Assembly: GCF_001651805.1 (NCBI RefSeq)
Contig: NZ_CP015839.1
Location: forward strand, 3,534,001-3,598,000
DNA: 64,000 nucleotides
Direction: 5' to 3'
DNA from: Marinobacterium aestuarii
GTDB taxonomy: Bacteria > Pseudomonadota > Gammaproteobacteria > Pseudomonadales > Balneatricaceae
The notes below the pieces were generated by a model. The model was given only the letters and a program-made list of their open reading frames with translations. It was not told the origin of the DNA and did not search any database. Below, piece by piece: positions 1 to 64,000 of the stretch (position 1 is the stretch's first letter; each line of letters opens with the position of its first letter). The position numbers and the translations under genes were made by a program.

Positions 1-239
1 AACACCGACAGACTGAAGAAGCGGCAATGGGCAAAATCAGCGAAGCTGGCAGCCTTCAGATCAAGGCACCAGCCCAGCAACGGTGGATCAAGAGAGATTG
101 AAACCAGGCTGTTGATCGTCATGCCCCTGGGCTGTTTATCAAGACCCGTGGCCGTTACCACCGATACGCCGGTTGGATAGGTGCTCAGCGTCTTGCGTAG
201 ATCGCTGCTATCAATAGGCCTTTTTATTATTCTGCACAT
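1..239 (-). CDS. flavin reductase-like FMN-binding protein, N-terminal part (cut by window edge)
   Basis: The gene starts at an ATG read leftwards from 239 and runs off the window edge, so only about 79 residues are seen. The visible part contains TYPTGVSVVTATG, then RGMTINSLVSISLDPPLL and LGWCLDLKAASF. That pattern (a T-G-V-x-V-V-T strand, a G-M-T-x-N-S segment, then S-L-x-P-P-L) is the FMN-binding core of the flavin reductase family (HpaC/ActVB type), which supplies reduced flavin to partner monooxygenases or binds flavin itself. It is divergent from the HxlR regulator at 419, with inverted repeats between them, so regulation by that neighbour is likely. The partner enzyme, if any, lies outside the window. 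Family assignment is good; substrate unknown. Confidence 0.75.
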   Translation of the reverse strand, partial: MCRIIKRPIDSSDLRKTLSTYPTGVSVVTATGLDKQPRGMTINSLVSISLDPPLLGWCLDLKAASFADFAHCRFFSLSV

Positions 240-330
240 GATGGCGCCTCCGGTTTACTCTGTAACTTGCATGCTGTTCAGGTTAATCCACCGGGGCTTT
301 TTATAATGCTTCAAAAACAGCAGGAACCAG

Positions 331-361
331 CTACAGTTTTTGTAGCAACTAACTACTGTAG
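331..361. promoter_or_regulatory. inverted repeats, candidate HxlR operator
   Basis: Two adjacent dyads lie here: CTACA-N5-TGTAG (331-345) and CTACTGTAG (353-361). They sit 58 bp before the HxlR start and about 90 bp before the divergent flavin-reductase start. HxlR/MarR-type regulators bind such short dyads as dimers. The dyads are seen; that this regulator binds them is inferred. Confidence 0.45.
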
Positions 362-418
362 ATAAAGCTGACTACCGGAAAACCTGACCTGCCAGGCTGT
401 CTAAACAAGGGGTACACC

Positions 419-1114
419 GTGAGCTATTACCAATTTTGCCCCATTGCCAAAGCCATGGAAGTGCTGGGCGAACGCTGGACTCTGCTGCTGGTAAGGGAAC
501 TGCTGATGGGCTCGACCCGGTTCAACGCCTTTCAGCGCGGACTCTGTCAAATGTCACCGAGCCTGCTGACCAAGCGCCTGGGAAGCCTTGAGGAAGCCGG
601 ACTTATAGTGCGCAAACGCATTCCAGGTCAGCGGGGATTCGAGTATTTTCCGACCGAGGCCTGCAGGGACCTGATGCCCGTCATCGAACAGATCGGTCAC
701 TGGGGCATGCGCTGGGCGCGCAATCAGCTCATCGAAGAGGATTATGACCTCGAACTGCTGATGATCTATCTGCAACGCAGCATCTGTCCAGACCGGCTGA
801 TCGGCAATGAAACCGTTATTCGCTTCAACTTCAAAGACGTCAAGGAGTACCCCAGCTGGTGGATAGTCGTGAAGGGAGCGGATGTCGATGTCTGTGTGCA
901 TGATCCCGGCAAAGAGGTGGATGTGTATTTCAACGTCGGCCTGAAAACCATGTGCCAGTTGTGGATGGGCGACATCAGCTACAAAAGGGCTATTTCCGAG
1001 GGACGGCTGCAACTGGTGGGGCATTCCGAGCTGACCAAGCATGTCGAGCACTGGCTCAAACCAAGCATTTTCGCCGGCATCCCGGACGCCCGGGAGATCA
1101 TGGAACCCGCCTGA
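419..1114 (+). CDS. HxlR-family transcriptional regulator with C-terminal extension
   Basis: A 231-residue protein read from a GTG start. Residues 1-100 form the HxlR-type winged helix: CPIAKAMEVLGERWTLLLVREL, then RFNAFQRGL, MSPSLLTKRL and LEEAGLIVR. This fold binds DNA as a dimer and usually senses redox state or a small molecule, often through the N-terminal Cys present here (C7). Typical members are 100-120 residues; the extra 120 residues contain a beta-rich segment (DVYFNVGLKTMCQLWMG) that resembles the sterol-carrier (SCP2)-like tail seen in long HxlR proteins, a possible ligand pocket. It is divergent from a flavin-reductase-like gene and probably controls it through the dyads at 331-361. 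Ligand unknown. Confidence 0.85.
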   Translation: MSYYQFCPIAKAMEVLGERWTLLLVRELLMGSTRFNAFQRGLCQMSPSLLTKRLGSLEEAGLIVRKRIPGQRGFEYFPTEACRDLMPVIEQIGHWGMRWARNQLIEEDYDLELLMIYLQRSICPDRLIGNETVIRFNFKDVKEYPSWWIVVKGADVDVCVHDPGKEVDVYFNVGLKTMCQLWMGDISYKRAISEGRLQLVGHSELTKHVEHWLKPSIFAGIPDAREIMEPA

Positions 1115-1205
1115 GAAACGGGGAGCGGACGGATGCTTGTCGGGCCTGTATTGATCTGCGGCGCATAATGACGACCCCCGGTATCATCCAATTCCCCGGC
1201 GACGC

Positions 1206-4061
1206 CTATTCCGAACTCCCGTGTTGATCCACGAAGTCCCACAGGGCCAATGGGTCTAGCGGGCGGCTGTAGTAATAACCCTGGATGTGGTGACAGCCGT
1301 GCTTGAGCAGAAAGTCGAGCTGCTCGCTGGTTTCCACACCTTCGGCCAGCACCCCAATGCCCAGACTGCGGCACATCACGATAATCGCCTTGACGATCGC
1401 CTCGTCATCCCTGTCCTTGCCTATGTCGCGTACAAAGCTCTGATCTATTTTCAGGGTGTTGATGGGCAAGCGTTTAAGGTAACTCAGTGAGGAGTAACCG
1501 GTGCCGAAATCATCCATCGACAGGCTGATACCCCGCTCGCGCAATTGAATCAGCTTGCTGATGGTCAGCTCCGGCTGGCGAATCACGAAGCTTTCAGTGA
1601 TTTCCAGATCAAGCAGGGTCGGCGGCAAACCTGAATGCGCCAGCGCAGCGTCTACCTCCTGCAACAGACCCTCGTGGGCTATTTGCGGACCGGCAAGATT
1701 CACCCCCAGGCGAATCGGAATCATGCCCTCACCTTGCCACTGCGCCATTTGCCGACAGGCCTCGTTCAACACCCAGCGCCCCAGCGGCACAATCAGCCCC
1801 ATTTCCTCGGCCAGCGGAATAAAGCGCCCGGGGGACACAGCACCAAACTCGGGATGCTGCCAGCGCACCAGCGCCTCCATGCCACAGACAAGGCCACTGA
1901 GGGCATCCACCTTGGGTTGATACTGCAGGGTAAAATCGCCCCTATCCGTTGCCCGACGCAACTCGTTGCCCAGCGCAAAGCGCTCTACCCGCACACTGCC
2001 CTGTGCCGCGTGGTACACACGGTAGCGCCCCGAGCCCTGTTCCTTGGCCTCGATCATTGCCAGGTCTGCACTTTTAACCAGGTCGGTGGCGTCCTGGCCA
2101 TGCTCCGGGAACAGGCTGATACCAATGCTGAGAGTGCTGTAAATTTCGTAGCCTCCCAGATGAAACGGCTCGACAAAAGCACCAATCAGGCGCTGGGCCA
2201 AACAACTGGCCGCCGACGCTATGTCCCGTTCGCACTCCAGCATGAGTACAAACTCATCCGCTCCCAGGCGTGCCAGATGATGCTCTTCAACAGTGATTTC
2301 GCCGATACGCAGCGCCACCGCCTCGAGCAGCTGATCGCCAACATGGTGCCCAAGGCTGTCATTAACGCCTTTGAAATCGTCAATATCGCAACAGAGCATG
2401 GCCAGCTCCCGACCGGATTGCGCCGCACTTTTCAACCGCTGTACCAGCGCTTCGAAAAACAGCTGGCGGTTGGGCAGTCGGGTCAGCGGATCATGGTTGG
2501 CAAGCCAGTAGAGGCGGCTTTCAGCGTGGCGCCGCTCGGTCATGTCCAGCCCGATGGAGAGAATATAGGCATCGCGATCGCCTGCGTCGCGCAGCCGCGA
2601 ATGCTGCCACGAGAGGTGCAGCTCGCGCCCATCGTCGGCGACAAAGCGCGTATCCAGCTGCAACCGCGGATTGCGGCCCTCATAAAGCGACTGCAACTGC
2701 GCCTGTGCATCCTCGCCTTCTGCCAGCAGCCCGATATCCTCGAAGCGATAACCGGGCTGCAACGGCAGGGCAAGCCCCAGCAGACGACTGCCATGCTGGT
2801 TCATGGACTGAATAACCCCGGCGCGGCTTTGCGTCAGAATCACGGCCTCCGCTGTATCAAACAGACTGGTGACAAAATCACGCTCACGCTGCAGTGCCGC
2901 GCTGCGCCGCTCCAGATGCAGGGTGTGGTCAGCCACGGCGTCCTCCAGCTCATCCAGCCGACTGGCAAGCTCACCGGCGCTGTCCGCCAGCACATCCAGC
3001 TCGTCACTAAAGGCTCTGGAACCAAGACCTGCCGGCAATTGCTGCAACTCCTGCTTGCGCAGGCCGCCGACCCTGGCCAGTTGTGGCAGCTGTTCGGCCA
3101 GGCGCCCAAGATAGCCCAGCGGGCGGCGCAACATCAGCGCCAGCAGTACCAGGACCAGCACAATGCCGCTCAGCGCGACGCTCATATCGAACAGGCGCCG
3201 GTTATGCATGGCCTCCAGCGGTGCCGTGATATCACTGATAATCAGCCAGTAGGCGCGACTGTCGGATATATCCTGAACCAGGGGTGACAACAACAGCTCC
3301 AGCTCGCGCCCATCCACCGTCAGCCTAAAGCTGGAGCCGGGGCTTTGCAGCCGCGCCGTCAGGTTCATATGACTGAGCATTGACTCATAGCGGTCACGGT
3401 TGGTAAGCGCCATCAGACGCGGCGCCAAGCCATCACCGCGCCCTGAGGGCATCAACAGCAAGCCGATATCCACGGTGCTCTGGCGATGGTACTCCAGCAC
3501 CACATCATGCATCAGGCTGCCCACCAGCAGGACCGCGGTCGTGCCACCCTCGAACATAACCGGAATGGCCAGGTAACGCAGACAGTTATTCTGACATGAA
3601 ATACTCTGTTGCGGCTGTTCAAGCTCAAGCACCCGCCGGACAATCTCCGGTTTGATAGCCAGTGACTCCCCCCAGGCCTGCTGCAATTGACCATCGGCGC
3701 TGTACAGCTGCACCAGATCCACCACCCCCAGCATCAGGATGTTCGTCGCTCGACTCTCCATGTCCTGGGCCTGTTGCGACCAGGGGTCATCGGTCGGTGC
3801 AGCCAGGGCGTCATTTCGCGGCAACAGCATAACCTGGGCTATATCCAGCAGACGCCTGTAACTCGTATCCACCGTGGCATTAAGCATGTCGACCTGCTGC
3901 TGACTGCGCGCACTGAGCTCGGCCGCCAGCTCCCGCTGCTGACGCGAATAGGACAGGGTTTGAGCCAGACCATAGACCAGGGACAACGTCATCAGCAGAA
4001 TCAGCATCAGTTTCCATTTAAGACTGATAAAGGTACTGCTTCTGCTCGCCCTGGTACTCAT
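1206..4061 (-). CDS. membrane-bound sensor GGDEF/EAL protein
   Basis: The start is the ATG at 4061, which has an AGGGGG ribosome-binding site in the 8-bp gap after the porin gene. An in-frame extension upstream lies inside that gene and is rejected. The 951-residue product has a transmembrane helix (about 13-35), a periplasmic sensor region to about 290, a second helix (293-312), HAMP and coiled coil, a PAS domain (395-510), GGDEF (515-680) and EAL (690-945). The GGDEF signature reads GADEF, so cyclase activity is doubtful. The EAL domain keeps MEALVRW, DDFGTGYSSL, KID and AEGVET, so c-di-GMP hydrolysis is the likelier output. It is the last gene of a three-gene operon with a porin and a small binding protein, whose ligand may feed the periplasmic sensor. 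Confidence 0.9.
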   Translation of the reverse strand: MSTRASRSSTFISLKWKLMLILLMTLSLVYGLAQTLSYSRQQRELAAELSARSQQQVDMLNATVDTSYRRLLDIAQVMLLPRNDALAAPTDDPWSQQAQDMESRATNILMLGVVDLVQLYSADGQLQQAWGESLAIKPEIVRRVLELEQPQQSISCQNNCLRYLAIPVMFEGGTTAVLLVGSLMHDVVLEYHRQSTVDIGLLLMPSGRGDGLAPRLMALTNRDRYESMLSHMNLTARLQSPGSSFRLTVDGRELELLLSPLVQDISDSRAYWLIISDITAPLEAMHNRRLFDMSVALSGIVLVLVLLALMLRRPLGYLGRLAEQLPQLARVGGLRKQELQQLPAGLGSRAFSDELDVLADSAGELASRLDELEDAVADHTLHLERRSAALQRERDFVTSLFDTAEAVILTQSRAGVIQSMNQHGSRLLGLALPLQPGYRFEDIGLLAEGEDAQAQLQSLYEGRNPRLQLDTRFVADDGRELHLSWQHSRLRDAGDRDAYILSIGLDMTERRHAESRLYWLANHDPLTRLPNRQLFFEALVQRLKSAAQSGRELAMLCCDIDDFKGVNDSLGHHVGDQLLEAVALRIGEITVEEHHLARLGADEFVLMLECERDIASAASCLAQRLIGAFVEPFHLGGYEIYSTLSIGISLFPEHGQDATDLVKSADLAMIEAKEQGSGRYRVYHAAQGSVRVERFALGNELRRATDRGDFTLQYQPKVDALSGLVCGMEALVRWQHPEFGAVSPGRFIPLAEEMGLIVPLGRWVLNEACRQMAQWQGEGMIPIRLGVNLAGPQIAHEGLLQEVDAALAHSGLPPTLLDLEITESFVIRQPELTISKLIQLRERGISLSMDDFGTGYSSLSYLKRLPINTLKIDQSFVRDIGKDRDDEAIVKAIIVMCRSLGIGVLAEGVETSEQLDFLLKHGCHHIQGYYYSRPLDPLALWDFVDQHGSSE

Positions 4062-4069
4062 GGCGCCCC

Positions 4070-5290
4070 CTAAAACCGGTAGGTGGCTTGGAGCGCAAAC
4101 AGATTCCAGCTGCGCTCCAGCTGCAGACGGTCCGGATTGTCCTGTACCGGCAGCCAGAGGGCACCCCGCACACGGTGCCATTCCGCCCGCAGCAGCCAGG
4201 CCGGCGACGGCTGCCAGCCAACCCCCAGGGTCAGGTCCCTGGCGTAGCGCACGGCGGGCAGCGAAGCGATGCCCAGATCAGCGAGTCGCGCCTGGTAATC
4301 CAGGCCGTCCCGGTCGTCACGATCAAGATAGGCTTCGCCATAGCGCAGGATAAGATCCCATTGCGAAGAAAAACGATATTGCGCCTGCAGGTAGTAGGCC
4401 TCCAGATCGACCTCGGGCTTAAGCGCCACAACCCCGCCGAGCTCGCCCCAGTCAATATGCTGCAGCATGTATTCGGCCGTAAACAGCCAGCGCTTATATC
4501 GCGCCTGCCCTGACAGCACGGCAATATCCACATGCAGCTGACCATCCCCCGGCAACATCACGGGCACCGGATCATCGAAAGCCTCGTAATCCAGATCAAA
4601 GCTCAGCAGCGAGACGCCGGCACGCCAACGCTCCTGCGGGTCGGACAGCATCAGGCGGCCAATCACAGCCAGGCCTGAGTCAAACTCGCCGGGCATATCC
4701 CCTCCAAGATAGGGATATTCGACCGCCACATCCGTCTTGGGGAGCCCCAGCATCAGATCCAGATCCAGATGGAGACCAGCCGCCATCCCCTGGCGATAGA
4801 AGCCTGCGCCATCAACGGACAGCGCCAGATCACGGGACATGTCGTAATAGATCTCTTGGGCCAGCAGAATGGAAGGCCGCGTAAAAGCCACATCCCGGGT
4901 GTCATTATAAAAGCCGTAGGGCACCTTGAGTCGCCCCAGACGCAGGCCGCTCTGGGTCTCGAGACTGTCCTGCAGACGCCAGTCCAGCAGCAGATAATCC
5001 ACTTGCGGTGAACCGTCATTGACGTTGCCGGCACGACGGGACATCAGCTGACCGGCCACCAGAAGATCAGACTTAGGTCGCCAGGACGCATTGACCGCTA
5101 GCTCACGAAAGTCGAAGCTGCCGTCTTCACTGTTGCCATAAATATTGTTGTGATCGGTGAGAAAGTAACCCTGGGTGACAAAGCCGTTCATGCGCAGGTT
5201 AGATGGCAACGCCGTGCCATCGGCTCGCACCGCCAAAGCCGCAAAGAGCATTGCGACTCCCATTAGACAAGCCAGGCTATTTGATTTCAA
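4070..5290 (-). CDS. porin-like outer-membrane beta-barrel protein
   Basis: I choose the TTG at 5290 as start: it has an AGGGGG Shine-Dalgarno nine bases upstream and gives a complete signal peptide (MKSNSLACLMGVAMLFAALA, cleaved after VRA), while the ATG at 5263 would lose the positive N-region. The 406-residue product is rich in alternating aromatic and polar strands (RLGRLKVPYGFYNDTRD, LILRYGEAYLDRDD) and ends in TYRF, the terminal aromatic expected of outer-membrane barrels. It resembles porins that occur beside phosphate-binding-like proteins and c-di-GMP proteins. It overlaps the upstream gene by 14 bp and lies 8 bp before the GGDEF/EAL gene, so the three are translationally coupled. 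Channel specificity unknown. Confidence 0.75.
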   Translation of the reverse strand: MKSNSLACLMGVAMLFAALAVRADGTALPSNLRMNGFVTQGYFLTDHNNIYGNSEDGSFDFRELAVNASWRPKSDLLVAGQLMSRRAGNVNDGSPQVDYLLLDWRLQDSLETQSGLRLGRLKVPYGFYNDTRDVAFTRPSILLAQEIYYDMSRDLALSVDGAGFYRQGMAAGLHLDLDLMLGLPKTDVAVEYPYLGGDMPGEFDSGLAVIGRLMLSDPQERWRAGVSLLSFDLDYEAFDDPVPVMLPGDGQLHVDIAVLSGQARYKRWLFTAEYMLQHIDWGELGGVVALKPEVDLEAYYLQAQYRFSSQWDLILRYGEAYLDRDDRDGLDYQARLADLGIASLPAVRYARDLTLGVGWQPSPAWLLRAEWHRVRGALWLPVQDNPDRLQLERSWNLFALQATYRF

Positions 5291-5705
5291 TGACGCGCAC
5301 CCCCTGAATATCGCCAACGGCAGACTCAAGGTAACCAATCCCGCCCTCGGTATGACTGACCCAATAAAGCATCTCTTCAGCGTTGCCGACGACTCTGGGT
5401 GCCTGCACGGCGCCTGAAAAAATATAGCGGTCCCAGATGCTGCGCAGCTGATAGGGAAACACACCCAGATCCTGCTTGACGAAGTCAACGTGGGCGGGAT
5501 GCTGATCCTCAAATACGATCAGCGAGACGGGCTGCCCCTGGGGCCAGTGACGGTTGCGCAGTGAGAAGAGAGAAAAAAGGTAGGCTGGGCTGAGGGAGTC
5601 GGTCTGAACCCCGGGATGGGCAATCACAACCTGGGACCACAGACTTTGTACCGGCAATACGCCAAGCACGAGTGTCAGCACCCCATAACGCAGAAAATAT
5701 CCCAC
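5277..5705 (-). CDS. small PstS-like periplasmic substrate-binding protein
   Basis: The start is the GTG at 5705, with AAGGG five bases upstream. The 142-residue product has a signal peptide (GVLTLVLGVLPVQSLWSQ) and a single-lobe version of the phosphate-binding (PBP-like) fold, with DRYIFSG, FPYQLRSIWD and HTEGGIGYLES, the last being the typical G-x-I-G-Y loop. Full PstS proteins have about 320 residues; short ones like this occur as accessory sensors next to porins and GGDEF/EAL proteins. It is first in the operon; a TATACT at 5748-5753 may be its -10 element. Role as a ligand sensor for the downstream membrane GGDEF/EAL protein is inference. Confidence 0.7.
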   Translation of the reverse strand: MGYFLRYGVLTLVLGVLPVQSLWSQVVIAHPGVQTDSLSPAYLFSLFSLRNRHWPQGQPVSLIVFEDQHPAHVDFVKQDLGVFPYQLRSIWDRYIFSGAVQAPRVVGNAEEMLYWVSHTEGGIGYLESAVGDIQGVRVIEIK

Positions 5706-5799
5706 AATCCCTTGCTACCCCCTGATATTCCTGTCAATCCGATGAATAGTATAGGAAAGAATAAGCCTGAGGTAAGTCAAAAGCAGGAGCTGGTCGAAA

Positions 5800-5875
5800 T
5801 GGCGTCCCATAGGGGGTTCGAACCCCTGTTACCGCCGTGAAAGGGCGGTGTCCTGGACCACTAGACGAATGGGAC
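5800..5875 (-). tRNA. tRNA-Glu(TTC), copy 1
   Basis: A 76-nt tRNA with encoded CCA. The anticodon loop CCTTTCACG carries TTC, the T-loop is GGTTCGAACC, and the acceptor stem pairs GTCCCAT with ATGGGAC. It is the last gene of a Glu-Gly-Glu-Gly-Glu cluster transcribed leftwards. Confidence 0.98.
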
Positions 5876-5898
5876 TGACTGAATCCCCGGACGAGGAT

Positions 5899-5974
<76 letters not shown>

Positions 5975-6008
5975 TTATTCTTCTTCCAACCGAGCGGCTG
6001 TCAGAAAG

Positions 6009-6084
6009 TGGCGTCCCATAGGGGGTTCGAACCCCTGTTACCGCCGTGAAAGGGCGGTGTCCTGGACCACTAGACGAATGGGAC
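6009..6084 (-). tRNA. tRNA-Glu(TTC), copy 2
   Basis: A 76-nt tRNA identical by eye to copy 1. The spacer before it, 6085-6125, contains the small hairpins CCTCTTGCGAGG and CCTCTTTCGAGG, which recur almost unchanged in the second cluster. Confidence 0.98.
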
Positions 6085-6125
6085 TGATAAAACTCCTCTT
6101 GCGAGGAATGTCCTCTTTCGAGGAT

Positions 6126-6201
<76 letters not shown>

Positions 6202-6251
6202 TGAACGCTTGCGCGCTTGCCGTATTTCCGCAGGCTGTGCCTGGCATGAAA

Positions 6252-6327
6252 TGGCGTCCCATAGGGGGTTCGAACCCCTGTTACCGCCGTGAAAGGGCGG
6301 TGTCCTGGACCACTAGACGAATGGGAC
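6252..6327 (-). tRNA. tRNA-Glu(TTC), copy 3
   Basis: The first, promoter-proximal gene of the first cluster: 76 nt with encoded CCA and the same sequence as the other tRNA-Glu copies. Its promoter is at 6358-6386. Confidence 0.98.
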
Positions 6328-6357
6328 GCTGCGGCCTCTTCACCAGAAGAGGCGCGT

Positions 6358-6386
6358 ATTCTATGCCCAGGATCAGGAGCTGTAAA
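6358..6386 (-). promoter_or_regulatory. sigma-70 promoter of tRNA cluster 1
   Basis: Read leftwards, -35 TTTACA (6386-6381) and -10 TAGAAT (6363-6358) are separated by 17 bp and followed by a GC-rich discriminator (ACGCGCC), the usual form of a stringently controlled tRNA promoter. It lies about 30 bp before copy 3. Confidence 0.75.
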
Positions 6387-6401
6387 GCCCCTCAAGGAAT
6401 T

Positions 6402-8069
6402 TTATTGGCGCGCTACGCCGAACCCGGCTTCGCTTCGCGGCGGCAGCTTCCCGTGCCAGCCCACCACACAGTTGCGCCCAGCGTCCTTGGCCGCATAGAG
6501 CGCCTGGTCAGCGCATTCAATAAACTGATCGGCGTGCAGCAGTTCAAAATCTTCACTGCAGGCGATACCGGCACTTAGCGTGCAAGCGAAGGTTTCACCT
6601 TCATGCTCGAACTCAAGCGCCGCGAAGGCTTCGCGCAGCCAGTTGCATTGGCGTTCCGCCCCCTCTTCCTGACAACTGGGCAAAATGGCAAAAAACTCCT
6701 CGCCGCCGTAACGCCCGACCTTGTCCGTGCCCCGCAAACGGGTTTTCAGCAAATGCGCCAGAGCCCGAATCACGGTATCGCCCCGGGCATGGCCATAGGT
6801 ATCGTTCACCTGTTTGAAGTGATCGATATCCAGCATGACCACACTGAAGCAGCTTTCCTCCCGTGTCGCGCGCAGGCACTCGGCAGCAAGCGCTTCCTTG
6901 ATATGCACATGATTCAACAGCCCGGTCAGACCATCGCAGGCGCGCAGGTTGGCAAGACGACGCATACGCTCTGCCCGCACTCGAACGACCGACACCAGAT
7001 ACTGCTCGGAGATGGGCTTGGTAATGAAATCGTCCCCGCCCCGATTCAGCGCGTGCAACTGCCGCTCCCGGTTAATTTCCGCCGACAAATAAATGATCGG
7101 CAAGCCGGTCCATTCGTCGTAGTAGCGCAGCGCCGCGGCCAGCTCGACACCGCTATAGCCCGGCATGTGGATATCGAGCAACAACAGGTCCGGCCGAAAA
7201 TCCTCCAGCCGACGCAGCAGGTGGGTCGGGTCAGGCTCGATCTCTGCCCGCATTCCCGCATTGAGAAGCGCCTGCTGATAACTGAGCGACAACATCTCGT
7301 CATCGTCCACAATCAGAATGCGATAGGGTATTTCCGTATGATCCCCCACCAGCGAATCGACCTTTTCAACCAGTTGCATCACATTCAGTGGCCGCACGAA
7401 AAATGCCGCCGCGCCCAATCTTGCCGCTTCAAGTCGGGACTCAAAGTCATCCTGCTGTGAAATGAACACCAAGGGCACACCGGCAAGAGACAGGCGTTGC
7501 AAAAGCGACTCTGGAAGCGTTACCCGCTCGGCATCCAGTATCAGCACACCCTGCGTGGGCTCGGGAAACACCAGCGCATCTTCCGCCGCCTGGAGCCCAT
7601 CCAGTGGTTTAACTGCAAAACCGTACTGACGCAGTGAGCGCAATAAATTCTGCTCACGGGTAACCGCGCCCATCAGCAGCCAGATCGTTGGCATAACGCC
7701 CTGGGACGGGGTCTCGAGCGTGCTGACCGGCGCGGCCAGATGCTCAGTCGAATTGAGCCAGCGCTCGCCCAGTGCCAGAACGTCCCGCACCAGCGCCTGA
7801 CGGGCGTCTCCCTCAAGCAACTGACCGCCACGGATTGCCTGCTCCAGCCGGCTGGCTTCAAGCCCCAGCGCCTCCTGCCCGAAAATGCCAGCGGAGCCCG
7901 CAATACGGTGCAGCCCCTGCTTCAGAGCATCAAAACGCTCAGTATCCAGACGCCCCTTCCCCCAGGCCAGCGCCAGTTCGCCGAGGTAGGCAACGGTCGC
8001 CGGCAGGCGCTCCAGATAGCGCTGACGCTGCAACTTTAACGTTTCTACTGCACGGTCTTTAGCCGTCAT
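6402..8069 (-). CDS. Hpt-REC-REC-GGDEF response regulator (diguanylate cyclase)
   Basis: A 555-residue cytoplasmic protein. Residues 15-110 resemble an Hpt domain (HRIAGSAGIFG, with the phosphorylatable His). A degenerate receiver follows (130-245), then a complete receiver (250-370: LIVDDDE, LLLLDIHMPG, TKPI) and a GGDEF domain (385-545) with the intact active-site motif YGGEEF and an RGTD I-site five residues upstream. It should therefore be an active, product-inhibited diguanylate cyclase controlled by phosphorylation. It is the last gene of the six-gene operon, and its ATG overlaps the CheY-like gene by 11 bp. The likely phosphodonors are the two sensor kinases upstream. Domain order is seen; the relay route is inferred. 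Confidence 0.92.
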   Translation of the reverse strand: MTAKDRAVETLKLQRQRYLERLPATVAYLGELALAWGKGRLDTERFDALKQGLHRIAGSAGIFGQEALGLEASRLEQAIRGGQLLEGDARQALVRDVLALGERWLNSTEHLAAPVSTLETPSQGVMPTIWLLMGAVTREQNLLRSLRQYGFAVKPLDGLQAAEDALVFPEPTQGVLILDAERVTLPESLLQRLSLAGVPLVFISQQDDFESRLEAARLGAAAFFVRPLNVMQLVEKVDSLVGDHTEIPYRILIVDDDEMLSLSYQQALLNAGMRAEIEPDPTHLLRRLEDFRPDLLLLDIHMPGYSGVELAAALRYYDEWTGLPIIYLSAEINRERQLHALNRGGDDFITKPISEQYLVSVVRVRAERMRRLANLRACDGLTGLLNHVHIKEALAAECLRATREESCFSVVMLDIDHFKQVNDTYGHARGDTVIRALAHLLKTRLRGTDKVGRYGGEEFFAILPSCQEEGAERQCNWLREAFAALEFEHEGETFACTLSAGIACSEDFELLHADQFIECADQALYAAKDAGRNCVVGWHGKLPPRSEAGFGVARQ

Positions 8070-8448
8070 TCAAGCCACCCCAGATGGACTTCAACTGATC
8101 AGCCAGGCTCATGGGATCAAAAGGCTTGCTCAATACATCCACAGCACCGAGAGACCGGTAGTGTTCGACTTCCGAGGGCTGCACCTTGGCCGTCATAAAC
8201 AGCACTGGCGTTTGCGCCAACGCGGGTATCTGGCGCAGCCCCGCCAGCGTCATAGGGCCATCCAGCCCCGGCATCATGACATCAAGCAAAATAAGCTGGG
8301 GCGCAAACGCCTCTGCCTCGGCCAGCGCCTGATCGCCGGATGAGCACACCTTCACATTGAGTCCACCGACCATTTCGAGCGCCACCTGGGCGACGACCCG
8401 GATATCCTCGTCATCCTCGACATAGAGCACGCGATCCAATTCCGTCAT
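8059..8448 (-). CDS. CheY-like single-domain response regulator
   Basis: A 129-residue stand-alone receiver. All key positions are present: the acidic pair in LYVEDDEDI, the phosphoacceptor Asp in LILLDVMMPG, the Thr in MTAKV and the Lys in SKPFDP. It has no output domain, so it should act by protein contact or as a phosphate shuttle between the hybrid kinases and the Hpt proteins of the operon. Its coding sequence begins just inside the proximal copy of the 138-bp tandem duplication, and it overlaps the GGDEF gene downstream. Confidence 0.93.
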   Translation of the reverse strand: MTELDRVLYVEDDEDIRVVAQVALEMVGGLNVKVCSSGDQALAEAEAFAPQLILLDVMMPGLDGPMTLAGLRQIPALAQTPVLFMTAKVQPSEVEHYRSLGAVDVLSKPFDPMSLADQLKSIWGGLNDG

Positions 8449-8712
8449 TCTGCTTTTTCTCCCTGACTATATATGTGCCAAATACAACACGCTTTTAACG
8501 CTTTGGCTGAGATCCTGTTCAGCTATGCGCGCTCTAACCCGCGCACTGTCGACGTCATCCAGCCACTGGGCTGACCAATTCCGTCATTCTGCTTTTTCTC
8601 CCTGAGTATGCTGTGCCAAATGCAACAAGCTTTTAACACTTTGGCTGAGATCCTGTTCAGATATGCGCGACTTGACCAGCGTACTGTCGACGTCATCCAG
8701 CCACTGGGCTGA
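8436..8712 (-). repeat. 138-bp imperfect tandem duplication spanning a kinase 3' end and a regulator start
   Basis: Two head-to-tail copies (about 8436-8574 and 8575-8712). Each holds the last 34-43 codons of a hybrid kinase and the first bases of a response-regulator gene (ATGACGGAATTGG). The right copy is the true end of the 992-residue kinase. The left copy, read leftwards, still encodes AQWLDDVDS, then RIAEQDLSQSVKS and a stop after YLAHI, but has no start. The copies differ at about one base in seven, so the duplication is old or came from a diverged paralogue. Confidence 0.9.
8449..8583 (-). pseudogene. 3' remnant of a hybrid histidine kinase gene
   Basis: This spacer encodes, without a start codon, a piece homologous to the C-terminus of the adjacent kinase (AQWLDDVDSARVRARIAE, then EQDLSQSVKSVLYLAHI and stop). 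Upstream of it is an abortive second regulator start, MTELVSPVAG then TGA. It is what would remain if a third kinase or a kinase-regulator pair had been lost by recombination between similar ends. Confidence 0.7.
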
Positions 8713-11562
8713 CGTATCCTCCACCGTCAGCACCAGTACACGGGGCGAATCCCTGAGCCCCTGAATATGCGGCAACAGGGTGCGGGTGCGGTTATCCTCA
8801 ATCCCGACATCCAGTATGACCAGATCGTAGGCGCGGTTTTCGAGCCTGGCCCTGGCATCTTCAATGCTGTAGGCCTGTTCGACATCCACCGCCAGGCGCT
8901 CAGCCAGGCGGTGCAGGGTCTGATCCTGCGCATCGCGCACATGCAGGACTCGCCCATTCCCCGCCACCGCAGCATCCAGCCCCAGCTGGCTGCGACTGGA
9001 CAGCACACTGCGACGACGCTCAACAAAGGGCCGCCCCTGCTTGTCCTGTCGCACATTGGCCGACGCCACCCCATCGCGATTTGCGCGGGGAAACTCCACA
9101 TAAAACACACTGCCACAACCCGGTTCAGACTCAAAACCGACCCGCCCGCCCATATGTTCGGCCAACTCCTTGCAGATCGCCAGACCCAGCCCGGTACCGG
9201 CGGTTTTCTTGGTATCAGAGCCATCGGCCTGGGCAAATTTCTCAAACACGTAGGGGCGAAATTCAGTGGAAATACCCATGCCACTGTCCTCTACCGACAC
9301 CCGTACCCAGGCGCCCAGCACATCCACATGCACCCCTACCTCGGACCCCAGTGGTGAAAACTTCACTGCATTGGAGAAATAGTTCGCCAGAATCTGTTGC
9401 ACGCGCTGTTCATCCACCCAGATGCGGGGCGGCTCATCAGGCACACGGCCCTGCGTCACCGTCACCTTATAGGGTTCTGCGTAACCGGCTATGCCCTCCA
9501 GCGCCTTGCTCACCAGCTCGGCCACATCCTGGGTGCGAAGATCAAACTGCATCTTGCCGGCGGTAATTTTTTCAATATCCAGCAAGTCATTGATCAGATG
9601 GATGAGTCGTTCGCTGTTTTTTAGCGCTATAGCCAGCAAGGGCCTGGCACTTTCGGGCACGTCTCCCAGCACACCGCCGCAGATCAACCCCAGGGACCCG
9701 GCAATGGATGTAAGGGGTGTACGCAACTCGTGACTCACGGTGGCGATAAACTCGCTTTTCATTGCATCAATGCGCTTGCGCTCGCTGATATCGGCGCCAA
9801 TACACACATAACCGCCGATCTGGCCGCGCTCGTCCCGCACCGAGGTGATGGATACCTGGGCCGCAAAGCGCGAACCATCCTGCCGCACGTAGGTCCACTC
9901 ATGCTCTTCGGCTGAACCATTGCGCGAGCGACCGACCAGCACCTCGACACCGGACTCAGCGGCAAACTCCAGCCCCTGTGCCACGGCACTGGCAGCCAGC
10001 TCCTGCGCGTCATGTACAAAGGTCAGCCGCTGCTGGTTCACCACGTCCTGCGAGCGATAACCCAGCATGCGCTGCGCGCCACGGTTAAACGACCGCACCA
10101 CACCTTCCTGATCGCAGAACATGATACTGAAGTTGGCACTGTCCAGGATTGCGGTCCGGTGGGCTATTTCTCGCTGCAGCACCAGCTGGGTCCTGTTGCG
10201 GCTAATCTCATTGCCCACCCAGCGGCTGAACAGCTGAATCAGGTTGAAGTCGATCTTGCCGAAGGGGTGTGTACGCGCATCCGGGCCGGAAAAATTCAGC
10301 GTTCCATAGCGCAGTCCATCCACCAGCAGGGGCGCCCCTATGTAAGCCTCAAGCCCGAAATTCTGATAACAGGGATGCTCACTGATGTCGCTCTCACCGG
10401 CATGATGAAAGCCCAGCGGTGAATCGGCCTGCAAACAGTGCACGCAATAGGTCGAGCCCAGTGAAAAACGGCTTCCCGGCTCAGGAGCTCCCTGCGGGCC
10501 GCTGATAAATTCAACCCGGTAATCATTCGCCTCGATACAGCTGACGATGGCCAGCGGCAGCTCGAACACATCCTTGCCCAGTTGCAGCAGCTGCTCGACC
10601 TTGCGCTCGAAGGACCAGCACGAGGTCGTGATTGTATGCAGGCGTTCCAGCGCAACGGAGTACTTTTTTTGCTCCTGTTCGGCGCCGTGGCGCAAGCTGA
10701 TATCCCGCAGCAGGAGCACAAACTGCCTGCCACCGCGGCGGTTCACCGCCGAAAGCCCCACCTCCAGCGCAAAGACACCACCATCGCTGCGCTGCCCCTG
10801 CAATACGATCTCGCGCCCGTCGGCCCGCTGAGTAAACGCCTCGAACTCCGCAGCGGACCCCAGGCCGCTGTGCCCATCGACCGGCGAAAACAGCAGCGAG
10901 TCCAGACTCTGTCCCAGCAAGGCATCGCGATCATAACCAAACATCTGCGATACCGCCTGATTCAGATCACAGATAATCCCCCTGGCGTCCAGCGTCATGA
11001 TGCCATCGATAACATGGTTCATGACGGCACGGCTGTAGGACTCGGCCTCACTGAGGCGCAGCATCAGGGTTTCATACTCGGCCTGTGCCAGCTCGCGCTC
11101 GACACAGTCGGCCAGATCCCGCAACGCACTGAGTTGCGCCTGATCCAGAGCGCGGGGACTGTCGTCGATAATGCACAGGGTGCCGATGCGCAAACCCTCG
11201 AGAGTACGCAGCGGCGCGCCCGTGTACATGCGAATGTTCGGCGCCAGTTCAACCAGGGGGTTGTCGGCAAAACGCGGATCGGCATGCGTATCAGGCACAT
11301 GAAAGACACCGTCTTGCAGAATGGCATGACCACAAAAGGATATGTTGCGGGGTGTTTCACAGGCATCCAGTCCCTGGCGCGACTTGAACCATTGCCGATC
11401 AGCATCCACCAGACTGACAAGCGCTATCGGCACCTGAAACAGGGCCTTCGCCAGGCGAGTCAGGCGGTCAAACCGCTCCTCCGCCGACGTATCCAGAATA
11501 TACAGGCGCTGAAGTGCCGCCAGCCGTTGCGCCTCATTATCGGGAATGTCAGGCGCCTGCAT
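8584..11562 (-). CDS. GAF-PAS-GAF-PAS hybrid sensor histidine kinase
   Basis: A 992-residue protein with no membrane segment. Approximate order: GAF (20-160), PAS (165-285), GAF (300-455, FELPLAIVSCIEANDYRVEF), PAS (465-600), HisKA (605-670, H-box ATVSHELRTPLTSIAG), HATPase (715-830, with GTGLGLAICKELAEHMGG) and a C-terminal receiver (870-985). The receiver keeps the phosphoacceptor (VILDVGIED) and Lys (LVKSR), but its acidic pocket is weakened (HVRDAQD instead of HVEDDKD). Its kinase core is clearly paralogous to that of the next upstream gene. Start and upstream stop overlap as TGATG, so the two are coupled. It probably senses a cytoplasmic signal and feeds the CheY-like and REC-GGDEF proteins downstream. 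Confidence 0.93.
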   Translation of the reverse strand: MQAPDIPDNEAQRLAALQRLYILDTSAEERFDRLTRLAKALFQVPIALVSLVDADRQWFKSRQGLDACETPRNISFCGHAILQDGVFHVPDTHADPRFADNPLVELAPNIRMYTGAPLRTLEGLRIGTLCIIDDSPRALDQAQLSALRDLADCVERELAQAEYETLMLRLSEAESYSRAVMNHVIDGIMTLDARGIICDLNQAVSQMFGYDRDALLGQSLDSLLFSPVDGHSGLGSAAEFEAFTQRADGREIVLQGQRSDGGVFALEVGLSAVNRRGGRQFVLLLRDISLRHGAEQEQKKYSVALERLHTITTSCWSFERKVEQLLQLGKDVFELPLAIVSCIEANDYRVEFISGPQGAPEPGSRFSLGSTYCVHCLQADSPLGFHHAGESDISEHPCYQNFGLEAYIGAPLLVDGLRYGTLNFSGPDARTHPFGKIDFNLIQLFSRWVGNEISRNRTQLVLQREIAHRTAILDSANFSIMFCDQEGVVRSFNRGAQRMLGYRSQDVVNQQRLTFVHDAQELAASAVAQGLEFAAESGVEVLVGRSRNGSAEEHEWTYVRQDGSRFAAQVSITSVRDERGQIGGYVCIGADISERKRIDAMKSEFIATVSHELRTPLTSIAGSLGLICGGVLGDVPESARPLLAIALKNSERLIHLINDLLDIEKITAGKMQFDLRTQDVAELVSKALEGIAGYAEPYKVTVTQGRVPDEPPRIWVDEQRVQQILANYFSNAVKFSPLGSEVGVHVDVLGAWVRVSVEDSGMGISTEFRPYVFEKFAQADGSDTKKTAGTGLGLAICKELAEHMGGRVGFESEPGCGSVFYVEFPRANRDGVASANVRQDKQGRPFVERRRSVLSSRSQLGLDAAVAGNGRVLHVRDAQDQTLHRLAERLAVDVEQAYSIEDARARLENRAYDLVILDVGIEDNRTRTLLPHIQGLRDSPRVLVLTVEDTSAQWLDDVDSTLVKSRISEQDLSQSVKSLLHLAQHTQGEKAE

Positions 11563-14500
11563 CAGTTAGCCCCCGTATCCAAAGGAGTTGCGGTCTCGCA
11601 TTCAATCGCCGTCGCTATCACGCGTCTGGCCCGGGTTTGCTCCAGCAGAGCGCGTAACTGCTCAAGCAGATCCTGTTGTGAGACCCGGGACTTGAGCAAC
11701 ACCGCATCAACCTGCTGCGCCTCGGCAAAGCTGACTTCGGTCGCCGACAACAGCATAATTTGCGGCCGCTGGGTCAATTCTTTCAGCTCCGGCAGCAAGG
11801 ACCAGCCAGACCCGTCTGGCAACCCCAGATCCAGAATCACCAGATCATAGGCTTCCTGCGCCAGTTTGCGCCTTGCGCTGGCAAGCGATCCGGCCCGATC
11901 GAGAGAGGCCAGTTCACTGACCATGACGTTGACCACCTCGCACAGGTCCTTGTCATCTTCGACATGCAGAATCCGTGGCACCGATGCCGGCAGCCCCTTG
12001 GGCAGCATATGCCTGAGACTTGCCAGCAGCCGCATTTCATCAATCGGTTTGCTCATCCAGTCGACCACGGGGAAGTTGCCGCCAATTTCCAGCCGGCCTT
12101 CTTCGGCCACGACCGAAACCACCAGGATAGGCAGTGGCTCGCGACCTTCATCCTGCTCCCACTCCCGCACTTTGCGGATAATTTTGCTGCCGGCAATATC
12201 AGGCAAGATAAGGTCCAGCGTCATGGCGTCGTAGGTCGCTACCCGCAATTGCGCCAGTGCCTGCTTGCCATTGAATACCACATCATTGGCGACCCCGCCG
12301 CGCTTAAGCATCAGACTGATAAGGCGCGCAATATCAGGCTCGTCTTCCACCACCAGTACTCGCGGCGCACCTTCTGGCAGCGGCGTATCCGGGTCCGGCT
12401 CACTGCTCTCAATCTTCAGATCGTCAAACTCGACGTAAAAACAGCTGCCCTGCCCCTCAATCGAATCAAAACCTACGCCGCCACCCATGCACTCGGCCAG
12501 CTCCTTGCAGATCGATAACCCAAGGCCGGTACCTTCTGTCGACTTGGTATCAGACGCGTCCGCCTGCGCGAACTTCTGGAAAATGCGGGCATGAAAGGAT
12601 GCCGGAATACCTCGCCCCTGATCCCGCACAGTAACGCGCACACGCCCATCCAGCTCCTGCACCGCAAGCTCAACCACCCCGCCAGAGGGTGAGAACTTGA
12701 TGGCATTGGAGATGAAGTTGGCCAGAATCTGCTGCAGGCGCTGCTCGTCGGCCCGGACAAGCGCATGCCCCACGCCGCCGCCAGCCAGCATCAGTTCGAC
12801 ACTATGGGCCTCGGCATAGCCCTGATTGACTTCGCAGGCGCGCTCAAGCTGGAACGACATGTCCAGCGTCTGGAAATTGAATGTCATCTTGCCCGCAGTG
12901 ATCTTTTCGATATCCAGCAAATCGTTAATCAGATGAATAAGACGCTGACTGTTCTTCTGGGCAATATCCAGCAACGGCTTCGCCTTAAGCGGCATGTCCC
13001 CCAGAGCACCACCGGCCAGCAAGCCCAGCGAACCCGAAATCGACGTCAGGGGCGTACGCAATTCATGGCTGACCGTTGAAATGAACTCGTTTTTCATCTG
13101 TTCATTGTGCTTGGTCTGCGAGATATCCCAATTGGTGCCGGTCATGCGCAGCGGACGCCCAGACTCATCACGACTCAGGATCGCAAACGCCTTCAGCCAG
13201 CGAATCTCACCTCCAGGCAGGATGATGCGCAGCTCACACTCAACCGGGTCGCTCTTGAGCAAGAGCCCATCCAGCGTCTGCTGCACGCGCCGCTGGTCGT
13301 CCGGATGCACCTGATCAATCCAGCTGCGGTAACGGCCATCAAACTCGCCCTCTGCATAGCCGTAAAGGTCATGCATATTGGCATCCCAGATCAGCTCGCT
13401 GGAAGCGAAGGCATAGTCCCAGATACCCACCTTGGCCGCCTGGGTTGCCAGCTTGAGGCGCGTATTCAACTGCTGCACCTGACGCTCTGCCTGCTTGCGC
13501 TCACTGACATCATGCATGACAACCACAGCGCCAAGCTGCTGGCCTTCCGGACTCAATATCGGCTGACCACTGCAGACAACGGTGCGCCGGGGCAACCCGA
13601 CCGGTGCAATCACAACCTCGACATTCCGTACCACCTCGCCCTTCTGTGCCCGAAACAGCGGAATATCATCCTGCCTCAGAATGCTCTGTCCGTCCGCGGC
13701 ATAGAGGCTGTAATGCCGCCCCCAGCGCTCGGGGGCCAGCGGTTCAGGCGGTAAACCATGAAACTCAAACGCGGCATTGTTAAACAGGGTCAGGGTACCC
13801 GTCTCGTCACAGGCGACAACACCGTCGCTCAGGTTATCCAGCACTGTCTTGAGAAACTCCCGGTCCTTCACCAGCGCCTGTTCGGCCTGCTTGCGCGTGC
13901 TGATATCCTGCACGATCGACCAGATCACTTCTCGCCCGGCTTCATCCGCCAGCTTTACGCCACTGAGCAACACTGGAAAGCGGCTACCATCCTGGCGGAT
14001 AAAGGCGGATTCAAAGGGCCCGTATCGACCCGTTTCAGCCAGGCTGGTCTCTATATCCTGCTCAGTCTGGGCGCCTGGCCGTGCGGCCACAGCCTCATAG
14101 TCAAGCTCGAGAAACGCCTCTCGGCTGTAGCCTGTCGCCGTTAGCAGGGCATCGTTAACGTCCAGAAAACGCCGACTGCCGACATCCGTCATGGCGATAC
14201 CCACCGGCGACAGATCAAACAACAGCTGCAAGCGGGACTCGGTCGCACCCAGCCGGGTTTCAACCTGGCGACGCCGGGAGGTTTCCTGCTCCTTCTGCTT
14301 GAACGTCTGATACATGCTGCAGAACAGGCCCGCCATCAACGCCAGATAGCTGAGAATCTTGACCAGATGAGCGCTGACAAAGGAGACATCAAACAAGGTC
14401 GCCGAAAAAGGCATGATAAGCCACTGCGAAAGACTGCTCAGCAGCAGTGTAATGACAAGCCAATACTCGAAGCGATCCTCGGACCAGCGTCGATCGCGCC

Positions 14501-15110
14501 ATAAACCGACCAACGCCAGCAGAAAGAAAGTGCCCGGAATAAACTCTTCAGGGCGGGATAACAGGGCAAGATCAAAATGCGCCTGGGGCAAGGGTGCCAG
14601 GGCAAAGAAGAGGAAACAGCCCACCGCCACAACACCGGTCATGATGAATACCGGCGAGGCCAGCTGTTTCGAGTCTATCTGCATAGCCCAGGGTGCTTTG
14701 CGCAACCACCACCACATAAACAGCAAGACAGCGAAGTAAAAACGCGAGACAAACCAGCTCCAGGGCGCCAGGCGCTCCAGTGATGAGGGCGCGTCTGATT
14801 CAAACCCTGCGGCACTCAGCAGACAATGGGAGCCATCCAGGAGCCCCGCGCCCACCAGGCCCGCGCCCAGCACCAGGAAACCAATTTCGGGGCGACTGTA
14901 GAAACGCACCAGCGCAATACCCCCGGCCACCAGTGCCAGCACAGTCGCCACGAGTTCCATCAGCGTATGGGTCGCCGCACTGCCAACACCCCAGCTGCCA
15001 GACAGCAAGAGCCACAGGTACCCGCCAAACACCGCCACCGCCAAAAACACGAACCAGACAGGGCTCCAGCGAGCTCCAGCCCCGGCATCATCCCTGTAGG
15101 GCTGAACCAT
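11562..15110 (-). CDS. membrane hybrid sensor kinase, MASE-like/PAS/HK/REC-REC
   Basis: The ATG at 15110 is preferred because GAGGTG stands seven bases before it; a GTG at 15149 overlapping the upstream stop is the alternative. The 1182-residue product has about seven or eight membrane helices in residues 20-265, resembling a MASE3-type sensor (LLDGSHCLL), then three PAS domains (about 290-680), HisKA (STVSHELRTPLTSISG), HATPase (GTGLGLSICKELAECMGG) and two receivers (about 940-1055 with LVVEDEPD and LDLILPD; 1070-1170 with HVEDDKD and ILDLGLPDGSG). Both receivers look complete. It is third in the six-gene operon and paralogous to the next kinase. Signal unknown. Confidence 0.92.
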   Translation of the reverse strand: MVQPYRDDAGAGARWSPVWFVFLAVAVFGGYLWLLLSGSWGVGSAATHTLMELVATVLALVAGGIALVRFYSRPEIGFLVLGAGLVGAGLLDGSHCLLSAAGFESDAPSSLERLAPWSWFVSRFYFAVLLFMWWWLRKAPWAMQIDSKQLASPVFIMTGVVAVGCFLFFALAPLPQAHFDLALLSRPEEFIPGTFFLLALVGLWRDRRWSEDRFEYWLVITLLLSSLSQWLIMPFSATLFDVSFVSAHLVKILSYLALMAGLFCSMYQTFKQKEQETSRRRQVETRLGATESRLQLLFDLSPVGIAMTDVGSRRFLDVNDALLTATGYSREAFLELDYEAVAARPGAQTEQDIETSLAETGRYGPFESAFIRQDGSRFPVLLSGVKLADEAGREVIWSIVQDISTRKQAEQALVKDREFLKTVLDNLSDGVVACDETGTLTLFNNAAFEFHGLPPEPLAPERWGRHYSLYAADGQSILRQDDIPLFRAQKGEVVRNVEVVIAPVGLPRRTVVCSGQPILSPEGQQLGAVVVMHDVSERKQAERQVQQLNTRLKLATQAAKVGIWDYAFASSELIWDANMHDLYGYAEGEFDGRYRSWIDQVHPDDQRRVQQTLDGLLLKSDPVECELRIILPGGEIRWLKAFAILSRDESGRPLRMTGTNWDISQTKHNEQMKNEFISTVSHELRTPLTSISGSLGLLAGGALGDMPLKAKPLLDIAQKNSQRLIHLINDLLDIEKITAGKMTFNFQTLDMSFQLERACEVNQGYAEAHSVELMLAGGGVGHALVRADEQRLQQILANFISNAIKFSPSGGVVELAVQELDGRVRVTVRDQGRGIPASFHARIFQKFAQADASDTKSTEGTGLGLSICKELAECMGGGVGFDSIEGQGSCFYVEFDDLKIESSEPDPDTPLPEGAPRVLVVEDEPDIARLISLMLKRGGVANDVVFNGKQALAQLRVATYDAMTLDLILPDIAGSKIIRKVREWEQDEGREPLPILVVSVVAEEGRLEIGGNFPVVDWMSKPIDEMRLLASLRHMLPKGLPASVPRILHVEDDKDLCEVVNVMVSELASLDRAGSLASARRKLAQEAYDLVILDLGLPDGSGWSLLPELKELTQRPQIMLLSATEVSFAEAQQVDAVLLKSRVSQQDLLEQLRALLEQTRARRVIATAIECETATPLDTGAN

Positions 15111-15145
15111 TGTGTTACACCTCAAACTTGCTTGATAAACAACAC

Positions 15146-16666
15146 TCACTCGGGCTGAACGATCACGAATGCCTTATAGGAACGCCCGTCCGCATCTCCA
15201 AATGGCGTAATGGTACTTTCTACAGTAATGGCCCGCCCATTGCGATGCTGCAAAGTCATTTGCCCCTGCCAGGTTTCACCCACTGCCAGGCACATGACGA
15301 TAAGGTCATGCAGCTGCTGCGATAGCGCCGGCAGGCCCTCCTGGCGCCAGGCCTGGGCACTGTCGTACCCAAGCAGTGCGCGCAGTCGCCCGTTTGTCAT
15401 TGTCAGGCTGCCTGTCGCATCAGCACGTGCCAGGGCGATGCCATGACTAACGCCATCCAGCAGGCGCTCATGTTCATATGACAACGCCTGATAACGCGCC
15501 CCCAGCAAACGCATGCGCCGGGCCCTCCAGGCCCTGGCACGCACTGCCGCGAGCAATGCAACGGCACGTATGGGCTTGAGCAGAAAATCATCACCTCCCA
15601 AGCCCAGCGCCATCAGCTGTGTTGCCGCACTCTTTTCCGCGGACAGAAACAGGATCGGCAGGAAGGCAAACTGATCTTCTTCCCGCAGGATCGCCGCGAT
15701 CTCCGGACCACTGGCCTGCAGCATGGAAATATTCAGCAGCAACAGGTCCGGACCGAAACTGCGCAGCATGTCCAGGGTTTCGAGTGGCTGATGCAGCACT
15801 TGAACACACATGCCGGCATCGAGCAGGGGTTTTGCCGTCAGCTCGGCCTGCACCGGATCATCATCCACCACCATCACGCGATAGGGTTCGGCCGGGCGGC
15901 GCAGGGAGAGTTCATCCACCAGCTCGAACAGCCGGGCCGGCTGAACCGGCTTGGTCAGATAGCGGGAGGCACCGGCACGAAAGGCCGCCAGGCGCGCGGG
16001 CACATCATCGCGGGCAGACAGAAACACCACCGGTGGCGCATTTTCCACCGTGGCCAGCACTTCAACCACCACTTCGGCCCCGGCCTGCACCCGCTCGGCA
16101 AAGACCATGTCAGCCAGCACCAGATCGGCCCGGTGCCCCCCCAGCCAGGCATCCCGGAAGTCAGCGGTTTCCTCGAACACCCGCACATCGTAGCCATGGG
16201 ACTCGAGCAGTGTCTGCAACACGGCAGCCTGTTCCAGGTCATCTTCCAGCACATCAATGGAAGGCCTGAGCGTGTTAGCCAGGCTCGGCGCCTGATCCAC
16301 ACCCAAGTCAAATACAACACCATCATCCCAGCGTCGCTGCTGCGGGCTCGACAGTGGCACGCTTTTCATGGATTCGAGCAAGCCCGTCCAGACAGCCCAC
16401 TCCGCCTGTGTGGGCCCCGCCTTATCCTCACTCCAGCCTTCAATAAAATCCAGCAGACAGCGTGCCTTGCCCCCAAGCCCTGACTGACCAAAGGTACCCG
16501 CCGCACCCACCAGACTATGCAACAATCGACACAGCTCCTGTACCGGACCCGACTGCCAGTAGCCAGGCCCGACCCGTCCGGCCTGCATGCAGATTGCCTG
16601 CAATCGCGTAGGCAATTTTTCCAGAAACGCCAGCGCAAGAACGTCCATCGTCTTTTCAGTATTCAT
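15146..16666 (-). CDS. Hpt-REC-REC-PAS protein with one non-phosphorylatable receiver
   Basis: The start could be the ATG at 16666 or a TTG at 16681 that overlaps the upstream stop. The ~506-residue protein carries an Hpt-like segment (LLHSLVGAAGTFG), a receiver with VLEDDLEQ and LVLADMVF, a second receiver and a C-terminal PAS domain. The second receiver has VVDDDPVQ but reads LLLLNISM where the phosphoacceptor Asp should be, and then GGDDFLLKPI. With Asn there it cannot be phosphorylated in the usual way. The layout mirrors the Hpt-REC-REC-GGDEF protein at the other end of the operon, but PAS replaces GGDEF. It may act as a phosphotransfer hub or scaffold. Confidence 0.88.
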   Translation of the reverse strand: MNTEKTMDVLALAFLEKLPTRLQAICMQAGRVGPGYWQSGPVQELCRLLHSLVGAAGTFGQSGLGGKARCLLDFIEGWSEDKAGPTQAEWAVWTGLLESMKSVPLSSPQQRRWDDGVVFDLGVDQAPSLANTLRPSIDVLEDDLEQAAVLQTLLESHGYDVRVFEETADFRDAWLGGHRADLVLADMVFAERVQAGAEVVVEVLATVENAPPVVFLSARDDVPARLAAFRAGASRYLTKPVQPARLFELVDELSLRRPAEPYRVMVVDDDPVQAELTAKPLLDAGMCVQVLHQPLETLDMLRSFGPDLLLLNISMLQASGPEIAAILREEDQFAFLPILFLSAEKSAATQLMALGLGGDDFLLKPIRAVALLAAVRARAWRARRMRLLGARYQALSYEHERLLDGVSHGIALARADATGSLTMTNGRLRALLGYDSAQAWRQEGLPALSQQLHDLIVMCLAVGETWQGQMTLQHRNGRAITVESTITPFGDADGRSYKAFVIVQPE

Positions 16667-16677
16667 ATGCACACCCG

Positions 16678-19299
16678 TCAATGAACCTTGGACTCAGCGC
16701 ACAAGGCGCCACCGACAGTAGGCTCGAGCCACTCGCGGAGCAGCACCTCGGCGGGCTCAGGCCTTGCGAAAAAATATCCCTGCATACGATCACAGCCCCT
16801 TTGGCGCAAAAAGTCTGCCTGCGCCCGGGTCTCAACCCCCTCCGCCACAACCGACAGGTGCAGACTCTTGGCAATACCAAGAATCGCCTCGACGATGGCG
16901 GCGTCATTACTTCCTTCGGCTAGATCCTGTACGAAACTCTTGTCGATTTTGAGTTCGCACAGCGGCATCTGCTTGAGCCTGGCAAGATTGGAATAGCCGG
17001 TACCAAAATCATCAATCGAAAACTGCAAACCCAGGCGCGACAGCTCAGCCATGACACCCACAGCATCGCCCATTTCATCACCCAGCAGACTCTCGGTAAC
17101 TTCCAGTACAAGGTTCGCGGGGTTTGCACCTGTCTGCTGCAGGATATGCTTGACGCTTTGTACGAATCCCTCCTGCTGAAATTGCCTTAAACTGACGTTT
17201 ATCGACAGGGGCAGCACAGGGCCAGAGGCATTAACCCGTACGCTTAGCTTGCACACTTCGGCAAATATCCAGGCTCCCAGCTCAATAATCAGCCCGCACT
17301 CTTCGGCCACCGGGATAAACTGCACCGGCGGAATAAAACCACGTGTGGGATGACACCATCGTGTCAGCGCTTCAGCCGCAACCATGCGGCCATCACCGTT
17401 GACCTGTGACTGCAGGAATATAAACAGCTCACCGTGCATTAGCGCATGGCGCAGATCGCGTTCCAGATCCGCAAATTCCTGCACCTGCAGCTGCATACCC
17501 GCCTCGAAAAACGTGACTTCCCCCAGCCCTGCAGCCTTGCTGCGATAGAGCGCTATGTCCGCCTCGCGCAGCAAGTCTTCCGCCGTTTCCAGCCCCTTGG
17601 GCAACAGCGTAATGCCCATGGATGCCTGCAGGTGATGCTGATGACCGTCTATCTCAAACGGCTCACGCACTGCCAGTGCCAGCTTGCCCGCCAGGCGCCG
17701 AACCGTACGTGAGACATCAGGCGATATACTGGCGTCCAGATCCGGCAGCAATACCACAAACTCGTCCCCCCCCAGCCTTGCCACCGTATCCTGCTCGCGC
17801 ACCAGCGCTTCCAGCCGCCGCGACAGCACTTTCAATGCGGCATCGCCCACACTGTGCCCGAAGACATCATTGACACGCTTGAACTGATCCAGATCGAGAA
17901 AAATCAGCGCCGACACCCGACGATGACGGCGTCCGGATGCCAGTACCATCTCCAGCCGATCCAGCAGCAAGCGGCGATTTGGCAGCCCCGTCATAGGGTC
18001 AAAAAAGGCCATCTGGTGCAGCATGGCTTCACTTTCCCTGTGCTCGGTCACATCCTTGAGCACAGACACATAATGGGTAATAGTGCCCCGCGAGTCCCGC
18101 AGTACCGTTGAAGTCACTTCAGCCAGATAATCGCCGCCGCTCTTGCGTCGCAGCGTCAACTCGCCGTCAAAACCGCTGGATGAGAGCAATTCCTGACACC
18201 AGTTTTCCCAACCTTCCTCCCCTTCATCACTGCAATTCAGCTCCGACAGATGCCGCCCTACTATATCGGCACGCCCAAAACCTGTCTGGGCTTCAAAACA
18301 GTCGTTTATCTCCGTCACATGACCGCGCGCATCCAGAATTGCAATGGCGAGATTTGCCTGATTCATCCCGCAACTCAGTGTCCGCAGCCGATCGCGATCA
18401 CCGCGCAGCTGCAGGGCAATAGCCGTAATACTTGCTGCGACCGCTGCGACCTCATCGACAACAAGCTGCGAGAGCGCCCCCTGGCGATAATAGATATCGA
18501 TGCACCCCAGCATCTTGCCGGCACTGACCACCGGGTGCGACAGACTCGCCGAGAACCCCTGTGATACCAGCGCATCCCCATGCTGACGCCAGCTCGCACT
18601 GGTTGCGATGTCGTCGATCTGCACCGGCTCGGCCCGGCTGATCGCAAGGGATGCAGGCCCCGGCATATCGCCCGGCGTCATATTCTCGAAAGCTTCCAGG
18701 TAGCGATCAGAAAGCCCTGCTGTGGCACCGCAGCCTAGCCGATACCCATCATCTTGCAGCAGGAGAATACAGACAGCCGACTCAGGCAACAGAGACAAAA
18801 CACCGCGGGCCAATGACTGGAGTTGACCTGCCAGCGGCCTGGCTAGCGCTACTGGGTCCAGCAGCGAGGCGCGCAGCTGTTCCAGCCCGCGCCTGTGCCG
18901 CTCATCCGTCACATCGGTGAAAAACCACGCAAAGGCCTCCGGCGGCCTTTCGCTCTCGTGCAGAGGCTGACTCTGCAGATGCACCCAGCGCACAGCACCC
19001 GCGGTCGGATAAAAGAGAATTTCAATATCAAGAGGGTCCCCGCAGGATCGCGCCCTATCGATTTGATGCAGCTGCTGAGGGTCCGAGGCTGGACCCTCGA
19101 AATAGGATAGCGCCGCACGACGCAAGGCGTCCTGCGGCTGACAGCCGGACAAGGAGCAAAATGCCTCATTGACCCAGAGGGCCTCTCCCCGAGGCGAGAC
19201 GACCATGACTGCACAGGGCGCCAGTGACAATGCACGACAAAGTGAACTCGTTTCAGCATGCAGCAATTTGAACTCTCCCTGTAACCCCATCCCAGACAC
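16678..19299 (-). CDS. PAS-GAF-PAS-GGDEF-EAL protein
   Basis: An 873-residue soluble protein and first gene of the six-gene operon; the start is a GTG at 19299 or an ATG nine bases later. Order: PAS (20-135), GAF (150-300), PAS (310-425), GGDEF (430-600) and EAL (610-860). Both catalytic motifs are complete: RLGGDEFVVLL in the cyclase, and AEALTRW, IDDFGTGYSNL, LKIDKSF and AEGVETRAQ in the phosphodiesterase. It could make or degrade c-di-GMP depending on the PAS and GAF signals. It shares no receiver with the rest of the operon, so it probably works in parallel with the REC-GGDEF protein rather than downstream of the kinases. Its end overlaps the next gene. Confidence 0.92.
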   Translation of the reverse strand: MSGMGLQGEFKLLHAETSSLCRALSLAPCAVMVVSPRGEALWVNEAFCSLSGCQPQDALRRAALSYFEGPASDPQQLHQIDRARSCGDPLDIEILFYPTAGAVRWVHLQSQPLHESERPPEAFAWFFTDVTDERHRRGLEQLRASLLDPVALARPLAGQLQSLARGVLSLLPESAVCILLLQDDGYRLGCGATAGLSDRYLEAFENMTPGDMPGPASLAISRAEPVQIDDIATSASWRQHGDALVSQGFSASLSHPVVSAGKMLGCIDIYYRQGALSQLVVDEVAAVAASITAIALQLRGDRDRLRTLSCGMNQANLAIAILDARGHVTEINDCFEAQTGFGRADIVGRHLSELNCSDEGEEGWENWCQELLSSSGFDGELTLRRKSGGDYLAEVTSTVLRDSRGTITHYVSVLKDVTEHRESEAMLHQMAFFDPMTGLPNRRLLLDRLEMVLASGRRHRRVSALIFLDLDQFKRVNDVFGHSVGDAALKVLSRRLEALVREQDTVARLGGDEFVVLLPDLDASISPDVSRTVRRLAGKLALAVREPFEIDGHQHHLQASMGITLLPKGLETAEDLLREADIALYRSKAAGLGEVTFFEAGMQLQVQEFADLERDLRHALMHGELFIFLQSQVNGDGRMVAAEALTRWCHPTRGFIPPVQFIPVAEECGLIIELGAWIFAEVCKLSVRVNASGPVLPLSINVSLRQFQQEGFVQSVKHILQQTGANPANLVLEVTESLLGDEMGDAVGVMAELSRLGLQFSIDDFGTGYSNLARLKQMPLCELKIDKSFVQDLAEGSNDAAIVEAILGIAKSLHLSVVAEGVETRAQADFLRQRGCDRMQGYFFARPEPAEVLLREWLEPTVGGALCAESKVH

Positions 19300-19720
19300 A
19301 GAATGAAGAACTCACTTCCTCGCACTACCACCGTCTTCGCATATAAGACAGCGTGTCAAGCATCCGTGTTCGATAACAGGAATATAGCGCCCGTTATGAA
19401 AATGGTCTCGCAACCGCACAAAGCAGATTACACAATCGGACAATGCTTGCACATACAGTTGACGTCGTCTGTACACAGTAAATCCGTTACGCTAAAACCG
19501 AGCACCCTGGATCACCCTCATCCGCACCTGCAAGCATTCAGATAGAGCAGAATATTTCGATCCCGAAGATCGCCGACGACAGTGCTGCACCGGCTAACTA
19601 TAGTACCCAGCGTCGCACAACGCAGACGATAAAGAAAAATGAGTCGACAGATAGTACACCGGAAAATAGCGGTGACTGCATGCAAGCGTAACAGGGGACA
19701 GATGAAAGTACGGAGTGATC
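19300..19720. other. non-coding stretch upstream of the signalling operon
   Basis: No credible gene is seen between the operon start and tRNA-Gly copy 3; an 80-codon plus-strand frame here has no ribosome-binding site and no recognisable composition. The region must hold the leftward operon promoter. I see TTGACA (19356-19351) and TATATT (19387-19382), but not in a proper -35/-10 arrangement, so I do not call one. Confidence 0.5.
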
Positions 19721-19796
<76 letters not shown>

Positions 19797-19830
19797 TAAT
19801 TTTTCTGTCAGCCGATCAACTGTCAGAAAA

Positions 19831-19906
19831 TGGCGTCCCATAGGGGGTTCGAACCCCTGTTACCGCCGTGAAAGGGCGGTGTCCTGGACCACTAGACGAA
19901 TGGGAC
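19831..19906 (-). tRNA. tRNA-Glu(TTC), copy 4
   Basis: A 76-nt tRNA identical by eye to copies 1-3. The spacer downstream (TGTCAGCCGATCAACTGTCAG) resembles the one between tRNA-Gly copy 4 and tRNA-Glu copy 5. Confidence 0.98.
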
Positions 19907-19946
19907 TTACTAACACCTCTTGCGAGGCATACCCTCTTTCGAGGAT

Positions 19947-20022
<76 letters not shown>

Positions 20023-20055
20023 TAATTTCCCGCCAGCCGATCGACTGTCAGAAAA

Positions 20056-20131
20056 TGGCGTCCCATAGGGGGTTCGAACCCCTGTTACCGCCGTGAAAGG
20101 GCGGTGTCCTGGACCACTAGACGAATGGGAC
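20056..20131 (-). tRNA. tRNA-Glu(TTC), copy 5
   Basis: The promoter-proximal gene of the second cluster, 76 nt with encoded CCA. Its promoter is at 20166-20194. Confidence 0.98.
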
Positions 20132-20165
20132 ATTTCGCTTTGGCTTAACGCCAAATGCGGGGCGT

Positions 20166-20194
20166 ATATTATTTCCGACGCCGGCGTAGGTCAA
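20166..20194 (-). promoter_or_regulatory. sigma-70 promoter of tRNA cluster 2
   Basis: Read leftwards, TTGACC (20194-20189) and TAATAT (20171-20166) are 17 bp apart and followed by a GC-rich discriminator (ACGCCCCGC). It is stronger than the cluster 1 promoter and is unrelated to it in sequence. Confidence 0.8.
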
Positions 20195-20262
20195 GGGTTT
20201 TTTAAGGTTTTTTTCCTATAAAATCAATATGTTCATTTTTTAGCTAACTCGTCAGGATAGCC

Positions 20263-20958
20263 ATGAGCCCGACCGAAACAGGACTATTGATTCTTGCCGC
20301 CATACTGCTCTGTACCCTGGCCGCAAGCCTAACCCAGCACCTTGTTAACCGGCGCCAGTTGCGCCTTGCACGCAGCACCGAGTTGCAGGAGAACATACGT
20401 CACCTGACCTACCTTGCGGACAACCTGCCCGCCCCCTTCCAGAGTACCGATATCCGCCATGCACTGGCGGCAAGCCTGAGTCTCACACTCACAGAACTGC
20501 AGCAGCTGGCGCCGCGCGCCTGCAGCGAGCAGGAGCGCCTGACACTGGTACAGCACCTGGAGGAAACACCTGACGAGCCCGACCTGCCCCCGGGGGCACT
20601 GACACGGTTGCCGGATCAGCACAGCGCCCGCCGCGTACGCGCCCTGTTGCGCGATCTGGCGCAGCTGCTGCGCCTGCAACAGCAACGCCAGGAATTGCCG
20701 AGCGAAATGGCGGAACTGTGCCTGCGTCATATCAAGAGCGGCTACCACCGCGTGAGCTGCGACTTAGCCATCATGGATGCCCAGGCAATGGAAGCCGGCG
20801 GGCGGGCCCAGGTGGCCGCACATCAGTACCGCAGCTGCCTGGGCAAGCTGCGGGCCATTCGCGCCATGCAAAATACTGCACCCCAGATCCAGAACCTGCA
20901 AACCCACCTGGAGCAGCTCGAGCGCCGGCTGAACGTTTCCCAGGCGCAGGGCGACTAG
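20263..20958 (+). CDS. unknown membrane-anchored protein
   Basis: A 231-residue protein I do not recognise. It starts at an ATG preceded by CAGGAT. One hydrophobic helix (residues 6-26, GLLILAAILLCTLAASL) is followed by a basic stretch (NRRQLRLAR), so the rest is probably cytoplasmic. That part is almost all helix, rich in Leu, Gln and Arg, with possible coiled coils at about 110-150 and 195-225. No enzyme motif is visible. It stands alone, divergent from the second tRNA cluster and convergent with the thioesterase gene. The codon pattern looks like that of its neighbours, so it is likely a real, native gene. Confidence 0.75.
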   Translation: MSPTETGLLILAAILLCTLAASLTQHLVNRRQLRLARSTELQENIRHLTYLADNLPAPFQSTDIRHALAASLSLTLTELQQLAPRACSEQERLTLVQHLEETPDEPDLPPGALTRLPDQHSARRVRALLRDLAQLLRLQQQRQELPSEMAELCLRHIKSGYHRVSCDLAIMDAQAMEAGGRAQVAAHQYRSCLGKLRAIRAMQNTAPQIQNLQTHLEQLERRLNVSQAQGD

Positions 20959-21029
20959 AGCCGCGCTCTTCTAGCCAGGCCTCTCAACGCCAAGCTTCTT
21001 GACCCCAAGAAAAGGCCGTCAATAGCCGG

Positions 21030-21587
21030 TTAGCGCTGCAGGCGGCAATTCTCCCCGTCCAGACGCCCAAGGTCGATCTCCACATCCAGCTCCCGCCGCG
21101 CCTGACGCAGTTCGTCCTTGTAGGTGCGTTTGAACTTGCGCCGCGTAATCCCTTCCAGGAAGCGCTTGACCTCAACATCATCCTCGAGCACCAGGCCCGG
21201 TACCTGCACCGGCAGGCGCGTTTCCTCATCCACCGCCACCATGGTGAAGTAGGAGGTATTGGTCGGCTTCACGATGCCCTTGTGAAAGTCCTCCGACACG
21301 ACCTTGATGCCGATTTCCATCGAGGATTTCCCGACGTAGTTGACCGACGCATAGAGCGTCAGCAGCTCCCCCACTTCCACAGGGTTAAGAAAATCCACCG
21401 AATCGATCGACGCCGTGACGCAATAACAGCGCGCATGGGTCGCAGCACAGGTGTAGGCAATCTTGTCCATCAGCGACAGGATGATGCCGCCGTGTACCTT
21501 GCCACCGAAGTTTGCATAGGAGGGCACCATCAGTTCCTTGAGCACCTGCTGGGATGCCTTGACCGTTCTGAATTCGTTTTCTGACAT
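21030..21587 (-). CDS. hotdog-fold acyl-CoA thioesterase
   Basis: I choose the ATG at 21587 (AAGGA nine bases before it) over the GTG at 21608. The 185-residue product is a hotdog-fold thioesterase of the cytosolic acyl-CoA hydrolase (YciA/BACH) group. Seen are LMVPSYANFGGKVHGGIILSLMD, with the N-F-G-x-x-H-G-G turn that begins the central helix, then ASIDSVDFLNPVEVGELL and NTSYFTMVAVD. It should hydrolyse acyl-CoA to free acid and CoA in the cytoplasm. A basic C-terminal tail (about 40 residues, RRKFKRTYKDELRQARREL) is longer than in YciA. It precedes pxpC's end on the same strand but is about 100 bp from it and probably separate. Confidence 0.88.
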   Translation of the reverse strand: MSENEFRTVKASQQVLKELMVPSYANFGGKVHGGIILSLMDKIAYTCAATHARCYCVTASIDSVDFLNPVEVGELLTLYASVNYVGKSSMEIGIKVVSEDFHKGIVKPTNTSYFTMVAVDEETRLPVQVPGLVLEDDVEVKRFLEGITRRKFKRTYKDELRQARRELDVEIDLGRLDGENCRLQR

Positions 21588-21712
21588 CTGCCGAGTCCTT
21601 ACTGACACTGAAATAAATGCGCAAGGCCTTGCGGCCTTAACATGCTTGCCGGGATTCGCACCCGGCTGCCTAAGATAGCACTAGCGCCAAAGCCCCTGCG
21701 ACTGATTTTCCG

Positions 21713-22648
21713 TCACCGCCCGGGCGTGCCTATGCAAAAAAAGCGATTAAAGGCCAGACGCTCGGTTTCAACCTCCCAAGCATCACCAGGTGTGAATCGA
21801 ATCACCGCGCCCGGCCCGCGCTGGGCCAGCTGCGCGGCATCGAGTGTCGCCACAGAGCCGATTTTCGGATAGCCACCGATGGTCTGGCGATCCCGCAACA
21901 GCACTATGGGCTGACCATCCCCCGGCACCTGCACGGCGCCATAGGCAATACCCTCGGAAATAATACCGTCCAGGCGCGAGTGAATTGCAGGCCCCGACAG
22001 CCGATAGCCCATGCGATCGCTGTGGGGCGATACCTGATAGTCGCTACTGAAAAAACGCCGGACTTGAGCCGCATCGAACTGATCGTACTGATAGCACGGC
22101 AGCAACCGCAGACACAGCGGCGCGCTGTAATCGGGTACATAGCGCGGGGGCACCTGCCGCGGCCGTTTTCGCGGTGCCGATCGGTACTCAAGCCGATCAC
22201 CCGCCTCCAGGCGCCGGCCGTCCCCCTGCAGACCACCACAGCCCTCACGCATCACAGTGGCACAACTGCCGTGCTGCAGCTGTGCCTCAAAACCGCCGCC
22301 GACCGCCAGGTAGGCGCGCATGCCACTGCGCGCCGCAGCAAAGCTCAACTCATCCCCGGCCTCGAGCCAGTAACTGCCCCAGGGCTCAATTGGCTGCTGA
22401 TTGATACGGGCCGCAAAATCAGCCCCGGTAATGGCGATCTGGGTAGGCTGGAGCGCGCGCAGGCGCACTGGGCCCAGAGTAATCTCCAGCGCCGCACAGT
22501 TGTAATGATTCTCCAGCAACCGATTGGCCCAGAGAAAGGCATGTTCATCCAGCGGCCCACCGCTGGCCATGCCAAGATGCTGCATGCCGTAGCGGCCATA
22601 ATCCTGCAGCAGCGTCAGGAAACCGGGTTTGATAACCTCGAATGCCAT
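21713..22648 (-). CDS. pxpC: 5-oxoprolinase subunit PxpC (KipA-like)
   Basis: A 311-residue protein of the biotin-dependent carboxyltransferase-like (KipA/PxpC) family. Recognisable are VIKPGFLTLLQDYGRYGMQHLG, SGGPLDEHAFLWANRLLEN, AALEITLGP and the late RQTIGGYPKIGSVATLD. With PxpA and PxpB it forms the ATP-dependent 5-oxoprolinase that opens pyroglutamate to glutamate, a damage-repair and salvage reaction. It is last in the pxpA-pxpB-pxpC operon; its ATG overlaps the pxpB stop as TGATG, so subunit translation is coupled. Length and motifs are normal. Confidence 0.95.
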   Translation of the reverse strand: MAFEVIKPGFLTLLQDYGRYGMQHLGMASGGPLDEHAFLWANRLLENHYNCAALEITLGPVRLRALQPTQIAITGADFAARINQQPIEPWGSYWLEAGDELSFAAARSGMRAYLAVGGGFEAQLQHGSCATVMREGCGGLQGDGRRLEAGDRLEYRSAPRKRPRQVPPRYVPDYSAPLCLRLLPCYQYDQFDAAQVRRFFSSDYQVSPHSDRMGYRLSGPAIHSRLDGIISEGIAYGAVQVPGDGQPIVLLRDRQTIGGYPKIGSVATLDAAQLAQRGPGAVIRFTPGDAWEVETERLAFNRFFCIGTPGR

Positions 22649-23334
22649 CAGATTTGCCCCCCGGCCTGCACAAAGTGCTCAAGGCTTACGGGCTCGAACC
22701 GCACCCGGCTTCCGACCTGCAGCGGACTTTCACTGCGCTGGCACAGCGCCAGCATATCCACCGCCGTACGCCCGATAATCTGCCAGCCCCCCGGCGACAC
22801 GCAGGGATAGACCGCTGTCTGCCGGTCCGCCAGTGCCACACTGCCGGCCGGCACCCGGGTGCGGGGCGAAGCCTTGCGCGGCACCTTCAGGCGCGCATCC
22901 GTATTGCCCATAAAGCAAAAACCGGGACTGAAACCAATGGCGTACACCAGATACTCCTGGCCGCAGTGCAGAGCGATGACCTCATCCCGGGACAAGCCTG
23001 CAAGCTGCGCGACCTCATCCAGATCAGGTGCCACCTCGGGGCCGTAATAGACGCCGACAGACATAACCTCGCCACTGGCCTCGCTCTCATAAGCAACGCT
23101 GTCCAGATCATGCAGCGCTTCGCGCAACAAGGCGCAAAACGCCATCACGCCCGTGCGGGACAGATCCAGGCTTATAAAAATGCTGGCATAGGATGGCACC
23201 AGGTCGGTGACGCAGGCCCCTAAACGGTGGCGTATCAGCGCGGCGGCACGGCAAACCCGGGCGCAGACAGCAGGTTCAATCTGCTCGCCCAGGTACAGCA
23301 TGCAACCGGACTCGCCGGCGGGTTCGATCCGCAT
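22648..23334 (-). CDS. pxpB: 5-oxoprolinase subunit PxpB (KipI-like)
   Basis: The ATG at 23334 is the start, overlapping the pxpA stop as TGATG; a longer frame to 23400 lies inside pxpA. The 228-residue product matches the KipI/PxpB family: IEPAGESGCMLYLGEQI at the start, PSYASIFISLD, YYGPEVAPDLDEVAQLAGLS, YLVYAIGFSPGFCFMGNTD, then PRKASPRTRVPAGSVALAD and SPGGWQIIGRT. It pairs with PxpC. In Bacillus the homologue KipI is also known as an inhibitor of kinase KinA, but the pxpABC arrangement here points to the 5-oxoprolinase role. Confidence 0.95.
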   Translation of the reverse strand: MRIEPAGESGCMLYLGEQIEPAVCARVCRAAALIRHRLGACVTDLVPSYASIFISLDLSRTGVMAFCALLREALHDLDSVAYESEASGEVMSVGVYYGPEVAPDLDEVAQLAGLSRDEVIALHCGQEYLVYAIGFSPGFCFMGNTDARLKVPRKASPRTRVPAGSVALADRQTAVYPCVSPGGWQIIGRTAVDMLALCQRSESPLQVGSRVRFEPVSLEHFVQAGGQI

Positions 23335-24068
23335 CACGACAAGGCCGCGCGTATGCGCCCGACCGCGGCCAGCAGCTGTTCGTTGTCGCCATGCAGGCAC
23401 AGGGTATCGGCCTGTAACGGGATAGTGCCGCCCTCCAGCGTGCTGACCTGCCCCTGCTCGACAATCTCGCGCACCTGCTGAATCACCCGCTCGGCATCGG
23501 TATGCACGGCGCCGGGTTTGATGCGCGGCACCAGTCGCCCGTCGGCGCCGTAGGCGCGATCCGCAAAGGCCTCGAACCAGAGCTCAACGCCCTGAACCGC
23601 CGCCCGTTCGCGCAGTGCAGCATTGGCACTTTCGCCCGCCCCCAGCACCACCAGCGGCAAGTCCACACCGTAGCGCCGTACGGCCGCGATCATGCTGTCC
23701 AGGGTTGCTTCATCGCGCATCATCTTGTTGTAGAGCGCCCCATGGGGCTTAACATATTCGACCCGCCGCCCCTGGGCACGGCAGATCCCGTCCAGCGCAC
23801 CTATCTGGTACAGCACACAGGCTTCCAGCTCCTCTCCCTCGAGGGCAAACTCGCGGCGCCCGAACCCCAGCAGGTCGGGATAACCCGGATGTGCGCCTAT
23901 GCTGACGCCATAGCGACAGGCCAGCATCACGGTACGCGCCATGGTCATCGGGTCGGATGCGTGCATGCCACAGGCAATATTGGCCATGTCGACGAAGGGC
24001 ATCACCGCCGCGTCATTGCCCTTGACCCAGCTGCCGAAGCTCTCGCCCATATCACAATTGAACTTCAT
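23334..24068 (-). CDS. pxpA: 5-oxoprolinase subunit PxpA (LamB/YcsF family)
   Basis: The start is the ATG at 24068, with GAAGG upstream; it gives the canonical N-terminus MKFNCDMGESFGSW. The 244-residue product carries family motifs: ANIACGMHASDP, SIGAHPGYPDLLGFGRRE, EYVKPHGALYNKM and FADRAYGADGRLVPR. In this TIM-barrel-like family the early Asp/Glu and the His residues bind the metal and substrate. It is the first gene of pxpABC. No regulator is adjacent, and about 200 bp separates it from the acyl-CoA synthetase upstream, whose terminator lies between. Confidence 0.96.
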   Translation of the reverse strand: MKFNCDMGESFGSWVKGNDAAVMPFVDMANIACGMHASDPMTMARTVMLACRYGVSIGAHPGYPDLLGFGRREFALEGEELEACVLYQIGALDGICRAQGRRVEYVKPHGALYNKMMRDEATLDSMIAAVRRYGVDLPLVVLGAGESANAALRERAAVQGVELWFEAFADRAYGADGRLVPRIKPGAVHTDAERVIQQVREIVEQGQVSTLEGGTIPLQADTLCLHGDNEQLLAAVGRIRAALS

Positions 24069-24214
24069 GGAGTGACCTTCCGAAATCGTCTGATCACTTA
24101 TGATAAACAAAACCTGAGCCTTTTTGTCGCGGCTTTGGGCGCCTCCCCCAGCGTACTTCACCCTATCCGCCGCGCCCCAGGTTGCTTTTCACACAACACG
24201 TACAAGGCACGCAC

Positions 24215-24238
24215 AAAAAAGGCTTCCCGCAGGAAGCC
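24215..24238 (-). terminator. intrinsic terminator after the acyl-CoA synthetase gene
   Basis: Read leftwards, GGCTTCC-TGCG-GGAAGCC forms a 7-bp stem followed by TTTTTT (24220-24215). It lies 37 bp past the stop of the synthetase gene. Confidence 0.85.
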
Positions 24239-24274
24239 CAGAATGCACTCAGAGTACTGGCATCAAACCATCGG

Positions 24275-25906
24275 CTAGGGGAGTTCCCTGGCCTGGGCCC
24301 GCAGCACGAATTTCTGAATCTTGCCGGTGGAGGTTTTGGGCAGCTCGCAGAACACCACGCTTTTGGGCACCTTGAAGCGCGCCATATGCTCGCGGCAGAA
24401 CGCGATTATCTCATCCTGGGACGCAACAGCCCCGGCCTTGAGTGTCACAAAGGCACAGGGCGTTTCACCCCACTTATCATCCGGGCGCGCCACCACGGCG
24501 GCTTCGGCAACAGCGGGGTGACGGTACAACACATCCTCCACCTCGATGCTGGAGATATTCTCGCCACCGGAAATAATCACATCCTTGGAGCGGTCCTTGA
24601 TCTCGACATAGCCATCGGGATGCCACACCGCCAGATCGCCGGAATGAAACCAGCCGCCGGCCAGGCTCTCCTGAGTCGTGGCAGGATTTTTCAGATAGCC
24701 CTTCATCACCAGATTGCCACGCATCATGATCTCGCCGATGCTCTGGCCATCCTGTGGCACCGGTTGCAGCGTCTGCGGGTCCGCCACCATAAGCCCGTCC
24801 AGCATGGGGGCACGAACGCCCTGACGTGACTTGAGGCGCGCCTGCTCCGCCAGTGGGCGCTCATTCCAGCCCTCATGCCAGGCACAGATGACCGACGGGC
24901 CATAGGTTTCGGTCAGGCCATAGACATGGGTCACCTTGAAGCCCAGTTCCTCCATCCCCTGGATCACCGCCGCCGGCGGCGCCGCCCCGGCGGTCATGAC
25001 CTTGACCGCGTGCTCGATACCCTGCTTGAGTGCATCCGGCGCGCCGTTGAGCATATTCAGCACTATGGGCGCGCCACAGAAGTGATCCACCTTCTCGCGC
25101 CTGATGGCGTCGAAAATGGGCTCGGCCCGCACATGGCGCAAACACACAGCGGTGCCGGCCGCCAGCGCCAGGGTCCAGGGAAAACACCAGCCATTGCAGT
25201 GGAACATCGGCAGCGTCCACAGATACACAGGATTATCCCCCATGTTCCAGGACACCAGGTTACTGGTGGCATTCAGATAGGCGCCGCGGTGGTGATACAC
25301 CACCCCCTTGGGATCCCCGGTGGTGCCGGAGGTGTAGTTCAGCGAAATGGCCTGCCACTCATCATCTGGCAGGGTCCAGGCTTCGCTATCATCCCCTTCA
25401 CTCAGCAACTGCTCGTAGGTCAGTTCGCCAATCAGCTCCCCCTCCTGCCAGCCCGGATCATCAATATCGATCACCAGCGGCGGATGGGCCATGCCTTGCA
25501 GTGCCTTGGCCACGACGCCTGAGAATTCCCGCTCGGTGATCAGCACCCGGGCCTCGGCGTGCTGCAGGATAAAAGCGATAGCCTCGCTGTCCAGGCGGGT
25601 ATTGATGGAGTTGAGCACGGCGCCACACATGGGCACACCGAAGTGCGCCTCGAAGTGCTCCGGCAGGTTCGGTGCGATGATGGATACCGTATCACCGGGC
25701 TGCACACCGCGCCGGCGCAGCGCGCTGGCGAGTTTCAGGCAACGTTCATGGGTCTCCCGCCAACTGCGGCGCAACGCTCCATGCACCACCGCCGTGCGAT
25801 CAGGATAAACAATGGCCGCACGCTCCAGAAAACTCAGCGGTGTCAGGGCGCTGAAGTTGGCCGGCGTCCGCGCCAGCCCCTGTTCGTAAGGATGTTGTTC
25901 TGACAT
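24275..25906 (-). CDS. AMP-binding acyl-CoA synthetase
   Basis: A 543-residue adenylate-forming enzyme joining a carboxylic acid to CoA via an acyl-AMP. The phosphate-binding loop is YTSGTTGDPKGVVYHHRGA; VYGLTETYGP, WFHSGDLAVWHPDGYVEIKDRSKD and ISGGENISSIEVED follow, and the catalytic Lys is in KTSTGKIQKF near the C-terminus. It is closest in style to the AlkK / plant AAE group acting on short- or medium-chain or aromatic acids; the exact substrate cannot be read. It lies 52 bp after livM on the same strand and is followed by a terminator, so it looks like the last gene of the transporter operon, activating the imported acid. That functional link is inference. Confidence 0.92.
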   Translation of the reverse strand: MSEQHPYEQGLARTPANFSALTPLSFLERAAIVYPDRTAVVHGALRRSWRETHERCLKLASALRRRGVQPGDTVSIIAPNLPEHFEAHFGVPMCGAVLNSINTRLDSEAIAFILQHAEARVLITEREFSGVVAKALQGMAHPPLVIDIDDPGWQEGELIGELTYEQLLSEGDDSEAWTLPDDEWQAISLNYTSGTTGDPKGVVYHHRGAYLNATSNLVSWNMGDNPVYLWTLPMFHCNGWCFPWTLALAAGTAVCLRHVRAEPIFDAIRREKVDHFCGAPIVLNMLNGAPDALKQGIEHAVKVMTAGAAPPAAVIQGMEELGFKVTHVYGLTETYGPSVICAWHEGWNERPLAEQARLKSRQGVRAPMLDGLMVADPQTLQPVPQDGQSIGEIMMRGNLVMKGYLKNPATTQESLAGGWFHSGDLAVWHPDGYVEIKDRSKDVIISGGENISSIEVEDVLYRHPAVAEAAVVARPDDKWGETPCAFVTLKAGAVASQDEIIAFCREHMARFKVPKSVVFCELPKTSTGKIQKFVLRAQARELP

Positions 25907-25958
25907 ACAGGCCCCTCGGCTCAGGATAAAATAGCGATCAGGATTCCCCCGGGCGCGC

Positions 25959-26897
25959 TCAGAAGTTCTGCTTCAGCACCTTGCGGAACTGGCCGACAAT
26001 GCCGTTGCGAAACGCCAGTACGCAGATCACGAAAATCGCCCCCATGATGATATGGATATAATTCCCCAGTTCTCCGCCGGACAGATAGTTCTGTATCGTA
26101 ACGATGGCTGCCGCGCCCACCAGGGGCCCGAACAGGGTTCCCATGCCGCCCACCAGGGTCATCAGTACCACTTCGCCGGACATATGCCAGTGCACATCGG
26201 TCAGCGATGCCAGCTGAAACACCAGTGTCTTGGTGGAGCCTGCCAGCCCTGCCAGCGCCGCCGAGATGATAAAGGCCACCCATTTGTAGTCATTGACGTT
26301 GTAGCCAAGGGAAATGGCGCGGGGCTCGTTTTCGCGAATCGCCTTGAGCACCTGACCAAAGGGCGAATGCACCGTGCGCTGAATCAGCCAGAAGCCGAAC
26401 AGGAAAATGGCCAGTACAAAGAAGTACATCTGCAGGTTGTCAGACAGATCAATCACGCCAAACAGATGCCCGCGCGGCACACCCTGCAAACCGTCTTCCC
26501 CGCCGGTAAAAGGCGCCTGCAAATAGAAGAAGAAAGCCAGCTGGGCCAGCGCCAGGGTCACCATGGCGAAGTAAATGCCTTCGCGGCGCACCGCCAGCTT
26601 GCCGTAGAGCGCGCCTATCAGGCCCGCCGCCACAGTGCCGGCCAGAATGCCCAGTTCAGGCGTGATGCCGGTATTGATCATCAGATAACCGGTAACATAG
26701 CCACCCGTTCCCAGAAACACCGCATGACCAAAGGACAGCAGCCCGGCAAAGCCCAGCAGCAGGTTAAAGGCGCAGGCGAAAAGTGCAAAGCACAGCACCT
26801 TCATCAGAAACACCGGATAGAGCACAAAGGGTGCGACCAGTGCCAGCAGCAGTAACACCAGGTTCAACTTTGAATGGGTAAAGATTGACGTATTCAT
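25959..26897 (-). CDS. livM: branched-chain-type ABC transporter permease LivM
   Basis: A 312-residue inner-membrane permease with about eight to ten helices. Family signatures are FNLLLGFAGLLSFGHAVFLGTGGYVTGY near the start, the EAA-like loop RAISLGYNVNDYKWVAFIISAALAGLAGS, and LVGGMGTLFGPLVGAA towards the end. It pairs with LivH to form the channel of a Liv-type importer. These systems carry branched-chain amino acids but also aromatic acids, urea and other small organics, so the name indicates family, not substrate. It sits 24 bp after livH and 52 bp before the acyl-CoA synthetase. Confidence 0.93.
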   Translation of the reverse strand: MNTSIFTHSKLNLVLLLLALVAPFVLYPVFLMKVLCFALFACAFNLLLGFAGLLSFGHAVFLGTGGYVTGYLMINTGITPELGILAGTVAAGLIGALYGKLAVRREGIYFAMVTLALAQLAFFFYLQAPFTGGEDGLQGVPRGHLFGVIDLSDNLQMYFFVLAIFLFGFWLIQRTVHSPFGQVLKAIRENEPRAISLGYNVNDYKWVAFIISAALAGLAGSTKTLVFQLASLTDVHWHMSGEVVLMTLVGGMGTLFGPLVGAAAIVTIQNYLSGGELGNYIHIIMGAIFVICVLAFRNGIVGQFRKVLKQNF

Positions 26898-26921
26898 AGA
26901 CGTTTCCTCCGCGATGCCGGC

Positions 26922-27809
26922 TCAGGCTTCCTTGCCGAACAGGCCCGCAGGTTTGAGCAGCAAGACAATAACCATCACCAGGAAGATCACCGTACTGGAG
27001 GCCTCCGGGTAAAAGTATTTGGTCAGACCTTCCACGACACCCATGCCAAGGCCGGTCAGAATGGCACCACCGATCGAGCCCATGCCACCGATAACAACGA
27101 TGGCGAAGACGATAATCAGCAGATTGGAACCCATGTCCGGTGACACCGAATACACAGGCGCGGCCATCACACCGGCAAAACCCGCGAGACCCACGCCAAA
27201 GCCAAAGGTCAGGGTGACCATCAGCGGCACGTTGATGCCAAAGGCCTGCATCAACTGCGCGTTCTCGGTGCCGGCGCGCAGATAGGCCCCCAGACGGGTC
27301 TTCTCGATCATCCACCAGGTCACGCCACACACCAGGATAGAGGCGACAACGATCCAGGCCCGGTAGGCCGGCAGGTACATGAAGGGCAGTTTGAAACCGC
27401 CCTGCAGCGCCTCAGGAATGGCGTAGGCCATGCCGGATGAGCCGAACACATGGGTAAAGGTGCCCTGCAGCATCAGCGCTATGCCAAAGGTGAGCAGCAG
27501 GCTGTAAAGGTGATCTTCCTTGGCGATGGGACGAATCAGCAGCCGCTCCATCAGTATGCCCACAGCCCCCACGGCCAGCGGCACAACAATCAGTGCCAGC
27601 CAGTAATTGATGCCCAGATAGTTGAGTGCCATCCAGGCGGCGAAGGCGCCCAGCATGTACATCGCGCCCTGGGCGAAATTGATGATTTTCAGCAGACCGA
27701 AAATAATCGCCAGTCCCAGGCTCAGCAACGCGTAGAAGGAGCCGTTGATCAGGCCGACTAGCAGCTGACCAAAGAGCCCGAACAGATTAATGCCAAGAAA
27801 AGTGGCCAT
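26922..27809 (-). CDS. livH: branched-chain-type ABC transporter permease LivH
   Basis: A 295-residue permease with about eight helices. It shows GLINGSFYALLSLGLAIIFGLLKIINFAQGAMYMLGAFAAW, the standard LivH opening, LRAGTENAQLMQAFGINV as the ATPase-coupling loop, and VIGGMGSIGGAILTGLGMGVVEGL near the end. It is partner of LivM and lies between the binding-protein gene and livM on the same strand. Length and motifs are normal. Confidence 0.94.
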   Translation of the reverse strand: MATFLGINLFGLFGQLLVGLINGSFYALLSLGLAIIFGLLKIINFAQGAMYMLGAFAAWMALNYLGINYWLALIVVPLAVGAVGILMERLLIRPIAKEDHLYSLLLTFGIALMLQGTFTHVFGSSGMAYAIPEALQGGFKLPFMYLPAYRAWIVVASILVCGVTWWMIEKTRLGAYLRAGTENAQLMQAFGINVPLMVTLTFGFGVGLAGFAGVMAAPVYSVSPDMGSNLLIIVFAIVVIGGMGSIGGAILTGLGMGVVEGLTKYFYPEASSTVIFLVMVIVLLLKPAGLFGKEA

Positions 27810-27866
27810 AAGGTACCCCGACTAACGCCAGCCCCGCGCCGGACAGATCCGGCGCCGGGCTCGTTA

Positions 27867-29081
27867 TCATGATTTAACGAAGTTACATTCTGGCAGCATG
27901 GGGGCGTAGGCCGTATCACCCGGAATCACGTCAAGCACCTTGAAGATATCGTCGGCGTCGCGACGCTCTTCAGCCGTCTTGATCTGCACGTAGTACATGT
28001 CATGCACCATGCGCCCATCGGCACGCAGGGTGGCATTGCGGGCGAAGAAGTCGTCCGGCTTCATCTCTTTCATCTTCGCCATCACGGCATCGGACTCATC
28101 GGTGCCGGCGGCTTCGATTGCCTTCAGATAATGCATGGTCATGGAGTAGGCACCGGCGTGGCCCATGGCGGGAATGGCGCCGTGACGTTCCTTGAAGCGC
28201 GTGCTCCAGGCACGGGTGGCGTCATCGTAGTCCCAGTAGAAGCCGGTGGTCAGCGTCATGCCGCCGGCGGTGGCAGGATCCATGGCCTGGGCATTGGGGG
28301 TAAAGACCAGCAGGCCGGCCACATCGGCGGTCTGGGTCAGGCCGAACTCGGCGGCGGTTTTCAGGGCGTTAACGGTGTCGCCACCGGCATTGGCCAGCGC
28401 GACTACATCGGCACCCGAGGCCTGGGCCTGCAGCACATAGGACGAGAAGTCGGTAGTGCCCAGCGGCGCACGCACGCCACCGACAACTTCACCGCCGTTT
28501 TCGACAATCACTTCAGTCGCAACGCCCTCAAGCGCATGACCAAAGGCGTAATCGGCAGTGATGAAGAACCACTTTTTCTTGCCCGACTGCACAATCGGCT
28601 TGACGGTGCCGTTCGCCATCGCCGCCACGTTATAGGTCCAGTGCACGTTGTACGGCGAGCAGGCACTGGTGGTAAAGGCGTTGGATGCGGCGGTGGAGAT
28701 CAGCGCGATCTTCTTGTTGTCGGTCAGCACCTTGGTGGCCGCACCCACCACGGCGGAGGACACCAGCCCCCCCACTGCATCCACCTGCTCGCTTTCAACC
28801 CACTGGCGCACCTTGGCCGAACCCACATCAGGCTTGAGCTGATCATCGGCGCTGACTACCTCGATGGGCATGCCCAGCACGGTGCCACCAAAATCTTCCA
28901 CCGCCATTTCAATGGCCGTCACACAACCGGGACCGCAGATATCGGCATAGACGCCGCCCATATCCGCCAGTACGCCAATCTTGACCTTGTCATCGCTGAC
29001 AGGCCCGGCCAGTGCGGCGCCACCGATAGCCGTGGAGGCGGCAACGGCCACCGCGAGCAGGGTCTTGTTCATTGCTTTCAT
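27867..29081 (-). CDS. Liv-type ABC transporter substrate-binding protein
   Basis: The ATG at 29081 has GGAG eight bases upstream and gives a clean signal peptide (MKAMNKTLLAVAVAASTAIG, cleaved near ALA); an in-frame ATG at 29120 is possible but lies close to the tandem repeat. The 404-residue product is a type I periplasmic binding protein (DKVKIGVLADMGGVYADICGPG, AIEMAVEDFGG, GGLVSSAVVGAATKVLTDNKK, FFITADYAFGHALEG). It should bind the substrate of the LivHMGF importer. The family includes many proteins for aromatic or short-chain acids, which would fit the acyl-CoA synthetase in the operon. A 7-bp tandem repeat lies 58-114 bp before its start. Confidence 0.92.
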   Translation of the reverse strand: MKAMNKTLLAVAVAASTAIGGAALAGPVSDDKVKIGVLADMGGVYADICGPGCVTAIEMAVEDFGGTVLGMPIEVVSADDQLKPDVGSAKVRQWVESEQVDAVGGLVSSAVVGAATKVLTDNKKIALISTAASNAFTTSACSPYNVHWTYNVAAMANGTVKPIVQSGKKKWFFITADYAFGHALEGVATEVIVENGGEVVGGVRAPLGTTDFSSYVLQAQASGADVVALANAGGDTVNALKTAAEFGLTQTADVAGLLVFTPNAQAMDPATAGGMTLTTGFYWDYDDATRAWSTRFKERHGAIPAMGHAGAYSMTMHYLKAIEAAGTDESDAVMAKMKEMKPDDFFARNATLRADGRMVHDMYYVQIKTAEERRDADDIFKVLDVIPGDTAYAPMLPECNFVKS

Positions 29082-29139
29082 GTAATACACTCCAGTTTTT
29101 CTTGTTGTTGCGTGAGTCATGTTGCGTGAGTCATGTTGC

Positions 29140-29195
29140 GTGATTCGTGATTCGTGATTCGTGATTCGTGATTCGTGATTCGTGATTCGTGATTC
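29140..29195. repeat. 7-bp tandem repeat (GTGATTC, 8 copies)
   Basis: Eight perfect head-to-tail copies of GTGATTC, followed by a broken ninth (GTGATC) and preceded by two copies of a related unit, GCGTGAGTCATGTT. The array sits in the 204-bp gap between livF and the binding-protein gene, in the latter's probable promoter or leader. Such arrays change copy number by slippage. Confidence 0.97.
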
Positions 29196-29285
29196 GTGAT
29201 CAGTCTGTAGCGCCCGGACGCCTGGACAGAAAACTGCTCCTGCGTTTTCCGCCCCTCTCTTTTCTAAAGAGCAGCCATCTATCGT

Positions 29286-30002
29286 TTAGACGCCCAGGTA
29301 GGTGTTGAGCAGATCGGTTTTGGCTTCAAGTTCATGGGCATGGACTTCTTCGACTATATGGCCGTGTTCCATAACGTAATGCCGGTCGGCAATGGGGGCG
29401 GCAAAGCGGAAATTCTGCTCCACCAGCAGGATGGTCAAACCACGCTGCTTGAGCCCGAGCAGCACCTGGGCGAGTTTTTGCACTATGACCGGTGCCAGCC
29501 CCTCGGTAATTTCGTCCAGCAGCAGGATATTGGCGCCGGTGCGCAGAATACGGGCCAGTGCCAGCATCTGCTGTTCGCCACCGGACAAGCGTGTGCCCTG
29601 GCTATAACGGCGCTCATAAAGATTGGGGAACATCTCGTACAGTTCCTCCACGCTCATGCCGTCGGAACGTACCGCAGGCGGCAGCATCAGGTTTTCCTCG
29701 ACGTTAAGGCTCGAGAAAATACCGCGCTCTTCCGGGCAATACCCCAACCCCAGGTGGGCAATGCGATGCGGCGCCAGATTCAGGGTTTCGCTGCCGTTCA
29801 CCATGATGCTGCCACTGCGTCGCCCCACCATGCCCATGATCGCGCGCAAGGTGGTGCTGCGCCCCGAACCATTGCGGCCCAGCAGTGTCACCAGCTCACC
29901 CTGGCGAATGCTCAGATCGATGCCATGCAGAATATGGGACTCGCCATAAAAGGCGTGCAGATCACTGATGCGGATTTTTTCACGCGAAGAAGACGTACTC
30001 AT
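29286..30002 (-). CDS. livF: Liv-type ABC transporter ATPase LivF, Arg in Walker A
   Basis: A 238-residue ATP-binding subunit. The order is normal: Walker A (41-50), Q-loop region, signature LSGGEQQMLALARIL, Walker B NILLLDEITEGLAP and the switch His region (LLVEQNFRFA). The Walker A reads GRNGSGRST: the invariant Lys is Arg (CGC) at residue 48. LivG next to it has the normal GPNGAGKTT. Some Liv-family ATPases may tolerate Arg here, so this need not mean a dead protein. Its ATG overlaps the livG stop (ATGA), so the two ATPases are coupled. The gap to the binding-protein gene downstream holds the tandem repeat. Confidence 0.92.
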   Translation of the reverse strand: MSTSSSREKIRISDLHAFYGESHILHGIDLSIRQGELVTLLGRNGSGRSTTLRAIMGMVGRRSGSIMVNGSETLNLAPHRIAHLGLGYCPEERGIFSSLNVEENLMLPPAVRSDGMSVEELYEMFPNLYERRYSQGTRLSGGEQQMLALARILRTGANILLLDEITEGLAPVIVQKLAQVLLGLKQRGLTILLVEQNFRFAAPIADRHYVMEHGHIVEEVHAHELEAKTDLLNTYLGV

Positions 30003-30817
30003 GCCTGGGCTCCTGCAACAACACTGGAATGCACCCCAACCGCGGCTACAGGCGCAGCGGGTTCGTCATCGGCAACACCCAGATAGGCTTCGCGTACCCT
30101 TGAGTCCGCCGACACGCTGGCATAGTCGCCCTCGGTCAGGATGGCGCCACGCTGCAGCACCGTGATGCGATCGGCCAGCTTGGCCACCACATGCAGGTTG
30201 TGCTCCACCATCAGGATGGTGCGCCCGGCCGATACCCGCTTGATCAGATTGGCTACCACTTCAACATCCTCGTGGCCCATACCCTGGGTCGGTTCATCCA
30301 GCAGCATCAGTTCCGGATCCAGCGCCAGGGTGGTGGCAATTTCCAGCGCCCGCTTGCGGCCGTAGGGCAGGTCCAGCGTCTTGCTGTGGGCGAAGTCGGT
30401 CAGGCCGACGTCGTCCAGCAATGCCATGGCCTTGTCGTTAAGGCGATCGAGCACGCGCTCGTGCTTCCAGAAATGAAAACTGTTGCCTTCCTTGCGCTGC
30501 AGCGCCACGCGCACGTTTTCCAGTACGCTGAGATTGGGAAACACCGCCGATATCTGGAACGAGCGCACAATGCCAAGGCGAGCGATATCCGCCGACTTGC
30601 GGGCGGTAATGTCCTTGCCGTTGAACAGGAGCGCACCGCTGGTGGGGGTAAGGTATTTGGTCAGCAGGTTGAATACTGTCGTCTTGCCGGCACCGTTGGG
30701 GCCGATAAGCGCATGGATGGCGCCGCGTTCGATCTGCAGATTGACATCATCCACGGCGGTAAAGCCCTTGAATGCCTTGATGAGATTTTTCGTTTCAAGA
30801 ATAAGATCCTGACTCAT
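29999..30817 (-). CDS. livG: Liv-type ABC transporter ATPase LivG
   Basis: The start is the ATG at 30817, giving MSQDLILETKNLIKAFKGF; the frame can be extended to 30901, but that part has no family similarity. The 272-residue ATPase has a normal Walker A (GPNGAGKTT), the LivG-type insert (YLTPTSGALLFNGKDITARK), LDLPYGRKRALEIATTLA as signature region, Walker B ELMLLDEPTQGMG and MVEHNLHVV. It is the first gene of the leftward transporter operon and diverges from the histidine kinase at 31028 across a 210-bp shared promoter region. Confidence 0.94.
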   Translation of the reverse strand: MSQDLILETKNLIKAFKGFTAVDDVNLQIERGAIHALIGPNGAGKTTVFNLLTKYLTPTSGALLFNGKDITARKSADIARLGIVRSFQISAVFPNLSVLENVRVALQRKEGNSFHFWKHERVLDRLNDKAMALLDDVGLTDFAHSKTLDLPYGRKRALEIATTLALDPELMLLDEPTQGMGHEDVEVVANLIKRVSAGRTILMVEHNLHVVAKLADRITVLQRGAILTEGDYASVSADSRVREAYLGVADDEPAAPVAAVGVHSSVVAGAQA

Positions 30818-31027
30818 GCAACACGTCCCCGCTGCCACGACCTGAAGCCGGCACAGCCTTATTGTTGTATTCGGGATCGGGGCCAGAGCCCCCGGTTGCA
30901 CTCAATCTAGGCCAGGACCGTTGCCGGAGTTTGTCGCAAATCTAACGAAATGTAACAACGGCCGTGATATAAGGGATTTCCCTAGTTAAGTTGGTTAAGA
31001 TGGGGCACCTTCAGAGCAGGAAACACC

Positions 31028-33895
31028 ATGCTGCCAGGCTCCAAGCTCACACGACGCTTCTTCACCGTGATTGCCCTGATCATTGCGGCAATCTTTCTGG
31101 CCTTCTATGCCTACTCGGTGCCGCTGATTCAGAAAAAGGTGTTCGAGATCGAGCGCAACAACAGCCGCACCACCCTGAACAACATCTTTGAGCTGGCCAG
31201 CCAGATGCATGTCAGCGTGGAGGACTACCGCAACCGCACCCTGGATTCACACCAGCAACGCCTCAAGGCCGTGGTCGCCCTCACCGCCATGCACATCGAC
31301 GAAAGCCTGGCGCAGGCGAGACAGCTGAACATTCCGCCCGATCAGGCCCGCGCCCGCCTGTTCGAGCGCCTGCGCAGTTTCAGCTATGGGCGCGGCGACT
31401 ATATCTGGATCGCCGACTATGACTCGGTGCTGCTGTCCCACCCCGAAGAGGCCCTGCACAACCAGAGCGCACTCGACCTGCGCGACAGCGACGGCAACAG
31501 CATCATTCCCAGAATCGTGGCCCTGGCCACGCAGGAAGGCGAAGGCTTTTACCGCTACAAGTGGCACCGTCTGGGGGAAAGCCGCAGCCTCGACAAGTAC
31601 TCCTATGTGAAGAACTTTCCCGACTGGGGCTTTGTAGTCGGCGCCGGCGTCTATCTGGACGACATAGACGCAGAAGTGCAGCAACAAACCGCCCAGGCGC
31701 TGCAGAAGCTGCGCTCGGGCCTGCTCGAACTGCGCATCGCCCAGACCGGCTATATGTATATCTTCGATGGTGACGGCAATATGCTGATCCACCCCAATGC
31801 GAACCTGGATGGCACCAACTTCCTTGGCCTGCAGGACCCGGTCACACTCCGCCCCATCTCCACCGAACTGATGGAGGTGGCCGAAAGCGGTGAGGAGCTG
31901 TACTACAAGTGGGACAAGCCCTCGGACCCCGGCCACTACGTCTACGACAAGCTCGCACTGGTGCGTTACCTGCCGGGCTTCGACTGGTACATCGGCTCCT
32001 CGGTCTATGTGGACGAACTGCGCAGTAGCTCGCAAGTCCTCACCGACCGCATCCTCACCATGGCCCTGGTCGCCATGCTGGCGGCGATACTGCTGGCATT
32101 TATCTTCGTCAACTGGGTCACCCGACCCATACGGCGCCTGTCGGAAACCGCCCAGCGCGTCAGCGACGGCGAACTCAGCGCCAAGAGTGGCATTCGCCGC
32201 GACGATGAGCTCGGCCTGCTGGCCCACTCCTTCGATCGCATGGTGGATCAGCTGCGTGGCAATATTCATACCCTGGACGCCAAGGTCCAGGCCCGCACCC
32301 GGGACCTGGAGGCGACCAACAGCCAGCTGCTCGGCGCCGTCGACTCACTGCGCCAGGCACAGGAAGAGCTGCGGGTCCACGAAGCGCGCCAGCGCCTGAT
32401 TCTGGATGCCCTGCCAGCCCAGATCGCCTATATCGACACCAGCATGCGCTACATCTTCGTCAACCAGGGTTACGCTGATGTGTTCAATCGCAGCAAGGAT
32501 GATATCGTCGGCCGTCATCCAGCGGAGATACTGGGTGAGCAGATGTTCGCCGACATCCGCCAGCAGATTGAACGCACCCTGGCGGGCGAAGAATCGGTGT
32601 ACGAATACCGCATACAGCGTGAAGACCGGGAGATGATCACCAAGCGCATTCTGATCCCCTTCCACTCCGCCGACGACGAGGTTAACGGCCTGCTCAATCT
32701 GTCACTGGACATCACCGCGGAAAAGGAAGCGGAAAGGCACATTAACGAGGCCCAGCGCATGAGTGCCGTGGGTCAGCTGGCCGGCGGCCTGGCCCATGAT
32801 TTCAATAATCTGCTGTCCATTTTGCTCGGCAACCTGGTGGCCATGCGCGACAACCCGGCGCTGAACGACGCCCTGCTGCGCTACCTTAACCCCGCCATTC
32901 GGGCAACCCGGCGCGGCGCCGATATAACCCGGCGTCTGCTGGCATTTTCACGGCGCCAGCCCCTCAAGCCCTCCCCCGTCCATCTGCCGACCCTGATCAG
33001 CGAGATCGCCGAACTGCTGGCCGGCCCCTTGCCCAATAGCATCCGCATCGACTACCAGTGCGCCCCCGATGCGCCGCAACCCTTTGTCGATGCCGGCCAG
33101 CTGGAAGATGCCCTGGTCAACCTGGCCCTCAATGCCCGCGATGCCATGCCCGACGGCGGCACCCTCAGCTTTGAAATTAGCCGCCGTCATGTCAGCGAAC
33201 CCCTGACCTGTGACGAACCGGTGTTGCCGGGCGATTACGTCGAGATCCGCGTGCGCGACACCGGCCACGGCTTTTCACCCCGGGCTGTGAGCCTGGCCTT
33301 CGAGCCGTTCTTCACCACCAAAACCGGCGGCGCCGGATCGGGTCTGGGCCTCAGCATGGTGTACGGTTTCGTCAAGCAGTCCAAAGGCTATATCCAGATT
33401 CAAAGCGCGCTCGACCAGGGCTCTGTTATCTCGCTGCTGCTGCCCGCATCCCAGGCGATGCCACAGCTGCAGGCACCAGATGGCATCGCCAACCCAGCCG
33501 AGGACCTCAACGACACCACAGGCAAACTGATCCTGCTGGTGGAAGACAACGCTGATGTGCGCCAGGTCGTGCGCGAGCAGCTGATCAGCCTGAAATACAA
33601 CGTGATTGAAGCCCAGGATGCCGACGAGGCCTGCCAGCTGATTGACTCCCTGGACAACCTCCATGGCATGCTGTGCGACATCATCATGCCGGGCACACTG
33701 AATGGCTTTGAACTGGCCCGCCGGCTGCACAACAGGCAGCCGTGCAGCCGCATCGTGCTAATGAGCGGCTACAGCTATGAACAGGATCCCGGTGACAGCA
33801 GCGATCATTTTTTCACCATGCTGCCCAAGCCCTTTGAGCAGGACGCGCTGCAGGCGGCCCTGCGGCGCGAAGCCCTCGCCAAGCAGGCACCTTAG
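31028..33895 (+). CDS. Cache-domain hybrid sensor histidine kinase
   Basis: A 955-residue membrane sensor; ATG preceded by CAGGA. A first helix (about 12-30) leads to a periplasmic region with two Cache-type modules (SYGRGDYIWIADYDSVLLSHP and TGYMYIFDGDGNMLIHPN), then a second helix (about 340-360), HAMP, coiled coil, PAS (about 455-570), an NtrB-type HisKA (GQLAGGLAHDFNNLLSILLG), HATPase (GAGSGLGLSMVYGFVKQSKG) and a C-terminal receiver (ILLVEDNADV, MLCDIIMPG). Cache domains of this type bind small carboxylates or amino acids. It is divergent from the Liv transporter and next to an OmpR-type regulator, so it very probably senses the transported compound and controls that operon. Confidence 0.93.
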   Translation: MLPGSKLTRRFFTVIALIIAAIFLAFYAYSVPLIQKKVFEIERNNSRTTLNNIFELASQMHVSVEDYRNRTLDSHQQRLKAVVALTAMHIDESLAQARQLNIPPDQARARLFERLRSFSYGRGDYIWIADYDSVLLSHPEEALHNQSALDLRDSDGNSIIPRIVALATQEGEGFYRYKWHRLGESRSLDKYSYVKNFPDWGFVVGAGVYLDDIDAEVQQQTAQALQKLRSGLLELRIAQTGYMYIFDGDGNMLIHPNANLDGTNFLGLQDPVTLRPISTELMEVAESGEELYYKWDKPSDPGHYVYDKLALVRYLPGFDWYIGSSVYVDELRSSSQVLTDRILTMALVAMLAAILLAFIFVNWVTRPIRRLSETAQRVSDGELSAKSGIRRDDELGLLAHSFDRMVDQLRGNIHTLDAKVQARTRDLEATNSQLLGAVDSLRQAQEELRVHEARQRLILDALPAQIAYIDTSMRYIFVNQGYADVFNRSKDDIVGRHPAEILGEQMFADIRQQIERTLAGEESVYEYRIQREDREMITKRILIPFHSADDEVNGLLNLSLDITAEKEAERHINEAQRMSAVGQLAGGLAHDFNNLLSILLGNLVAMRDNPALNDALLRYLNPAIRATRRGADITRRLLAFSRRQPLKPSPVHLPTLISEIAELLAGPLPNSIRIDYQCAPDAPQPFVDAGQLEDALVNLALNARDAMPDGGTLSFEISRRHVSEPLTCDEPVLPGDYVEIRVRDTGHGFSPRAVSLAFEPFFTTKTGGAGSGLGLSMVYGFVKQSKGYIQIQSALDQGSVISLLLPASQAMPQLQAPDGIANPAEDLNDTTGKLILLVEDNADVRQVVREQLISLKYNVIEAQDADEACQLIDSLDNLHGMLCDIIMPGTLNGFELARRLHNRQPCSRIVLMSGYSYEQDPGDSSDHFFTMLPKPFEQDALQAALRREALAKQAP

Positions 33896-33963
33896 ACCCC
33901 AGGCGCCACCGGCTCTTACATAAATTGAATTAATTACATAATAAGAAAGGACACCCAAACACC

Positions 33964-34677
33964 GTGAAACAGAACCGCCTGATTTACATCGTCGATGACG
34001 AGGCCGATATCTGCACCCTGGTCAGCGAGGAGCTGGAACGCTTCGGCTATGAAACCCGCATCTGTCGAACCGGCGCCCAGGCCGCCCAGGCCATTCGCCA
34101 GCGCAGGCCTGACCTGTGCATTATTGATCTCGGCCTGCCCGACATGGACGGCATGGCGCTGGTGCGCCAGCTCGGAGAACTGCAGGGTATTGGCATCATG
34201 ATACTGTCGGGGCGCGACAGCACGCCCGACCGGGTACTGGGACTGGAGCTCGGCGCCGATGACTACATCACCAAGCCCTTCGAGCCACGCGAGCTGGTCG
34301 CCCGCGCCAACAGCCTGCTGCGCAGACTCGAGCAGATCGATGCCCCGGCGGCCGATAGCCGCCCGCGCCGCGCCGCCTTTGGCAACTGGACCTTCGACCC
34401 CGCCAGCCTGACGCTCAGCAATGAGCGCGGCCATTCGGAGGTGCTGAGCAGCGCCGAGGCACAGCTGCTCAATGCGCTGCTGCGCGCACCACGACAAATA
34501 TTGTCCCGCGAGCAGCTGCTCGGTGACAGAGCCGACCCCTTTGATCGCAGCATTGATGTACGCATGTCGCGCATTCGCAAGAAGATCGAAGCCGACCCAA
34601 AGAACCCGGCCATTATCAAGACCATCTACGGTGCAGGCTACATGCTGATGACGGAAGTGAGCTGGCAGCAAGGCTGA
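33964..34677 (+). CDS. OmpR-family response regulator
   Basis: A 237-residue regulator starting at GTG, with AAAGGA upstream. The receiver (1-120) has YIVDDEAD, LCIIDLGLPDMDG, ILSGRD and TKPFEP, all key residues present. The C-terminal winged helix (about 140-235) has the OmpR/PhoB pattern: LSSAEAQLLNALLRAPRQILSR, then DRSIDVRMSRIRKKIE and IKTIYGAGYML. It follows the Cache kinase by 68 bp on the same strand and should be its partner. Pairing an NtrB-like kinase with an OmpR-type regulator is less usual than with an NtrC type, but the gene order supports it. Confidence 0.93.
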   Translation: MKQNRLIYIVDDEADICTLVSEELERFGYETRICRTGAQAAQAIRQRRPDLCIIDLGLPDMDGMALVRQLGELQGIGIMILSGRDSTPDRVLGLELGADDYITKPFEPRELVARANSLLRRLEQIDAPAADSRPRRAAFGNWTFDPASLTLSNERGHSEVLSSAEAQLLNALLRAPRQILSREQLLGDRADPFDRSIDVRMSRIRKKIEADPKNPAIIKTIYGAGYMLMTEVSWQQG

Positions 34678-34781
34678 AGACAGCCCTGTCAGACAGTGCG
34701 GCAGGCATAGGAGCGACAAGCCCTGGCCCAGTGGGGCTCGGCATTCTGGCGGTTACTTTTCGTCCAGTTTTCAGGCACAAT

Positions 34782-35108
34782 ATGCCGATGATTAAACGCC
34801 CGACAAAATCCGACCTGCGCCATGAAATGGAAAAGCAGATGGCTGACTACCTGCAAAAGGGCGGCCATATTACGTCTGTAGAACAGGGTGCCAGTGGCCT
34901 GAACAACGGCACCTACAACAAGCACCAGTTCAGTATCAGCCAGCCCAAGCAGACCCGCACCGCGGTGCCTGAAGTTCTGGTTGCCATCGACTCGCGCCGC
35001 AGGCAAAGCCCGGCGCCAGCACAGAAACCCCGCCCACGCGCACCGCGCCGGCAGGTTATCTACGACGATTTTGGCGAACCGCTACGCGTCGTCTGGGTGG
35101 ACAACTAA
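34782..35108 (+). CDS. small basic protein, SutA-like N-terminal motif
   Basis: A 108-residue protein of unknown function; the ATG at 34782 is preferred, with CAGG upstream (an ATG two codons later is possible). The N-terminal part MEKQMADYLQKGGHITSVEQG has the pattern M-x-x-x-L-x-x-G-G-x-I-x-x-x-E found in SutA, an RNA-polymerase-binding protein of Pseudomonas, but SutA's acidic N-terminal tail is missing. The middle is basic and disordered (DSRRRQSPAPAQKPRPRAPRR), and the end reads DDFGEPLRVVWVDN. A similar ending occurs in the small protein at 43038. No operon partner. Confidence 0.6.
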   Translation: MPMIKRPTKSDLRHEMEKQMADYLQKGGHITSVEQGASGLNNGTYNKHQFSISQPKQTRTAVPEVLVAIDSRRRQSPAPAQKPRPRAPRRQVIYDDFGEPLRVVWVDN

Positions 35109-35146
35109 GCGACGCCAGGCCCCACGCGCCGCAGCGACTGCCTGGC

Positions 35147-35174
35147 AGTAGCAAGTAGCAAGTAGCAAGTAGCA
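35147..35174. repeat. 7-bp tandem repeat (AGTAGCA, 4 copies)
   Basis: Four perfect copies of AGTAGCA in the 94-bp gap between two convergent genes. It is downstream of both, so an effect on expression is unlikely. Confidence 0.95.
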
Positions 35175-35202
35175 AGACGAAGCCTAGCCCTTAGAGTGCG
35201 CC

Positions 35203-35457
35203 TTACTCGGCTTCAGCCCCGTCGACATCCGCCGGTGCATCCTTGGGTCCGCGACGGAACAGGATGTAACCATCCAGAAAGGCTTCCAGCACTTCGTCGC
35301 TGCATTCTTTGTAGTTCTTGTGACCTGGCTTGCGGAAATAGCCCGACAGCTCAGCCTTGTTGACGCTGTGCTCAGTCAGCGCGAAGACCGCAAACAGATC
35401 CGCTTCTTTCAGGTCCAGGGCAATGCGCAGTTTTTTCAGTACATCGTTGTTCGTCAT
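35203..35457 (-). CDS. single-domain DUF1456 (YehS-like) protein
   Basis: An 84-residue protein from the ATG at 35457 (a TTG at 35463 is the alternative). It matches one repeat of the DUF1456/YehS family: MTNNDVLKKLRIALDLKEADL, FALTEHSVNKAELSGYFRKPGHKNYKECSDEVLEAFLDGYILFRRG. YehS has two such repeats in about 156 residues, so this is a half-length form; an acidic tail (DAPADVDGAEAE) replaces the second. The reading frame is clean, so it is not obviously a broken gene. Function of the family is unknown. It stands alone, convergent with the previous gene. Confidence 0.85.
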   Translation of the reverse strand: MTNNDVLKKLRIALDLKEADLFAVFALTEHSVNKAELSGYFRKPGHKNYKECSDEVLEAFLDGYILFRRGPKDAPADVDGAEAE

Positions 35458-35585
35458 CGTCAATCCGGTCAGTCAATATCGATAAAGAGCCGCTAAAACG
35501 GCACAGTCACTCAGGCGCCCTACTCTACAGCAAAACGCCCTCCGCGCCTGCTGCGCGCAGCAAAGATAATCGTGCACCCCAGACG

Positions 35586-35622
35586 AAAAAAAGCCCGGCG
35601 GGAGTCGAAACTCCAGCCGGGC
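35586..35622 (-). terminator. intrinsic terminator of the CoA-transferase operon
   Basis: Read leftwards, GCCCGGCTGGAGT and ACTCCCGCCGGGC form a 13-bp stem with one mismatch and a short loop, followed by seven T (35592-35586). It is 43 bp past the stop of the B subunit gene. Confidence 0.92.
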
Positions 35623-35665
35623 CCAAAGGGATTGACAGCATCAAACGGTAAAGCGGGGGAAAACC

Positions 35666-36322
35666 CTAGAACGTCATTTCGGGTACATGATCCGGCACTA
35701 TCAGCTTGCCGGCGGTTTTGGACACGATTTCCTCAACCGATACACCGGGCGCACGTTCACGCAGGATGAAGGCGCCATCTTCAATTTCGAGCCAGGCCAG
35801 ATCCGTCAGCACTTTCTTGATGCAACCGGCGCCCGTCAGCGGCAAGGTGCAGCTGTCCAGCAGCTTGGATTCGCCGTGCTTGGAGGCGTGGGTCATGGTC
35901 ACGATAATGTTATCGGCACCGGCCACCAGATCCATGGCGCCGCCCATGCCCTTGATCAGCTTGCCGGGAATCATCCAGGACGCGATATTGCCCTGCACAT
36001 CCACCTCGAAAGCACCCAGTACGGTCAGGTCAACATGGCCGCCGCGTATCATGGCAAAGGATTCCGCCGACGAGAAAATGGAGGCGCCGGGAATCGCCGT
36101 TACTGTCTGTTTGCCGGCATTGATCATGTCCGCATCCAGCTCAGCCTCGGTGGGGAAAGCCCCCATGCCGAGCAGGCCGTTTTCGGACTGCAGCATGACT
36201 TCCATGCCCTCGGGTACATAGTTGGCCACCAGGGTCGGAATACCGATGCCCAGGTTCACGTAGAAGCCATCTTGAAGTTCGCGCGCTACGCGCATTGCAA
36301 TCTGTTCGCGAGAAAGTGCCAT
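35666..36322 (-). CDS. scoB: 3-oxoacid CoA-transferase subunit B
   Basis: The ATG at 36322 is preceded by AGAGGC; the longer frame to 36370 is not supported. The 218-residue B subunit carries the catalytic-glutamate motif SENGLLG, with VNLGIGIPTLVANYVPEG before it, ASWMIPGKLIKGMGGAMDLVAGA and TDLAWLEI after. With subunit A it moves CoA from succinyl-CoA (or another donor) onto a 3-oxoacid, such as acetoacetate or 3-oxoadipate. The donor and acceptor cannot be read from sequence; the ScoAB/AtoDA type fits best. It is second in the operon, 79 bp after subunit A, and followed by a strong terminator. Confidence 0.92.
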   Translation of the reverse strand: MALSREQIAMRVARELQDGFYVNLGIGIPTLVANYVPEGMEVMLQSENGLLGMGAFPTEAELDADMINAGKQTVTAIPGASIFSSAESFAMIRGGHVDLTVLGAFEVDVQGNIASWMIPGKLIKGMGGAMDLVAGADNIIVTMTHASKHGESKLLDSCTLPLTGAGCIKKVLTDLAWLEIEDGAFILRERAPGVSVEEIVSKTAGKLIVPDHVPEMTF

Positions 36323-36401
36323 TATTCTGCCTCTTGCGCTGGAGCCACCGGCCACTGGCCGGTTTCTCACTGAATTTGTTATTGATGAAAACCTTGGGCG
36401 C

Positions 36402-37103
36402 TTACGCCTGGCGCAGGGTGCGCTGCTCGATCCGCTTCTCGAAAGTGCCCTTGATCACGCGCTGAACGTAGATGCCCGGCGTGTGAATCTGGCTGGGTTC
36501 CAGCTCGCCCGGCTCAACAATTTCTTCCACTTCCACCACCGTGATCTTGCCGGCCGTCGCCGCCATGGGGTTGAAGTTCTGTGCGGTGTGGCGGTACATG
36601 ACGTTGCCGTAGCGGTCCGCCTTCCAGCCTTTGACGATGGCGAAATCACCGGTAACCGACTCTTCCATGATGTAGGAGCGGCCATTGAACTCGCGTACTT
36701 CCTTGCCTTCGGCAACAGGTGTACCGAAGCCTGTGGCGGTAAAGAACGCCGGGATACCGGCACCGCCGGCACGCATTTTCTCGGCCAGGGTTCCCTGGGG
36801 CGTCAGTTCGACCTCCAGTTCACCGGCCAGCAGCTGCTTTTCGAACAGGGCGTTTTCACCCACATAGGACGAGATCATCTTGCGAATCTGGCGGTCTTCC
36901 AGCAGCACGCCAAGGCCAAAGCCATCCACGCCACAGTTGTTCGACACAATGGTCAGATCCTTTACGCCCATCTGCTTGATGCGCGCAATCAGGTTTTCCG
37001 GAATACCACACAGGCCAAAGCCGCCGGCAATCACGGTCATTCCGCTTTCGAGGCCAGCCAGTGCCTCTTCATAGGTATTTACAACTTTATCGAAACCGGC
37101 CAT
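36402..37103 (-). CDS. scoA: 3-oxoacid CoA-transferase subunit A
   Basis: A 233-residue A subunit: [95 protein letters not shown] and [10 protein letters not shown]. These are standard in bacterial ScoA/AtoD proteins, and the subunit holds the CoA-binding region ([10 protein letters not shown]). It starts at the ATG at 37103, and a LysR-family gene diverges from it 140 bp away, probably controlling it. Length normal. Confidence 0.93.
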
Positions 37104-37243
37104 TTCGCCACTCCTGATTATTGTTAGCCACTGTGCCTCACTTGCTAGCCAGTGTGCCGCAACTCAATATATTTATTAAGTTTGATTTTTTTATTTATTC
37201 ATTTACTTTGTAAAACAATAAACCCCAACCCTGATACTACAAC

Positions 37244-38128
37244 ATGACCATCAAGCAACTGCGCGCCTTTATCGCCGTCGCCCGTACCCTTAGCTTTGCC
37301 GAGGCCAGCGTTCGGGTTCACCTGTCGCAACCGGCCCTGAGCCTGGCGATAAAGAAGCTGGAAGAGTCCCTGGGCGGCCGTCTGTTTAACCGTACCACCC
37401 GCACCATCGCGCTGACGCCCGAAGGCGACGTGCTATTGCCCATCGCTGAACGCTTGATGGCCGAATGGGACAGTGTAGAAGAAGAACTGCACCAGCGGTT
37501 TGCCCTGCAGCTGGGCAAGATCGCCGTTGCCGCCATGCCCTCCTTTGCCAGTTCACTGCTGCCCCAGGCGCTGCTGCGCTATCGCAAGCTCTATCCGCGC
37601 ATCAATATCGAAGTACACGACGTCATCGCCGAACAGGTTGTGGACATGGTGCGCCAGAACCGGGTCGAGGTCGGCGTGACCTTCGACCCCGGCGCCAGCG
37701 ACGACCTGCTGTTTCGCCCGCTGTTCAGCGATGAATTTATCGCCGTGCTGCCTCCCGGCCACCCGGACGCGAACCGCAATCCGCTGCCCTGGCAGCAACT
37801 GCTGCAGCACGACTTCATCACCCTGCAGCGCCCATCGAGCCTGCGCCTGCTGATGGAGCGCCAGCTGGCCGAACAGGGTATGGCACCGCGTGTCGCCTTC
37901 GAAGCGCATCAGCTGGCCACCGTGGGCCGCATGGTCGCAACGGGCCTGGGCGTCAGCGCCGTACCCGCCCTGTGCCGCCAGCAGATGCAGGAACTCGGCG
38001 CCTGCTGCGTATCTCTGGCCGAACCGTCCATTTCCCGCCGCGTCGGTATCCTGACCCGCAGCAACCACCAGCTGTCCGTCGCCGCAAGGGCCTTGATCGA
38101 CGTATTGAGCGAGACCTTCAAGAAATAG
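37244..38128 (+). CDS. LysR-family transcriptional regulator
   Basis: A 294-residue LysR protein. The N-terminal helix-turn-helix is MTIKQLRAFIAVARTLSFAEASVRVHLSQPALSLAIKKLEESLGGRLFNR; the effector domain follows from about residue 90 (GKIAVAAMPSFASSLLPQALLRY) and ends normally. It is divergent from the CoA-transferase operon, whose promoter it most likely controls in response to a substrate-derived effector. The intergenic region is AT-rich (37160-37230), as usual for a LysR-controlled promoter. Confidence 0.94.
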   Translation: MTIKQLRAFIAVARTLSFAEASVRVHLSQPALSLAIKKLEESLGGRLFNRTTRTIALTPEGDVLLPIAERLMAEWDSVEEELHQRFALQLGKIAVAAMPSFASSLLPQALLRYRKLYPRINIEVHDVIAEQVVDMVRQNRVEVGVTFDPGASDDLLFRPLFSDEFIAVLPPGHPDANRNPLPWQQLLQHDFITLQRPSSLRLLMERQLAEQGMAPRVAFEAHQLATVGRMVATGLGVSAVPALCRQQMQELGACCVSLAEPSISRRVGILTRSNHQLSVAARALIDVLSETFKK

Positions 38129-38210
38129 TCGCTGGCGTCCTGAAAATATAGGAAAAACCCCATTTTTAAGGAAAGCCCGACATTAGCAGACGGCCTAAGC
38201 CTTTGATTTA

Positions 38211-38286
38211 TGGTGCCGATAAGAGGATTCGAACCTCCGACCTGCTCATTACGAATGAGCTGCTCTGCCGGCTGAGCTATATCGGC
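38211..38286 (-). tRNA. tRNA-Thr(CGT)
   Basis: A 76-nt tRNA with encoded CCA. The anticodon loop ATTCGTAAT carries CGT, the acceptor stem pairs GCCGATA with TATCGGC, and the T-loop is GGTTCGAATCC. It resembles E. coli thrW. It lies downstream of gspB on the same strand and convergent with the LysR gene. Confidence 0.97.
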
Positions 38287-38384
38287 CTGAACTCGATGGG
38301 CGCTAAAAGAGGTAATGGCCTGCTGACTAGCATAGACAACAAAGCCGCCCGCAGGCACTGCCCTTTTGCGCCCAGAGCTGCCCG

Positions 38385-39122
38385 TCAGAGTGCACTCATC
38401 CGAAAGCGGTAATCCTCGTACCTTAGGATCACGCCCTTGGGAATTATTTCCTCAAGTCGCACCTCTGCTGTGATGTTCTGACCTTCGCGCATCATGCGCT
38501 CGCCAACCTTGACCCGGCGCGATGCGGGGTCCTTTGAATAGATATGCACACTGAATGCCAGCTCCGGCAGGCTGCGTTGTACATCCACCGGCAACTGGCG
38601 CCGGTATGGCACACCGGCAAAGGGATCAACATCGTTTTGCATGCTCGCGCTTGCACCTGGCTGACTCTGTGCTGCACGGCTTGTATCCGCGGACCCTCTA
38701 GCAGCGTCCGGGCGGGCAGCGTCCGCACGGGGGCGCGGGCTGACGACAGGCGCGGGCTCTTGCAGCTGGATCCGAACGCCCTTCAAGTTATCGTTGCCGA
38801 TGGCCGCGACGATCATTTCGGCCACCCCCGTGCGGGCTTCAGGCGCGGCTTGGGTGGAGCCTGTGCCGGGCGTTGTACCCGGCGTTTCAGCGGGCGCAGA
38901 AGTCGTTGCAACCGCAGATACCGCGGAGCTGTCCGTTCTGTCGAGGGTCCACCAGCCCAGCACAGCCACACCCGCGACCAGCAGCATAGCCAGCGGCAGG
39001 CGACCCGAACGCTGCGGTGGGTTCCTGCGCGCTGTGAACGCCGGTGCCGGCTGCGCCTGGGGTGGCGCATCCTGCTTGCGCTGACCTTCGGACTGTTTCA
39101 GTGCATCCAGGATGTAGGACAT
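38385..39122 (-). CDS. gspB: type II secretion accessory protein GspB
   Basis: A 245-residue bitopic inner-membrane protein. The N-terminus MSYILDALKQSEGQR and a single helix (about 43-60, LPLAMLLVAGVAVLGWW) are followed by a long Pro/Ala-rich periplasmic linker and a C-terminal domain (VPYRRQLPVDVQRSLPELAFSVHIYSKDPASRRVKV, EIIPKGVILRYEDYRFRM) that is the signature of the GspB family. GspA and GspB together help place the GspD secretin through the peptidoglycan. Its ATG is 2 bp after the gspA stop, so they are an operon. The gene pair is 10 kb from the main gsp cluster but on the same strand. Confidence 0.93.
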   Translation of the reverse strand: MSYILDALKQSEGQRKQDAPPQAQPAPAFTARRNPPQRSGRLPLAMLLVAGVAVLGWWTLDRTDSSAVSAVATTSAPAETPGTTPGTGSTQAAPEARTGVAEMIVAAIGNDNLKGVRIQLQEPAPVVSPRPRADAARPDAARGSADTSRAAQSQPGASASMQNDVDPFAGVPYRRQLPVDVQRSLPELAFSVHIYSKDPASRRVKVGERMMREGQNITAEVRLEEIIPKGVILRYEDYRFRMSAL

Positions 39123-39124
39123 GG

Positions 39125-41038
39125 TTAACGCTCCCGCCTGGGTGCAAGCAGGGGAAGATCGTTACGGGTATGGGTATTCAGATGAATCGCGGTCTTGGGC
39201 CCCACCACGGCATCCACACTAAGGCCTTGTCGCATCTGAAACAGCCCCACCTGTTCCACCAGTTTTTCGTCATAGCGATCGCCGGCCACCAGCTGCACAC
39301 CGCCGTTGAGACGCGCCATTTGCTGGCTCAGCCACTCCACACTGGCGCCTCTGGCACCCGGCCATATGGGTGCGCGGTACTGCGCCGGTACACGCCACAG
39401 CAGGGTATAACTGCCAGGCCAGCGCCGTTCCAATTCATCATAGGGCACATCCATGACCCTGCCCGACACTATCAGGCGCGCGGCCTCATCATTCAGTTCC
39501 AGCACCGTCGCGTGCACGAGCCCTGCCTCGGTTTTCAGGCTAACCACAGCCGGGCGATTGAGCTGCTGCAGCGAAATAAGATCACCCCCGCTCACCAGGC
39601 ACCCCAGCCCCTGAGTCTCGGCAAAGCGACATACCACCGGGTTTTGGCGCGGGTCGTAATCCAGCTTCCAGGCCGCAAAGAGCGCCCGGTAGGCCTGAAC
39701 CAATGCCAGATCCGCATCCGGTTGCGCCTGCCAGCGAAAGCCCTGCGCCGATACCCGATTCGGCGCTCTGTCCTCTTCCTGTACGCCAGGCGGAGAATCT
39801 GACTGTACATCAGGCAGAGGCTGAGCGAGCGCCTGAACCTGACTGTTCTGTGGAGACAGTGCAGACTGAGATACCTTGGAGGCGGCAGCCGCTGTTGCCA
39901 TGACCGACGAGGTGGGCCGCACTATGGGCACACTGGCTGCTGACCCAGAAAGAGCAACTGGACGCGCGACAGCAGCCGCGACTGGTGTTTCAGCCGGCGC
40001 GGCCATGGCGTTTAACTCGGTAACAGCGGTCTCGCCGGGTTGCGTATCAAACAGACTGAAGCTCGACAGCCGTTCCAGCGATGGCAGCTCGAGCGCCGAC
40101 ACCCTGGTGCCATCGGCGACCCAGGCCGCCACCGCAAAGCCCACCAGCCAGGCAGCCAGTACCGCAGTAACCGCCAGCGCCAGTAACCAGCGCCAGCTGT
40201 CTCTAGGCGAGAGTCGCAGCGCCGCCTCATCACCGAAGACCTCGCGGGACGCCTTGACCAGGGTCGCCACTTCAACATGGTTGTCCCGCTGCACAAAGCT
40301 GCCGAGCAAGGCCCGATCGCAGAGTATATTCACCACCCGTGGAATACCACCAGACAGTCGATACAGGCGCTTTAGCGTCGAGGCCGGGAAGATCGGCCGG
40401 TTCAGGCCCGCAACCGCCAGACGATGGACGATATAGGCTTCCAGATCTTTCAGCGACAGCGCGCCCAGGTGATAGCGAGCCGTGATGCGCTGCGATAGCT
40501 GGCGCAGTTCAGGACGGGCCAGCAGCTCCAGCAGCTCCGGCTGGCCCACCAGTACAATCTGCAGCAGCTTGCATTCATTGGTCTCAAGGTTGGTCAGCAG
40601 GCGAATCTGTTCCAGCAGCACGACACCCAGGTTCTGCGCCTCGTCGATGATCAGTACGGTGCTACGGCCCCGGGCATGGGTATCGAGCAGATGACGATTG
40701 ATAAGGTCGATATAGGTTTTGCTGCGCACCTGATCGCCCAACGGATAAGCTATGCCCAGTTCGTCACAGAGCGCTGCCAGCAGCTCCTCGACGCTGGCCT
40801 TGGGGTTCAGAATCATCGCGACATCGGTGTTTGCCGGCATCTGCTCCAGCAGGCGCCGACACACCGTGGTTTTGCCGGTGCCGACCTCTCCGGTAAGCAG
40901 GACAAAACCACCATTGCTGCCAATGCCATACAGCAGATGGGCAAGCGCTTCCTGATACTGTTCACTGAGAAAAAGATAACGCGGATTAGGCGCTATCGAG
41001 AACGGCGATTCACTCAAACCAAAATAGTTGTTGTACAT
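39125..41038 (-). CDS. gspA: type II secretion ATPase GspA (ExeA-like)
   Basis: The ATG at 41038 gives the family N-terminus MYNNYFGLSESPFSI; an ATG at 41050 is also possible. The 637-residue product has an AAA+ domain (Walker A GEVGTGKTT near residue 50, Walker B VLIIDEAQN), one transmembrane helix (about 265-290), a periplasmic region with a peptidase-C39-like segment and a C-terminal peptidoglycan-binding domain (LSVDAVVGPKTAIHLN). In Aeromonas, ExeAB uses ATP and peptidoglycan binding to help assemble the secretin. With gspB it forms a two-gene operon, divergent from the VpsR-like activator. Confidence 0.93.
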   Translation of the reverse strand: MYNNYFGLSESPFSIAPNPRYLFLSEQYQEALAHLLYGIGSNGGFVLLTGEVGTGKTTVCRRLLEQMPANTDVAMILNPKASVEELLAALCDELGIAYPLGDQVRSKTYIDLINRHLLDTHARGRSTVLIIDEAQNLGVVLLEQIRLLTNLETNECKLLQIVLVGQPELLELLARPELRQLSQRITARYHLGALSLKDLEAYIVHRLAVAGLNRPIFPASTLKRLYRLSGGIPRVVNILCDRALLGSFVQRDNHVEVATLVKASREVFGDEAALRLSPRDSWRWLLALAVTAVLAAWLVGFAVAAWVADGTRVSALELPSLERLSSFSLFDTQPGETAVTELNAMAAPAETPVAAAVARPVALSGSAASVPIVRPTSSVMATAAAASKVSQSALSPQNSQVQALAQPLPDVQSDSPPGVQEEDRAPNRVSAQGFRWQAQPDADLALVQAYRALFAAWKLDYDPRQNPVVCRFAETQGLGCLVSGGDLISLQQLNRPAVVSLKTEAGLVHATVLELNDEAARLIVSGRVMDVPYDELERRWPGSYTLLWRVPAQYRAPIWPGARGASVEWLSQQMARLNGGVQLVAGDRYDEKLVEQVGLFQMRQGLSVDAVVGPKTAIHLNTHTRNDLPLLAPRRER

Positions 41039-41300
41039 CTGCGTTACCATCCCGGCCTGACATGGAGTAACTATAGATGTTGCCTGTGCCTTTTACCGAC
41101 TGGTAGTGCCCAAAATTGCCATCGCAAAAAAATGTAGAGCAGACGCCAGAAATGACTCAGCTGCGTGAAAAGCAAGCATTGAATCCCTGATACCAATGCA
41201 TCAATTTCCAGTTGTCCCAAGGTGGCCCATCCTATACTTGTTACAAAAGCGAAACAGAATTGCACTGAGCCCTCTATAAAACTCACTTACCCTGTGAAAA

Positions 41301-42698
41301 ATGATGACCCTATCAACTGTCACAGAGGATCAGGGACGACACCTTGCATCAACGGGCACGGTCGCCCGCACAGCACTTTTTCTGGATATTTACGATAGTA
41401 ATCGCGCGCCCAGCCTCAACCTTAACCTTAATGGCTGGACGCTAGAGCGCGTGACCAATATCGACAGCGCCCGCGATTCCCTGCGCGAACATAACTACTA
41501 CGTCGGTCTGGTAAAGCTCGACTGGCCCTCCATCCAGGACCGGGATGAAATTGAAGATTTTTTCCACCAGGACCAGTACACCAACTGGATAGCCCTGACG
41601 ACGCCAGACGTCATGCGTGATCACGCCTTCAGGCGCATGTTGTTTGAAAACTTCTACGATTACTTCACCCTGCCGCTGGACCCAAACCAGAGTTATCTGC
41701 AGGCCACCCTGGGTCATGCCTATGGCATCAGCCGGCTGCGCAAGCTGGAAGACAAGCAGCTTTCCATGCTGGATGAATTTCACATGGTGGGGGCCAGCCC
41801 CGCCATCATGGAAATATTCAAGCAGATCCGCAAGGTCGCCACGGCCGAGGCGCCGGTGCTAATCACCGGTGAAAGTGGCACCGGCAAGGAGCTCATTGCC
41901 CGCGCCATTCACCAGCGTTCGTCACGCCGCAAGGGCCCCTTCATCGCCGTCAACTGCGGTTCGCTGCCCGACACCCTGGTGCACTCGGAGTTATTCGGTT
42001 ACGAAAAAGGCGCCTTTACCGGCGCCTACAAACGCAAAATTGGCCGCCTGGAAGCCGCCACCGAGGGCACCGTCTTTCTGGATGAGATCGGCGACCTGCC
42101 GCTCGACATGCAGGTGCACCTGCTGCGCTTTCTGCAGGAACAGACACTGGAACGCCTGGGCAGCAACGATAGCATCCATGTCAACGCACGGGTAATCGCC
42201 GCCACCAATATCGATCTTGAGCAGGCCGTTGAAGTCAGTAACTTTCGGGAGGACCTGTACTACCGGCTTAATGTACTCACGGTAAAGGTGCCGCCACTGC
42301 GCGAGCGCAACGGCGATATCGAACTGCTGGCACGGTTTTTCTTTCAGAAATTTCGCAATGAACAGGGCTGCCATGTGCGCGGCTTTACCCAGCAGGCGCT
42401 GTCCGCCCTCAATGCCTATGAATGGCCCGGCAATGTGCGCGAACTGATCAACCGTATCCGCCGCGCCATGGTCATGAGCGACAACCGCCTGGTGACACCG
42501 GCCGACCTGGGGCTGGACGACAGCGTCTGCAACAGCGGCCAGCAAATCACGCTGGAAGATGCACGCAACCGCGCAGAAACTCAGGCCATTCGGCAAAACC
42601 TGGAGCTGAGTCACAACAACGTATCCAAGGCGGCCCGCATGCTCGGCGTCTCCCGCGTCACCCTCTATCGCCTGATGGAAAAATATCAGTTGCGATAA
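41301..42698 (+). CDS. VpsR-like sigma-54 enhancer-binding activator
   Basis: A 465-residue activator. Residues 20-145 form a degenerate receiver like that of VpsR (TALFLDIYDSNRAPS, then VKLDWPS); the acidic pocket is incomplete. The AAA+ domain has Walker A GESGTGKE (190-197), an intact GAFTGA loop (237-242), Walker B TVFLDEIGD and the arginine finger region; a Fis-type helix-turn-helix closes the protein (SHNNVSKAARMLGVSRVTLYRLMEKY). VpsR of Vibrio binds c-di-GMP. The intact GAFTGA means this protein should contact sigma-54. Likely targets are the promoter at 49116-49131 and possibly the one at 42913. It is divergent from gspAB. Confidence 0.9.
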   Translation: MMTLSTVTEDQGRHLASTGTVARTALFLDIYDSNRAPSLNLNLNGWTLERVTNIDSARDSLREHNYYVGLVKLDWPSIQDRDEIEDFFHQDQYTNWIALTTPDVMRDHAFRRMLFENFYDYFTLPLDPNQSYLQATLGHAYGISRLRKLEDKQLSMLDEFHMVGASPAIMEIFKQIRKVATAEAPVLITGESGTGKELIARAIHQRSSRRKGPFIAVNCGSLPDTLVHSELFGYEKGAFTGAYKRKIGRLEAATEGTVFLDEIGDLPLDMQVHLLRFLQEQTLERLGSNDSIHVNARVIAATNIDLEQAVEVSNFREDLYYRLNVLTVKVPPLRERNGDIELLARFFFQKFRNEQGCHVRGFTQQALSALNAYEWPGNVRELINRIRRAMVMSDNRLVTPADLGLDDSVCNSGQQITLEDARNRAETQAIRQNLELSHNNVSKAARMLGVSRVTLYRLMEKYQLR

Positions 42699-43037
42699 CA
42701 GCGCGCCGCGACTGCACCACTGAAAAAACCTTTAACGTCGCAATAAATCCACAGCCGCTGCAAATCCGACGCACACAAGCGTGCGAGCCTTGGAATTAAT
42801 GCTACTCAAACGAAACAGCCATTCGGCCAAAGTGTTTCAGTTCATTTACAGATTTATCGCTTTCAAAATAGCGTTGCAATAAAAACCAATACTGATCAAG
42901 CGGTTAAAAAAATGGCGTGAAATGTGCACATTCCTGATAGGGCCTAAATTCCGCGCCCCGTTGCGTTAACCACAAGACCTGCTCGGGAGTTTTTCCGAAC
43001 AACCGGAATCCAACAAAAAGGTAAACGGGATAAATCG
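42699..43037. other. non-coding leader region with candidate sigma-54 site
   Basis: I see no gene in these 339 bases. The stretch is AT-rich around 42720-42910 and contains the sigma-54-like element at 42913-42928. It separates the activator gene from the small gene at 43038. Confidence 0.5.
42913..42928 (+). promoter_or_regulatory. candidate sigma-54 promoter upstream of a small gene
   Basis: TGGCGTGAAATGTGCA has GG and GC at the correct -24/-12 spacing and three mismatches to TGGCACG-N4-TTGCA. It points towards the small gene 110 bp downstream and lies directly after a sigma-54 activator gene. Moderate match only. Confidence 0.4.
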
Positions 43038-43340
43038 GTGCCGGATCAACCGTTATCCAGATCTGACACCTCAGGCTGCACAGGTCGCAACCTGACCAAC
43101 ATGAGCCCTAACATGAGCCGTTCCAAGAACTACTACTACCGCAGCCGACTGCTAAGGGAACGGATTCGCAAGGACGAAGGCGCCCAGGCCACACCGCCTG
43201 CCACAACAGGGCGTGCAAACGCCGATGACGCCTTTGCGCTGCCCGACTATTTCCACGCTCCGCCCGCACCCGACGGCGATTTCCTCAGCGACGACCAAGG
43301 CCGCTATCCCAGGGTTGTACTCTGGGACGAAAATGCCTGA
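43038..43340 (+). CDS. small protein of unknown function
   Basis: A 100-residue frame from a GTG (GGGA nine bases upstream); ATGs at 43101 and 43113 are alternatives giving 79 or 75 residues. I do not recognise it. After a basic stretch (SKNYYYRSRLLRERIRKDEG) it is Pro/Asp-rich and ends in DDQGRYPRVVLWDENA, similar to the ending of the small protein at 34782. No signal peptide or membrane helix is visible. It is preceded by a weak sigma-54-like element and lies in the secretion island. Coding status is likely but not certain. Confidence 0.55.
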   Translation: MPDQPLSRSDTSGCTGRNLTNMSPNMSRSKNYYYRSRLLRERIRKDEGAQATPPATTGRANADDAFALPDYFHAPPAPDGDFLSDDQGRYPRVVLWDENA

Positions 43341-43828
43341 GCCTATCCTCACTTGAGCGCTTCCTTGCCAAACCATGCCCCTGATTCCCCTTCGCGACTC
43401 TGCGCCATCACTCCCGTGATCAGGCCCAGGAGCTCTCTCCCAGAAAATCAAAAACTCAAAACCTGTGCCGGAACCGCGAACTGTTTCACGTACCTTACAG
43501 CCCGCGTAACCATAATCACTATTTGTCTCCCCTTGGCAACGGATACTCACAAAATCGATCAAATTTGAGACATTACCCTGCGCCTATATTCCACATCTGT
43601 ATAAATAACACTCGATTCAGCATGTTATAGTTCTTACCCATATTACGGAGCCCGTTAATCGCTCCGAAAACGTATCAAATTTTTAACAATCGCCAGAAAA
43701 TGGCGGACAGTACTTTTAACAGGGATGCTCGGATGTGCGTAAATGGAACACAGAAAATGTGGCTACCACATGCCGAAAAAATATTTCACCCACGGGAAAA
43801 CAGTACCGCGGCAACAGATTTATATTGA
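43341..43828. other. non-coding stretch upstream of the riboswitch
   Basis: No supported gene is seen. A 73-codon frame begins at 43743 but runs through the riboswitch aptamer and is rejected. The promoter for the secreted-protein gene must lie here; TATATT and TATAAA occur near 43588 and 43600 without a good -35, so none is called. Confidence 0.5.
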
Positions 43829-43998
43829 AAAGATCCTCTCCCGACAAAGGCAAAGCCTGAGTAATCAGGCGGCGCAAAGTTACGGGTCCTTGTTTGTGTT
43901 TTCAAATGCGAATCAGGATCGCCGGACCGCCGAAGGAGAGAACCACTTACGGATTGGCCGCTAGAGGATCTTTGCTGAATTTTTAACTTTCAGGAGAG
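43829..43998 (+). promoter_or_regulatory. class I c-di-GMP (GEMM-I) riboswitch candidate
   Basis: Aptamer 43836-43940. Seen: closing helix P1, CTCTCC (43836-43841) with GGAGAG (43935-43940); GGCAAA (43849-43854); P2, GCCTGA-GTAA-TCAGGC, a perfect stem with a GNRA loop (43855-43870); GGCGCAAAG (43871-43879), equivalent to the conserved GACGCAAAG; P3, GGTCCT (43885-43890) with AGGATC (43915-43920); and GCCGGACCGCCGA at the 3' side. This is the conserved layout of class I c-di-GMP riboswitches, including the residues expected at the two ligand guanine contacts and the stacked adenine. The P1 5' strand is also complementary to the ribosome-binding site GGAGAG (43993-43998), and AAAGATCCTCT (43829-43839) to AGAGGATCTTT (43963-43973). 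Switching between these pairings would control the secreted-protein gene at 44003. Confidence 0.85.
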
Positions 43999-44002
43999 AT
44001 CT

Positions 44003-45433
44003 ATGCGCCTTTCCAGGCTTCTGTTTACTAAGCTGTGGCTTAGTAAATCAAAACAAAATCAGCGTTTACTCAACGCTACTCACCGATGCAATCATAGTGC
44101 CCTGGGCGGCATTCGCACTAAGGCAACAGCGAACGTTGCTCGGCGCCGATTGCTGTGGACCCCGCTGACATTAGCGACCATGGCTCTGATGCTCACCAGT
44201 CCTGTACAGGCGGGCAAGCCCACAACGAAGGGCAAGCAGGACACAACGGGGGCGACTTATACGCCGCTGAGCCTCACAGTAGAGGACTACTATTTCCGCT
44301 ACGGCCCAAGACCAGAAAATTGCTTGGGTGAAGACGATGAATTGGACTGGAAAGCGATCGGCGGTCTGAAGCCAGGTGAAAGCTTCACGTTCACTCCACA
44401 ATACCCCGGCTGCCAGAGCCACCCGGCTGCAATCACGGTCAACCTCTCCTGGGAGGGTTCCGAACTCGTCTTGTCCAGCGCAGCGCCGGATGCAGACATG
44501 CAGAGCGAGGATCCGGGCCAAAAAGGCAGGGAAATTATCGCTCCCTCGGTGGCCAACCGGGCACAGCTGTGCATGTTCCCCACGTACAGCTCGAACGACG
44601 AGTTTTACAGCGTAACCGTAACCAATGTTGGCACGTCCAACGCCAACAACATCGTGCTAGACGGTCGTAGCGATAATGACTGGGCCATCAAATTTTACAA
44701 TCGTTGCATGAATGCCGATGCCGACAATGACGGCTGGAACGACAGCCTCGAACACTCCATTTCAACGCTGCTGTACTCGGTTGGTTATGTCGATGGCGTC
44801 TACCAGCCTTACATCCTCTGGGGCAGCAACTATCTGAAAGCCAAAGCTGATACCAGTGCAGCGGATGACGAAGTCGACAGCTCTCCCGTCGACTTCAATG
44901 ACGACGGAGTAATAAACAACCTCGATGTCGAAGAGATCAGCTGGTATCTCGGCGAAGGAAACGGCATCCCCCAAAGCCAGATCAGCCCTAACCCCAGCAA
45001 TCCTGGCTATCTGTGGACCAACGCCCGGGAATGGCGCCGCTACGATGTGGACGGTGATGGCTATGTCGGGCAGTCCGACATCGATATCGTCTTGACACTG
45101 GTGGGACGCCCAATGCCAATGAGTGAGGACGTCATCGTGCCGACTGGACGAGTGATGGAACCGGAAGGCGGCAGCGTTCCCAAGGGCACCTATTATCAGA
45201 TCAAAGGTCACGTCTGGGACAACGCCGCCGTAACAAAGGTCGAGTATCTGGTTGATGGACGAGTTCTGTGCTCCGCTACCGACCCGGTACCCAGCTTCGG
45301 CTACACCTCTGCGTTCCATACCTGCTGGTGGGACGTTCCCAAACGACAGGGTTTATATGAACTCTCGATCAGGGTCTATGACGCGGCGGGAAATGTATCG
45401 ACCAGTGACGGACTTGTTGTCTCGGCAAACTGA
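44003..45433 (+). CDS. secreted protein with dockerin-like repeats and Ig-like domain
   Basis: A 476-residue exported protein, ATG with AGGAGAG upstream. The signal peptide is unusually long: the hydrophobic core is at about 50-70 (LLWTPLTLATMALMLTSPVQA) behind a basic N-region of some 48 residues. The mature part holds a beta-rich region (75-235), calcium-binding EF-hand/dockerin-type loops (DADNDGWND; DFNDDGVINNLDVEE; DVDGDGYVGQSDID) and a C-terminal Ig-like module (GTYYQIKGHVWDNAAVTKVEYLVDG). No catalytic motif was recognised. Its place inside the gsp locus suggests it is exported by this type II system and calcium-stabilised. Expression is probably governed by the c-di-GMP riboswitch just upstream; a terminator follows. 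Confidence 0.85.
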   Translation: MRLSRLLFTKLWLSKSKQNQRLLNATHRCNHSALGGIRTKATANVARRRLLWTPLTLATMALMLTSPVQAGKPTTKGKQDTTGATYTPLSLTVEDYYFRYGPRPENCLGEDDELDWKAIGGLKPGESFTFTPQYPGCQSHPAAITVNLSWEGSELVLSSAAPDADMQSEDPGQKGREIIAPSVANRAQLCMFPTYSSNDEFYSVTVTNVGTSNANNIVLDGRSDNDWAIKFYNRCMNADADNDGWNDSLEHSISTLLYSVGYVDGVYQPYILWGSNYLKAKADTSAADDEVDSSPVDFNDDGVINNLDVEEISWYLGEGNGIPQSQISPNPSNPGYLWTNAREWRRYDVDGDGYVGQSDIDIVLTLVGRPMPMSEDVIVPTGRVMEPEGGSVPKGTYYQIKGHVWDNAAVTKVEYLVDGRVLCSATDPVPSFGYTSAFHTCWWDVPKRQGLYELSIRVYDAAGNVSTSDGLVVSAN

Positions 45434-45444
45434 CAGAATTGAAC

Positions 45445-45472
45445 AAGGGCGGGATTATCCCGCCCTTTTTAA
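45445..45472 (+). terminator. intrinsic terminator after the secreted-protein gene
   Basis: AAGGGCGGGA-TTA-TCCCGCCCTT is a perfect 10-bp stem followed by TTTTT. It ends the plus-strand unit and may also serve, less well, the convergent gene. Confidence 0.92.
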
Positions 45473-45495
45473 TATCACCCTGAAACTATTTTGTT

Positions 45496-47583
45496 TTAGG
45501 GGTCAACTACGATGGTGCAGGTATAGGTCGCCTGAGTCTCGAAGTTGAGACTGCTGGAAGTCTCGCTGTCGCCATCGAACAGATCGGTTTCAGCGATAAC
45601 GGTACCGACACCTTCGCCAGTACAGCTAACGGTCGCTTTGGTTGCACCATGACCATCCATTGGCAACGAATCATAGCTGATGGTGAACTTGCCAAGCGGG
45701 GTGTTGTGGAAGCTTACGGTATCCTCGTCACCACTACCACAGGTGGCATCACCGGTCACTTCCACATTCTTGGCACTTTCACCGGCATAACCAGTTGGCG
45801 CGGTTTCCTCAACCTTGTAAGTGTCACCGACATTGAGATCAGCCAGGCAAGCTACGCCATTTACATCCGTGACTTGCGTACCCACAAGCTGGTCCTCGTC
45901 GTCATAGATGTTGAAGGTAACGCCAGGATGCGCAATCGTTGTCGGGTCACCATTAACGTCCTTCGTGGTTTTAGTGATTTTGATAGCTCCGGGTTTCCGC
46001 TCGTTCTCGAAAATCAGATTGACATCAGCATCGGCTGGCGTTGTCTCGGTGCGGGTGGCACAGGTTTCGAATACCGCAGATGTCGAGGCGTCAGAAGCGC
46101 CAAAATAGCCTTCAGGCACCGTCGTTTCACTTACGGTATAACTGACGACATCCAGCGAAGCATTCTTGATCGGCAGGCCATCAACACAGTGATAACCCGT
46201 CGGGCTTTCTGTCAAAGTAACCGGTAATGAAACATCACTTTGATCGGGAGTGTCGGAAATCACCTCGAATACAGCCCCAGCCAGCGCAGCACCGTCATCA
46301 TCTGCCTTTTTCACCAGGATGGAACCCAGTCGCCGGTTGGTGAATTCCACTTCAGTTACCGGGATCGCAGGATCAACTTCGAAACACTGCGGGTCAGATC
46401 CGATATAGTTGGGCGGCACCACTGTCTCTTTCGCACAATAAAGCCCGGCAAAGATATCGGTGATTTGACATGTACCATTAGCCAGCGTTGTACATTTGAC
46501 TGTCTCGCCAGCGCCATCCAAAAGTACAGTGTCAGGCGTTGCACCGTCCAGATTGAAGGTTCCCGTCGGCGCATTGTCGTTATAGATGGTGAACTCGGCA
46601 CCTTCCAATACGGTACCAGCATCATCTTTCTTGATAATTTTTACAGTAGCGCAGTTGGTAATATCGACAGATTCAGGCGGAATAAAGTCTTTCAAGGCCG
46701 CGGTGAAAGAGTCGGACGAGCGGCTCTTCAGATAAACGCTACCGAAGCTTATACACTCTTCTGAACCCACTATCCCGGTCAGATTAAACTGTGCCTCACC
46801 AAAGGTTCGCGCATCGAGCCCGGCACCCTCATCGAGGCCGTCGGCGTCAGCATGCAGAATGGAGACATTGTTAATCGAACCCGCTGCCAGATTGGCCGCA
46901 GACAGGTTTTGTTTTTTACCCCAGCAAGGAAATTTGTTGGTCGCCTCGCATACTGTACTTGCCGCCGCGCCACCAGCGCTGGCTGCCGTTATCCACTGGG
47001 ACAGGAAGAGCTCAGGCTTGGTCCCGCCATTTGCCAGGTCGTACTGCAGCAACAGGTCGTCCGCGGTACGTATCGGCGTTACGCCATTGGCTGATACAAC
47101 ATCCGACTGGTTGAACTCGAAGTCCATGTTCGTGGTGCCGTTCGGGTCCTGTACTCGGGTCCAGAATACGTTGACGAAAGTATCACCATCCTCTTCGACA
47201 TAGATCCCGAATTTTTTCAGATCGCTTTTGTTCGGTGGAACACCCCCTGCAACAACGCTCGGCACTGCAGTGTCCTCGGAGGTTCCCTGACCGAAGGCAC
47301 TGTCATCGGTCTTGTTACCGATAGTGATATCCTCGTCCGGAACTACGGTAACGCCGCTGGTCAATACTCCACCGGCATCCGTCCAGTCGATCCTCCCCAT
47401 ATCGTCCAGCTTGATATTCGCGCCGGGGTCTCCAGCTGTAAACGATCTTTCAATTTCAAAATCGCTGCCTGTCAGTGTTACGAGCGGATGCGCCGCCCAA
47501 ACCACCGTCGATAATGCGCCGAGGCCAATTACCGCACCGAGCAAAGATCGCGTCAGTTTATTTCCGCTTCGAAGTAGTTTCAT
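45496..47583 (-). CDS. secreted SpaA/Cna-B repeat protein
   Basis: The ATG at 47583 has GGAGG upstream; a TTG at 47598 is rejected. The 695-residue product has a signal peptide (LTRSLLGAVIGLGALSTVVWA), an N-terminal domain of about 280 residues I do not recognise, three SpaA/Cna-B-type repeats (about 313-417, 419-527, 533-628) and a small C-terminal domain. Each repeat shows the Lys (VKIIKKDD; ILVKKAD; IKITKTT), Glu (CAKETV; TVSETT; KVEETA) and Asn (EFTNRR; IFENER; SFHNTP) of isopeptide-forming domains. Such repeats are typical of Gram-positive pilins and adhesins; here there is no LPXTG or other anchor, and Cys pairs are frequent. Export by the neighbouring type II system is likely. The gene is followed by the terminator at 45445. 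Confidence 0.88.
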   Translation of the reverse strand: MKLLRSGNKLTRSLLGAVIGLGALSTVVWAAHPLVTLTGSDFEIERSFTAGDPGANIKLDDMGRIDWTDAGGVLTSGVTVVPDEDITIGNKTDDSAFGQGTSEDTAVPSVVAGGVPPNKSDLKKFGIYVEEDGDTFVNVFWTRVQDPNGTTNMDFEFNQSDVVSANGVTPIRTADDLLLQYDLANGGTKPELFLSQWITAASAGGAAASTVCEATNKFPCWGKKQNLSAANLAAGSINNVSILHADADGLDEGAGLDARTFGEAQFNLTGIVGSEECISFGSVYLKSRSSDSFTAALKDFIPPESVDITNCATVKIIKKDDAGTVLEGAEFTIYNDNAPTGTFNLDGATPDTVLLDGAGETVKCTTLANGTCQITDIFAGLYCAKETVVPPNYIGSDPQCFEVDPAIPVTEVEFTNRRLGSILVKKADDDGAALAGAVFEVISDTPDQSDVSLPVTLTESPTGYHCVDGLPIKNASLDVVSYTVSETTVPEGYFGASDASTSAVFETCATRTETTPADADVNLIFENERKPGAIKITKTTKDVNGDPTTIAHPGVTFNIYDDEDQLVGTQVTDVNGVACLADLNVGDTYKVEETAPTGYAGESAKNVEVTGDATCGSGDEDTVSFHNTPLGKFTISYDSLPMDGHGATKATVSCTGEGVGTVIAETDLFDGDSETSSSLNFETQATYTCTIVVDP

Positions 47584-47676
47584 TTCCGCGCCCTCCAAGT
47601 TTCATTTGGGCATCATCGTTAAACCTCACTACGGCTAGTTGAGAGGTATGGATACGACGTATGTAGCCTTGATTTC

Positions 47677-49056
47677 TTACCATTTCCCCTCCTCGTTATA
47701 GGCAGACCAGATCGTTTCAAAGGCCTGCTGCAGTACCTGTTGAGCTACCGGACTATTCGTTTCCAGCAGCAAGGTATCAATCAAATCCAAACGCTGAGCC
47801 ATCTGCTCACGGGTCAGTTGTGGCATCGCGTAACGCACCCCGAAGAGAACCTGGTTTCCACCCGGCCCAAAGGAGATGAATTTGTTCACGGAATAAATAG
47901 CGGCCGGCGACGTATTTTGTGGCTCGTTTTTAACCTTGGCTTTTGGATTGTTGAATTGAACCTGATAGGTTCCGGCGATCGTCCAGGCGATCTCCCGCCA
48001 AAGCGCGTCGGGAATCTGTTGTTGATGCACAGTGTCCATCAGTGCCACCTGAGCCTCGGGGTATTCGGCAGACTGCGCCAGCAGTTGCAGCGCAAAACGG
48101 GCGCCAAGATTTGTGCGGGGTGAATCTAGTGCCAGACGATCCCGAAGACTGGATAGTCCCGTACCGTCTGGCAATCCAGCCAGTGTCACGGCGGCATAAC
48201 GCCCCCACCACATTTCCGGCACTTGCTCAAGATCGGGTATAAGACTGCTGTCGCCATAATTTTCAAATACCTGAAACAATGGAGCGATATCCCGGTCACT
48301 GTTGCCTTGAGCCGTTGCCAGTGACAGGGCTTCACGTGCAGATGACAGGATTTCTCTGTCATAAAGCCCGGGCCTGTACTCATCCAGGTACCGCCCCAAG
48401 GTTTGTATTTCGAGTGGATTGGTCGTGGCACGCAATTCCTCAAACCAGATAGCTTCCACCCCATTGCCACCAATACGATGCAGTACCTCAAACAGTGCCA
48501 GGCGCAGGGACGGAGGCTCGAGTTTTTCGGCTCCATCCCAAGCCCCTAAATCCACATCCAAAGAGCGCCTCAAGAATTGACGTATTGCTTCAATAGCGGT
48601 ACTGCCCTGGTCGACCAGCAGATCCAGGTCTTTCATTAAATTGTCTAAATCAAAAGAAGTCAGGGTCCACGCAGGGCGTTGCTGTAACAACGCAAGACGC
48701 TCAATTACCTTATCCGCAGTACGGCTTTGTCCTGAGTTGTCTGCCAGTTCGGTATCAAGGTAGCGGTGCGACGCACTCCTACTCTCTTGTTTCTGTCCCA
48801 GCGGCGCTGGCAATATTGTCGTTGTCGATTGCGAGCTCCGGATGTTTGTGGCGGAAGCCGCTGCCGAATCGCCATCTGAGTGGAGCAGAGTATCTGGGCC
48901 CGGTGCGCCAGCCTGATCAAACCAGATATATATCGAAAGTCCGGCCACCAGAATCAGACCCAGCAGATCCCACACATCGATTAGATGGCTTTGAGTAGAA
49001 CCGGAGTAACTCCCAGCTTTCTTGTCGGCGCCATTAATTACGTTGTTAAGAAACAT
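47677..49056 (-). CDS. membrane-anchored helical-repeat protein of unknown function
   Basis: A 459-residue protein I do not recognise. A short cytoplasmic N-terminus is followed by one helix (about 27-46, VWDLLGLILVAGLSIYIWF) and a Ser/Thr-rich linker; residues 110-459 are mostly helical and resemble HEAT/ARM-type repeats (GLPDGTGLSSLRDRLALDSPRTNLGARFALQLLA). The large domain should lie in the periplasm. The gene is 93 bp upstream of the Cna-B-repeat gene on the same strand and may be co-transcribed with it. It has a near-perfect sigma-54 promoter at 49116-49131. A role in handling or assembling the secreted repeat protein is a guess from position. Confidence 0.8.
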   Translation of the reverse strand: MFLNNVINGADKKAGSYSGSTQSHLIDVWDLLGLILVAGLSIYIWFDQAGAPGPDTLLHSDGDSAAASATNIRSSQSTTTILPAPLGQKQESRSASHRYLDTELADNSGQSRTADKVIERLALLQQRPAWTLTSFDLDNLMKDLDLLVDQGSTAIEAIRQFLRRSLDVDLGAWDGAEKLEPPSLRLALFEVLHRIGGNGVEAIWFEELRATTNPLEIQTLGRYLDEYRPGLYDREILSSAREALSLATAQGNSDRDIAPLFQVFENYGDSSLIPDLEQVPEMWWGRYAAVTLAGLPDGTGLSSLRDRLALDSPRTNLGARFALQLLAQSAEYPEAQVALMDTVHQQQIPDALWREIAWTIAGTYQVQFNNPKAKVKNEPQNTSPAAIYSVNKFISFGPGGNQVLFGVRYAMPQLTREQMAQRLDLIDTLLLETNSPVAQQVLQQAFETIWSAYNEEGKW

Positions 49057-49115
49057 AACTTACTCTATCTAGTAGTCAGCGAACTGCATCACAGGTGCTG
49101 TTCGTTACTAACTTA

Positions 49116-49131
49116 GGCAAGGGCCGGGCCA
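49116..49131 (-). promoter_or_regulatory. sigma-54 promoter
   Basis: Read leftwards, TGGCCCGGCCCTTGCC matches TGGCACG-N4-TTGCA at every position except two (A5 to C, last base C). It lies 60 bp before the start of the helical-repeat gene; the predicted start of transcription is near 49104. A VpsR-like sigma-54 activator is encoded at 41301. Confidence 0.8.
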
Positions 49132-49403
49132 TATCCATAAGCCATTGAAAATAAAAAAAATAATTGCCACTCAATGTGTATTGTTGAACCCAGACCGTAA
49201 AGCTGGGCTTACATAAATACGCAAAAATCACCTAAGGCATTGTATTTAAACAAAATAATTAAAAATACGGTTGTAAGCGTGACGATACATGCCTGTACAG
49301 GCAGCTTTGACAGGACACAAATACAGCGGGGAGCCGACGCAGGATTCTTCGATCGGTAGGTGATTGTACTTTATGGATTTTTAATATTATCGACGGTGCA
49401 ACA
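49132..49403. other. AT-rich intergenic stretch
   Basis: No gene is seen between the sigma-54 promoter and the gspD terminator. The upstream part (49140-49270) is AT-rich and could hold the activator's enhancer sites and an IHF site, but I cannot point to a convincing one. Confidence 0.5.
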
Positions 49404-49436
49404 AAACTGAGCGCGCCCGTACCAGACAGGGCGCGC
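49404..49436 (-). terminator. intrinsic terminator of the gspE-D operon
   Basis: Read leftwards, GCGCGCCC and GGGCGCGC form a perfect 8-bp stem with a 10-nt loop (49436-49411), followed by TCAGTTTT. It begins 5 bp past the gspD stop. Confidence 0.75.
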
Positions 49437-49440
49437 AGGC

Positions 49441-51600
49441 CTAGTTGACCCTCGCGCCTCTATCCAGGGGTCTGGACTGCAGTTCAAGGCCGCGCAGCTT
49501 GTTGCGGTATTCGCGGGTGACCTCCCGCGCATCCGCCGTATCGGTGACGGCCGTGGGCGTAATCATGACCACCAGTTCGGTGCGCTGGGTGCTCTTGCCG
49601 CGGCTGCCAAAGGCCCAGCCCAGCAGTGGCACATGCCGCAGATAGGGTATGCCTTCCCCGCTGTAGGTGCGGTTTTCCTTGATCAGGCCGCCGAGCACCA
49701 GGGTTTCGCCGCTTTGCACGGCAACGCTGGTATTCACCCGGCGCTGGATAATGGTGGGCGAGTCGATACCCGAACTGGTGGTGCGATCGACATCGTTCAC
49801 TTCCTGGGTAATATCCAGTACCACCATGCCACCGGCATTCACCCGCGGTGTTACTTCCAGCAGTACACCGGTATCACGGTACTGAATTGTGCTGGTGGTA
49901 TTCCCAAGGTCACTGCTGGTATTGGTGGTCGATGAGGTTTGAATCGGCACCTGATCACCCACCTTGATCTCGGCGGTGTGATTATCCAGCACCATCAGGG
50001 TGGGCGAAGACACCACATTGAGGCGTGAATCCGTCGCCAGTACATTCAGCAATGCCCGGGTACTGGCGCCACTGATCACTTCGTAACTGCCGCTGCCGAT
50101 CACATCGGCCGCCGAGGAAATCGGGCTTTGCCCGACAGTACCGAAGCCCTTGGTGCCGCTGCCCAGATGGTTTTTGAAGAACCATTGCAGGCCGTACTGC
50201 AGTTCATCTTCCAGCGAGACTTCAACAATGGTGGCCTCAACCAGCACCTGCAGCGGCAGCACATCCAGCTTCTGTATGGCCTTGTGCACCTTGTCGTAAT
50301 CGCCGGGTGACGCCATGATCAGCAGGGCGTTGTTTTCGTTATCGGCGATAATGCTCACCTCACCCACATCGATATTGGCGGGCCCTGCGCTGGCTTCAGC
50401 CCTTGTGACGGTACCGTCTGCATCAGCGTCCGCCGCCGCCGTTGTGGCGGCGGCAGGCCTGCGTGCAGCATCCGCCTCGCGGGCCTGACGGTTGCGCCGC
50501 TGACCATCAAACAGCTGCCCGAGCATATCGGCCATGTTTTCAGCCCGTCCGTTCTGCACGTAATACACATACATGCCCAGCCCCTGGGCGCCTTCGCTGC
50601 GATCCAGCCGGGTGATCCAGGTCCTGGCATCCGACAGATATTTGCGCTGGGCGGTAATCACCAGCAACGCATTCAGCCGTTCGATAGGCATAAAACGCAC
50701 CATGCCTGCCAGAGGGCCGTCGGCAGCATCGCCAAAGATGGCGCCCAGCTCCGCCACCAGCACCTCGGCATCCACCGACTGCAGCCGGAACAGGCCCACC
50801 GACATGCCCTGCAGCTGATCCACATCGAAGGTTTTAATGGTATCGCGCAGGCTCACCAGCTCGCCCTGAGTACCGCCCAGTACCAGCAGATTGCGCCGTT
50901 CATCGGCCTCCATCATGCCCTGGCGCGGTTTCAGCGGTTCCAGTATCTTGAGCATTTCCTGGGCACCGATATAGCGCAGCGGCACCACCAGTATCTGGTA
51001 GCCTCGGTCCGCGCTCAGATTGCCCCGCAGGCTGATGGCGCCACCGTTGACGCTGTCGATGGGTACCACTTCATACAAGCCGTTGCGATCAATCAGGGCC
51101 GCACCGTTAACCTGCAGCAGCTTTTCCAGCGTCGGCACCAGCGCATCGCGGCTGATCGGCCGGCTGGTCTGCATGTTGACGACCCCGCGCACCTGATCAT
51201 CCAGAATGTAATTGGCCTGCAGAATATCCCCCAGAATGGTTTTCACCACCTCGCTGATCTCGGCACCCTGGAAGTTAAAGGTGATATCCCCCTCCGCCGG
51301 CGCCCCCTTGTCGTCGCTGCCGATATCAAAAAACACGCCATTGCCGCCATACAGCTCGGTGCGCGGTGCATCCTGGCCTTGCGGGACACCGGCCTCGGCG
51401 GCAAAACGCGTCGGTTCCGCCGAACTATCCAGCACCTTGCGACTCACTGCACTGGCCCCGCTGGGCCCGGCGTCGCGCTGAGCATCCGGATTGCGCCAGG
51501 GATTATCGAGCGCGTCCGGATTCTGCATGTCTTTCAGGGCGCAGGCACTCAGTGCCAGACAGGAGACCAGCAGCAGCGCGGTTTTGATGGCATTACTCAT
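49441..51600 (-). CDS. gspD: type II secretion secretin GspD (XpsD-type, lipoprotein signal)
   Basis: A 719-residue outer-membrane secretin. The N-terminus has a lipobox, LALSAC, with Cys at residue 20, so this GspD should be a lipoprotein like XpsD. Order: linker, N0 (ITFNFQGAEISEVVKTILGDILQ), N1 and N2 (VVPLRYIGAQEMLKILEPL; LFRLQSVDAEVLVAELGAIFG), N3, then the secretin core (EIKVGDQVPIQTSS, QYRDTGVLLEVTPRVNAGGMV, QSGETLVLGGLIKENRT, VPLLGWAFGSRGK). It is the last gene of the 11-gene operon, overlaps the gspC-like gene by 8 bp, and is followed by a terminator. Confidence 0.96.
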   Translation of the reverse strand: MSNAIKTALLLVSCLALSACALKDMQNPDALDNPWRNPDAQRDAGPSGASAVSRKVLDSSAEPTRFAAEAGVPQGQDAPRTELYGGNGVFFDIGSDDKGAPAEGDITFNFQGAEISEVVKTILGDILQANYILDDQVRGVVNMQTSRPISRDALVPTLEKLLQVNGAALIDRNGLYEVVPIDSVNGGAISLRGNLSADRGYQILVVPLRYIGAQEMLKILEPLKPRQGMMEADERRNLLVLGGTQGELVSLRDTIKTFDVDQLQGMSVGLFRLQSVDAEVLVAELGAIFGDAADGPLAGMVRFMPIERLNALLVITAQRKYLSDARTWITRLDRSEGAQGLGMYVYYVQNGRAENMADMLGQLFDGQRRNRQAREADAARRPAAATTAAADADADGTVTRAEASAGPANIDVGEVSIIADNENNALLIMASPGDYDKVHKAIQKLDVLPLQVLVEATIVEVSLEDELQYGLQWFFKNHLGSGTKGFGTVGQSPISSAADVIGSGSYEVISGASTRALLNVLATDSRLNVVSSPTLMVLDNHTAEIKVGDQVPIQTSSTTNTSSDLGNTTSTIQYRDTGVLLEVTPRVNAGGMVVLDITQEVNDVDRTTSSGIDSPTIIQRRVNTSVAVQSGETLVLGGLIKENRTYSGEGIPYLRHVPLLGWAFGSRGKSTQRTELVVMITPTAVTDTADAREVTREYRNKLRGLELQSRPLDRGARVN

Positions 51601-52309
51601 TCAGAGTCTCCTTCACGGATTCGGCTTGCTGTTCCAGCTGGCGCGAGGCTTCGCGGGTGCGCTCATCCAGCGGCGCAGCCTCGCTATCAGCACGGGCCGG
51701 CGTCGCCTGTTCGGGCACGGCCGCCGGTGTGCTGTCTCTGGGCTCCAGCAGATCCAGCGTCACCTGCTCGTCCCCCGAGCCCATGACAACCGTTTCCAGA
51801 TTAATTTCATCCAGCACCCAGTTGGCATCCAGCGGCATGCCGGTACCCAGCCGCAGACGGCGTTCGCCATTGCGCTCCTTGAACAGCGCACGCACCTCGT
51901 CGCCCACCAGCACTATGCCGGTCAGTTTCCAGGTTTCCCGCAGCTCCTGGGCCGAACCACCGCTGGGCTCGCCCCCCTGGGGTCTGCGGCTGGAATGGAA
52001 CAGGGGGCGCTCCAGCATTTCGTCAAACTGACTGCGCGGCGCAAACGGCGGCAGTGCGACGGCGTCGCCTTCCAGCACCTCGGGCTCTGCCTGCATAGTT
52101 TCAGTTTGCTCGTTTTTCGCCTGGTCATTTTCAAGCGGCATGAACTCAGACGGATCGACCTCTGACTGCTGGGTCTCTGACTGCTGAGGCTGCGGTACCG
52201 CAGTCGGCAGTGCTTTATCTGTCTCCTGCGCGGCTTTCAGCGGCGTCGATACCAGCACTACCAACAGCGCCGGCGCCAGAGCATTAAGGTAACTGCGCCA
52301 CATGATCAT
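51593..52309 (-). CDS. type II secretion protein GspC/XpsN-like
   Basis: A 238-residue protein with a signal-anchor (about 8-26, LNALAPALLVVLVSTPL), an acidic, Gln-rich linker and a GspC-type homology region (about 105-190): FDEMLERPLFHSSRRP, WKLTGIVLVGDEVRALFKE, RLRLGTGMPLDANWVLDEI. It connects the inner-membrane platform to the secretin. No PDZ domain follows; instead there is a helical tail (ERTREASRQLEQQAESVKE). Its place between gspM and gspD is that of xpsN in the Xanthomonas xps cluster. It overlaps gspM by 4 bp (ATGA) and gspD by 8 bp. Confidence 0.85.
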   Translation of the reverse strand: MIMWRSYLNALAPALLVVLVSTPLKAAQETDKALPTAVPQPQQSETQQSEVDPSEFMPLENDQAKNEQTETMQAEPEVLEGDAVALPPFAPRSQFDEMLERPLFHSSRRPQGGEPSGGSAQELRETWKLTGIVLVGDEVRALFKERNGERRLRLGTGMPLDANWVLDEINLETVVMGSGDEQVTLDLLEPRDSTPAAVPEQATPARADSEAAPLDERTREASRQLEQQAESVKETLNE

Positions 52310-52908
52310 GGTGTTTTTTCCCGCGGTGCAAAGCCTGTCAGGTCAAAGCGAATATCCAGTGCCGGCACGGCCTGTACTTCAACCCGGCGGTTATTTCTGC
52401 GCGCCACCCGGCTTTGTCGGCGCGGATTGGCCAGTACCGTGATGTTCTCGGCGAACAGCGCCGGCTTGCCGGACTCCAGGCTATAAAACAGGTTGACCAG
52501 ATCATTGAGCTCGCCGCGCATATGCACCTGAATGGCGATGGTTTGCAAAGGCCCCGCCTCGGCCGATGTCAAAATCTGGGTACTGATGACCTGGCCACCA
52601 CCACGGCCGACCTGACTGTGCAGATACTGCTGCAAATGCGCCGCCGCCAGTGCAGGCTTGTTCTGCGGCAAGTAAAGATCGGTAACCGGTTCCGCCGCCC
52701 GCAAGGTTGCCAGGCGCGCCTCGTCATCGGCCAGCCCAGCCGCCAGACGCTGATAGATCGACAGCTGATTTTCCAGCGACTCGATGCGTTCACCGTAGCT
52801 CAAATAGCTGCCCAGCACCGGCTTGACAAGCAGCGCCACCAGCAGCACCAGTATCAGCAGCAGCCCCACCGCCAGCAGGCGACTGCGTTGCGGGCTCAGG
52901 CGATTCAT
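52306..52908 (-). CDS. gspM: type II secretion platform protein GspM
   Basis: A 200-residue bitopic protein: one N-terminal helix (about 10-32, LLAVGLLLILVLLVALLV), a coiled-coil stretch and a ferredoxin-like periplasmic domain (LPQNKPALAAAHLQQYLHSQV, QTIAIQVHMRGELNDLVNLFYSLESGKPALFAENITV). This is the short GspM_II/XpsM type. It binds GspL. It overlaps gspL by 4 bp and the gspC-like gene by 4 bp, so all are coupled. Confidence 0.9.
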   Translation of the reverse strand: MNRLSPQRSRLLAVGLLLILVLLVALLVKPVLGSYLSYGERIESLENQLSIYQRLAAGLADDEARLATLRAAEPVTDLYLPQNKPALAAAHLQQYLHSQVGRGGGQVISTQILTSAEAGPLQTIAIQVHMRGELNDLVNLFYSLESGKPALFAENITVLANPRRQSRVARRNNRRVEVQAVPALDIRFDLTGFAPREKTP

Positions 52909-54053
52909 GGTGCGGCTTCCACTTCAGGCCCGGTTGGAATTACTGCAGCGGCGCCGGTTTCCAGTCGCGCCTCTATACTGAAGCGCTCGCGACGGCTGCG
53001 CGGATTGATGGTCACCGGGGAGGTGAAATCCACCGTCATTAACAACTCGGACCCCTCCAGCAAGCCGATAAGCGATGAAGCACTGCCCGACTCGCCCTGA
53101 ATTCGCAGAACCTGGCCATTCAGCTCAAAGCGACTCAGCCAGGTATTGTCCGGCAGCTGGCGCGTCAGCTCATCAAGGATAATCAATGCCGGCACCTGAG
53201 CCGCTTTTTTGCGCCCCAGAAATTGCCGCCCATCGACCAGCGTATCGATTTCTGCGCGCACCTGCTGGGCACGCTGTGCCTGACTGCGGGGTTGCTCCAG
53301 CGCAGCCTCGAGGCTGGCCACCCGCTGCGAGCGCTCATACAACGGAAAGCCTGCCAGCAGCGCCAGCAAGACGACCGACAGCAGAATGCGGTTACGCAGT
53401 GAACGCTGGCGCTGCTGACCGGCGCTGGAGCGCTGCTGCCTGGGCAGCAGGTTGAGGGTCTGGCTTTCAAATGCGCTGGGCGTAATGACATCAATGGGGA
53501 AGACTGCAGTGGGCACGATGCCAAAGTTTTGCAGCTGTTGCAGCAGCCTATCCAGACGGCTGCGCGGCAACAGATACAGATCCACCAGGATGCGCTGATT
53601 CGCGCTGTCGCGCCGGGCAACCCGGTAACCGTAGTAAACCTCATCGGCACGAAAGGGTGTATGGCGATCCATCTCGAATCCCAGTACCGATTCAAGCCGT
53701 GATTCGGTAACCGCCGGCAGGGTCAACATCTTGTGCAAAACGCTGCGAGCATCCAGCTGCAGCAGGGTATGGCCGGCATCACGTGCCATCTGCATCAGTT
53801 GCTGCCGCAGTTGCGGCGCAGGGACGCTGTCCAGCGCCACGCGATAGGCTTCTTCGTCATGATCCAGCACCACCAGCTGCGGATCTTCCGGCTGCTCGAT
53901 ACGCAGCACCAGTGCCATAACACTGAAGCGCCGGCGCCAGCTGGCCGGCAGCAGCCCACGTAGCTCGGCGCTCCACCAATACCAAAAACCGGACAGAAGC
54001 TGAAAAAGCCCCTCTCGCCAACGCTGCAATCGGCTACCGGTTGTCTCGATCAC
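52905..54053 (-). CDS. gspL: type II secretion platform protein GspL
   Basis: A 382-residue protein starting at GTG, with AAGGAG upstream. The N-terminal half is an actin-like PilM-type fold (LLQLDARSVLHKMLTLPAVTESRLESVLGFEMDRHTPFRADEVYYGYRV), followed by one transmembrane helix (about 225-243, ILLSVVLLALLAGFPLY) and a PilN-like periplasmic part (VPALIILDELTRQLPDNTWLSRFELNG). GspL links the ATPase GspE to the membrane platform. It is separated from gspK by a 141-bp gap, the only long gap in the operon, which carries hairpins. Confidence 0.9.
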   Translation of the reverse strand: MIETTGSRLQRWREGLFQLLSGFWYWWSAELRGLLPASWRRRFSVMALVLRIEQPEDPQLVVLDHDEEAYRVALDSVPAPQLRQQLMQMARDAGHTLLQLDARSVLHKMLTLPAVTESRLESVLGFEMDRHTPFRADEVYYGYRVARRDSANQRILVDLYLLPRSRLDRLLQQLQNFGIVPTAVFPIDVITPSAFESQTLNLLPRQQRSSAGQQRQRSLRNRILLSVVLLALLAGFPLYERSQRVASLEAALEQPRSQAQRAQQVRAEIDTLVDGRQFLGRKKAAQVPALIILDELTRQLPDNTWLSRFELNGQVLRIQGESGSASSLIGLLEGSELLMTVDFTSPVTINPRSRRERFSIEARLETGAAAVIPTGPEVEAAP

Positions 54054-54194
54054 CGGTATCTCCTTATTTACTAAAATAATTATTTGTTGAGCCTAGTTCA
54101 TATTAGGCGCAGGAGCCCACTCGGTGGGCGAATACTCCCAGGTGCAGGGTTTTATATCAGCGCCATTCTCACGGGGGCTCCCACAACGGGCTTT
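54054..54194 (-). other. gspK-gspL gap with two hairpins
   Basis: In an otherwise tightly packed operon this 141-bp gap contains two adjacent stems, GCCCAC-CGA-GTGGGC (54129-54115) and GCCTA-N8-TAGGC (54108-54091), and then an AT-rich run before the gspL ribosome-binding site. No T-tract follows the stems directly. It may be an attenuator, a processing site or an internal promoter region. Confidence 0.5.
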
Positions 54195-55139
54195 TTACAT
54201 GCCGACTTCTTCAAACAGCGGTTCCATTTCGCGCTGAACTCGGCTCAGCCCACCCTGAGCCGAACGGCCGCGACGCTGAATCTGGGCACTGAAACGCGCC
54301 CGCACCACCGGCCCGACCTCGGCTTCGGCCAGCACTGTGTAGTTAACCCCCTCGCGCCCGGCAGTCATGTACTGAGACTCAGGCAACGGCGGTTCCGGCG
54401 CATCCAGACCATCGAGTCGGTTACGCCGCCGCTGTTCGATATACTGATCGACCGTGCCCTCATCCGCGCCGGGCAATGCCAGCAACGCCAGCCGCGGCGC
54501 GTACAGTGGATTGATGGCCGGCAGGCCATTGAAAACGGTCAGGCTGCCCTTGACGCGGCGGTAGATGTCCGCCGTCATACCCAGCACCCGTTGCAGCTCC
54601 TCGACCCTTTCAAAGGACGCATCCTTGGCCCCGTCTTCCCGACCCGCTGCCAGATAGTCATCATCCTCAGCGCCGTTGAGGCGACGCAGGTCGTCATCGT
54701 CACGCCAATCCAGAATCGCATCGGCCAATGCATCAGCCGTGGAAGCGTCCAGCTCTGCTGCCAGGAAGAGCCCACTCAGCAGCTCGACTGGCGCCGCATT
54801 CAGATCAATCTTGCCGCTCTCATCCTGCAACGCCACCCGCACCGGGATATCATCCAGCAACAGCCGCTGTACGCTGCCATCGGCCAGCCACTGTTCATCC
54901 GGCGGTTGCTGCAGATTCCACAGCGCCCACTGCATGCCGGCTTCGCTGGCATACTTGCCCTGGGTCGCCGCCACCAGGTTCTGCGCCAGCTGGGCATTGC
55001 TGCGACTGCCCTGGGACAGGTTGGCCGCCAGCAGCGACAGCAGTACCAGCACCCAGAGTACGGCGACCAGCGCCAGGCCCCGCTGTTGCCAGCCAGCACG
55101 ACTAGGCCCGGAATGATTACAACAGGGTTTTGCCGCCAT
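54195..55139 (-). CDS. gspK: type II secretion minor pseudopilin GspK
   Basis: A 314-residue minor pseudopilin. The prepilin-type segment is RGLALVAVLWVLVLLSLLAANLSQG; it lacks the Glu at position 5, as is normal for GspK, which caps the pseudopilus. The large globular domain carries SAM-like helices (DASTADALADAILDWRDDDDLRRLNGAEDDDYL) and an acidic calcium-binding region. It overlaps gspJ by 23 bp. Confidence 0.93.
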   Translation of the reverse strand: MAAKPCCNHSGPSRAGWQQRGLALVAVLWVLVLLSLLAANLSQGSRSNAQLAQNLVAATQGKYASEAGMQWALWNLQQPPDEQWLADGSVQRLLLDDIPVRVALQDESGKIDLNAAPVELLSGLFLAAELDASTADALADAILDWRDDDDLRRLNGAEDDDYLAAGREDGAKDASFERVEELQRVLGMTADIYRRVKGSLTVFNGLPAINPLYAPRLALLALPGADEGTVDQYIEQRRRNRLDGLDAPEPPLPESQYMTAGREGVNYTVLAEAEVGPVVRARFSAQIQRRGRSAQGGLSRVQREMEPLFEEVGM

Positions 55140-55833
55140 AGCGGTACTCCGTCGGTGACACCGTCAGCTGCGGCCAGAAGGCGGTAACAGCCTCGCCCGC
55201 CAGGCCATTGTCATCCTCAGGCAACGCACGCAGACGCACCAGATAGGGCAATACGGATTGGTCCTGCCATTCCCGGCGCCACTCCGGCTGATCACTCTCA
55301 TCGTAATAGAGATACTCAAGTTCAAGTTCGGCGACGCCCTGCAGCAGCACTCTCTCTTGCGGTTCAGTAAGGGCAATCTGCTCGCCGTTGATACCCTCGC
55401 CGCTCGACTCAAGCGGGTTCTGCCAGTCGATGACCTCACCTTCGGTATAGACCCGCGTTGTCATGATCAGCTGGCGGGGCTGGCCGTTATCCGGACCCTT
55501 CACGCGCAGCTGACACCAGTAGAGTTGCGCCGAACCCCTGCGCGCGGGCAGCTCGGTAACGAAGGTCAGCTGCTGTGCGTCACCGTACATGGCAACCGAC
55601 AGTCGCGTTTCAGTATCCCGCACCCGCAAGGGCTGCGCCTGCTCCAGCAGGCGGCGCACAAAGCTTTGCACCAGATAGCTTTCGTGCGCCCGCTCCTGCT
55701 GCCGGATCACCCGTTCCCAGCTGCCCGTAGCGATGCGAAAGGCGCCAAACACCAGCATGGCCACCAGCCCGGTCAGCAGCAATGCGATCAGCAGCTCTAC
55801 CAGGGTGAAACCCTGGCTTTGGCGGCCGTTCAT
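55117..55833 (-). CDS. gspJ: type II secretion minor pseudopilin GspJ
   Basis: A 238-residue minor pseudopilin. The leader and cleavage site QGFTLVELLIALLLTGLVAM (Gly-Phe cleavage, Glu at position 5) are complete; YLVQSFVRRLLEQAQPL and the C-terminal LPYLVRLRALPE follow. It joins GspI and GspK at the pseudopilus tip. It overlaps gspI by 4 bp (ATGA) and gspK by 23 bp. Confidence 0.92.
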   Translation of the reverse strand: MNGRQSQGFTLVELLIALLLTGLVAMLVFGAFRIATGSWERVIRQQERAHESYLVQSFVRRLLEQAQPLRVRDTETRLSVAMYGDAQQLTFVTELPARRGSAQLYWCQLRVKGPDNGQPRQLIMTTRVYTEGEVIDWQNPLESSGEGINGEQIALTEPQERVLLQGVAELELEYLYYDESDQPEWRREWQDQSVLPYLVRLRALPEDDNGLAGEAVTAFWPQLTVSPTEYRYGGKTLL

Positions 55834-56249
55834 TGCTCGTTGACCAGGCGCAGCGTGGTCAGGGTGAGTTCCTGATTACCATCCCAGTGCACCGTCACAT
55901 CGATTTTATAGGGTACCCAGAAGGACTCGACGGCCAGTTCCTGGTCCGGAAACGCAAAGCGTTCAACACGCGAGGACCAGTCAAAACGCTCATCAATAGG
56001 CCCCTGATCGCGCCCGGAGCGCAGTTCGTTCAGGGTCGAGAGTTCCGCCAGACGCGACTCGGCCAGCAATAGCGCCTGCTGCTGCGCACTGGCGCTGCCG
56101 GTGGTACGCATGGTCAACGAGAATATCTGCAGAATGACACCCAGGGACAACGCCAGAATCACGAAGGCCACCAACACTTCGAGCAGTGTAAAGCCGTGCT
56201 GGCGGCCCGCACCCTGGCCACAGGATCGGGCGTTGAATGGACTAGCCAT
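55830..56249 (-). CDS. gspI: type II secretion minor pseudopilin GspI
   Basis: The ATG at 56249, overlapping the gspH stop by 8 bp, is preferred; the frame is open upstream only within gspH. The 139-residue product has an 18-residue leader and the cleavage motif GFTLLEVLVAFVILALSLGV, then QQALLLAESRLAEL and a short beta-domain ending TLTTLRLVNEQ, as expected for GspI. It forms the tip complex with GspJ and GspK. Confidence 0.92.
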   Translation of the reverse strand: MASPFNARSCGQGAGRQHGFTLLEVLVAFVILALSLGVILQIFSLTMRTTGSASAQQQALLLAESRLAELSTLNELRSGRDQGPIDERFDWSSRVERFAFPDQELAVESFWVPYKIDVTVHWDGNQELTLTTLRLVNEQ

Positions 56250-56754
56250 TGGGCACAGCCTCCACCGGGGTCCCATCATCGATATGCACCCGACCGGTGA
56301 GCCAGTCGACATCGATCCGGTAGCGCCCGGACGGGCCGCTCAGCAGCAGACTGCCGCCACTGGAGCTGCCATCGGGATAAAACCGGATGCTGGGCCCAGG
56401 CGCCGAGGCTTCGAGGCTCAGTGGAGCTAGAATTTCATGCCCCAACGCCAGGCTGCCGGCATCGCTGAGGCTCAGCGCTATGCTGTCCGGCAGAACAACG
56501 GGACCTTCGCGATGGCTCAGGCGCAGGGCATGGACATCGGGATCAAGGTCAATGGCGATCAGACGGCTTTCCGCCATCGCCCGACTGCGGGCATGGCGCA
56601 GCAAGGAGGCCGTTTTCTGGGTCGTGCTTTTGAGCTCAACCCCAGGTACTACAGCCGCAAAGCGCGGCACCACCAGGCTCAGCATCAGGGTGGCCAGCAC
56701 CAGTACCACCAGCAGCTCCAGCAGCGTAAAACCGGCCTGGGCGGCGGCTTTCAC
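56242..56754 (-). CDS. gspH: type II secretion minor pseudopilin GspH
   Basis: The GTG at 56754 gives a short leader (VKAAAQAG) before FTLLELLVVLVLATLMLSLVVPRF, and a length of 170 residues, both typical; an ATG at 56787 overlapping gspG is the alternative. The mature part carries KTASLLRHARSRAMAESRLIAIDLDPD and GSSSGGSLLLSGPSGRYRIDVDWLTGRV, the usual GspH/XpsH pattern. It connects the tip to the major pseudopilin. Confidence 0.9.
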   Translation of the reverse strand: MKAAAQAGFTLLELLVVLVLATLMLSLVVPRFAAVVPGVELKSTTQKTASLLRHARSRAMAESRLIAIDLDPDVHALRLSHREGPVVLPDSIALSLSDAGSLALGHEILAPLSLEASAPGPSIRFYPDGSSSGGSLLLSGPSGRYRIDVDWLTGRVHIDDGTPVEAVPNG

Positions 56755-56767
56755 GCAGACACCGCCA

Positions 56768-57232
56768 TTACTCCCAGCTGCGCACATCCTGGTTCTCCCC
56801 ATCACCGCCGTCGCGGTTATCAGCGCCCAGAGAATAAAGATCAAATTCGCCGTGCTGACCCGGAAAGACATAAACATAGTCATAGCCCCAGGGATCCTTG
56901 CGCACCACGGTTTTCTTCAGATAGGGGCCATTCCAGTTCGGCGCACTGGAGGGTTTCTTGATCAGCGCATCCAGCCCCTCGGCCCCCGTCGGATAACGGC
57001 CCACTTCAAGCCGGTACAGATCGAGCGCCGCACTCAGTTCTTCGATCTGCAGCGCCGCAGTTTTAGTTTTGGAGGTGCCCAGATGCTTGAGCACCTGCGG
57101 GCCCACCAGGCTCGCCAGTAACCCGAGGATCACCAGCACCACCAGCAGTTCAAGCAGCGTAAAGCCCGCGACTCCATGGCGAATGCCGGCAGAGGCAGTG
57201 GAGGGCTTTGCATGGGTGGGAAAAATACTCAC
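56768..57232 (-). CDS. gspG: type II secretion major pseudopilin GspG
   Basis: A 154-residue major pseudopilin. The cleavage motif is AGFTLLELLVVLVILGLLASLVGP; the C-terminal half has the conserved YRLEVGRYPTGAEGLDALI, NWNGPYLKK, DPWGYDYVYVFPG and the calcium-site region DLYSLGADNRDGGDGENQD. A leader of 22 residues (to HGVAG) is longer than usual. It polymerises to the pseudopilus driven by GspE. It starts 33 bp after gspF. Confidence 0.96.
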   Translation of the reverse strand: MSIFPTHAKPSTASAGIRHGVAGFTLLELLVVLVILGLLASLVGPQVLKHLGTSKTKTAALQIEELSAALDLYRLEVGRYPTGAEGLDALIKKPSSAPNWNGPYLKKTVVRKDPWGYDYVYVFPGQHGEFDLYSLGADNRDGGDGENQDVRSWE

Positions 57233-57265
57233 GATTTGCAGTCCTCAGATGTCAAGTGACAGGGG

Positions 57266-58486
57266 TCAAAGTGGCAGTTCGTTGATCGACATGATCGCAA
57301 CCAGGATCGACATGATAATGCCGGCGATCATGAGCCCTAATCCCACAATAAGTACGGGCTCCAGAATGGTCAGCATGCGCTGCAGGGCATTGGCCACCTC
57401 GCGATCATAGACATCCGCCACCTTGAGCAGCATGTCATCGAGTTGGCCGGTTTCTTCCCCCACCTGGATCATCTGCAACGCCAGGGTCGGGAACACACCG
57501 GTGGCCTGCAGTGGCTCGGCAAGACGACGGCCCTCCTTCAGGCTCGCAGCAGCGGTATCGGCGCCCTGCACCATCATGCTGTTTGAAAGCGTTTCCCGTG
57601 CAATCTGCAGCGCACTCAGCAGGGGTACGCCACCGCGTACCAGGGTCCCCAGGCTGCGACTGAAGCGGGCCGTGTCCAGACGCTGCAACAGGCTGCCCAG
57701 CAGCGGCAGGCGCAACAGCCAGGCATCCCAGCGCAGGCGCACACTGGCATCCTGCAAGCGGCGGCGAAACCAGAGCACAAACAGGATCAGCAATAACAGC
57801 ACCCAGGGCCCACCATCGCGCACCAGCTCGGCCAGGCCGATCACGATCTGGGTCGAAAGCGGCAGCGCCTTGCCCATATCATCGAACAGTTGCTGAAACT
57901 GCGGGATCACATAGGTCAGAATCACCAGCAGCGAGAGGCCGGCCACGCAAAGCAGGATCAGCGGATAGAGCAGCGCCGACAGAGTTTTTTCGCGCAATTC
58001 GCGGCTGCGCTCAAGATAGAGTGCCAGATCACCCAGGCCATCCGCCAAACTGCCGGACATCTCGGCGGCATGCACCATGCTGATATAAAAGCGCGAAAAA
58101 CGCCCGCCCTGCTCTTTCAACACCACCGACAACGCCTGCCCCTTGCGCACGCCGTCCTGAATCCTTCCGAGCAGCGCCAGCGACTGCTCGTCACCGGCAA
58201 CCCGGCGCATGATATCCAGCGCCCGGTCCAGAGTGACGCCGGCACGCATCAGGGTCGCAAGATCCAGACTGAACTGCAGCACCTGGCGCTGCGACGATGC
58301 CCCCAGGGTCAGTTTCAACTGCAGTAGCGAGGCCAAGCCTGTACCGCTGCCCGCCTCCTCCACCGAGATGGGGATCAGACCGCCGCGCTGCAGCTGCTGC
58401 ACCGCCAGGGCCTGATCGGCGGCTTCCAGCGCACCGCTGCGCTCCTCGCCTTCTGCCGTGACCGCCCGGTACTGAAACTGCGCCAT
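57266..58486 (-). CDS. gspF: type II secretion inner-membrane platform protein GspF
   Basis: A 406-residue protein with two repeats of the GspF/PilC cytoplasmic bundle (FSLDLATLMRAGVTLDRALDIMRRV; RFSRSLGTLVRGGVPLLSALQIARETLSN) and three membrane helices (about 170-195, 220-240, 378-400). MAQFQYRAVTAEGEERSG at the start is typical. It is the centre of the assembly platform with GspL and GspM. It lies 3 bp after gspE. Confidence 0.96.
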   Translation of the reverse strand: MAQFQYRAVTAEGEERSGALEAADQALAVQQLQRGGLIPISVEEAGSGTGLASLLQLKLTLGASSQRQVLQFSLDLATLMRAGVTLDRALDIMRRVAGDEQSLALLGRIQDGVRKGQALSVVLKEQGGRFSRFYISMVHAAEMSGSLADGLGDLALYLERSRELREKTLSALLYPLILLCVAGLSLLVILTYVIPQFQQLFDDMGKALPLSTQIVIGLAELVRDGGPWVLLLLILFVLWFRRRLQDASVRLRWDAWLLRLPLLGSLLQRLDTARFSRSLGTLVRGGVPLLSALQIARETLSNSMMVQGADTAAASLKEGRRLAEPLQATGVFPTLALQMIQVGEETGQLDDMLLKVADVYDREVANALQRMLTILEPVLIVGLGLMIAGIIMSILVAIMSINELPL

Positions 58487-58489
58487 GGT

Positions 58490-60211
58490 TCAGGACTCCT
58501 GGGTGACACGAATGACTTCTTCAAGATTGGTCAGGCCCGCCAGGGCTTTCAGGCAACCATCCTCGTACAGGGTGCGCATGCCGGCAGCGCGGGCGGCCTG
58601 CAGAATCCGCCCGGAGTCCGCATGCTGCAGCGCCAGACGGCGCACTTCATCATTCATCATCAGCAGCTCATGGATCACCAGCCGGCCATGGAAACCGGTG
58701 CCCTGACAGTGTTCGCAGCCCCGGGCCCGGTACAGCCGCACCGGCCGGCCTGCGTTCAGCGCCTCGAGCTTCAGCTCCCGGGTCACTTCCGCCAGGGGTT
58801 CGTAGACCTCCTTGCAGTGAGTGCACAGCAAGCGCACCAGACGCTGACCGACAATCGCATTCAGGGTCGAAGTCAGCAGATAGTCCTCTACGCCCATTTC
58901 CAGCAAACGGGTCACACTGCTGGCGGCATCGTTGGTGTGCAGGGTTGAAAGCACCAGATGACCGGTGAGGGCCGACTGAATACAGATGCGGGCGGTTTCC
59001 AGATCGCGCATCTCGCCCACCATGATGACATCCGGATCCTGCCGTACGATGGAACGCAGCGCGTTGGCGAAATTCAAACCGATGGCCGATTTCACCTGGA
59101 TCTGGTTAATACCCTCGAGCTGATACTCCACCGGATCTTCCACCGTGATCAGCTTGCGCTCCGGCGTATTCAGGCGGTGCATGGCCGTATAAAGGGTGGT
59201 GGTTTTGCCGCTACCGGTGGGGCCTGTCACCAAGATCATGCCATTGGGAATTTTCAGCAGCTGCTCCAGGTCCCGGCGGATGTCCTCGGAAAAACCCAGT
59301 TCGGCAAAGTCCAGCGACACACTTTCGCGGTTCAGCAGACGCATCACCACGCTCTCGCCGTGCATGGTGGGGACGGTGGAGACACGCACATCCAGATCCT
59401 GCCCCTGCACCCGCAGCTCTATGCGACCGTCCTGGGGCAGACGCCGCTCGGCTATATTCAGCCGCGCCATGATCTTGATACGGGAAATCACCGCCGGGGA
59501 CATTTTCACCGGGGGCGCTTCGCCCTCCTTGAGCACCCCATCGATGCGAAAACGCACCTTGAGACTGTTTTCGAAGGGTTCGATATGAATATCCGACGCC
59601 CGCGCCTCAACCGCTCGCTGAATAATCAGATTGACCAGCCGTATCACAGGGGCGCCGCTGGCCATGTCCATCAGCAGTTCAACACTCTCCTCGGCATCCT
59701 CACTCGGCGCCACCTCGGACAGAATGCCCCCCATCTGGCTCTGGCCCTCACCGTGCAGTCGCTCCAGCGCCGCATCGATTTCGGAGCCGACACCCACCAC
59801 AACGCTAATGGGCGCATCCACCGCCAGTGCCACCGCATCCCGGGAAAATGCATCCTGCGGGCAGACCATGGCCAGCACCAGGGTGTCATCATCCCGGCGC
59901 AGCGGGACCAGCTGTGCCTCCTTCATAAAGCGGTACGACAGGCCAGCATCCAGCACCGCAACCTCTGGATAGTCCGCCGCCTGCGCCAGCGGCAGCTGCA
60001 GCAACTCGGCCAGACTGGCCGCCATATTGCGTTCGGATACCAGCCCGAGCTTTACCAGCAGTGCCGACAGCGGCGCCGCCTCTGGCTGACTGCCACGCAT
60101 GCGCTCGACTCTGAGCAAGTCTGCTTCCGACAAACGCCCGGCCCTGACCAGCGCCTGGCCCAGCGCACTGTCGTCCAGGTGCTCCATGCGCGACGCAACG
60201 GCTACCGACAT
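58490..60211 (-). CDS. gspE: type II secretion ATPase GspE
   Basis: The ATG at 60211 is preferred for its strong GGAGGAGAGG site; a GTG at 60241 is an alternative. The 573-residue ATPase has an N-terminal MshEN-like domain, then the hexameric motor: Walker A GPTGSGKTTTLY, Asp box TVEDPVEYQLEGINQIQV, Walker B DPDVIMVGEMRDLETA and the His box LVLSTLHTNDAASSVTRL. The tetracysteine zinc site is intact (CTHCKEVYEPL and CEHCQGTGFHG). It powers pseudopilus assembly. It is the first gene of the operon. Confidence 0.96.
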   Translation of the reverse strand: MSVAVASRMEHLDDSALGQALVRAGRLSEADLLRVERMRGSQPEAAPLSALLVKLGLVSERNMAASLAELLQLPLAQAADYPEVAVLDAGLSYRFMKEAQLVPLRRDDDTLVLAMVCPQDAFSRDAVALAVDAPISVVVGVGSEIDAALERLHGEGQSQMGGILSEVAPSEDAEESVELLMDMASGAPVIRLVNLIIQRAVEARASDIHIEPFENSLKVRFRIDGVLKEGEAPPVKMSPAVISRIKIMARLNIAERRLPQDGRIELRVQGQDLDVRVSTVPTMHGESVVMRLLNRESVSLDFAELGFSEDIRRDLEQLLKIPNGMILVTGPTGSGKTTTLYTAMHRLNTPERKLITVEDPVEYQLEGINQIQVKSAIGLNFANALRSIVRQDPDVIMVGEMRDLETARICIQSALTGHLVLSTLHTNDAASSVTRLLEMGVEDYLLTSTLNAIVGQRLVRLLCTHCKEVYEPLAEVTRELKLEALNAGRPVRLYRARGCEHCQGTGFHGRLVIHELLMMNDEVRRLALQHADSGRILQAARAAGMRTLYEDGCLKALAGLTNLEEVIRVTQES

Positions 60212-60597
60212 GGACCTCTCCTCCGGGTGTGTTGGTTTCACGGGGCTGAAGTGCGCGCCTTTCTAATTCAAATAAAAACGCTGATGTCTAGCTCTAGGCG
60301 CTAGCACAACTATAGCTGAAGTAAATTCAGCCACCGCAGCGGGGCCACGATGGAGGGGTACTGAAAAACAGGGAGGAAACGAAGCCGCATTTAGACGCTT
60401 GCTGCAGGTGAAGTGCCGGGCGGAATTTTATAGCAGTTTTTTGGAGGAGGCACCTTGACGGCGGAGCAGTGAAGATCCGGCGCGCACTGCAGCCGAAGGC
60501 CGGCTGATGGGGGCGTATTCTTCAAGGTAAAAAGTCTGGGATACTTTCTTTGCACGAGCAAAGACAGTATCGCGCCAGCAAGGCGCAATACGCAGCA
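60212..60597. other. promoter region of the gsp operon
   Basis: No gene is seen in these 386 bases. It must hold the leftward gspE promoter. A perfect dyad GCTGAA-N5-TTCAGC lies at 60315-60331, directly beside a TATAGT that could be a -10; no good -35 is visible, so the promoter would need an activator. That is an inference. Confidence 0.45.
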
Positions 60598-61860
60598 TCA
60601 GGCCAGCGACAGCAGCGCCTCGCTTAGCAGCTGCGCATCGGCCAGGGGTGCGCTCTGCACCGAGACCAGCGGCAGATCCAGTACCCGCACGCCCAGAGCA
60701 TGCAGCGCCGGGACATCGATACCGCCGTTGTAGCACCCATTGCGGCTGTCGATCATCACATAGTTCAGCAGCTGCACCACCGGCACCGGCGGCTCACAAT
60801 CCTGGCGCAGCACCGCCAGCAGACGCCGTACGGCATCCGTCAGGCTGATACCCTGCTGTTCCGGGTCCGTCCCCAGGCTCGGCACATAGACCTTGGGCGC
60901 AGCACTGGCGGCAATCGCGCGGCCGGCACCGCGGGGCAACAGGTTGGCCAGCACGCTGGTATAAAAACTGCCGGGCGGAAAACAGATCAGCTCGGCGGCG
61001 GCAATCATGCGCTGGCGGGACTCGGGCAGCACCGACTGTACCGGCTGCCATTCATCCGGCGAGTGGCTCAGGCTCAGCTGCTCGATCACCGCATGCCTGG
61101 CCGCCAAATCCAAACCGGTAATCAAATGCTCACCTATCACCCGGGAGCCATCATCCAGATGCGCCACCAGGTGGTAGTTGTCGTTGGTCACGGTATGCAC
61201 CTCGCCCAGCACCTGGGCATGACGGGCAAATTCGGCGATGGCCGCATCCAGGTTCTTGGCATTGCGCAGATAGGTGCCGGCCAGCACCAGGTTGCCGATG
61301 CTGGCGCCACGCAGGTCAAAATCCTCTGCCATGGCCTCGCGACAGGCTTGAAGCTGGATGCAGATCAGCCCCCGGGTCTGCTGATCGACAACCGCCGCCA
61401 GCGGATGTTCGCCGGCGACAATAGTGTCCAGCTCCGCCCGCAGCTGCGGGCCAGCGGCGCTCTTGGACAGGCGATGTGCAAACAGTCGCACGCCTTCGGG
61501 ATGCCCCGTCACCCGTTCATCGGCCAGCGACATCAGCCGGCTGCGCAGGTCGCCGATGGCCGGCATCGAAAAGGCCTTGCGCAGGATGGCCGAGCTGCCC
61601 CCCGAATCATAGGGCGTCACCAGGTGCACCGAATTATGGGTAAAACGCTTGAGGGCACGGCTGGTGCTGTCCAGCGCAGAACCGCCGGTGAAGAACAGCA
61701 ACTGCGGGCCAGCGGCAGGATCCCCTGCGAACAAATCAAGCCGCTGGGGATCCGGCGCCCAACTGGGCGGGAGGGGGTCGGTAATACGGTTAACGCGTTT
61801 CCCTGAAAGCATTCGCGGCGCTGACTCATAACGACAAAAACAGCGCTTATTATTACCCAT
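60598..61860 (-). CDS. CofD/YvcK-like protein
   Basis: The ATG at 61860 is taken as start, though its ribosome-binding site is poor; the frame continues upstream only through the antisense of the EAL gene. The 420-residue product has the CofD/YvcK fold motifs: LLFFTGGSALDSTSRALK, VTPYDSGGSSAILRKAF, FDLRGASIGNLVLAG, TNDNYHLVAHLDDG and CFPPGSFYTSVLANLLPRG. CofD transfers 2-phospholactate to F420 precursors; YvcK binds UDP-GlcNAc and affects cell shape and gluconeogenic growth. This length resembles the CofD-related proteins of the so-called GAK group, but no other GAK gene is next to it. Function open. Confidence 0.8.
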   Translation of the reverse strand: MGNNKRCFCRYESAPRMLSGKRVNRITDPLPPSWAPDPQRLDLFAGDPAAGPQLLFFTGGSALDSTSRALKRFTHNSVHLVTPYDSGGSSAILRKAFSMPAIGDLRSRLMSLADERVTGHPEGVRLFAHRLSKSAAGPQLRAELDTIVAGEHPLAAVVDQQTRGLICIQLQACREAMAEDFDLRGASIGNLVLAGTYLRNAKNLDAAIAEFARHAQVLGEVHTVTNDNYHLVAHLDDGSRVIGEHLITGLDLAARHAVIEQLSLSHSPDEWQPVQSVLPESRQRMIAAAELICFPPGSFYTSVLANLLPRGAGRAIAASAAPKVYVPSLGTDPEQQGISLTDAVRRLLAVLRQDCEPPVPVVQLLNYVMIDSRNGCYNGGIDVPALHALGVRVLDLPLVSVQSAPLADAQLLSEALLSLA

Positions 61861-62004
61861 CCGGCGGTGATGCCAAAGCGAAGATATCATTTTCACGCCC
61901 CGGCCTGGGTGAATATCCAGCCGGCGCCCCTGCTGCATCTCAGCCTGGCACGGCGCTTGCCTGCACCTTGCCCAGAAGCGCACAGGCAACAACAGGAGGT
62001 CAGC

Positions 62005-63219
62005 ATGAGCGAGACGGTATTTCCCTGGTTCCAGCCCATTGTCGAAGTCGCCAGCGGCCGGGTTGCAGGTTTCGAAGCCCTGGCCCGGCGCCGGGGCCCC
62101 ACGGGCGAGGTCGAGTCCGCTGCAGACATCTTCAGCGACCCGGCCCGTTCGGCCGCGGAACGCCTCGACGTGGATCGCAGCGTACGCTATCAGGCACTGC
62201 AGAAATTCAGCACCCTGGCGGGCCCGCAGTTCCTGAGTTTGAACCTGTCGCCGGAATGGATCGACAACCTGCAGGCCCGTGATGACCAGCCCACGCTGTC
62301 GATGATTCGGCAGCTCGGGCTGGACCCGGCCCGGCTGATACTGGAAATCACCGAACATAACGGCAAGATCGAGCAGATCCAGCGCCAGGCCAGCCGCTAC
62401 CGTGCCGCCGGCATCGGTATCGCCTACGACGATTTCGGCACCGGTTTTCAGCAGCTCGACCGCCTGCTCGCCTTCACGCCCAACCTGATCAAGCTGGATC
62501 TGCGCATGTTCCATCATGGTGCATGCAGTGCCCACAAAGAGGCGATCCTGCAGATGGTCGGCCAGATGGGCGCTCAGCTGGGTAGCAAGATTGTCTGCGA
62601 GGGCGTTGAAACGGCTGAGGATTTTTATCTGGCACTGCAGTGCAATGCCAGCTACGTACAGGGATTTGTCTTTGCCCCGGCACTGCCCGAGTTTGTCGAC
62701 GCCAACTCGACAAAGGCGCGGGTGCGGCAACTGCTGAACCAACGCCTCGACATGACGGTGGAACACACGGCCCGGGCCCAGTGGAATGAAAAGCGCCTGC
62801 ACAGCAGCCTGCTGGCGCTGCGCGACCTGCTGCTCACCGGCGATGGCAGCGCGGCACTGGACAATTATCATCCGAGCCCGGACATCCAGCGTCTTTATAT
62901 CTGCAACCGCGAAGGCGATCAGACCTCCCCCAACTACAGCTTCCACCAGGGCCAGTGGCAGACCGACAGCAGTGTCATCGGCAATAACTGGAGCTGGCGG
63001 CCGTACTTTTACCAGCTGATCGGCTCCACCGACTATCAGCGGCGCATCCTGCGCTCGGCGCCCTACCTCGATATAAGCACCGGCCAGCGCTGCGTCACCC
63101 TGAGCCTGGCGCTCGACAACCGCCGTGTCTTGCTGGTCGATGTCAGCGCACCGCAACGCCTGGGCAGCAGCGACAGCTGTCACAGCGAACTGATGCCTCG
63201 GCTCAACGGCGCCGCCTGA
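62005..63219 (+). CDS. EAL-domain protein with YkuI_C-like sensor
   Basis: The ATG at 62005 has AGGAGG upstream; the open frame to 61867 is not supported. The 404-residue cytoplasmic protein has EAL at 1-245: FEALARR, LNLSPEW, LEITEHNG, YDDFGTGFQQLD, LIKLDLRMF and CEGVETAEDF. The catalytic residues look complete, so c-di-GMP hydrolysis is likely; no GGDEF is present. The C-terminal part (250-404) with IQRLYICNREGDQTSPNYSF and RRILRSAPYLDISTGQRCVTLSLAL resembles the PAS-like C-terminal domain of YkuI. It is divergent from the CofD-like gene and 128 bp before phnC. Confidence 0.9.
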   Translation: MSETVFPWFQPIVEVASGRVAGFEALARRRGPTGEVESAADIFSDPARSAAERLDVDRSVRYQALQKFSTLAGPQFLSLNLSPEWIDNLQARDDQPTLSMIRQLGLDPARLILEITEHNGKIEQIQRQASRYRAAGIGIAYDDFGTGFQQLDRLLAFTPNLIKLDLRMFHHGACSAHKEAILQMVGQMGAQLGSKIVCEGVETAEDFYLALQCNASYVQGFVFAPALPEFVDANSTKARVRQLLNQRLDMTVEHTARAQWNEKRLHSSLLALRDLLLTGDGSAALDNYHPSPDIQRLYICNREGDQTSPNYSFHQGQWQTDSSVIGNNWSWRPYFYQLIGSTDYQRRILRSAPYLDISTGQRCVTLSLALDNRRVLLVDVSAPQRLGSSDSCHSELMPRLNGAA

Positions 63220-63347
63220 GCCTGCACTCTCGCCCCCGACTTGAAAGGGTCATAAAACCGACACCTGTCGTACATGTCTAGATAACTGCACTGTCACGAA
63301 GCCTGTTTAAAGTTGCCTCCATCGTCGGGACAACAACAGAGGCCCTC

Positions 63348-64000
63348 ATGCACGTTATCGATATTCACTCCGTTCGCAAGTCGTTCACCCCCAGTCAGCG
63401 GGCTCTGTGCGATGTCGATCTGCAGGTCAGCCAGGGCGAGATGGTCGCCCTTATAGGCCCCTCCGGATCGGGCAAGTCCACCCTGTTGCGCCACATCTCG
63501 GGCCTGACCCTGGCCGATCGCCAGAGCCAGGGTCATGTACAGGTGCTGGGGCGTGATGTTCAGCGCAACGGCCGACTGCAGCCCGGTGTGCGTCAATCCC
63601 GCGCCCGCATTGGTCATGTTTTTCAGCAGTTCAACCTCATAGGTCGGCTGAGCGTACTCAACAATGTACTGATCGGCGGGCTGAGCCGCATGCCTGTCTG
63701 GCGCAGCCTGACAGGCCGCTTTACCCAGGCCGAACAACAGGATGCCCTTGATGCGCTGGCGCGCGTCGGCATGGCGGACTTTGCCAGACAGCGGGCCTCC
63801 ACCCTGTCCGGCGGCCAGCAGCAGAGGGTCGCCATTGCCCGCACCCTGATGCAGCGTGCAGAAATCATCCTCGCCGACGAACCCATTGCCTCGCTGGACC
63901 CGGAATCCTCCCGCCTGGTCATGGAAACCCTGCGCCGGATCAACCAGGACGACGGCATCACCGTCGTGGTGACGCTGCATCAGGTCGACTACGCCCGCAG
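63348..64000 (+). CDS. phnC: phosphonate ABC transporter ATPase PhnC (cut by window edge)
   Basis: The gene starts at the ATG at 63348 and runs off the window. The 217 visible residues give [20 protein letters not shown], Walker [10 protein letters not shown], the PhnC-type [26 protein letters not shown], signature [17 protein letters not shown], Walker [15 protein letters not shown] and [11 protein letters not shown]. PhnC energises uptake of phosphonates or phosphite with PhnD and PhnE, which should follow outside the window. CTGTC elements at 63265 and 63291 suggest phosphate control, but their spacing does not fit a Pho box. Confidence 0.93.

What the first reader, a model, noticed from the sequence alone, without database searches (positions are those of the whole stretch)
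43829..43998. Class I c-di-GMP riboswitch with built-in competition for the ribosome-binding site
All helices of a GEMM-I aptamer can be drawn: P1 CTCTCC/GGAGAG, P2 with perfect stem and GTAA loop, GCAAAG, P3 GGTCCT/AGGATC, and the GCCGG...CCGCCGA 3' side. The 5' strand of P1 is perfectly complementary to two further sites: the downstream gene's Shine-Dalgarno GGAGAG (43993-43998), identical to the P1 3' strand, and, as AAAGATCCTCT, to 43963-43973 over 11 bp. Simplest reading: ligand-stabilised P1 frees the ribosome-binding site, a translational ON switch for a secreted protein in a T2SS locus.
Basis: partly seen in the sequence, partly recalled or inferred. Interest (0 to 1): 0.85.

Follow-up and report, generated by a model that had tools for sequence, protein, structure and literature searches.

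The report
c-di-GMP riboswitch, likely translational OFF
A leader RNA in a bacterium related to Marinobacterium matches the c-di-GMP-sensing riboswitch family and is predicted to hide the ribosome-binding site of a likely secreted protein when the signal is high; the same layout recurs in relatives, mostly before genes for protease-like proteins.

The parts
43840..43935 (+). class I c-di-GMP aptamer (Rfam match)
   Evidence: RF03167 62.5 bits; RF01051 56.3 bits at 43839-43934
43836..43841 (+). P1 5' strand CTCTCC; pairs with 43935-43940
   Evidence: 6 of 6 pairs; 96.5% of 288 cells paired in 48 selected copies, covariation score reached by 0 of 500 shuffles
43935..43940 (+). P1 3' strand GGAGAG
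43855..43870 (+). P2 hairpin with GTAA tetraloop
43849..43849 (+). G20 equivalent, ligand contact (Vc2 numbering)
   Evidence: read from the sequence, tabulated; contact residues G20/A47/C92 from PMC4744006
43876..43876 (+). A47 equivalent; RF03167 consensus has G here
43930..43930 (+). C92 equivalent
43829..43839 (+). antisequestor 5' strand AAAGATCCTCT; overlaps P1 by 4 nt
   Evidence: 11 bp with 43963-43973
43963..43973 (+). antisequestor 3' strand AGAGGATCTTT, shared with the SD hairpin
   Evidence: 90.5% of 528 cells paired in 48 selected copies
43967..44001 (+). SD-sequestering hairpin: 43967-43973 with 43995-44001 and 43975-43979 with 43989-43993 (12 bp, one G.G mismatch)
   Evidence: fold -16.2 kcal/mol, Z -4.67; pairs listed
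43993..43998 (+). Shine-Dalgarno GGAGAG
44003..45433 (+). controlled gene, 476 aa; weak dockerin-like and Ig-like matches, just under Pfam's cut-offs; likely secreted
41301..42698 (+). upstream neighbour: sigma54 activator with VpsR domain

Best explanation
Window 43829-44002 holds an RNA that matches the class I c-di-GMP riboswitch aptamer, followed by conserved, mutually overlapping pairings that would act as a translational OFF switch for the dockerin-like gene at 44003. Inferred steps: as the RNA is made, without ligand, 43829-43839 likely pairs with 43963-43973 (antisequestor), which breaks P1 and leaves the later-made Shine-Dalgarno strand without its partner, so the gene is translated. 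With c-di-GMP bound, P1 (43836-43841 with 43935-43940) would hold four bases of the antisequestor; 43967-43979 would then be free to fold onto 43989-44001 and bury the Shine-Dalgarno. Shown directly: the aptamer match, the complementarities, their conservation and covariation in relatives, and their overlap. Inferred: ligand identity, sign and co-transcriptional timing.
For: Aptamer; G20/A47/C92 in the window and in 97 of 108 family copies. Antisequestor: matches of 9 nt or more in 40 of 108 unselected copies against 0.51 expected; 90.5% of cells paired in the 48 selected copies, 3 pairs changed on both sides, covariation score reached by 0 of 500 shuffles. Exclusivity: it takes 3-5 bases of the P1 5' strand in 48 of 48 selected copies; in L080 (reverse copy) and L097 more pairs lie inside P1 than outside it. 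SD hairpin: mean Z -3.75, 44 of 48 below -1.5, mean SD openness 0.10. Energetics: before the SD strand exists the antisequestor beats P1 in 48 of 48 (median -6.9 kcal/mol; window -5.5); with the leader complete to the ATG it is lower in 37 of 48 (median -2.4), the window being one of the 11 where P1 is lower, by 2.2. With P1 formed, adding the outer part of the antisequestor costs a median 5.6 kcal/mol relative to the best P1 state. The genome has 33 GGDEF-domain matches.
Against: No binding or expression data. Equilibrium folding of the window gives a closed SD with or without ligand: a ligand bonus leaves openness at 0.17 in one transcript and raises it from 0.04 to 0.17 in the other, the wrong direction. 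The model needs the antisequestor to be trapped during transcription. In the window's antisequestor state SD openness is 0.50-0.74 for four transcript ends but 0.01 and 0.09 for two others. Across the family the SD core is at least 3/4 paired in the antisequestor state in 21 of 48 copies and at most 1/4 paired in 16 of 48. The 48 copies were chosen by the downstream motif and an ATG, so searches are conditional on that; they come from 23 of 45 genomes, many look like paralogues, and shuffles do not remove relatedness. Weaker covariation measures are less clear: the number of pairs changed on both sides was reached by 169 of 500 shuffles for P1 and 19 of 500 for the antisequestor, and sliding the antisequestor by +2 gives more double changes (10 cells against 8). 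No promoter was found on the gene's strand just upstream. A class I switch in Bacillus thuringiensis binds c-di-GMP without changing expression (PMC11218506, abstract), so binding alone would not prove control.
Confidence: 0.7

Rival explanations
1. Translational ON switch: without ligand the P1 5' strand pairs with the SD; with ligand P1 forms and frees the SD.
For: CTCTCC is fully complementary to GGAGAG at 43993-43998. In the transcript 43820-44005 this state is the minimum, -61.0 against -60.2 for P1 plus SD hairpin, and a ligand bonus there raises SD openness slightly, 0.04 to 0.17. It beats the P1 state in 15 of 48 copies.
Against: With the five other transcripts folded to the ATG or beyond it is 3.0-7.6 kcal/mol worse than P1 plus SD hairpin. 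It is 6 bp or more in 23 of 48 copies only. In the P1 state the SD is not free (at least 3 of 4 core bases paired in 42 of 48). It does not explain the conserved pairing of 43829-43839 with 43963-43973.
Confidence: 0.12
2. ON switch by stacking: ligand-stabilised P1 is extended by the outer seven pairs of the antisequestor (43829-43835 with 43967-43973), and this coaxial helix pulls the downstream strand off the SD.
For: The two helices can be drawn together: the outer seven pairs do not overlap P1, and this state has an open SD (0.50-0.74) for four of six transcript ends.
Against: Costs a median 5.6 kcal/mol relative to the best P1 state and is within 0.5 kcal/mol of it in 4 of 48; window +7.7. 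In 9 of 48 copies only 3-5 antisequestor pairs lie outside P1 while 3-5 lie inside it.
Confidence: 0.1
3. The aptamer is real but senses something other than c-di-GMP (the Rfam GGC variant).
For: RF03167 is the best-scoring model and is above its cut-off.
Against: The RF03167 consensus has G at position 47; the window and all 108 family copies have A. All three c-di-GMP contacts are canonical in the window.
Confidence: 0.05

Closest known systems
c-di-GMP-I (GEMM-I) riboswitch, RF01051; Vibrio cholerae Vc1/Vc2
   Same: P1-P2-P3 architecture, GNRA loop, G20/A47/C92 contacts; upstream of a gene for a likely secreted protein, as Vc1 is upstream of gbpA (PMC4744006, PMC6366702, passages; that GbpA is secreted is recalled).
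   Different: The platform GATCCTCTC...GAGGATCTTTC...SD was found only in the window's own family in what I sampled: 0 of 25 assessed copies from other families of the order have a pairing of 8 Watson-Crick pairs or more, and an exact flank-plus-aptamer pattern was found in 1 of 369 class genomes, the own one (no other genome of the own family was in that sample).
Clostridioides difficile class I riboswitch before PPEP-1 (CD2830)
   Same: Class I OFF switch controlling a secreted metalloprotease whose substrates include a collagen-binding surface protein, CD2831 (PMC11477304, passages). Here 27 of 46 scanned downstream proteins match Peptidase_M11, and a gene for a SpaA-fold protein lies next to the dockerin-like gene in the window.
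   Different: That switch acts on transcription; this one is predicted to act on translation. The proteases are of another family (recalled). The full-window Rfam scan showed no class II c-di-GMP riboswitch.
c-di-GMP-I-GGC, RF03167
   Same: Highest model score.
   Different: Lacks the G at position 47 seen in that model's consensus. That the three letters name positions 20, 47 and 92 is recalled from Weinberg et al. 2017, which was not held.

Membership tests
c-di-GMP-I riboswitch (RF01051) | covariance-model score above gathering score | tested here: met
   56.3 bits against 35
c-di-GMP-I riboswitch (RF01051) | ligand contacts G20, A47, C92 | tested here: met
   residues named in PMC4744006
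c-di-GMP-I riboswitch (RF01051) | P1 conserved by covariation in relatives | tested here: met
   96.5% of cells paired, covariation score reached by 0 of 500 shuffles; but the count of pairs changed on both sides (2) was reached by 169 of 500. P2 and P3 covariation was not counted separately
c-di-GMP-I riboswitch (RF01051) | binds c-di-GMP | not testable with these tools
   needs in-line probing or SHAPE
c-di-GMP-I-GGC (RF03167) | score above gathering score | tested here: met
   62.5 against 59
c-di-GMP-I-GGC (RF03167) | G at the position equivalent to A47 | tested here: not met
   A at 43876; model consensus G; A in 108 of 108 family copies
3',3'-cGAMP GEMM riboswitch | A at position 20 (recalled; G20A mutant named in PMC7288161) | tested here: not met
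   G at 43849
translational OFF riboswitch | SD-sequestering hairpin sharing a strand with an antisequestor | tested here: met
   by complementarity, folding and conservation
translational OFF riboswitch | antisequestor overlaps an aptamer helix | tested here: met
   3-5 nt overlap in 48 of 48 selected copies
translational OFF riboswitch | SD accessibility depends on ligand | tested here: inconclusive
   equilibrium model of the window: SD closed with or without ligand bonus

The most novel reading that the evidence does not exclude
Marinobacterium and kin run a dispersal regulon made of one duplicated RNA module: c-di-GMP class I OFF switches copied in front of secreted M11-type metalloproteases, dockerin-like proteins and small exported peptides. 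When c-di-GMP falls, the cell would release proteases that trim its own surface adhesins, such as the neighbouring SpaA-fold protein. This would be an independent evolution of the C. difficile PPEP-1 logic in a Gram-negative. In a sister genus the same strand-exchange module was rewired to a terminator and its pocket changed to U92, perhaps to sense another cyclic dinucleotide.
Probability: 0.3. Interest if true: 0.65.

Novelty: new member of a known kind. Interest (0 to 1): 0.45.

Why it matters
It gives a compact c-di-GMP switch whose competing strands can each be tested by single reporter changes, and it turns round the predicted sign. The 48 aligned copies with the same layout, most before likely secreted proteins, point to an RNA-controlled exoprotein regulon in a group for which my one literature search found no riboswitch study (two papers hold both words, neither on this by title). 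It also shows that an over-threshold hit to a specificity-variant Rfam model need not carry the variant nucleotide.

Full report
OBSERVATION. Rfam finds the aptamer at 43840-43935 as RF03167, 62.5 bits against a cut-off of 59, and as RF01051, 56.3 bits against 35. The genome search found one other copy, at 4766096, with another kind of leader.

WHICH VARIANT. The consensus printed by cmscan for RF03167 reads GACGCGAA at the J2/3 stretch, where the window reads GGCGCAAA. The window thus has A at the position equivalent to A47 of Vc2. G20, A47 and C92 are the Vc2 ligand contacts (PMC4744006, passages), and the window has all three. Of the 108 copies listed for the family (45 of 116 genomes), one search scored 97 as G-A-C, 8 as G-A-U and 2 as A-A-C at positions 20-47-92; the last, L079, was misread by that script and by eye has C at 20. 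A separate check found the A47 motif in 108 of 108 and the G47 motif in none. So the top-scoring model's name is not the right label, and c-di-GMP is the expected ligand. Numbering was carried over from recalled knowledge of Vc2.

HOMOLOGUES. The nearest named relatives of the downstream protein are Marinobacterium (best 74% identity, M. aestuariivivens, M. mangrovicola). In M. mangrovicola (L034) a regulator that resembles the window's VpsR-domain protein by eye, the switch and the dockerin-like gene lie in the same order.

ANTISEQUESTOR. The strand upstream of and overlapping P1 (GAAAGATCCTCT in the alignment consensus) has a complement downstream. Without selecting copies, a contiguous Watson-Crick match of 9 nt or more is found in 40 of 108 and of 8 nt or more in 51 of 108, against 0.51 and 2.33 in shuffles; the test on the upstream side gave 1 of 108 at 8 nt or more. 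I then took the 48 copies (23 genomes) with a downstream motif G(A/G)GG(A/G)TC and an ATG 50-90 nt after the aptamer; 52 copies have such an ATG, so 4 lack the motif (L005, L072, L107 and one of L100), and 56 have no such ATG. On the alignment of these 48, P1 is paired in 96.5% of cells and the antisequestor in 90.5%. Both exceed all 500 shuffles in covariation score, and sliding by one column drops pairing to 49-54%. Less clear: the number of pairs changed on both sides is reached by 169 of 500 shuffles for P1 and 19 of 500 for the antisequestor, and a +2 slide of the antisequestor has more double changes. The shuffles do not remove relatedness. The antisequestor uses 3 (24 copies), 4 (19) or 5 (5) bases of the P1 5' strand, so full P1 and full antisequestor exclude each other.

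SIGN. P1 plus SD hairpin closes the SD (at least 3 of 4 core bases paired in 42 of 48). Direct pairing of the P1 strand with the SD also closes it (openness 0 in the window). Two states can open it: the antisequestor, which lacks P1, and P1 extended by the outer antisequestor pairs, which costs a median 5.6 kcal/mol over the best P1 state. Ligand binding stabilises P1, so ligand should mean OFF. Before the SD arm is transcribed the antisequestor is better than P1 in 48 of 48 (median -6.9 kcal/mol). With the leader complete to the ATG it is better in 37 of 48 (median -2.4); the window is among the other 11, by 2.2. Results against: in the antisequestor state the SD core is at least 3/4 paired to other bases in 21 of 48; in the window its openness ranges from 0.01 to 0.74 with the transcript end; and the equilibrium model of the window keeps the SD closed whatever the ligand bonus, with a small change in the wrong direction in one transcript. 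For the window the model therefore needs co-transcriptional trapping, which was not simulated.

RANGE AND REGULON. In the order-level sample 43 of 293 genomes had a hit, 37 of them outside the window's family. I looked at 27 loci, one for each of 27 of these 37 genomes; 2 could not be placed and none of the other 25 has a matching strand of 8 Watson-Crick pairs or more. An exact flank-plus-aptamer pattern, which many copies of the family itself would also miss, was found in 1 of 369 class-level genomes, the own one. Downstream of the 48 copies are, by reading the translations (some cut by the fetched stretch), about 34 large metalloprotease-like proteins, 6 dockerin-like proteins and 8 proteins of 90-115 aa. 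Of the 46 scanned (two short cut ones left out) 27 match Peptidase_M11 and 28 match Big_9 or cadherin-type repeats at E 1e-3 or better. Three genomes carry three switch-gene units in a row, about 7 kb apart. The window has only the first unit; the one match of the own genome to the protease covers its C-terminal repeats only (residues 666-865 of 871).

COMPARISON. Class I c-di-GMP switches may act on the ribosome site in general (PMC6366702, passage), and a class I OFF switch controls the secreted metalloprotease PPEP-1 in C. difficile (PMC11477304, passages). The window is a new member of that kind with a platform that I found only in its own family. All papers cited were seen as passages, PMC11218506 as abstract and outline.

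Noticed in passing
L020, L027, L030, L032, L067, L076, L078, L101 (family copies): Eight aptamers have U at position 92, seven from one genus (g7). The gene downstream of L067 is an HDOD-domain protein, with similar 422-423 aa proteins after L020, L027 and L076. Five (L027, L030, L067, L076, L078) have a CGCTCAGA/TCTGAGCG hairpin whose 5' arm can pair with the GAGGATCT strand; a T run follows clearly in L027, L076 and L078 only. The module may have been rewired to transcription and another ligand.
   Followed up: partly
G000:C1:4766096-4766170 (L113): Second aptamer in the own genome, 333 nt before a gene for a likely secreted protein with collagen-like GXY repeats coded by near-identical DNA repeats; its leader lacks the window's platform.
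   Followed up: partly
window 41301-42698: VpsR-domain sigma54 activator upstream of the switch, with a similar gene (by eye) in the same place in M. mangrovicola and L117; VpsR binds c-di-GMP in V. cholerae (PMC12564702, passage), so two c-di-GMP receptors may sit side by side.
   Followed up: no
L116, L117, L118: Rows of three switch-gene units with oppositely oriented genes between them, one resembling the window's SpaA-fold protein by eye.
   Followed up: partly
L028, L100 (copy G055:C475:1320-1406): Two copies scored A at position 20, the signature recalled for cGAMP-sensing GEMM RNAs.
   Followed up: no
Rfam RF03167: All 36 family hits above its cut-off have A47, so the cut-off does not separate the variant from canonical aptamers in this clade.
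   Followed up: yes
window 5803-6327 and 19724-20131: Two clusters of tRNA genes on the minus strand (5 and 4 genes) with the same pair of scores, about 13.8 kb apart, suggesting a duplicated array.
   Followed up: no
window 2028-2501, 6471-6938, 17527-18009: Three GGDEF domains within the window, of 33 matches in the genome.
   Followed up: no
L006, L012, L016, L019, L021, L022, L037 (genus g10): Copies keep the upstream GATCCTCT flank but showed no downstream partner strand of 8 pairs or more and no nearby start codon; their role is unexplained.
   Followed up: no
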